Shown here in pieces: positions 1 to 21,013 of a stretch of 21,013 bases of DNA. The notes under the pieces are model-generated. The model saw nothing but the letters and a program-made list of their open reading frames with translations, was not told the origin of the DNA and did no database searches. Origin of the DNA: a virus; IMG/VR virus record IMGVR_UViG_3300032286_000487, positions 1 to 21,013 of that record. One strand, 5' to 3'. The position numbers and the translations under genes were made by a program. Every line of letters starts with the position of its first letter. Position 1 is the first letter of the stretch.

Positions 1-1
1 C

Positions 2-643
2 GACTTGCAGGCGTTTGTCGATTCCTACAACACCATCGCGCAGCAATACGTTAACACGTTCAACCAGCTTAACCTGCCGGTTTACACGCAGCTTTCTGGC
101 GATCTTTTGGACTGGGTAGGACAAGGCGTTTACGGCTATCCGCGCCCAACGCTTCCCGGCACGGGACCGACCAATATTGGTCCGCTCGACACTTATGGTC
201 CGAATGACCAAGTGCCGCTGAACTATCAGGAATCAACCGCTGGCACTTCGTATGTGACCACGGACGACATCTATCAGCGGCTTTTGACGTGGCACTTTTA
301 CAAAGGCGACGGCAAGACGTTTTCGATCAATTGGCTCAAGCGCCGCATCATGCGGTTTATGCTCGGAGCCAATGGCACGGCGCCTAATATTTCAAACACC
401 TACCAGATCAATGTGTCTTTCGGCTCGGGCAACGTGGTCAATATTACCTGCCCGACCTATCCCGCAGCGCCATTTTTGGCAGCGGCTATTGCAAGCGGCG
501 CGGCAGAGTTGCCGTTTCAGTGGCAATGGGCATTTACCGTCTCCGGCCCGGTGGGCAGCACCATCCCCTGGGTCAACAACTCTTCCACAGCCGTCGCATG
601 GACGAATAACGCCAGCGCCACGGTAACGTGGAACAATTTCTGA
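2..643 (+). CDS. Phage virion/tail structural protein, 5' end cut off by the window
   Basis: The reading frame is open from the first complete codon at base 2 with no stop upstream, so the gene almost certainly begins before the window; a TTG at base 5 is not a convincing start. The visible 213 residues are rich in Asn, Thr, Tyr and Gly and almost free of charge clusters in the C-terminal half, as in tail-tip and fibre-associated phage proteins. A central part (about residues 90-125) containing 'TWHFYKGDGKTFSINWLKRR' looks like a small folded domain. The C-terminus has two short similar strands, 'TAVAWTNN' and 'SATVTWNN'. The next gene, a tail-fibre protein, starts 10 bases after the stop. 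A structural role is inferred from position and composition; the exact function is unknown. Confidence 0.75.
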   Translation, partial: DLQAFVDSYNTIAQQYVNTFNQLNLPVYTQLSGDLLDWVGQGVYGYPRPTLPGTGPTNIGPLDTYGPNDQVPLNYQESTAGTSYVTTDDIYQRLLTWHFYKGDGKTFSINWLKRRIMRFMLGANGTAPNISNTYQINVSFGSGNVVNITCPTYPAAPFLAAAIASGAAELPFQWQWAFTVSGPVGSTIPWVNNSSTAVAWTNNASATVTWNNF

Positions 644-653
644 TGAGGGCGAC

Positions 654-1685
654 ATGGCACTTCCGATAACCATTCCACACACCTTTGCCACGGCAACGGG
701 TTCGCTTCCGCTCTCGCAGCTAGACACGGATTTCAACACAGTTGCAACTGCCGTTAATGGCATTGCTGATGGCACTAACGCTTTGCCAAACGTGAACATC
801 ACGGGCGGTGGAGTTGCGAATGCGGTAGTTACAAACGCCTCGATTATCAATGCTACTTATAGCGGTCAGCCATTCAGCCCCACAGGCGGCTTCCGACGCA
901 ACCGTATCATCAACGGCGCGATGCAGGTTGACCAAAGGAATAATGGGGCGGCGCAGACTATCACAACGGCAGGCGCGTACACCGTAGATAGGTGGGTTGT
1001 TACAACAAATGGAGCGTCCACCACTGGACAAAGAGTTGCGGGTCCCACTGGTTATCAGTACGCATATCAAATAAATGGCGCAGCCTCTCTTACTGGTATG
1101 AGTTTCAGTCAAAGAATTGAATCATATAATGTTGCAGATTTAGTTAATCAAAACGTCACTTTATCGGTTGTTATTTCTAACACGTCGCTAACGTCTGTGA
1201 CGTGGACAGCCGCTTATGCAAATGCAACCGATAATTTTAATTCTGTCACCGTAATATCTACCGGCACCTTCACCGTATCTTCAAGCGAGACGCAATACAC
1301 GGCAACATTTAACGCGGGCGCAAATGCGGCGAATGGTATTCTCATTCAATTTTCAGTAGGCGCTCAGACTTCTGGAAATTGGAAGGTCACGGGCGTCCAG
1401 CTTGAACCCGGCAATTACGCAACACCGTTTGAGCAGCTATCAATTGGCGAGACGCTTGCACTGTGCCAACGGTATTATGAAATTGGCGATTGGCTTTCAT
1501 CTGGTCAGGCTGTTTATTACACCGTGATGGTGTTTTACAAAGTCACAAAACGTGCATCAGCAACTGTAACCAACAGTAGGTCACTTGCAACTTTTGGTGG
1601 GGTGACAGGAACCAGTATGTTTTACCAAAATGCAATTGACGCCTCGCCTCAAAACGCAACTTTCACTGCAAGCGCGGAGCTATAA
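654..1685 (+). CDS. Tail fibre / receptor-binding-type protein ('INGAMQVDQR' family)
   Basis: This 343-residue protein carries two landmarks of a widespread family of phage fibre and carbohydrate-binding proteins: 'NRIINGAMQVDQRNNG' at about residues 84-99, followed by 'YTVDRW', and 'VQLEPGNYATPFEQ' with 'CQRYYE' further on, after a jelly-roll-like, Thr/Ser/Val-rich stretch. The N-terminal part ('PLSQLDTDFNTVATAVNGI') resembles the attachment end of fibre proteins. The C-terminus 'ATFTASAEL' is the usual ending for this family, so it looks complete. GAGGG at 645-649 precedes the ATG. Its position among other fibre genes supports a role in adsorption at the distal tail. The receptor cannot be told from sequence. 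Confidence 0.8.
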   Translation: MALPITIPHTFATATGSLPLSQLDTDFNTVATAVNGIADGTNALPNVNITGGGVANAVVTNASIINATYSGQPFSPTGGFRRNRIINGAMQVDQRNNGAAQTITTAGAYTVDRWVVTTNGASTTGQRVAGPTGYQYAYQINGAASLTGMSFSQRIESYNVADLVNQNVTLSVVISNTSLTSVTWTAAYANATDNFNSVTVISTGTFTVSSSETQYTATFNAGANAANGILIQFSVGAQTSGNWKVTGVQLEPGNYATPFEQLSIGETLALCQRYYEIGDWLSSGQAVYYTVMVFYKVTKRASATVTNSRSLATFGGVTGTSMFYQNAIDASPQNATFTASAEL

Positions 1686-1687
1686 TC

Positions 1688-1861
1688 ATGCCAACATACA
1701 CGAATGCTCAATATGTTTGGTCAACTCCAACCATTCAATCCATCCGAGTTGAAATCAATGGCGTGCTTTCATATGTGCCAATTGCCCCCGCCAATACCGA
1801 CTACAGCAACATGATACTGTTGGTCAGTGAGGGTAAGCTCGTGATTGCACCGGCAAGCTGA
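1688..1861 (+). CDS. Small virion-associated protein of unknown function
   Basis: A 57-residue frame starts with ATG two bases after the upstream stop and ends at TGA 1859-1861, which overlaps the next ATG (TGATG). The core 'IRVEINGVLSYVPIAPANTDYSNMILLVSEGKLVIAP' pattern (Asn-Gly turn, two short strands, then 'AN-x-Y' and a closing strand ending in 'IAPAS') is common in small phage tail-region proteins without assigned function. Tight coupling on both sides makes it very likely real. It may assist fibre assembly, but nothing in the sequence proves that. Confidence 0.75.
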   Translation: MPTYTNAQYVWSTPTIQSIRVEINGVLSYVPIAPANTDYSNMILLVSEGKLVIAPAS

Positions 1862-2262
1862 TGGTTGTCGTATCCAACAATCGAACGGTCTATGTGCCGC
1901 CTCCGTGGCAGCCCAAGCTAGTATGGCCAACGTCGGAGCCCGACGACGTTCTTGATTATGTGTTGGATATGACCGCCGCTCTGGCTGAGGTTGAGGACAC
2001 GTTAGTGTCAGTGACCGCCGCCGTTTCGCCTTCTGGTGCAGGGGAATTGACGCCATCAAGGCTGTCTTTCTCCGAGGGGGTCATCACATTGTGGCTTTCA
2101 AACGGTGTTGCGGGTAGGCTCTACATTATCCAGATCAACGCATTTACGGCAGCGGGGCGGGAGTTTTCATTCTATGTCGAACTGCCCATCAGTCTCGATA
2201 CCGCTATTACGCCGTCACCACCTCCGCCAAGCCCCGGCTTCGGCACACCCATAGCGTCCTAG
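1861..2262 (+). CDS. Phage fibre-tail adaptor-like protein (Gp77-like domain), single copy
   Basis: This 133-residue protein has one beta-sandwich-like domain. Its markers are 'DVLDYVLDMTAAL' (about residues 29-41), 'VSVTAAVSPSGAGELT', 'LWLSNGVAGRLYIIQIN' and 'AAGREFSFYVELPI', followed by a Pro-rich tail 'SPPPPSPGFG'. This is the pattern I know from the Gp77-like fibre-tail adaptor family: a Tyr-Asp strand, a gated 'SG-G-E' loop, then 'GGVAGRLY' and 'T-x-x-GR'. Two further copies are fused in the gene at 4092-5009, so the phage has three. The ATG overlaps the preceding stop. The family name is recalled, not searched; the in-window paralogy is directly visible. Confidence 0.7.
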   Translation: MVVVSNNRTVYVPPPWQPKLVWPTSEPDDVLDYVLDMTAALAEVEDTLVSVTAAVSPSGAGELTPSRLSFSEGVITLWLSNGVAGRLYIIQINAFTAAGREFSFYVELPISLDTAITPSPPPPSPGFGTPIAS

Positions 2263-2271
2263 GAGACACCG

Positions 2272-2661
2272 ATGACATCTTATCCGAATGACCAGGGCAA
2301 CCCAGCCGGTGCAATCCCTGTCTACATCGCGCCCGGATCGGCATCCAGCGGTTACACGCCTGCTGCTGGTGCTGCGGTGGCAATCGTAACGGGCGGCACC
2401 GCCGTAACCGTCTTTTCCGGCCCGATCAACGGAGCCGTGATTGTCAATCCGCCCAATGCCGCCGCGCAAGGTATTGCTACCGCTGAGAGCCTATATATCA
2501 GCATGGTAGGAACGCCGGGAAGCACCGATGCGGGGGCGAACGGCACGACCATCGTATTGGCGGCAGGCGCGAGCTACACCTTTCCGGCTCTGGCCTCTGC
2601 CGTGACGGTGAAAGCCAACGCGGCGACTACCGGCCACAAATTTACAGCGATTGATTGGTAA
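2272..2661 (+). CDS. Phage structural protein of unknown function (Gly/Ala/Val-rich)
   Basis: This 129-residue protein starts at ATG after a good ribosome site (GGAGA, 2263-2267). It is almost entirely small and beta-prone residues with very few charges: '[20 protein letters not shown]', then '[11 protein letters not shown]', '[20 protein letters not shown]' and a C-terminal 'GHKFTAIDW'. Proteins with the 'GPINGA-IVNP ... GHKFTxxxW' layout recur in phage tail and decoration regions and are usually left unnamed. Position among fibre genes suggests a virion component, perhaps a small fibre or decoration protein. No catalytic motif is visible. Confidence 0.7.
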
Positions 2662-2665
2662 GCCA

Positions 2666-2920
2666 ATGCCCCTCGAAAAAGGCAAAAGCCAAGAGGCAAT
2701 TTCGCGCAACATCAAGCGTGAGATGGAAGCTGGCAAACCGCAAAAGCAGGCGGTAGCCATTGCACTGCGTCAAGCAGGCGCTCCGAAACCCGATGCCATT
2801 CACGCCTACATGGATTCCGTGCGGAATGGTAAACCATGCTGGGCGGGCTACGAGGCGTATGGCACCAAAGAAAAAGACGGCAAGACCGTCCCTAACTGCG
2901 TTCCTACTAGGAGCAAATAA
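2666..2920 (+). CDS. Small basic phage protein with C-terminal '[11 protein letters not shown]' motif
   Basis: I place the start at ATG 2666 rather than an in-frame TTG 15 bases upstream, because it lies directly behind the previous stop and begins the recognisable '[20 protein letters not shown]' module. That module (residues 1-40) is basic and helical and recurs in small phage proteins ('[19 protein letters not shown]'). It is joined to a second short module, '[20 protein letters not shown]' plus 'PNCVP', also found at the ends of phage virion proteins and carrying two Cys. The protein has 84 residues. Its TAA is immediately followed by the ATG of the fibre gene. Function is unknown. Confidence 0.75.
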
Positions 2921-4090
2921 ATGCCGCAAATCCTGTTCGCCAACAACGCCGCCACGACGCTGGCGTCAGCGATTTCAAGCCTCGCGACCTCGCTTGTTGT
3001 CACTTCTGGCGGCGGCGCGCTATTTCCCAATCCGGGGACAAATCAGTATTTCTTGGCTACGCTCTCGCCCGCCACTCCCGGCGCGCAGCCACAGGAAATT
3101 GTGCGGGTGACGGCGCGCTCGACAAACACATTTACAATTACTCGCGCTCAGGAAAGTACGACTGCGCAAGCCTGGGGAACCGGCACCATTGTGCAAAACC
3201 TCCTGACGGCGGCTACCGTCGGAGCCTTCCCACAAACCCTCCCATTTGCAGGGAACCCAAATGGCAATGTTTCGGGCGCTGCTGCATCGGGCAATCTTCC
3301 GCCATCCACGGTCTGGGATTCCGCAAACAATCTTTTGTATGTCTGCATTGCTTCGGGAACGACTGCAACGGCGCAATGGGCGGCGCAAGCGCCGTTGACC
3401 TCGCCAGCGTTTAACGGCGCCCCGACCGCGCCGAATGTGACGTTTGGAGATAATAGCTTCCTGTTGGCAAACACAGCTTTCGTAGCCGCTGGATTGGCTC
3501 CAAAATCAGACTACACCTATGTTAACGCGCAATTGGCCACGCGAGCGCCGTTGACCTCGCCAGCGTTTAACGGCGCCCCGACCGCGCCGAATGTGACGTT
3601 TGGAGATAATAGTTTCCTGTTGGCAAACACAGCTTTCGTAGCCGCTGGATTGGCTCCAAAGTCAGATTATACCTATGTTAACGCGCAATTGGCCACGCGA
3701 GCAGTTGTTAACGGTTCTTCGGCTCAGCAATTTAACGTAGCCAACGCGACAACAACTTACAATGCAGTGAATTTAAGCCAATTCCCGGCCACTATTGCTA
3801 GTAACGGTAGCGCCACGCTTCCAAGCGGCATCATCATTAAATGGGGCGTGCTTAACATTACTGGCGGTTCTTCTACTGTTAGTTTTGCCTCGGCTTTTCC
3901 AAATACATGCCTTCAAGTGATTGTTACTGAGGGTGCCGCCAATTCTGGAACGTGGGGCGCTGGAGCGGTCAGCATTCATGGGGCAGCCGATCCAAACGCA
4001 TCTTCATATACGGGATGGGCCAAACAATGGAACGGAAGCGCGTGGATTTCCGCTACGTTAACGCAAAGTTATATCGCCATAGGATATTAA
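2921..4090 (+). CDS. Tail fibre protein with gp53-like C-terminal domain and internal tandem repeat
   Basis: This 389-residue protein has three parts. Residues 1-110 ('FANNAATTLASAISSLATSL', 'IVRVTARSTNTFTITRAQE', 'TAQAWGTGTIVQNLLT') form the typical N-terminal virion-attachment region of many fibres. Residues 157-260 are two tandem copies of a 52-residue unit beginning 'APLTSPAFNGAPTAPNVTFG', a trimeric fibre-shaft repeat type. Residues about 285-389 ('GIIIKWGVLNITGG', 'VSFASAFPNTCLQVIVT', ending 'SYIAIGY') match the gp53-like fibre C-terminal domain in its usual place and with its usual ending. The TAA of the previous gene abuts the ATG. It probably forms a trimeric side or central fibre that contacts the host surface. 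Confidence 0.85.
   Translation: MPQILFANNAATTLASAISSLATSLVVTSGGGALFPNPGTNQYFLATLSPATPGAQPQEIVRVTARSTNTFTITRAQESTTAQAWGTGTIVQNLLTAATVGAFPQTLPFAGNPNGNVSGAAASGNLPPSTVWDSANNLLYVCIASGTTATAQWAAQAPLTSPAFNGAPTAPNVTFGDNSFLLANTAFVAAGLAPKSDYTYVNAQLATRAPLTSPAFNGAPTAPNVTFGDNSFLLANTAFVAAGLAPKSDYTYVNAQLATRAVVNGSSAQQFNVANATTTYNAVNLSQFPATIASNGSATLPSGIIIKWGVLNITGGSSTVSFASAFPNTCLQVIVTEGAANSGTWGAGAVSIHGAADPNASSYTGWAKQWNGSAWISATLTQSYIAIGY
3389..3544 (+). repeat. 156-bp in-frame tandem repeat, copy 1, in the tail fibre gene
   Basis: This is the first of two adjacent 156-bp units (52 codons) encoding a fibre-shaft repeat that starts 'APLTSPAFNG' and ends 'VNAQLATR'. It matches copy 2 at 152 of 156 bases by eye. 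Confidence 0.9.
3545..3700 (+). repeat. 156-bp in-frame tandem repeat, copy 2, in the tail fibre gene
   Basis: This second unit directly abuts copy 1. The four differences (AGC/AGT, AAA/AAG, GAC/GAT, TAC/TAT) are all in third codon positions and silent, so the two peptide units are identical. Confidence 0.9.
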
Positions 4091-4091
4091 T

Positions 4092-5009
4092 GTGCCGACA
4101 CTCGCTCGCACCGTCGTAATTCCAGCAAGCGGCGACGCCTTTCTGCAATGGCAGACAGCGGAGCCTTCTGATGTGCTGGATTACGTTCTAGACGCGACGG
4201 CGGCGATTCCTGGTGATTTGATTGCGACGCTCTCGGTTTCGATCTTCCCGTCTGGCGTTGGAGAAATGACCGTCTCGGCGCTCGCGGCGGTTCTGAATGT
4301 TGCGACGATCCGGCTATCGGGTGGGGTGGCCGGGCGGCTCTACAGCATTCGCGTGGACGCCACGACGCAACTCGGGCGGCTTTATTCGTGGGTGACCTAC
4401 CTGCCCGTCATGGACCCACGCTCCAATATCGCGCCTCCGCCAGCCCCAGTGGCGGATTTCGGTGCGGCGGTTGTGTGGACGTATTCCGGCCCGGTTCGCC
4501 CGCTCCCCGCCGTGACGACTACACCAACAAACCCCTGGCCCCCTACCGACGATGCGCGCCTGATTACGATTCCGCTCAACGGCAAAGCATACTTGCAATG
4601 GCCGGTGGCGAGGGTTGCAGACTTCCTCGATTACAAACTGGACGTGACGGCGCCCGTTGTTCAGAACGGTGACGAAATCTCTAGCATTCTGTTGAGCATT
4701 GCGCCTTCTGGCTCGGGAGAACTCACGGCAACCGACCTTTATTCTGAGGGCGGATTAATCAAGGCGAACTTGTCTGAAGGATTGCCCGGCAGGCTTTACC
4801 GCATTAGAATAGATGTCAATACCCTGCTCGGGCGCGACTTTTCCTGGGTGGTAAATCTTCCAATTGAGGCAGATTATGCGGTATATTCCGTCAACCCTCC
4901 ACCAGACCCCGGTTTTGGCCAAGCGTCTCAATGGGCGTTGATGGTGCTAGAAAATGGCCAGGGGTTTTGGCGGTTGGAGAGTAATCTTGGCAATTGGGCT
5001 TGGGGCTGA
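4092..5009 (+). CDS. Tandem two-domain Gp77-like fibre adaptor protein
   Basis: This 305-residue protein starts at GTG one base after the fibre gene's stop; the ATG at 4090 is in another frame that closes within ten codons. It contains two copies of the adaptor-like domain seen at 1861-2262. Copy 1 (about residues 18-115) has 'EPSDVLDYVLDATAAI', 'FPSGVGEMTV', 'LSGGVAGRLYSIRVD' and 'TQLGRLYSWV'. Copy 2 (about residues 170-265) has 'VADFLDYKLDVTAPV', 'APSGSGELTA', 'LSEGLPGRLYRIRID' and 'TLLGRDFSWVVNLPI'. Pro-rich linkers ('APPPAP', 'NPPPDPGFG') follow each copy. The C-terminal 30 residues are Trp-rich ('GFWRLESNLGNWAWG'). A role linking fibres to the tail is inferred from the family and from flanking fibre genes. 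Confidence 0.72.
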   Translation: MPTLARTVVIPASGDAFLQWQTAEPSDVLDYVLDATAAIPGDLIATLSVSIFPSGVGEMTVSALAAVLNVATIRLSGGVAGRLYSIRVDATTQLGRLYSWVTYLPVMDPRSNIAPPPAPVADFGAAVVWTYSGPVRPLPAVTTTPTNPWPPTDDARLITIPLNGKAYLQWPVARVADFLDYKLDVTAPVVQNGDEISSILLSIAPSGSGELTATDLYSEGGLIKANLSEGLPGRLYRIRIDVNTLLGRDFSWVVNLPIEADYAVYSVNPPPDPGFGQASQWALMVLENGQGFWRLESNLGNWAWG

Positions 5010-5012
5010 CAA

Positions 5013-7415
5013 ATGACAAATATCAGGATCAGCGACGCAACGCAGACGACGCCGCAAGGCACCGATCTGATGCCGATTGCGCGTCCAGGCTCAACGACCG
5101 CATACTCAATTCAATTTCAGGACATTGGCCCCTTTGCGCCAACCGGCCCCACAGGGCCGACCGGAGCGACAGGCCCCACTGGGGCAGCCTCAACGGCGGT
5201 TGGCCCGACCGGAGCGACCGGAGCGACCGGCCCCACAGGGCCGACCGGAGCGACAGGCGCAGCATCGACGGTGGCTGGTCCTACCGGCCCGACCGGAGCG
5301 ACAGGACCGACCGGCGCCACTGGCGCGGCATCGACCATTGTAGGACCTACCGGCCCGACGGGATCGACAGGCCCCACTGGCGCGACCGGCCCGACTGGTC
5401 CAACGGGTCCGACAGGGGCGGCATCTATCGTTGCAGGACCAACCGGCGCTACGGGTCCGACCGGCGCAACCGGAGCGACAGGCGCAGCATCGACGGTGGC
5501 CGGTCCTACAGGCCCTACGGGCGCGCAAGGTCCAACTGGGGTGCAAGGTGTGACCGGCCCGACTGGTGAGCAAGGTACTACCGGCCCCACGGGGCCGATA
5601 GGCGCAACAGGCGCAGCATCTACGGTGGCTGGTCCTACCGGACCGACAGGCCCGCAAGGCACTTCGTCCAGTTTGTTTTTGTATCAAGCGCGCACAACCA
5701 CTACAACTGGCTATCCAAGCAACGGCCACATTTCTTGGAACAACGCCACTCAAATTAGCGCAACAAGCATTAACGTCAGTCACTTAACCAATAATAATGA
5801 AGATATTGACATTTTTTTAGCATTGCTCACGCAAACTGAAACAATTATCATTCAAGATCAAAACGCAAGTGCCAATTTCCAAAAATGGACAATTTCCGGC
5901 ACGCCAACCAACACTAACCCTGGCACTTCCACTAGTTATTGGACTTTCCCAATCACGCTTGTGTCTTCGGGTGGAACCGGGACAACGGGTTTCGCCAATA
6001 ACCATGATATATTTTTGGCGCTGGTGAATGGTGTAACTGGGCCTACAGGTTCCGCTGGTCCTACTGGTCCAACCGGCGCGACCGGCGCGAATGGTGCCAC
6101 AGGCCCGACTGGTCCTACTGGCGCGAATGGTGCAAATGGCGCCACTGGCCCAACCGGCCCTACAGGCCCAACTGGCGCAGCATCTTCCGTAACCGGCCCG
6201 ACGGGCGCAACAGGGGCGGCTGGCTCGGCTTCTATCACAGTCGGCACCACAACGATAACGAGCGGCATCAGCGGGCGCCTTCTTTTTGATAATGCTGGTG
6301 TGGTTGGTGAGGTTGCTGTTGGCGCTAGCGGCAACGTGCTGACAAGCGATGGCTCCACTTGGTCAAGTGTGGCGCCGACCGCGAACACTGAACTTAACGC
6401 TATGTTGTATGGCGATGGTTCTGATGGCGATTTAGTTATGGCCGCAAGCGGAACCGTAACTTTGACGCGCGATCAGTATTATACAAATGTTTCGTGGCCT
6501 TCAGGTTCAACCGCAACATTTTGGCCAGTTGGATACCGTATTTTTGTTTCAGGCACGCTTGACCTCACAAATGCCCCGGCTGGAGCTTTTTCCCGCGCAA
6601 TCGCTAATAACGGAGGGACTGGCGCAGTAGTTGGTTCAGGCGGCGCTAGTGGAAGCGCAGCGTCTTCATTCACGGTTGGTGGAAGCAACGGTGGAAGCAC
6701 TGGTGGGGGTGGCGGTACTGCCGCTGGTGCCGCTGGCAACGCTGGAGCGACAAACGCCGCTAATGGTGGCGGTAGCGCCATCTCTGGAGCGGGAGGTCTA
6801 GGAATTTCAGGCGCTGGCGGCGCCGCTGCCACAGGACCATCTCCAACAACCGCAGATATTCGCATGGCAAAACTCGATTTAATCCGTGGCGCAACAATCC
6901 TACTTGGCGGCATGGGTGGTGCTGGCGGCGGCGGCGGTGGAGGCGACGGAACGGCGGGGTCTGGTGGTGGTGGCGGTGGTGGTGGCGGCATGCTCATTGC
7001 TGTTTTTGCCAAAACTATCCAACGCGGCACATCTACAAACGTATGGTTTAACGCTGTTGGCAGTAATGGCGGCAATGGCGGTTCTCCCGCAGCGGGCAAC
7101 CGTGGTGGAGGAGGTGGCGGTTCAGGCGGTGGCGGCGGGTGGATTTATGTCGTGTACAACACACTGTTGGGCACAGCGAACGCCAATGGTATTGCCGCCA
7201 ATGGCGGCAACGGCGGCACTGGCGGCAACGGCACTGGCACAGGTCGTGGTGGCGGTGGCGGTGGCGGTGGTGCTGGCGGAAGGATAACATTGATAAACGC
7301 ACTGACTGGAGCGACATCAGTATCTGTGGGTGGCGCAGGTATTGCTGGCAGCACAACAGCCACTACCACAGGCGGCGCTGGGGCCACCGGAACAACCCTA
7401 ACGGCATCGTTGTAA
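5013..7415 (+). CDS. Collagen-like, glycine-rich phage fibre protein
   Basis: This 800-residue protein reads as a chain of modules. Residues 1-42 ('[20 protein letters not shown]' then '[12 protein letters not shown]') are a fibre N-terminus typical of virion collagen-like proteins. Residues about 43-216 are Gly-Pro-Thr / Gly-Ala-Thr collagen triplets broken regularly by 'GAAST(V/I)(A/V)G'. Residues 217-339 are a globular insert containing '[20 protein letters not shown]' and '[13 protein letters not shown]'. Residues 340-405 are a second collagen block with Asn ('[13 protein letters not shown]'). Residues about 406-480 contain the fibre motif '[11 protein letters not shown]'. The last 270 residues are extremely Gly-rich with short hydrophobic strands ('[11 protein letters not shown]', '[10 protein letters not shown]', 'GRITLINAL'). 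A trimeric collagen-helix shaft with a polyglycine-type tip is the likely structure. It probably acts as a receptor-binding fibre. Confidence 0.85.
5139..5660 (+). repeat. Collagen triplet repeat block 1 (GPT/GAT)
   Basis: Nine-base units encode Gly-X-Thr, mostly GGCCCGACC- and GGAGCGACC-like, grouped into larger units separated by 'GAASTVAG'. Because the units are GC-rich and in phase, long false reading frames appear on both strands here. Confidence 0.9.
6030..6230 (+). repeat. Collagen triplet repeat block 2 (GPT/GAN/GAT)
   Basis: A second, shorter run of Gly-X-Y triplets follows the 123-residue globular insert. It differs from block 1 in using Gly-Ala-Asn triplets. Confidence 0.88.
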
Positions 7416-7427
7416 GGGTAATAAGAA

Positions 7428-7727
7428 ATGACAATCACGCGCCCACTCATTCAAATCTATAATACAGAAGCCGGTCAAGTCACCGTTCGTGAAATGAACG
7501 ATGCGGAGTATTCGGCTTGGCTATCAGAGCAAGATGCCGCGCAAGCTGCGTTTGTGAGGGCTGAGCGCAGCAAGCTCCTTGCAGAAACTGACTGGCGGGT
7601 ATTGAGGGCCTTGGAAGATGGACACGGCCTTGACTTTGATCTTGCTGTTTACCGGCAGGCGCTTCGGGATGTTCCAGAGCAGCCGGGATTTCCTTACAAC
7701 ATCGTTTGGCCGGGATTACCACAATGA
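7428..7727 (+). CDS. Phage tail (fibre) assembly chaperone-like protein
   Basis: This 99-residue protein has the hallmark C-terminal half of the phage tail assembly chaperone family I know as Phage_tail_APC: 'RAERSKLLAETDWRVLRAL' (about residues 44-62), then 'YRQALRDVPEQPGFPYNIVW' and a final 'PGLP'. The N-terminal part ('PLIQIYNTEAGQVTVREM') is a short variable strand region. It sits directly downstream of the large fibre gene, the usual place for a fibre-folding helper. TAAGG and other A/G-rich bases 6-10 nt upstream of ATG 7428 act as the ribosome site. Its stop overlaps the next ATG. The role in fibre folding is inferred from family and position. Confidence 0.8.
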   Translation: MTITRPLIQIYNTEAGQVTVREMNDAEYSAWLSEQDAAQAAFVRAERSKLLAETDWRVLRALEDGHGLDFDLAVYRQALRDVPEQPGFPYNIVWPGLPQ

Positions 7728-7954
7728 GCCAAGACATTTTTAATGCCATGATCTCGATAGGCGTGGCCGGATTTGGATGGCTGCTCAAGACAATCTGGGA
7801 TGCCGTCAATTCGTTGAAAAACGACATTATCAAGCTAGAACGTGAAATCCACACGGGCTACGTCAGCAAAGCCGACTACCGACAAGACATCAATGAAATG
7901 AAAGAAATGCTAAAGGCTATTTTTGAAAAGCTAGATAAGAAAGCCGACAAGTGA
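7724..7954 (+). CDS. Small membrane-anchored coiled-coil protein
   Basis: The ATG at 7724 overlaps the preceding TGA; an in-frame TTG at 7706 would lie inside the upstream gene and is less likely. The 76-residue product has a hydrophobic segment at about residues 4-26 ('NAMISIGVAGFGWLLKTI') followed by a charged helix ('LKNDIIKLEREI', 'DINEMKEMLKAIFEKLDKK') with a heptad-like pattern. This layout, one N-terminal membrane span then a coiled coil, is frequent in small phage proteins near lysis genes and is XhlA-like in composition but reversed in order. It could be a lysis accessory protein, but the holin/endolysin pair lies 2.2 kb further on, so that is only a suggestion. Confidence 0.7.
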   Translation: MSQDIFNAMISIGVAGFGWLLKTIWDAVNSLKNDIIKLEREIHTGYVSKADYRQDINEMKEMLKAIFEKLDKKADK

Positions 7955-8484
7955 ACCTTCTTCAAGCGCAATATGTGGCGGCGATCAGCACACCCGGCGA
8001 CATTAACGAACACCTGCAAGCCCTTTTTGATTTAGCCGATGAGTGCGAACACGTCACAGAATTTGGCGTCCGCTGGGGTTCAAGCACAACCGCTTTCCTG
8101 GCGTCTCGGGCATGGCTTGTCAGCTATGACATCGCTCCGCACCCCGCTGCGTTACACTTGTTTGAGATAGCGCGGGAAACGGGGAAGCAGGCAAAATTTA
8201 TTGAAGCCAACACTCTAACGCTCGACGTTATAGCCGGAACCGATCTGCTATTCATCGACACCCTGCACACATACGCGCAACTTCGGCATGAGCTATTTAC
8301 GTTTCACAATAGCGTTTTGAAATACATCGCCCTGCATGACACCGTGACCTTTGGTCAGACGGGTGAGGATGGCGGCCCCGGCTTGATCCTGGCTGTGTGG
8401 GAGTTCCTCACGACATTTCCTGAATGGCGAATCAAAGCCCATTATACCAACAACAACGGCTTGACGGTATTGGAACGCGCATGA
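7951..8484 (+). CDS. Class I SAM-dependent methyltransferase (Methyltransf_24-like)
   Basis: This 177-residue protein starts at GTG 7951, overlapping the previous TGA (GTGA). Residues 34-45 'HVTEFGVRWGSS' form the glycine-rich SAM-binding motif after the first strand. 'SYDIAP' (58-63) follows as the acidic end of strand 2, 'TDLLFIDTLHTYAQLRHEL' (97-115) is the strand-4 region with Asp103 and His106, and 'YIALHDT' (125-131) is strand 5. The C-terminus 'YTNNNGLTVLER' is typical of methyltransferases found beside phage glycosyltransferases. It ends in an ATGA overlap with the glycosyltransferase gene, which argues that both act on the same substrate. The methyl acceptor (sugar or protein) is unknown. 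Confidence 0.8.
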   Translation: MNLLQAQYVAAISTPGDINEHLQALFDLADECEHVTEFGVRWGSSTTAFLASRAWLVSYDIAPHPAALHLFEIARETGKQAKFIEANTLTLDVIAGTDLLFIDTLHTYAQLRHELFTFHNSVLKYIALHDTVTFGQTGEDGGPGLILAVWEFLTTFPEWRIKAHYTNNNGLTVLERA

Positions 8485-10214
8485 TTGCGCTCGTCGTCTG
8501 CACGGTAGGCGGCGAGCATCTTTCCCGGTTGATGGGGTCAGTGGACGATCACGCGCCCGACGACGTTGAAGTATGGGTGTTCAACGGCACTCAAGGCAAT
8601 TTTGGTGATGCCTACAACTACGCCATGCGTGAGGCGTTCGAGTGCTATGACGAAATCCTGATTGCCAACGACGACATCATTCTAACCCCCTTATCCATCC
8701 GCAAGCTGTTGGAGGACGTGGCTGCGTTGAAACGAACTGTGCCGCGCCTTGGGTTGGTAGCGGCGCGCTCCGATAACGTGCGCGATGTTCAACGCAACCT
8801 CTTTGCTGATCGGCCGGTGGAAGTCGCGGCGGTTTCGCCCATCCTGGCGTGGATCAGCAAAGAGGCATTTGAAGCCGCACCATTCCCGCCCATCAATTGG
8901 TATTCCGACGATGTGCAATGTGCTGACCTTCGCGCGCTCGGCTATCAGCATTTTATCTCTCGGTCTTTCGTCTTCCACGTCGGCTCGGCTACTATCGGAC
9001 ACGACCACCAACGCCATATCGACGAGGCGCGACCCTGGATCGTTGCGCACCGGCCGCATTACGCTGAACAATGGGGACTGATTGTGAAGCCACGCTTGAA
9101 AATTGCTGTCTATGCCATCAGCAAAAACGAGGCTCAATTCGTTGAGCGGTTTTGCAAATCGGCGGAAGACGCTGACTTGATTTTAATTGCCGACACCGGC
9201 AGCACGGATGAAACGGTCACGCGGGCGGTGGAGTGCGGCGCCATGGTGCGCAACATCCATATCAAACCCTGGCGCTTCGATCTAGCCCGTAATGCTGCCT
9301 TGGCCATGATTCCCGCTAACATCGACGTGTGTATCAGCCTCGACCTAGACGAGGTTCTTGAACCCGGCTGGCGCCAGGAAATCGAACGCCTATGGAAGCC
9401 TGAGACGACCAACCTTTGGTATCTGTTCGACTGGGGTTCCGGGTTAAGATTCCCGCACCATAAAATCCACAGTCGCAATGGGTATCACTGGCACCATCCC
9501 TGCCACGAAGAAATCCGCATTGACCCACGGATGAAAGAAGTGACCGCGCATTCGGATATGCTGCTGGTGTCGCATTACCCTGACGCGACCAAGAGCCGTG
9601 GCCAATACATGGAAATTCTGGAAGCGGCGGTCAAAGAGGACGCCAGCGATCCCACGCACTATTTCTACTTTGCTCGCGAACTGACCTTCTGCCGACGGTG
9701 GGCGGAGGCGCGGGATGCGTTGACGCACTACCTGGGCATGAACGCGGCGAGCAACCAGAACGAGCGCTCTTATGCCATGCGCCTGCTGGGCCAGACGCAT
9801 GAGGAATTGAACGATCAGGCTGGCGCGGAGAAGTGGTATCTTCAGGCGGTAAGTGAAGCGCCGAATACGCGCGAGCCTTGGTGCAATCTGGCCATGCTGA
9901 TGTACCGGCAAAGCCGTTGGCATGAGTGCTATGTATATGCGCACCGCGCCCTACTCATCACAGTTCGCTCCCTGGTTTACACAGGCGATCCGGCAGTCTG
10001 GGGTTACTATGCGCATGATCTGCTGGCCGTAGCGGCATGGAATATGGGCTTGAAAGATGAAGCCAAAAAGCAAGCCAAATTGGCTTTGGCTCATTCTCCC
10101 GACGATTTGCGCCTAAAATGCAATCTTGCTTTTATGGAGAACGAAAATGTTTGCAGCACTGATACCAGCGCTTCTCCCGATCCTGGGCGACACGTTGAAG
10201 AGGTTCTTTCCTGA
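8481..10214 (+). CDS. Two-domain glycosyltransferase with C-terminal TPR-like region
   Basis: I start this gene at ATG 8481 (ATGA overlap), giving 577 residues. Residues 1-200 form a GT-A-like domain with 'VVCTVGGEHLSRLMGSVDDH', 'GNFGDAYNYAM', the acidic 'IANDD' (61-65) and an acceptor-side 'NWYSDDVQCADLRALGY'. Residues 205-380 form a second, family-2-like domain: 'KIAVYAISKNEAQFVERF', 'DTGSTDET' (238-245), 'KPWRFDLARNAAL', 'SLDLDEVLEPGW' with DLDE at 288-291 as metal-binding candidate, and 'GYHWHHPCHEEI'. From about 390 on, paired helices ('ARELTFCRRWAEARDALTHY', 'REPWCNLAMLMYRQSRWHEC') look like TPR units. It probably transfers sugars onto virion or host surface targets together with the adjacent methyltransferase. 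The substrate cannot be read from sequence. Confidence 0.85.
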   Translation: MIALVVCTVGGEHLSRLMGSVDDHAPDDVEVWVFNGTQGNFGDAYNYAMREAFECYDEILIANDDIILTPLSIRKLLEDVAALKRTVPRLGLVAARSDNVRDVQRNLFADRPVEVAAVSPILAWISKEAFEAAPFPPINWYSDDVQCADLRALGYQHFISRSFVFHVGSATIGHDHQRHIDEARPWIVAHRPHYAEQWGLIVKPRLKIAVYAISKNEAQFVERFCKSAEDADLILIADTGSTDETVTRAVECGAMVRNIHIKPWRFDLARNAALAMIPANIDVCISLDLDEVLEPGWRQEIERLWKPETTNLWYLFDWGSGLRFPHHKIHSRNGYHWHHPCHEEIRIDPRMKEVTAHSDMLLVSHYPDATKSRGQYMEILEAAVKEDASDPTHYFYFARELTFCRRWAEARDALTHYLGMNAASNQNERSYAMRLLGQTHEELNDQAGAEKWYLQAVSEAPNTREPWCNLAMLMYRQSRWHECYVYAHRALLITVRSLVYTGDPAVWGYYAHDLLAVAAWNMGLKDEAKKQAKLALAHSPDDLRLKCNLAFMENENVCSTDTSASPDPGRHVEEVLS

Positions 10215-10542
10215 TCCTGAGCAGGCGGCAAAGGTTCAGCAGGAGCTTACCATGGCCCTGCTGGCCAATCAGGCCTCTTTGAATCAGGCGGCTTCGGATA
10301 TTGTTAAGGCCGAAGCCCAGTCTGAGCATTTTCTGGCAGCCTGTTGGCGACCAATTTTGATGCTGACTTTTGGAGCCTTGATTGTGGCCCGCTGGCTTGG
10401 TTGGTCTGCGCCGGGCATTTCGGAGGCGGAGGTGATCAAGCTATGGGACATCGTGCAGCTTGGATTGGGTGGTTACGTCATTGGCCGGAGCATCGAAAAG
10501 GTCACGCCGCAGATTGCTCAAGCGGTGGCGTCTCGCAGGTGA
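10147..10542 (+). CDS. Holin, GTA-type three-segment family
   Basis: The ATG at 10147 is chosen over an upstream TTG because GGAGA (10136-10140) precedes it; the gene lies partly inside the end of the glycosyltransferase gene. The 131-residue product has three hydrophobic segments: 'FAALIPALLPILGDTL' near the N-terminus, 'WRPILMLTFGALIVARWLGW' (about 68-87) and 'DIVQLGLGGYVIGRSI' near residues 104-120. The pattern 'RFFPDPEQAA', 'LNQASDIVKAEAQSEHF-like' helix and 'A-x-x-WRP' just before the second segment matches the 3TM holin family first described with gene transfer agents (PF11351). Its stop overlaps the endolysin start, the classic holin-endolysin arrangement. It should permeabilise the inner membrane at lysis. 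Confidence 0.85.
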   Translation: MFAALIPALLPILGDTLKRFFPDPEQAAKVQQELTMALLANQASLNQAASDIVKAEAQSEHFLAACWRPILMLTFGALIVARWLGWSAPGISEAEVIKLWDIVQLGLGGYVIGRSIEKVTPQIAQAVASRR

Positions 10543-11081
10543 TCACTACGGCGCTGATGAAGCGGCTGGGCTGGGTTTACCCGGAGGAGTGGGCGGCATC
10601 CTTCGCCGTCGCATGCCCAGCGTATGGCATCGACACTAAAGACCGGCTTGCCGCCTTCTTGGCGCAAGTCGGCCACGAGAGTGGCGGCGGCAGGTTTACC
10701 AGGGAAATCTGGGGACCGACCGACGCCCAAGCCCGGTATGAGGGACGACGCGATCTTGGGAACACGGAGCCGGGCGACGGTCTGCGTTTTCGGGGCCGTG
10801 GAGCCATCCAAATAACAGGGCGTGCAAACACCACAGCGGCGCGCGATGCGTTGAAACCTGACATGGCCCTGGACGTGTTTTGCTCCTGGCTGGAGACGGC
10901 GGAAGGCGCGGGCATGAGCGCCGCGTGGTGGTGGAGAGAACGAAAACTAAATGAGCTTGCCGACGCTGGACGATTTGACGACATCACCCGACGGGTCAAT
11001 GGCGGCTTTAATGGGAAAGATGATCGCAATTTGCGGTGGACAAAAGCAAAGGCTGCTCTGGCTGAAAACCCCATAAAATGA
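10539..11081 (+). CDS. Endolysin, glycoside hydrolase family 19 (chitinase-like)
   Basis: The frame is open far upstream, but the start is best placed at GTG 10539, which overlaps the holin stop as GTGA and yields a 180-residue product; ATG 10557 is the alternative. Motifs of the GH19 endolysins appear in order: 'FLAQVGHESGGGRFT' with the presumed catalytic Glu47, 'REIWGPTDAQARYEGRRDLG' with Glu56 and Glu68 as candidates for the second acid, then 'GDGLRFRGRGAIQITGR' (79-95) and the 'WWWRERKLNELAD' region. It has no signal peptide, so it depends on the holin for access to peptidoglycan. The usual Asn-Tyr after 'TGRA' is Asn-Thr here. Confidence 0.9.
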   Translation: MITTALMKRLGWVYPEEWAASFAVACPAYGIDTKDRLAAFLAQVGHESGGGRFTREIWGPTDAQARYEGRRDLGNTEPGDGLRFRGRGAIQITGRANTTAARDALKPDMALDVFCSWLETAEGAGMSAAWWWRERKLNELADAGRFDDITRRVNGGFNGKDDRNLRWTKAKAALAENPIK

Positions 11082-11093
11082 GGATTATCAACC

Positions 11094-12107
11094 ATGGCGC
11101 AATCTCAATACAAATGGAGCGACGTAGAAGCGGTTTATAACGCCGTCTTGCTTCATGGCACCATCAGCGCAGCGGCGCGGTCATTCATCCCGCCAATGTC
11201 GAACAAAACGGCTTCAAATCAATACGAAGCTGCAATCTCGCGTTTCAAAAAGCCGGATGTGCGAAAAGCACATAAGGCCATGGCGGTGGCGTATGATCCC
11301 GACAATCCGCCGGAATGCGAATTGACGTTGAAAATTACGCACCTCAATGCCAGGGCGGTGGCGTTTTCCGACGCGCATTGGACGGGTCTAAGTCAGCCGC
11401 GCAGCCTTGCGCATGAAGCCCTGCTGCGAGCGATTCCGCTGGTGCAGCCTGACATCCTGCTGAGTGTGGGCGATCTCGTGGATATGGGCGAGCCGTCCCG
11501 TCATGATCCGCTAGGATGGAACCGACGCATCAAAGTCAAAGACGAATTGGACGCAGCCAAGCAGCACCTTGACGATATTTTGGGGATGGCTCCCAAGGCG
11601 TTGCGGTTTTGGGTGCGAGGCAATCACGACGACCGATTTGATAAATATTTGTCGCTCAATGCGGCGATGTTTGAGGGCGTGGATGGTTTTGATTTTGCAG
11701 GGCAGTTTCCGGATTGGAAAATGTGCCATCGGCTGGATTTGAACGATTCCGTCGTAATGCACAGGTTCCATGGCGGAATTCATGCGGGCTGGAATAACGC
11801 TGTTAAAGCGGGCTTGTCGTTCATTTCCGGTGATACGCACTCGCTGGAAGTGAAGCCAATGGTGGACATGCGCGGGCGGAGATACGGCGTGCAGCTTGGC
11901 ATGCTGGGCGATCCGGTTTGGCCGTGTTTCGGCTACACCCAAGGCAACACAAGATTATGGAATCCCGGCTTCGCCGTTTTGACGTGGCGCAATGGGGTGC
12001 TGATGCCGCCCGAGTTATGCGAAATTGTTGACGGCGTTGCTTGGTTTCGCGGCCAGGAATTGGCGGGCAAGCCTCGCATTCGGGTGCAGGCGGGGCGCTC
12101 GGCATGA
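11094..12107 (+). CDS. Calcineurin-like metallophosphoesterase with N-terminal HTH-like extension
   Basis: This 337-residue protein has the metal-binding motifs of calcineurin-like phosphoesterases in order: Asp93-x-His95 ('FSDAHW'), Gly126-Asp127 ('SVGDLVDMG'), Gly176-Asn-His-Asp179 ('RGNHDD'), a His cluster at 223-230 ('HRFHGGIHAG') and Asp247-Thr-His249 ('SGDTHS'). So it should bind two metals and hydrolyse a phosphoester. Residues 1-60 precede the catalytic fold and contain 'AVLLHGTISAAARSF', which looks like a helix-turn-helix of the terminase-small-subunit or resolvase type; a targeting role is possible. The start ATG follows an AGGA. It comes straight after the lysis genes. Substrate is unknown (nucleic acid or nucleotide). 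Confidence 0.85.
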   Translation: MAQSQYKWSDVEAVYNAVLLHGTISAAARSFIPPMSNKTASNQYEAAISRFKKPDVRKAHKAMAVAYDPDNPPECELTLKITHLNARAVAFSDAHWTGLSQPRSLAHEALLRAIPLVQPDILLSVGDLVDMGEPSRHDPLGWNRRIKVKDELDAAKQHLDDILGMAPKALRFWVRGNHDDRFDKYLSLNAAMFEGVDGFDFAGQFPDWKMCHRLDLNDSVVMHRFHGGIHAGWNNAVKAGLSFISGDTHSLEVKPMVDMRGRRYGVQLGMLGDPVWPCFGYTQGNTRLWNPGFAVLTWRNGVLMPPELCEIVDGVAWFRGQELAGKPRIRVQAGRSA

Positions 12108-12325
12108 AGAACGAGAAGATTGAAAAGATTGACCCGGACGATTGCTTGATTGCCGACGCTGCCAGAAGGGCGTTGGAGGATGTGCTGTCGCGCGATCCCA
12201 CTGTGATGATGATCGTTTACGAAACAGCGAAACAAATCGGTTATGCCAGCGTTCCTCCGTCCTCTGCGGTGGCCATAGGCTTGTATGTTAAAATCGGCAA
12301 TGTGCTGGTCCCCGACGACGGCTGA
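12104..12325 (+). CDS. Small unknown protein coupled to the phosphoesterase
   Basis: ATG 12104 overlaps the phosphoesterase stop (ATGA). The 73-residue product begins with a lysine/glutamate-rich helix ('MKNEKIEKIDPDDCLIADA') and continues through 'ARRALEDVLSRDPTVMMIVY' to a hydrophobic C-terminal third ('SSAVAIGLYVKIGNVLVPDD') too broken by charges and Pro for a sure membrane span. I do not recognise it. Its coupling suggests co-expression with the phosphoesterase at the end of the tail/lysis gene block. Confidence 0.65.
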   Translation: MKNEKIEKIDPDDCLIADAARRALEDVLSRDPTVMMIVYETAKQIGYASVPPSSAVAIGLYVKIGNVLVPDDG

Positions 12326-12374
12326 CTGGTCCCTGCATTTTTGTAAAAAAAATCTTCCGATTTAGGCGGAAAGG
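12326..12374 (+). terminator. Possible weak terminator after the tail/lysis gene block
   Basis: A short inverted repeat TTCCG...CGGAA around 12355-12371 is followed within a few bases by the T-rich run CTATTTTCTTTTTT. The stem is only five pairs, so termination would be weak. The location, at the first intergenic gap after a 12-kb run of coupled genes, is what makes it worth listing. Confidence 0.3.
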
Positions 12375-12416
12375 CTATTTTCTTTTTTGAGGATAGGGGG
12401 TAAAAAACTCTTAGGC
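12375..12416 (+). promoter_or_regulatory. 42-bp upstream element, copy A
   Basis: This element (CTATTTTCTTTTTT, then GGATAGGGGGTAAAAAACTC, then TTAGGC) recurs 330 bases downstream with 36 of 42 bases identical and no gaps. Both copies end about 30 bases before an ATG. I read it as a candidate phage promoter or regulator site, because two neighbouring genes of unrelated sequence share it and it is noncoding. Confidence 0.55.
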
Positions 12417-12446
12417 AACGACGCTCGAGAGAAAGGATTTACCCCG

Positions 12447-12689
12447 ATGACCGAAACCAACACCAGCCAGCCAGTCACTTTTCGCAAAAACGGCAAGGCC
12501 CATCGCGGCGTTGTGATTTCCGGCTTCCTGTTCGCATGCTGCCGCTGCCCTGGCTCACAGAATGGTCGGCTCACCTGCAACGCCGAAATTATCTGCGACG
12601 GTCACGAACAAGCAAACTGCGGAAAGCGAGCGAAAGCCCCGGCGAAAGCCGGGGAACCCGCTCCGCAAGGCGCGTCAAAAATATCTTAA
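12447..12689 (+). CDS. Small Cys-rich protein, possibly zinc-binding
   Basis: The start is ATG 12447, with GAAAGGA about 10 bases upstream; the in-frame TTG at 12387 lies inside the repeated upstream element. The 80-residue product has a basic N-terminus, then 'FLFACCRCPGSQNGRLTC' and 'ICDGHEQANCGKR', giving six Cys (four of them as CC-x-C plus a later C) and a His that could bind a metal. The last 20 residues are Ala/Pro/Lys-rich and are encoded across a strong hairpin. I do not recognise the family. Its own upstream element suggests separate control. Confidence 0.65.
   Translation: MTETNTSQPVTFRKNGKAHRGVVISGFLFACCRCPGSQNGRLTCNAEIICDGHEQANCGKRAKAPAKAGEPAPQGASKIS
12628..12663 (+). other. Strong GNRA-capped RNA hairpin inside the 3' end of a small gene
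   Basis: CCCCGGCGAAAGCCGGGG (12637-12654) forms a seven-pair GC stem with a GAAA loop. An outer helix GAGCG (12628-12632) with CGCTC (12659-12663) can close a 4x4 internal loop. No T-run follows, so it is not a standard terminator. Confidence 0.5.
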
Positions 12690-12704
12690 AATTCCCGTCA
12701 AATC

Positions 12705-12746
12705 CTATTTTCTTTTTGACGGATAGAGGGTAAAAAACTCCCAGGC
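12705..12746 (+). promoter_or_regulatory. 42-bp upstream element, copy B
   Basis: This is the second copy of the element at 12375-12416, with CTATTTTCTTTTT, then GGATAGAGGGTAAAAAACTC, then CCAGGC. It lies 28 bases before ATG 12775. In this copy CGTCAAA (12697-12703) can also pair with TTTGACG (12715-12721), adding a seven-pair stem not available to copy A. Confidence 0.55.
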
Positions 12747-12774
12747 CAACGAGCCAACGGAAAAGACTTTGACC

Positions 12775-13176
12775 ATGACCATCGAATTGAACATCCCCGA
12801 GACCGCCGCCGAGTGGAACGCGATCATCCTTGGCGAATTGACCGCCGAGTTTGGCGAGAGCCACCTTGTCACCCGCGCTGCCAAGCGCATCGCCGCCAAG
12901 GGCTTTGAACTGCTTGAAGTGCAAAAGACCGGCGGCATGCGAGAAGGCTTCAATTGGGGCCGTTCTTCGCACGCCGAACGTTGCGTGACGATCCGCGAGA
13001 TAAACTTCGCGCACCCCGAAAACCCCGCCAAAACTTTCGCGGTTATCGCGGTGAGCCAAATTATCAACTACACAAAGTGCAACCCATACGACCGCGCCCC
13101 TGAGCACAACGGTGTCGAGCAATGGACGATTCAAGCCACCGACGATGCAAAAGCCGCCCTGGGATGGGCGGCATAA
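12775..13176 (+). CDS. Unknown early/accessory protein
   Basis: ATG 12775 follows GGAAAAG at 12759-12765; an in-frame TTG six bases earlier is possible. The 133-residue product is acidic and soluble, with 'TAEFGESHLVTRAAKRIAAK' forming a helix and 'CVTIREINFAHPENPAKTFA' then 'VIAVSQIINYTKCNPYDRAP' forming strands. It does not match a family I can name. It is the second gene to follow the repeated upstream element and its stop overlaps the next start region, so it probably heads a short unit with the following genes. Confidence 0.65.
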   Translation: MTIELNIPETAAEWNAIILGELTAEFGESHLVTRAAKRIAAKGFELLEVQKTGGMREGFNWGRSSHAERCVTIREINFAHPENPAKTFAVIAVSQIINYTKCNPYDRAPEHNGVEQWTIQATDDAKAALGWAA

Positions 13177-13460
13177 AGCTCGACCTGCACTTCACCCCGC
13201 ACGAAGCTCGCGCGGTCAAATTCCTCGCCGCGCGATGTGGCGAGGAAGTGCCGATAGAGGCGCTTGCCAACGTCATTTACTTCACCAAAGCCGAGCGCTC
13301 CCGGACATGGAGGCAGTCAACCATGGCGATGATGCGCAACCTGCAAATTAAGTGCGCGCTTTACGGACCCATTCAATTCTACCGCAAAAGCCGTCTCGGC
13401 GCTGGCAAGAAGGCCATTTACCTCGCAACGAAATCAGAAAAGGACGAAACACATGGATGA
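13164..13460 (+). CDS. Small winged-helix-like protein (possible regulator)
   Basis: The ATG at 13164 sits inside the end of the previous gene (13-base overlap) after GGG-rich sequence. The 98-residue product reads like an OmpR/PhoB-type winged helix: 'DLHFTPHEARAVKFLAARCG' (helix 1 region), 'VPIEALANVIYF' (helix 2), 'RTWRQSTMAMMRNLQIKC' (recognition-helix position) and 'GPIQFYRKSRLGAGKKAIYL' (the beta-hairpin wing ending in an aromatic-Leu strand). The similarity is in layout and hydrophobic spacing only. A DNA-binding role is inference. Confidence 0.6.
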   Translation: MGGIKLDLHFTPHEARAVKFLAARCGEEVPIEALANVIYFTKAERSRTWRQSTMAMMRNLQIKCALYGPIQFYRKSRLGAGKKAIYLATKSEKDETHG

Positions 13461-13656
13461 ACCCCTGCCAATCAAGCTGGTGGATTTGGAAATGGCGCAG
13501 CGCGTCAAGCAGATCAGCCGCGACATGCCAAACCCGGATGTGGTCCGCGAGGTGCTGGCCACCGTGTCGGAATACCTCAAGCGCCGTTCGATGGGCGATG
13601 ACGACGCGGTCCGGCACGATTTAAAATACGTCACCATGGTGATGGGCCTTTTGTGA
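13453..13656 (+). CDS. Small helical unknown protein
   Basis: This 67-residue protein overlaps the upstream gene by eight bases and its TGA shares a base with the next ATG (TGATG). It is almost all helix: 'PIKLVDLEMAQRVKQISRDM' followed by 'DVVREVLATVSEYLKRRSMG' and 'DAVRHDLKYVTMVMGLL'. I do not recognise it. Coupling on both sides supports it being translated. Confidence 0.55.
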   Translation: MDEPLPIKLVDLEMAQRVKQISRDMPNPDVVREVLATVSEYLKRRSMGDDDAVRHDLKYVTMVMGLL

Positions 13657-13808
13657 TGGGCGCGGCCAAAAAGGAAGCGCCCAAAGCGCCCCAGGCCGAT
13701 GAACAGGCTTTGCGAAAATGCCTGAAGTGCCGGAATGTTTTTGAAAGCAAAGACGCAAAAAAGAACAGGATTTGCGCGCGATGCAAGGATTCGGAGGATT
13801 GGAGATAG
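13656..13808 (+). CDS. 50-residue zinc-ribbon protein
   Basis: This short frame starts at ATG 13656, overlapping the previous stop by one base. After an Ala/Lys/Pro-rich N-terminus, residues 22-43 read 'CLKCRNVFESKDAKKNRICA' plus 'RCKD': a Cys-x2-Cys ... Cys-x2-Cys set spaced 15 residues apart, as in compact zinc ribbons. The preceding and following basic residues fit nucleic-acid or protein contact. Small proteins of this build are common in phage early regions and have no settled role. Confidence 0.65.
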   Translation: MGAAKKEAPKAPQADEQALRKCLKCRNVFESKDAKKNRICARCKDSEDWR

Positions 13809-13810
13809 AC

Positions 13811-14071
13811 ATGAAGGATTTGCAGAAAATGGCCGTCATCGCCGTGGATGCCCGCTATCTGAAATGCGCCGAGGAAATGCGCAACGAAGCCAACGAAATT
13901 GCAATGACCATTGCCCGCGTTGGACATTGCCACTCGGGAATTCCGGCGGCGTTGGACGCTCATGTCTCCGTGATGCTCCAGGCTATCGCCGCCGAGCATA
14001 TGGCGTATGGGCGCGAGACGCTGGCCAAGCACTACCTCGCCAGCGCGTTGCGGGTGGAGTCGGGGATATGA
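13811..14071 (+). CDS. Small helical unknown protein
   Basis: Start ATG 13811 follows GGAGGATTGGAG just upstream, in the end of the zinc-ribbon gene; two bases separate stop and start. The 86-residue product is helical ('DLQKMAVIAVDARYLKCAEE', 'MRNEANEIAMTIARVGHCHS', 'LDAHVSVMLQAIAAEHMAYG') with several Met and His but no clear metal site. It ends in an ATGA overlap with the next gene. Not recognised. Confidence 0.55.
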   Translation: MKDLQKMAVIAVDARYLKCAEEMRNEANEIAMTIARVGHCHSGIPAALDAHVSVMLQAIAAEHMAYGRETLAKHYLASALRVESGI

Positions 14072-14421
14072 TCGCAATGCGCCCGTTACCCAACATGATT
14101 GGCGAATTGCGCTCTCTATCTGACCATTTGCGTGAATTGGACAGTGCCTCGCTTGAAGGCGCATTGTTGAACGACGCCGCCAATTACATCGAAGGCTCTG
14201 CTCATAGCCTGCGCGAGCATATGGCGATGGTGATGAATCTCCGGGTTCAAGTTGAGCAAACGCGAACGCTGATGGAGGATGCCGCCGAGGAATTGGCGGA
14301 AAATGCCAGTGGCTCATATCCGCATCGAGACGCATACCCTGACGAAATGCGTCGCTACATGCGCGACATGGAATTGCCGAACGCCATCCGGTCTATGCTG
14401 AAACGGGGCATTGTCGAATGA
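14068..14421 (+). CDS. Small coiled-coil unknown protein
   Basis: ATG 14068 overlaps the upstream stop (ATGA); the frame is open further upstream but that part lies within other genes. The 117-residue product is an extended helix-rich protein: 'GELRSLSDHLRELDSASLEG', 'LREHMAMVMNLRVQVEQTRT', 'LMEDAAEELAENASG', then a Pro/Tyr-containing turn and a basic end 'AIRSMLKRGIVE'. The heptad-like Leu/Met spacing suggests a coiled coil. Function unknown. Confidence 0.55.
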   Translation: MIAMRPLPNMIGELRSLSDHLRELDSASLEGALLNDAANYIEGSAHSLREHMAMVMNLRVQVEQTRTLMEDAAEELAENASGSYPHRDAYPDEMRRYMRDMELPNAIRSMLKRGIVE

Positions 14422-14609
14422 AGCACGATCCGGCGCTGATTGAAGCCGTCGCTAAGGCTCTGCACGACGCGACTGGTATGCGCTCTGTTCGTTGGGCTGA
14501 CATTGGAAAAACAGAGCAGGCGTTTCGTTTAAGTCAGGCGATCACGGCGCTTGATGCAATGAAAAAAATGGGAAATGGAGAAGAACAATGGCTGACACAA
14601 CAAAACTAA
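14418..14609 (+). CDS. Small phage protein, 'AVAKAL...W' type
   Basis: This 63-residue protein is joined by ATGA to the gene before it and overlaps the next by 22 bases. 'DPALIEAVAKALHDATGM', a Trp ('VRWADIG') and 'TEQAFRLSQAITALDAMKK' follow a pattern I have seen in many small, unnamed phage proteins (Ala-Lys-Ala-Leu helix, Trp, then Gln-x2-(Phe/Tyr)-Arg-x2-Ala helix). No function is assigned to that pattern. Confidence 0.55.
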   Translation: MKHDPALIEAVAKALHDATGMRSVRWADIGKTEQAFRLSQAITALDAMKKMGNGEEQWLTQQN

Positions 14610-15268
14610 ATCAATTCATCGCCGAAGGCAGGCTGATCCGTAATGACTGGACCGGCATTGACGATCATGGCCGCGAGACGGCGTGTTTGCTGGCAGCTGT
14701 GTCCCCTGAAGTTACGGATGATGGCAATCCTGGCGCCTGCCCCGCAGACATCATGCCTCAGTGGCTTGCGCATCTGACGCCATGGATGGATGACGCGGGC
14801 AGCGAAGAGGCTTGGCTGCCCATGGTCAAGCGTTACGCTGCCGTTGCCGGCCGCTGGCATGTGCTGAGTGACGAGACGTGGCGCAGACTTAATTACACCG
14901 CACGGCGTATCGCGGTGGAAGATTGCCTGCCTCTGGCTGGAAGCGCAGCACCTGCGGCGGAAGGTGTGTTGGATTTGCTGCGCCGGGCTGAGCAAGGTGC
15001 CCATGTGTTGGAATCAGAGTGGGTTGCTGCGCAGGCTTCTGCGTGGGCTGCTGTTGCGGATGCTGAACGGGCTGCTGCGCGGGCTGCGGTGGCTGCGTGG
15101 GCTGCTGCGGATGCTGCGCGGGCTGCTGCTGCGGTTGCTGCGCGGGCTGCTGCGGATGCTGCGCGGGCTGCTGCGGGTGCTGCGGCTGTTGACCGCATCA
15201 CCGCCGCCATCCTGACGGCAATTGAACAAGCCTGTGATGCAGCGGAGAGGGAGAAGAACAATGGTTAA
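14588..15268 (+). CDS. Unknown protein with long alanine-rich helical repeat tail
   Basis: Start ATG 14588 has GGAGAAG seven bases upstream. Residues 1-130 of 226 form a mixed domain ('FIAEGRLIRNDWTGIDDHGR', 'CPADIMPQWLAHLTPWMDD', 'WLPMVKRYAAVAGRW', 'WRRLNYTARRIAVEDCLPL'). Residues about 145-205 are an Ala-rich tract built on 'ADAARAAA' and 'AAWAA' units, likely one long helix, encoded by GCTGCTGCGGATGCTGCGC-like DNA repeats. Ala/Arg/Trp helical tracts of this type occur in phage proteins of unknown role. The C-terminus returns to normal sequence ('ILTAIEQACDAAEREKN'). Confidence 0.65.
   Translation: MADTTKLNQFIAEGRLIRNDWTGIDDHGRETACLLAAVSPEVTDDGNPGACPADIMPQWLAHLTPWMDDAGSEEAWLPMVKRYAAVAGRWHVLSDETWRRLNYTARRIAVEDCLPLAGSAAPAAEGVLDLLRRAEQGAHVLESEWVAAQASAWAAVADAERAAARAAVAAWAAADAARAAAAVAARAAADAARAAAGAAAVDRITAAILTAIEQACDAAEREKNNG
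15040..15190 (+). repeat. Trinucleotide-like GCT/GCG/GCC repeat coding Ala-rich helix
   Basis: Imperfect units such as GGATGCTGCGCGGGCTGCTG recur at least three times here, separated by variants. They code for 'DAARAAA' blocks. Such tracts are prone to in-frame gain or loss of units. Confidence 0.75.
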
Positions 15269-15560
15269 ACCAGCAAAAGACGAAGCCGAACTGATTGAGC
15301 AAATGGCGGCGCGCAGACAGCGCGGCTGCCAAACGATCTGCCCACATTCAAATCAATATTGTCCGTGCCGCGAACCCAGTGTGAACGCCATCGCCGCCAT
15401 CCGCGCGGCGGGGTGGGCTGTGGTGCCGGTTGAGCCGACTTTCAACATGAAAAGCGAAGGATCAGTCGCCATGGTTAAGCTTGGGTATCTTCCATCTCCT
15501 GGTGAAGTGGCTGAAATCTATTGCGCCATGATCGAAGCATCGCCGGGGGTGAAGCCATGA
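15261..15560 (+). CDS. Unknown phage protein with Cys cluster and 'VVPVEPT...M' module
   Basis: ATG 15261 has GGGAGAAG directly upstream and lies eight bases before the previous stop. The 99-residue product has a Cys-rich N-terminal half ('GCQTICPHSNQYCPCRE', a possible metal site) and a C-terminal half of a recurring phage type: 'AIRAAGWAVVPVEPT', then Met, 'GYLPSPGEVAEIYCAMIEAS'. The protein ends 'PGVKP', the first of a series of (E/G)VKP endings that overlap strong ribosome sites. Function unknown. Confidence 0.65.
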   Translation: MVKPAKDEAELIEQMAARRQRGCQTICPHSNQYCPCREPSVNAIAAIRAAGWAVVPVEPTFNMKSEGSVAMVKLGYLPSPGEVAEIYCAMIEASPGVKP

Positions 15561-15766
15561 GCGATGAGAAAGGGGCGGCGATTCAAACTCTCGAATACGC
15601 TAGAGGCTACGGTCAAGCGTGGCGAGAGTGGTCCGCATGCGCTGACGTGCCGAACCCCCGTGACCGCGAGTTTTTAGAGCGCGCCCGAGTGCAAATGGGT
15701 GAGCGCAGTAGTGAGGCTGTCCGAGTGCTGCGTCAATTTCGCGCAGCGCCGGGAGTGAAGCCATGA
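15557..15766 (+). CDS. Small unknown protein of the EVKP array
   Basis: This 69-residue protein starts with 'MSDEKG' at an ATGA junction and ends 'PGVKP' at another. The middle ('YARGYGQAWREWSACADVPN' and 'REFLERARVQMGERSSEAVR') is charged and helical with two Trp. No family is recognised. Confidence rests on coupling and the strong ribosome site on both sides. Confidence 0.6.
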   Translation: MSDEKGAAIQTLEYARGYGQAWREWSACADVPNPRDREFLERARVQMGERSSEAVRVLRQFRAAPGVKP

Positions 15767-16020
15767 GCGGCCCGGAAACGACCGAGACGCGCGCCATTAT
15801 TGCGCTTGTCCGGCCGGTGGCCAGCAAGATGGCGCACCTTAGCATTGATGGCAGGATCACCCTGCTCTGCGCCTTGCTGGCCCAGGAAATATGCAACCTG
15901 CCGCCCACTGAGCGCGACGACGAGTTGCGTCGGGTGCTGCGAGAATTGCCCAGCATACTCGACGCGACGGAATGCGGAATGCGGCAGGCGTTCGTTTTGA
16001 ACGCGAAGGCGGAGCTATGA
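15763..16020 (+). CDS. Small helical unknown protein of the EVKP array
   Basis: This 85-residue protein starts 'MSGPETTETR' after GGGAGTGAAGCC. It consists of three or four predicted helices: 'AIIALVRPVASKMAHLSID', 'ITLLCALLAQEICNLPPTER' and 'DELRRVLRELPSILDATEC'. Unlike its neighbours it ends in 'NAKAEL' rather than VKP, and its stop is separated by one base from the next ATG. Not recognised. Confidence 0.6.
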   Translation: MSGPETTETRAIIALVRPVASKMAHLSIDGRITLLCALLAQEICNLPPTERDDELRRVLRELPSILDATECGMRQAFVLNAKAEL

Positions 16021-16021
16021 C

Positions 16022-16414
16022 ATGACCCAAGGCGAGAACAAGACCACCGGCTGGCCAAACCCCGACGCGCCCGGCGTGCCGCTGCATCCTGAGCGGGATG
16101 GGTGGCATTGGATTGTCGGATGGAGTGACAAACTATTTGTTGCTGAGTGGGATTCTGACGAAAAGGATTATGTGTGGTTTGACGGTGGCGATGATTCGTC
16201 AGGCATAGTCGAAAACGGTTGGACTTACGCTGGCCCAGTCCTAACCCCATCCGAGGCGGACACTCTCCGCGCCGAGAGCGCGCGGTTGAGGCATTTGATG
16301 CGCGAGACTGTGAAATGGTGGGACTGGTGGCAAGCCAATCCTACCGACCACTGTGCCTCGCTGCCGGATGACCGCATCAATGACATGCGTGAAGCCCTGG
16401 AGGAAAAGCCATGA
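16022..16414 (+). CDS. 'WPNPDAPGVPL' phage protein, paralogue 1
   Basis: This 130-residue protein begins with 'GWPNPDAPGVPLHPERDGWH' (residues about 10-29), a module common in unnamed phage proteins, apparently often alphaproteobacterial. It continues through an acidic Trp-rich middle ('WSDKLFVAEWDSDEKDYVWF') to 'YAGPVLTPSEADTLRAESAR' and a short coiled-coil-like end. The gene at 17982-18311 is a paralogue, sharing the first module almost base for base and the 'GP-LTP-EAD-RAE-ARLR' region. A GGAG lies nine bases before the ATG. Function unknown. Confidence 0.65.
   Translation: MTQGENKTTGWPNPDAPGVPLHPERDGWHWIVGWSDKLFVAEWDSDEKDYVWFDGGDDSSGIVENGWTYAGPVLTPSEADTLRAESARLRHLMRETVKWWDWWQANPTDHCASLPDDRINDMREALEEKP
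16062..16101 (+). repeat. 40-bp paralogue block, copy 1
   Basis: The block encodes 'PDAPGVPLHPERDG' and matches 18001-18040 at 39 of 40 bases, including third codon positions. Confidence 0.85.
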
Positions 16415-16707
16415 GCCGCGACATAACAAGAGCAATTAAGGCGGCGGCGGAAGCAATCAGCAATCGTCACGCGAAAAAAGCTGGAGGTTGCTGGGCTCCG
16501 TCTGAAATTCCCGATCAAGGGGAGTGCGCGGATGCAAATTGCTATTGTGCAAAGCGCGCAGGGCGAGACGCAGCCGTTGCAATCGCCGCGTTTTTGGAAG
16601 CGCTGCCGCCGAGGCTAATGCTGCCAATATCGCAGACGCATGTTGCATGGATCGGTAATCAAGGCCGCCTTGCCCTAATCGCAGCGGTTAGGGAGGTGAA
16701 GCCATGA
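16411..16707 (+). CDS. Small unknown protein with central Cys cluster
   Basis: This 98-residue protein starts at an ATGA junction ('MSRDITRA') and ends 'REVKP'. Helix 'AIKAAAEAISNRHAKKAGG' leads to 'CWAPSEIPDQGECADANCYC', four Cys that could bind a metal, then 'AGRDAAVAIAAFLEALPP' and a C-terminal part with a Trp. Four Cys with a flanking basic helix suggests a small zinc-stabilised fold. The protein is not recognised. Confidence 0.6.
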   Translation: MSRDITRAIKAAAEAISNRHAKKAGGCWAPSEIPDQGECADANCYCAKRAGRDAAVAIAAFLEALPPRLMLPISQTHVAWIGNQGRLALIAAVREVKP

Positions 16708-17105
16708 GCGACAATGAACCTGAAGTCTGCGCTTATGATGACAAAAGCACCAGCCTGCGCGGTCTGTGTGACGCGGCATTGGCCGCATCAAAGGCTTATG
16801 CGGATGCGCCGACAGAAGAGGCTGAGTATGAAGCATGGAATTGTCTGCAAGATATGCGCCGCGCGTGTGATGCAAAAACAATTGATTGGATGCTGAACCA
16901 AGCCGACACTCTCAAGAGCGACCTCACGCATTGGCAAGAGGTCTGCTACGCCTTTGAGTTTGATCTTCAATCTGCTCGCGCCGAGAACGCGCGGCTGCGG
17001 GAGGCGCTTTTAGCTTTGTTGGATAAGGAGGAAGTCCAGGACTTCGGTGAGTGGCTTGAGGCGCGGATGAAACAAGCCCGCGCAGCCTTGGAGGTGAAGC
17101 CATGA
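16704..17105 (+). CDS. Small acidic coiled-coil protein with 'AENARLREAL' end
   Basis: This 133-residue protein starts 'MSDNEPEVC' behind GGGAGGTGAAGCC and ends 'ALEVKP'. An acidic N-terminal half ('CDAALAASKAYADAPTEEAE') precedes 'WMLNQADTLKSDLTHWQEVC' and the leucine-zipper-like 'SARAENARLREALLALLDKE'. The DNA coding for that last element is identical over 32 bases to the gene at 17982-18311. Oligomerisation through this helix is likely; no function is known. Confidence 0.6.
   Translation: MSDNEPEVCAYDDKSTSLRGLCDAALAASKAYADAPTEEAEYEAWNCLQDMRRACDAKTIDWMLNQADTLKSDLTHWQEVCYAFEFDLQSARAENARLREALLALLDKEEVQDFGEWLEARMKQARAALEVKP
16977..17008 (+). repeat. 32-bp paralogue block, copy 1 (coiled-coil segment)
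   Basis: The block encodes 'RAENARLREAL' and is base-for-base identical to 18204-18235. A diverged third copy starts at 16268. Confidence 0.85.
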
Positions 17106-17314
17106 GCGATTTGGATGATGCATGGCAAGGCTTGATTCAAGCGGCCTATAGATGGGCAACACAACACATGGACCAATGGGAAAAAGTAAAATTCCAGACT
17201 GAGTTTGGTATGGTGTACCTGACTATAGACCGTAAGGGCGATGGCTACCCGCTTTCGTTTGATTTTGTGGACGCCGACGGCAAACCTGCTGCGGACAGGG
17301 AGGTGAAACCATGA
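17102..17314 (+). CDS. Small unknown protein of the EVKP array
   Basis: This 70-residue protein starts 'MSDLDDAW' and ends 'DREVKP', with full junction motifs at both ends. 'LIQAAYRWATQHMDQWEKVK' is an amphipathic aromatic helix, followed by beta-like 'FQTEFGMVYLTIDRKGDGYP' and 'LSFDFVDADGK'. Not recognised. Note that the two terminal tetrapeptides are set by the junction DNA rather than by the fold. Confidence 0.6.
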   Translation: MSDLDDAWQGLIQAAYRWATQHMDQWEKVKFQTEFGMVYLTIDRKGDGYPLSFDFVDADGKPAADREVKP

Positions 17315-17538
17315 GCGATTGGTCATGCCCGAAATGCAATCTGCGCTCAGGCCAAACCTGCTCTGATCAAGATTGTCCTGGTATCCCAAAACGACGCTTA
17401 ATGATCCAGCCTCTCCCAGACCCGGCCCTGCGCGGCATTAGCAGCGTCGTGGGCTGTATCTGCCCCCCAACCAGCGAACAGACGTGTCAAGGACCGCTTT
17501 GCCCTCGTAAAAATCATCTGAAGGATGTGAAGCCATGA
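17311..17538 (+). CDS. Twin Cys-cluster (zinc-ribbon-like) small protein
   Basis: This 75-residue protein has two similar Cys clusters: 'CPKCNLRSGQTCSDQDCPG' near residues 6-24 (Cys-x2-Cys-x7-Cys-x4-Cys) and 'CICPPTSEQTCQGPLCPR' near 49-66 (Cys-x-Cys-x7-Cys-x4-Cys). Each has Thr-Cys and a final Cys-Pro, so it looks like an internal duplication with two metal sites. The junction motif starts it ('MSDWSC') and it ends 'KDVKP'. Function unknown. Confidence 0.65.
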   Translation: MSDWSCPKCNLRSGQTCSDQDCPGIPKRRLMIQPLPDPALRGISSVVGCICPPTSEQTCQGPLCPRKNHLKDVKP

Positions 17539-17762
17539 CGGCACGGTGGGAAGTGTTTGAAAATCCTGACGCTGATATGGGCGGATGGATTTCTTACATC
17601 GAGAACGACACGAATTACCTAGGCGGAGAGTGGCACGCATCAAAGGCCGCAGCAGAGGCGTATGCCCAGAAAGTAGCGGCAGAATACAACAATGGCCTTC
17701 GCCCACTACCAGAACCGCCAAGTGCTGGGCCGCTGTTTTTTTCTATGAACCTACGGAGGTGA
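17535..17762 (+). CDS. Small unknown protein; C-terminus probably altered by a T7 run
   Basis: As read, the product has 75 residues: 'WEVFENPDADMGGWISYIEN', 'GGEWHASKAAAEAYAQKVAA' and a Pro-rich end 'PLPEPPSAGPLFFSMNLRR'. The stop at 17760-17762 falls before the next start, breaking the array's ATGA rule. A run of seven T at 17736-17742 lies just before. Re-reading one base there gives the end 'FFFYEPTEVKP' and a stop at 17768-17770 that overlaps the next ATG, exactly like the other genes. So a natural -1 frameshift, or an indel in the homopolymer, is plausible. The gene family is not recognised. Confidence 0.6.
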   Translation: MTARWEVFENPDADMGGWISYIENDTNYLGGEWHASKAAAEAYAQKVAAEYNNGLRPLPEPPSAGPLFFSMNLRR

Positions 17763-17766
17763 AACC

Positions 17767-17985
17767 ATGAGCATTTCTTGGGTCCGCAAGCGGTATGGAG
17801 TTGCTGCCAAGGTCGGTGGGCGTGTGGAATATAGTGGCTGTGGTAAGCCAGAGATGGGCACGATTACAGGCACAATCTCTGGCCATCTGCGCATCAGGCT
17901 CGATGGGCTGAAGCATTCCCTGCCATTCCACCCGACGTGGTGCCTGCGATACTTGCCACGGGCGACTTCGGAGGCGAAGCCATGA
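17767..17985 (+). CDS. Small beta-rich unknown protein of the EVKP array
   Basis: This 72-residue protein starts 'MSISWVRKRYGV' behind GGAGGTGAAACC and ends 'SEAKP', a variant of the usual tail. The sequence 'VEYSGCGKPEMGTITGTISG' then 'HLRIRLDGLKHSLPFHPTWC' is beta-rich and looks like a small SH3-type barrel, a fold common in little phage proteins. That is a guess from strand spacing. No function known. Confidence 0.6.
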   Translation: MSISWVRKRYGVAAKVGGRVEYSGCGKPEMGTITGTISGHLRIRLDGLKHSLPFHPTWCLRYLPRATSEAKP

Positions 17986-18311
17986 GCGATTGGCCCAATC
18001 CCGACGCGCCCGGCGTGCCGCTGAATCCTGAGCGGGATGGCCATCATTGGCTGATGGGCGTCCCGGGCATCCCATTGGCACCATATTGGGACGAGCGCGC
18101 CTATGCTTGGGCGGCACCGGGATTGCGCGCAGTTTTGCCCGGAGAGGTGGCTGAATATATATATCTCGGCCCTTGCCTGACACCCGCCGAGGCGGATGCC
18201 ATCCGCGCCGAGAACGCGCGGCTGCGGGAGGCGCTGCTGGATGCTCAAGGCCCCATGTATGTTGAGTTTGTTCGCCGTCTGCCAGTTTTTCGGTGTGAGG
18301 AGGAGCCATGA
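17982..18311 (+). CDS. 'WPNPDAPGVPL' phage protein, paralogue 2
   Basis: This 109-residue protein begins directly at the module ('MSDWPNPDAPGVPLNPERDG'), then a middle unlike paralogue 1 ('GIPLAPYWDERAYAWAAPGL'), then 'YLGPCLTPAEADAIRAENAR' and 'LREALLDAQ', sharing the coiled-coil element with the gene at 16704-17105. Thus one protein shows the N-terminal block of one neighbour and the C-terminal block of another, which supports module exchange. It ends with 'EEEP', not VKP. The start is at an ATGA junction. Function unknown. Confidence 0.65.
   Translation: MSDWPNPDAPGVPLNPERDGHHWLMGVPGIPLAPYWDERAYAWAAPGLRAVLPGEVAEYIYLGPCLTPAEADAIRAENARLREALLDAQGPMYVEFVRRLPVFRCEEEP
18001..18040 (+). repeat. 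40-bp paralogue block, copy 2
   Basis: This matches 16062-16101 with a single base change (C to A, His to Asn). Confidence 0.85.
18204..18235 (+). repeat. 32-bp paralogue block, copy 2 (coiled-coil segment)
   Basis: This is identical in all 32 bases to 16977-17008, 1.2 kb upstream. Confidence 0.85.
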
Positions 18312-18628
18312 TCGCGCCAACAAAAAACGAGAAAGAGCAAGAACTTCGCAAAGCTGTTTCTTCGGTGTTGGCGTCGATCAAAAGGCTGGATGGCATTTCT
18401 CACGACGCCCGACAGGCGTTTAAGATTGTTGAGGAACGGGCTTACATTGGATCAGTGTGGGAAATGGCCCATGCGTTTGAATTCGTCCGCGAGATGCAAA
18501 CTGCGCTGCAATTGATTGTGCGGGACTGCCTACCGCACTTGCCAGGACCACCCGAGCCGCCAATCAGGCCGCAGCCAGTGCTGGTTGCGATTGTCGGGGG
18601 CGCCCCAGCCATGGAAGAGAAATCATGA
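18308..18628 (+). CDS. Unknown helical protein with Pro-rich tail
   Basis: This 106-residue protein is joined by ATGA after GAGGAG. It is helical ('ELRKAVSSVLASIKRLDG', 'DARQAFKIVEERAYIGSVWE', 'FEFVREMQTALQLIVRDC') followed by a Pro-rich stretch ('HLPGPPEPPIRPQP') and a hydrophobic-then-acidic end. No family is recognised. The junction is a weaker version of the array motif, marking the edge of the array. Confidence 0.6.
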   Translation: MIAPTKNEKEQELRKAVSSVLASIKRLDGISHDARQAFKIVEERAYIGSVWEMAHAFEFVREMQTALQLIVRDCLPHLPGPPEPPIRPQPVLVAIVGGAPAMEEKS

Positions 18629-18831
18629 TCACGCAACTCAACCCGCCCATTCCCGTTGTCACTCCGCGCGGCAAAGGTTTCGCGCATATGGTCATCGATT
18701 ATGGCGTCGAACATAACTTGCTTTTCGTTGTGTTCCAAAACGACACCGGCGAGTGTTGGTCTTGGCGGAATCAGGACATCCGCGCGCAAAATAATATCAC
18801 GATGAGCAGGGTGGCGGAGGCTCCGCCATGA
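18625..18831 (+). CDS. Conserved small phage protein ('NPPIPVVTPRGKG')
   Basis: This 68-residue protein starts with ATG 18625 behind GGAAGAGAA and overlaps both neighbours by ATGA. 'LNPPIPVVTPRGKGFAHMVI' then 'DYGVEHNLLFVVFQNDTGEC' and 'WSWRNQDIRAQNNIT' is a pattern seen in many phages and prophages of Gram-negative bacteria, always as an unnamed protein. The strand-rich layout suggests a small beta barrel. Function unknown. Confidence 0.7.
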   Translation: MITQLNPPIPVVTPRGKGFAHMVIDYGVEHNLLFVVFQNDTGECWSWRNQDIRAQNNITMSRVAEAPP

Positions 18832-19181
18832 GTGCCGTCAGGGCGGCAATTGCCGCCCTGATTCTTGCCGCTGGTGCCGCGCATGCGTCGCCACGGTGTC
18901 CATCAACCGGGCTGGCGTCGTGGTATGGCGCTAGTCACAACGGACGCCTCACGGCATCCGGAGAGGCATTCAGGAGCACGGCTTTAACGGCAGCGTCACG
19001 ATGCCTGCCGCTTGGCTCCATCGTCGAAGTGACGCACCACGATAGGACCGTGATTGTCCGCATCAACGACCGTGGCCCATACGTCTCGCCAAGAATTCTG
19101 GACCTATCCCACGAAGCCGCAAACCGCCTTCACATCACGGGCGTGGGGTTTGTGCGGATTAGGGTTTTTACCCGTCCCTAA
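18828..19181 (+). CDS. Exported RlpA-like double-psi beta-barrel protein
   Basis: This 117-residue protein has an N-terminal signal peptide (hydrophobic 'AIAALILAAGAAHA', likely cut after Ala20) and no lipobox before Cys24. The rest is a minimal RlpA/DPBB domain: 'GLASWYGASHNGRLTASGEA' (28-47), 'ALTAASRCLPLGSIVEVTHH', 'VIVRINDRGPYVSPRILDLS' (75-94) and 'AANRLHITGVGFVRIRVF'. In lytic RlpA proteins the motif is 'TAAH' and 'DRGP'; here the Asp (81) is present but the His is Ser57. It would act in the periplasm on glycan strands, by binding or altered cleavage. The ATG overlaps the preceding stop. A strong hairpin follows the gene. Confidence 0.85.
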   Translation: MSAVRAAIAALILAAGAAHASPRCPSTGLASWYGASHNGRLTASGEAFRSTALTAASRCLPLGSIVEVTHHDRTVIVRINDRGPYVSPRILDLSHEAANRLHITGVGFVRIRVFTRP

Positions 19182-19216
19182 AAAAATGCCCGCCCCAGGT
19201 GACACCAGGGCGGGCA
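19180..19216 (-). terminator. Strong hairpin with T-run on the minus strand
   Basis: TGCCCGCCC (19187-19195) and GGGCGGGCA (19208-19216) form nine GC-rich pairs around a 12-base loop. Seven A precede it on the plus strand, so on the minus strand the stem is followed by seven T, a textbook intrinsic terminator. On the plus strand only AAGTTT follows, so it may also slow transcription leaving the RlpA-like gene. Confidence 0.6.
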
Positions 19217-19345
19217 AGTTTAACATGGGAAAGGAACAATGATCACATCACGCGGAGAGCGTCCCGCCTTATCCCACGGCGGCGCATGTCGTGCAAGCGT
19301 CAACACACTATTGCTCCGCGTCAACGTCGCGTTTACAAGCGAGCT
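19217..19345 (+). other. Gap between hairpin and YdaS-like gene
   Basis: The stretch holds a good ribosome site (GGGAAAGGAACA) before ATG 19239. That ATG opens a 90-codon frame which overlaps the YdaS-like gene in another frame and looks non-protein-like. A five-codon mini frame from ATG 19225 ends just past it. I see no clear promoter. The real start of the regulator may lie in this gap (for example ATG 19286). Confidence 0.35.
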
Positions 19346-19582
19346 ATGGAAAACTCTTACGATCTTGGCGCTTTGGCGCGAAATGTCATTGATGCAGCCG
19401 GTGGAACGGTGGGTGTGGCGCGAAAACTTGGATATTCGCGTCAGCGGGTGCATTATTGGCGGCATCGAGGCGTGCCGACCAAGGCGCTGTCGGCGGTGCA
19501 TAAAATGCTAGGAATTCACCCCAGCACCGTCCGGCCCGATCTTTACATCGACGCCGTGCAGCCTGCCGCCGAGGCAGCGTGA
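19346..19582 (+). CDS. YdaS/Cro-like DNA-binding regulator
   Basis: From ATG 19346 the product has 78 residues. Residues 7-56 ('LGALARNVIDAAGGTVGVAR', 'KLGYSRQRVHYWRHRGVPTK', 'ALSAVHKMLGI') form a Cro/YdaS-type helix-turn-helix, with Ala-Arg-x2-Gly-Tyr-Ser-x3-Val-x2-Trp as the turn and recognition helix. The following 'HPSTVRPDLY' matches the 'LRPD-I/L-Y' ending typical of YdaS-family repressors. The start is uncertain: the ribosome site is weak and ATG 19286 is in frame. It may control early gene expression. Its stop overlaps the rusA-like start (GTGA). Confidence 0.8.
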   Translation: MENSYDLGALARNVIDAAGGTVGVARKLGYSRQRVHYWRHRGVPTKALSAVHKMLGIHPSTVRPDLYIDAVQPAAEAA

Positions 19583-19941
19583 GCGATGGCGACATCACGC
19601 TGATTCTGCCGCTGCCGCCCAGCATCAATAAGGCGTGGGTGCCGATCCGCACCCGCACGGGCGCGAAAATAATCAAGCGCGCCAACTCTAAAAAATGGGC
19701 GGATGCGGCGCGCTGGGAAGTGTCCATCCAACGTGAGCAACAGCAAATCGCCGTGCCGTTTGAAGCGATTATCGAATTGCCGAAAATGCGCGGCGACATC
19801 GACAACCGGATAAAACAATTGCTCGACGCCTGCCAAAAGGGCGGCGCCATCACCAACGACAAGCTGTGCCAGCGGTTGGTGGTGGAGCACGATGTGGACC
19901 GAGAAGGCGCGGTCTATCTGACATTGCGGCCCATCAAATAA
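19579..19941 (+). CDS. rusA: RusA-like Holliday junction resolvase
   Basis: This 120-residue protein has the same length as E. coli RusA. 'LPLPPSINKAWVPIRTRTGA' (10-29) is the family's N-terminal 'PPS-N-x-W' strand. The three catalytic Asp line up as Asp73 and Asp75 in 'RGDIDNRIKQLLDAC' and Asp94 in 'ITNDK', each three residues beyond the E. coli positions 70, 72 and 91. It starts at GTG overlapping the previous TGA. It resolves four-way junctions during recombination or replication, which fits the Sak4-like gene just downstream. Confidence 0.9.
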   Translation: MSDGDITLILPLPPSINKAWVPIRTRTGAKIIKRANSKKWADAARWEVSIQREQQQIAVPFEAIIELPKMRGDIDNRIKQLLDACQKGGAITNDKLCQRLVVEHDVDREGAVYLTLRPIK

Positions 19942-20033
19942 AATTGCCGATTGCCTTATTGCATCCGTCGCGGCTTATGTTGTAAAAACATTTTTGCGCC
20001 CGGCATTTGGGTGGCTTTGGGAAAGGAAAAAAG
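19942..20033 (+). promoter_or_regulatory. Intergenic gap before the Sak4-like gene, possible promoter
   Basis: This 92-base AT-richer gap contains TTGCCT (19952-19957) and, 18 bases on, TTATGT (19976-19981), a loose -35/-10 match, plus an AAAAACATTTTT palindrome and a strong ribosome site GGGAAAGGA before ATG 20034. It is the only clear break in the 19.3-21 kb gene run. Confidence 0.3.
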
Positions 20034-20810
20034 ATGGCGATTTCAATGGCGTCTCTGCGCCGCAGCACGGAGGTGAAAGCTCCGCGCATCATGCTTCACG
20101 CGGTGCATGGTATCGGCAAAACCTCGCTTGGTGCTGGCATGCGCAAGCCGGTGATCCTCCAGACCGAAGACGGTCTCGGCATGATCGACATGCCTACATT
20201 CGGGCTGCTCAAGACTTATTCCGAGGTGATGGACGCCGTCGCCTCGCTCTACAGCGAAGCGCACGAATTCGAAACCGTGGTGCTAGACAGCCTCGACTGG
20301 CTGGAGCCGATGGTGTGGGTGGAGACTTGCCGCCTCAACAATTGGAAAGACATCGAGCAGCCCGGCTACGGCAAGGGCTACGCCGCCGCCTTGGACACAT
20401 GGCGCGGTATTCTTGATGGATTGAACGCACTCCGCGATGAGCGCAAAATGACCATCACGATGATTGCGCACACGGAACCGAAACGATTTGAAAGCCCCGA
20501 GGTGGAAGCCTACGACCGTTACGCGCCCAAGCTGCAAAAGGCCGCAAGCGCCTTGGTGCAAGAGCACGTCGATTGCGTCTGGTTTATGAATTACCGCGTG
20601 TCGGTGGTGAAGGACGACAAGAAAGACCCCAGCAGCCGGGCGCGTGGCGTTGGGGGCGGACAGCGCGTTCTTTACACTACCGAGCGCCCTTCACATCTGG
20701 CAAAAAACCGTTACCGGATGCCGGAATCCATCTCGCTGCCGGATGATCCGGAACAGATGTGGCCGACCATCGCCCAGCACATTCCCTATTTCGCAACCAG
20801 CAAGGAATAA
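20034..20810 (+). CDS. Sak4-like RecA-fold ATPase (AAA_24), phage recombination
   Basis: ATG 20034 is preferred over an upstream in-frame start because GGGAAAGGA sits at the right distance. The 258-residue protein has a short N-terminal strand ('KAPRIMLHAVHGIGKTSLGA') holding the Walker A motif Gly26-Ile-Gly-Lys-Thr30, 'ILQTEDGLGMID', Walker B 'TVVLDSLDWLEPM' with Asp85, 'MTITMIAHTEPKRFESPEVE' and a C-terminal part with 'LYTTERPSHLAKNRYRMPES'. This is the layout of the ATP-binding phage proteins (AAA_24) that include Sak4-type single-strand annealing recombinases. Neighbouring rusA and DUF669 genes fit that role. It has no C-terminal DNA-binding domain like bacterial RecA. Confidence 0.82.
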   Translation: MAISMASLRRSTEVKAPRIMLHAVHGIGKTSLGAGMRKPVILQTEDGLGMIDMPTFGLLKTYSEVMDAVASLYSEAHEFETVVLDSLDWLEPMVWVETCRLNNWKDIEQPGYGKGYAAALDTWRGILDGLNALRDERKMTITMIAHTEPKRFESPEVEAYDRYAPKLQKAASALVQEHVDCVWFMNYRVSVVKDDKKDPSSRARGVGGGQRVLYTTERPSHLAKNRYRMPESISLPDDPEQMWPTIAQHIPYFATSKE

Positions 20811-20815
20811 GACCA

Positions 20816-21013
20816 ATGGCTTTTCTCGGCGAAACCTTTGACGCCAGCAGCGTTGAACCCGCACAGCCTCGCGACAATCTGCCGCCCGGCAATTACCCGG
20901 CGCAGGTGATCGAAAGCGTGATGAAGGAGACCGCCAAGGGCGGGACGATGCTTCAGCTTACGCTGGAAATCATCGACGGCCCATCCAAGGGCCGCCGGGT
21001 GTGGGACAACCTC
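20816..21013 (+). CDS. DUF669 family protein, 3' end beyond the window
   Basis: The gene starts at ATG 20816, five bases after the Sak4-like stop, and runs off the end; 66 residues are visible. 'MAFLGETFDASSVEP', 'RDNLPPGNYPAQVIESVMKE' and 'TLEIIDGPSKGRRVWDNL' match the start of DUF669 proteins (PF05037), which are phage proteins repeatedly found beside Sak4-type recombinases and probably bind single-stranded DNA. The latter role is from gene context, not proven by this sequence. Confidence 0.85.
   Translation, partial: MAFLGETFDASSVEPAQPRDNLPPGNYPAQVIESVMKETAKGGTMLQLTLEIIDGPSKGRRVWDNL

Follow-up and report, generated by a model that had tools for sequence, protein, structure and literature searches.

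The window analysed here is IMG/VR record IMGVR_UViG_3300032286_000487, a complete viral record of 21 kb that it spans from end to end (21,013 nucleotides). Genes of tail-fibre-like, glycosyltransferase, endolysin, metallophosphoesterase, RusA-like and Sak4-like type are encoded in the window, as is an array of small genes (Table 1). The array is framed by two fixed genes that we term the left and right anchors. The left anchor most likely starts at its tabulated ATG, as the predicted N-terminus MVKPAKDEAEL aligns with MSEPAKDEAEL of 15 relatives. In the alignment of this family, three conserved islands are separated by very variable stretches.

Table 1. Features of the array and the candidate recombination gene (window coordinates)
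Feature	Position	Strand	Basis or remark
Left anchor gene, MVKPAKDEAEL..ASPGVKP	15261..15560	+	16-member alignment; different genes after it in relatives
Seam copy 1, GGGGGTGAAGCC followed by ATGAGC	15545..15562	+	Motif match, 4-base overlap
Cassette gene, 69 aa	15557..15766	+	L041 relative with 78% aa identity, another gene after it there
Seam copy 2, extended form; upstream protein end RAAPGVKP	15751..15768	+	Motif match
Cassette gene, 85 aa	15763..16020	+	No relative found
Cassette gene, 130 aa, WPNPDAPGVPLHPERDGWHW family	16022..16414	+	238 nt 88.7% identical to L092, another lineage
Seam copy 3, extended form REALEEKP	16399..16416	+	Motif match
Cassette gene, 98 aa	16411..16707	+	No family match
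Seam copy 4, perfect core	16692..16709	+	Motif match
Cassette gene, 133 aa	16704..17105	+	Last ~46 residues also at the C-termini of different proteins (L058/L164, L027/L091)
Internal seam RAENARLREA, perfect 29-nt copy 1	16977..17005	+	Sequence match
Seam copy 5, long form	17079..17109	+	31/31 nt identical to L079:2082-2112
Cassette gene, 70 aa	17102..17314	+	No family match
Seam copy 6	17299..17316	+	Motif match
Cassette gene, 75 aa, Cys-rich, MSDWSCPKC	17311..17538	+	In L110, L138, L164, L166 and L168 with other neighbours
Seam copy 7, GGATGTGAAGCC followed by ATGACG	17523..17540	+	Motif match
Cassette gene, 75 aa, end NLRR* inside next Shine-Dalgarno, outside EVKP frame	17535..17762	+	
Seam copy 8, non-overlapping	17755..17772	+	Motif match
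Cassette gene, 72 aa, phrog_2730 (unknown function)	17767..17985	+	PHROG match
Seam copy 9	17970..17987	+	Motif match
Cassette gene, 109 aa, family of the 16022 gene	17982..18311	+	Sequence comparison
Internal seam, perfect 29-nt copy 2	18204..18232	+	Sequence match
Cassette gene, 106 aa	18308..18628	+	91% aa identical in L138, there after the 17311 cassette
Right anchor gene MITQLNPPIP, 68 aa	18625..18831	+	Relatives: 212 viral stretches, 34 genome contigs
Sak4-like single-strand annealing protein, candidate recombination agent	20007..20810	+	phrog_124, E 3.6e-37

Profile searches with the array genes returned no Pfam match above the cut-off and no NCBIfam match. Within the array, only the 17767 gene and the left anchor resemble PHROGs, both of unknown function, and a direct search found no relatives of the 15763 gene. 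The array has no blastn match among 50,697 phage records, where the right-anchor gene is represented by one weak record only; thus, no cultured host is known. The data used for comparison are metagenome contigs, many of them partial (loci carry the prefix L). Genes in all loci were called with a home-made caller, and the assignment to lineages was made visually, on the basis of backbone and recombinase genes. The right anchor has relatives in 212 viral stretches; the comparison leaves aside 132 relatives of this gene.

The sequence GGAGGTGAAGCCATGAGC, with up to three mismatches allowed, occurs nine times on the plus strand of the window (0.02 expected from shuffles, none of which reached nine; the match within copy 5 begins at 17090). 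These matches are exactly the nine starts picked out by an earlier sequence-only reading, which had described an overlapping junction of roughly 18 bases. Eight of the nine are indeed 4-base ATGA overlaps. The exception is the copy at 17767, where the preceding gene terminates within the Shine-Dalgarno sequence (CGG AGG TGA). The EVKP that had been taken as the upstream protein end at this junction lies in the neighbouring frame, and a run of seven T is found just upstream of it. Variants of the C-terminal peptide at the seams are GVKP, EAKP, DVKP, EEKP, GVKS and EMKP.

Other starts in the window have Shine-Dalgarno matches of 0-6 nt and 3-12 differences from the 16-base motif; most have 6-12 differences and weak Shine-Dalgarno sequences (0-5 nt). 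Closest to the motif are the subsequent junctions of this operon, at 18308 (3 differences), 18625 (4) and 18828 (4), and the remaining ATGA/GTGA overlaps (7724, 7951, 12104, 14418 and 19579) differ from the motif at 7-9 positions. Across 127 loci with 1543 called genes, most of them collected via the right-anchor gene rather than the motif, 4-base overlaps are bimodal in their distance from GGAGGTGAAGCC, 66 of them lying within 0-2 mismatches and others forming a second peak around 7. The bimodal counts and the exact runs described below separate these junctions from ordinary strong ribosome sites in ATGA overlaps. The recurrence is genuine, and the junction is distinct from the ordinary ribosome site of this phage. 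The longest exact run shared by two seams within the window is 20 nt, so deletion inside one genome would be weak.

The seam is longer than first described, extending to about 20-35 nt and including coding bases that the ribosome does not need. DNA shared among unrelated genes reaches upstream of the Shine-Dalgarno sequence into GCGCAGCC, which codes for ..RAAL or ..AAAPG. At positions -20 to -16, identity is 0.55-0.69 in pairs of junctions flanked on either side by unrelated proteins, compared with 0.25-0.29 in other overlaps and 0.21-0.30 in unrelated phages that have the core only, which is background. Over the core, identity of unrelated pairs is mostly 0.85-1.0 (by selection), and it is at background from +7 on. 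The bases GCAGC occupy -20 to -16 in 11 of 17 mutually unrelated upstream proteins versus 5 of 109 (P=2e-8), and wherever Ala-Ala is encoded the first codon is GCA (9/9; P=4e-8 against 15% usage). Exact runs of at least 23 nt were identified in 35 of 865 unrelated pairs (maximum 35 nt). None occurred among 29,807 pairs of non-motif overlaps, where the longest run is 15 nt, or in a further set of 66. The long match between the window and L079 at seam copy 5 has unrelated genes on both sides. Several junctions have the core only, without the extension. Unrelatedness was defined from pairwise-unrelated protein sets; single-linkage families were avoided because chimeric proteins merged them. Three of the control and motif sets of loci were picked by the 18-mer itself, which biases the core but not the flanks. 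A scan of viral contigs with this 18-mer gave 70 loci, mostly with one or two copies each, and the unrelated phages with only the core served as convergence controls, not as relatives.

Gene content between the anchors varies greatly. There are eleven genes in the window versus one in relatives, such as L085, L087 and L102, whose backbone proteins are ~81-95% identical to those of the window. L115, L124 and L221 have none; in these, the left anchor meets the right anchor directly via the seam. The left-anchor end APGVKP, followed by ATGA, has at least nine unrelated families of successors, including the fixed downstream gene directly, and the Cys-rich 17311 cassette has different neighbours in the window, L110, L138, L164 and L166. 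When pairs with the same upstream gene are compared, the downstream family is also the same in 17 of 189 at motif junctions versus 347 of 1051 at other ATGA overlaps, and a further count of partner retention gave 17/90 versus 347/626. The prediction that cassette exchange would place different genes between identical junctions is thus borne out. Among right-anchor relatives in genome contigs (alphaproteobacteria among others), no junction was found within two mismatches of the motif.

The ends of exchanged segments also involve the seam. Most of the backbone of L085 and L102 is 93% identical, and across the variable part only short islands of homology persist. One of these is 38 nt at the seam, and homology returns at -13 of the right-anchor ATG. 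Seam-to-seam blocks that are 92-99% identical occur between otherwise different phage lineages. In L110 and L166 the shared block (92.5% identical) is exactly one cassette, and in L005 and L079 it runs from -30 to +10. A second seam, LRAENARLREAL, which is not itself a ribosome site, is found inside genes and likewise bounds exchanged blocks. L088 and L139 belong to different lineages and share a 227-nt block at 98.7% identity that begins at the internal seam and stops 8 nt beyond the following ATG. Blocks from a junction seam to an internal seam were identified in L092/L139, L091/L232, L110/L232, L089/L164 and L087/L089. The form CGCGCCGAGAACGCGCGGCTGCGGGAGGC, which encodes RAENARLREA, is present in two perfect copies in two otherwise different genes of the window, and belongs to a group of 28 similar sites across 19 loci. 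Overall, 38 of 208 inter-lineage block ends fall on the two seams, versus a null mean of 16.8 (maximum 30 in 2000), although the 88% identity cut was chosen post hoc and the blocks are mutually non-independent. Many other breakpoints lie at conserved islands in the left anchor gene and in the gene preceding it. The exchange is thus organised on a finer scale than that of whole-gene cassettes.

The suggestion that the junction acts as a recombination seam is supported by the different genes found between the same seams and by the seam-bounded blocks shared among lineages. A fixed gene order, with junctions no more alike than other ribosome sites, would speak against it; the relatives instead have bimodal mismatch counts, long exact runs and changing genes.

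Genes for possible recombination agents are present in most of these phages. Sak4-like proteins are encoded in the phage group of the window and in L139/L221, an ERF protein in L088/L092/L164, and weak RecT matches were found in L041/L096; the 58 kb L110 has no Sak4, ERF or RecT match. Sak4 of HK620 carries out single-strand annealing in vitro (PMC5928155). Pairing is reported to need a minimum of 23-27 bp with Redbeta and of 31-34 bp with RecA (PMC3945230), lengths that the seam reaches with exact runs of up to 35 nt. From the presence of these genes, we infer that Sak4, ERF or RecT-like annealing proteins may act at the seam.

We consider it probable that the array is a hypervariable operon in which homologous recombination of the annealing type shuffles genes at short seams that double as ribosome sites. 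The seam comprises the final 4-8 codons of a gene together with a strong Shine-Dalgarno sequence and the overlapping ATGA start, in the form GCGCAGCC(Y)TGGAGGTGAAGCC or GCAGCAGCGCCGGGGGTGAAGCC, each followed by ATGAGC. If two seam phages meet in one cell, annealing-type recombination between seam copies could bring the end of any gene together with the start of any other. A gene or block would thereby be gained, lost or exchanged, and reading frame and ribosome site would be kept. Half-genes could be traded likewise at the internal seam. Based on the sequence comparisons, we strongly infer that recombination occurs at the seam, where the strands would pair. The EVKP and GVKP protein ends would be by-products of the DNA seam, as had been proposed. 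This reading has to contend with the limit of 20 nt on exact seam-seam runs inside the window, with core-only junctions, with breakpoints at other conserved islands and with a seam carrier, L110, that has no match to Sak4, ERF or RecT.

Junctions could also come to resemble one another without pairing, if random illegitimate joining were followed by selection for a ribosome site and the survivors, with an intact frame and a strong Shine-Dalgarno sequence at an ATGA overlap, converged. The core GGAGGTGA is an ideal Shine-Dalgarno sequence, and the ATGA overlap sets the frame so that the upstream end must read E-V-K-P. The unrelated L020, L060, L069, L073 and L074 share the core without the extension, so the core can arise by convergence; selection after joining could also put breakpoints at gene edges. 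However, such selection leaves unexplained the bases at -20 to -16, with the same codons in unrelated genes, exact identity over 23-35 nt, the fact that other overlaps in the same phages have weak Shine-Dalgarno sequences that differ from this one, and the internal seam. We thus regard selection for the ribosome site alone as unlikely. Far less probable is a function of the C-terminal peptide itself (RAALEVKP or AAAPGVKP), for example as a docking or stability tag. The peptide is common to many unrelated proteins, but its residues vary, the seam is kept at 17767 even though that upstream gene ends in NLRR (EVKP remaining in the neighbouring frame), and the sharing of synonymous codons led us to reject this reading.

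Cassettes that are directional, with one gene per seam, also bring to mind an integron-like site-specific system with a recombinase that recognizes the seam. We give this almost no credence. No tyrosine recombinase (PF00589) was identified in 17 records, many of them fragments and some of 50-60 kb, and no serine recombinase in 12 records, some of 50-60 kb. Folding of the seam is no stronger than that of shuffled sequences (z +0.7 to +1.6). Neither the tyrosine integrase nor the attC-like folded sites of integron gene cassettes were found in these searches. The lack of a site-specific recombinase and of a seam fold was the basis for rejection; in addition, the seam codes for protein, and breakpoints also occur at a second, different seam.

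Several known systems resemble the array in part. The units of the mobile regulatory cassettes of T4-type phages are reportedly promoter stem-loops between genes; the unit here is a coding ribosome-site overlap. Short repeated regulatory DNA of this kind is said to bring about modular shuffling of small genes (Arbiol et al. 2010, cited in PMC3797505). In lambdoid phages, homologous recombination has been proposed at short conserved boundary sequences between mosaic modules (Susskind and Botstein 1978; Clark et al. 2001, HK620; cited in PMC3029335). The array is similar in having short conserved DNA at the borders of exchanged modules, and non-homologous flanking modules with a shared backbone. 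Unlike the boundary sequences as they are presented there, a single sequence of 20-35 nt is found here at junction after junction of the operon, linking genes that are not homologous. The nin gene junctions of lambda and HK620 that were compared have no such long common seam, with just a loose GC(N)GCATGA tendency in lambda. In HK620, an IKGE end encodes the Shine-Dalgarno sequence of the next gene at one junction; here there is a series.

Cluster K mycobacteriophages have SAS/ESAS repeats, directional sequences at the starts of small genes of different families; the authors suggest that such repeats could be recombination targets (PMC3203893). The seam shares their direction and their position at small-gene starts. 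However, an SAS/ESAS gene family mostly retains its extended site across genomes, whereas the seam is found with changing partners and encodes the C-terminus of the preceding protein, and the 13-bp SAS GGGATAGGAGCCC has 0 matches in the window with up to two mismatches. Similar in build are the Ea22 proteins of the lambdoid exo-xis region (PMC7093339), in which a conserved N-terminus and a coiled coil are combined with C-terminal parts that are unrelated but end in a common tripeptide; array proteins have no family match to Ea22. As a case of the "short conserved boundary sequence" model of phage mosaicism, the array is new in form and unusually clear. New are the common seam that repeatedly joins unrelated genes, its extension beyond function, the in-gene partner seam and exchange across lineages.

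More tentatively, the array may represent a natural standard-part assembly common to several phage lineages, a possibility that we hold somewhat short of even. Two fixed seams, one at the ribosome site and gene end and one in an in-gene coiled coil, would define exchangeable gene and half-gene parts that any lineage with an annealing recombinase could trade. The seams would then serve as a community-wide exchange format, maintained because it is advantageous to shuffle genes for host takeover or counter-defence.

It has long been disputed whether mosaic boundaries in phages come from pairing at short shared sequences or from random joining and selection. In the array, a single defined seam recurs at many natural junctions, and it is about as long as the pairing limits measured for RecA and for phage annealing proteins, which makes the question accessible to simple crosses. 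The array also illustrates how one site could serve both ribosome binding and recombination, with swapped genes that stay in frame and translated, and how unrelated proteins could acquire common C-termini.

The family of the left anchor, the gene that bounds the array of small cassette genes on one side (window 15261-15560), retains three conserved islands, MSEPAKDEAEL, LAAIRAAGWAVVPVEPT and AAAPGVKP (alignment A3). The stretches between these islands are wholly different, even among phages with 93% identical backbones. Ahead of the left anchor, the window carries an inserted gene for an Ala-rich protein. None of the closest relatives showed it at the matching position, and the N-terminal region of the protein is similar to another compared viral locus, L025.

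Among the other genes of the window, a domain of ~125 aa makes up the entire 1861-2262 protein and occurs in two copies within the 4092-5009 protein (~42% identity).

Further features of the window
Feature	Length (aa)	Window position	Remarks
Ala-rich protein	226	14588-15268	low-complexity GCTGCGCGGGCTGCT repeats
Tail fibre	800	5013-7415	collagen-like GPTGPTGAT
Protein with glycosyltransferase-like region	596	8424-10214	phrog_13126, moron category

Within the array, cassette gene 17535-17762 ends in NLRR*, and the EVKP frame lies one frame off, with a seven-T run upstream. The mismatch reflects either a true frameshift or an error of assembly.

The proteins of lambda ea22 (L248 1-120) and HK620 hkaG (L249 2794-3510) have a common end, ..GIRIKGE*, encoded by common DNA, GGCATTCGCATCAAAGGAGAGTGAGAT. 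In HK620, AAAGGAGAG is the Shine-Dalgarno sequence of hkaF, the gene immediately following hkaG. The significance of the common +GE end was described as unknown (PMC7093339); the common DNA, with its Shine-Dalgarno for hkaF, may explain it.
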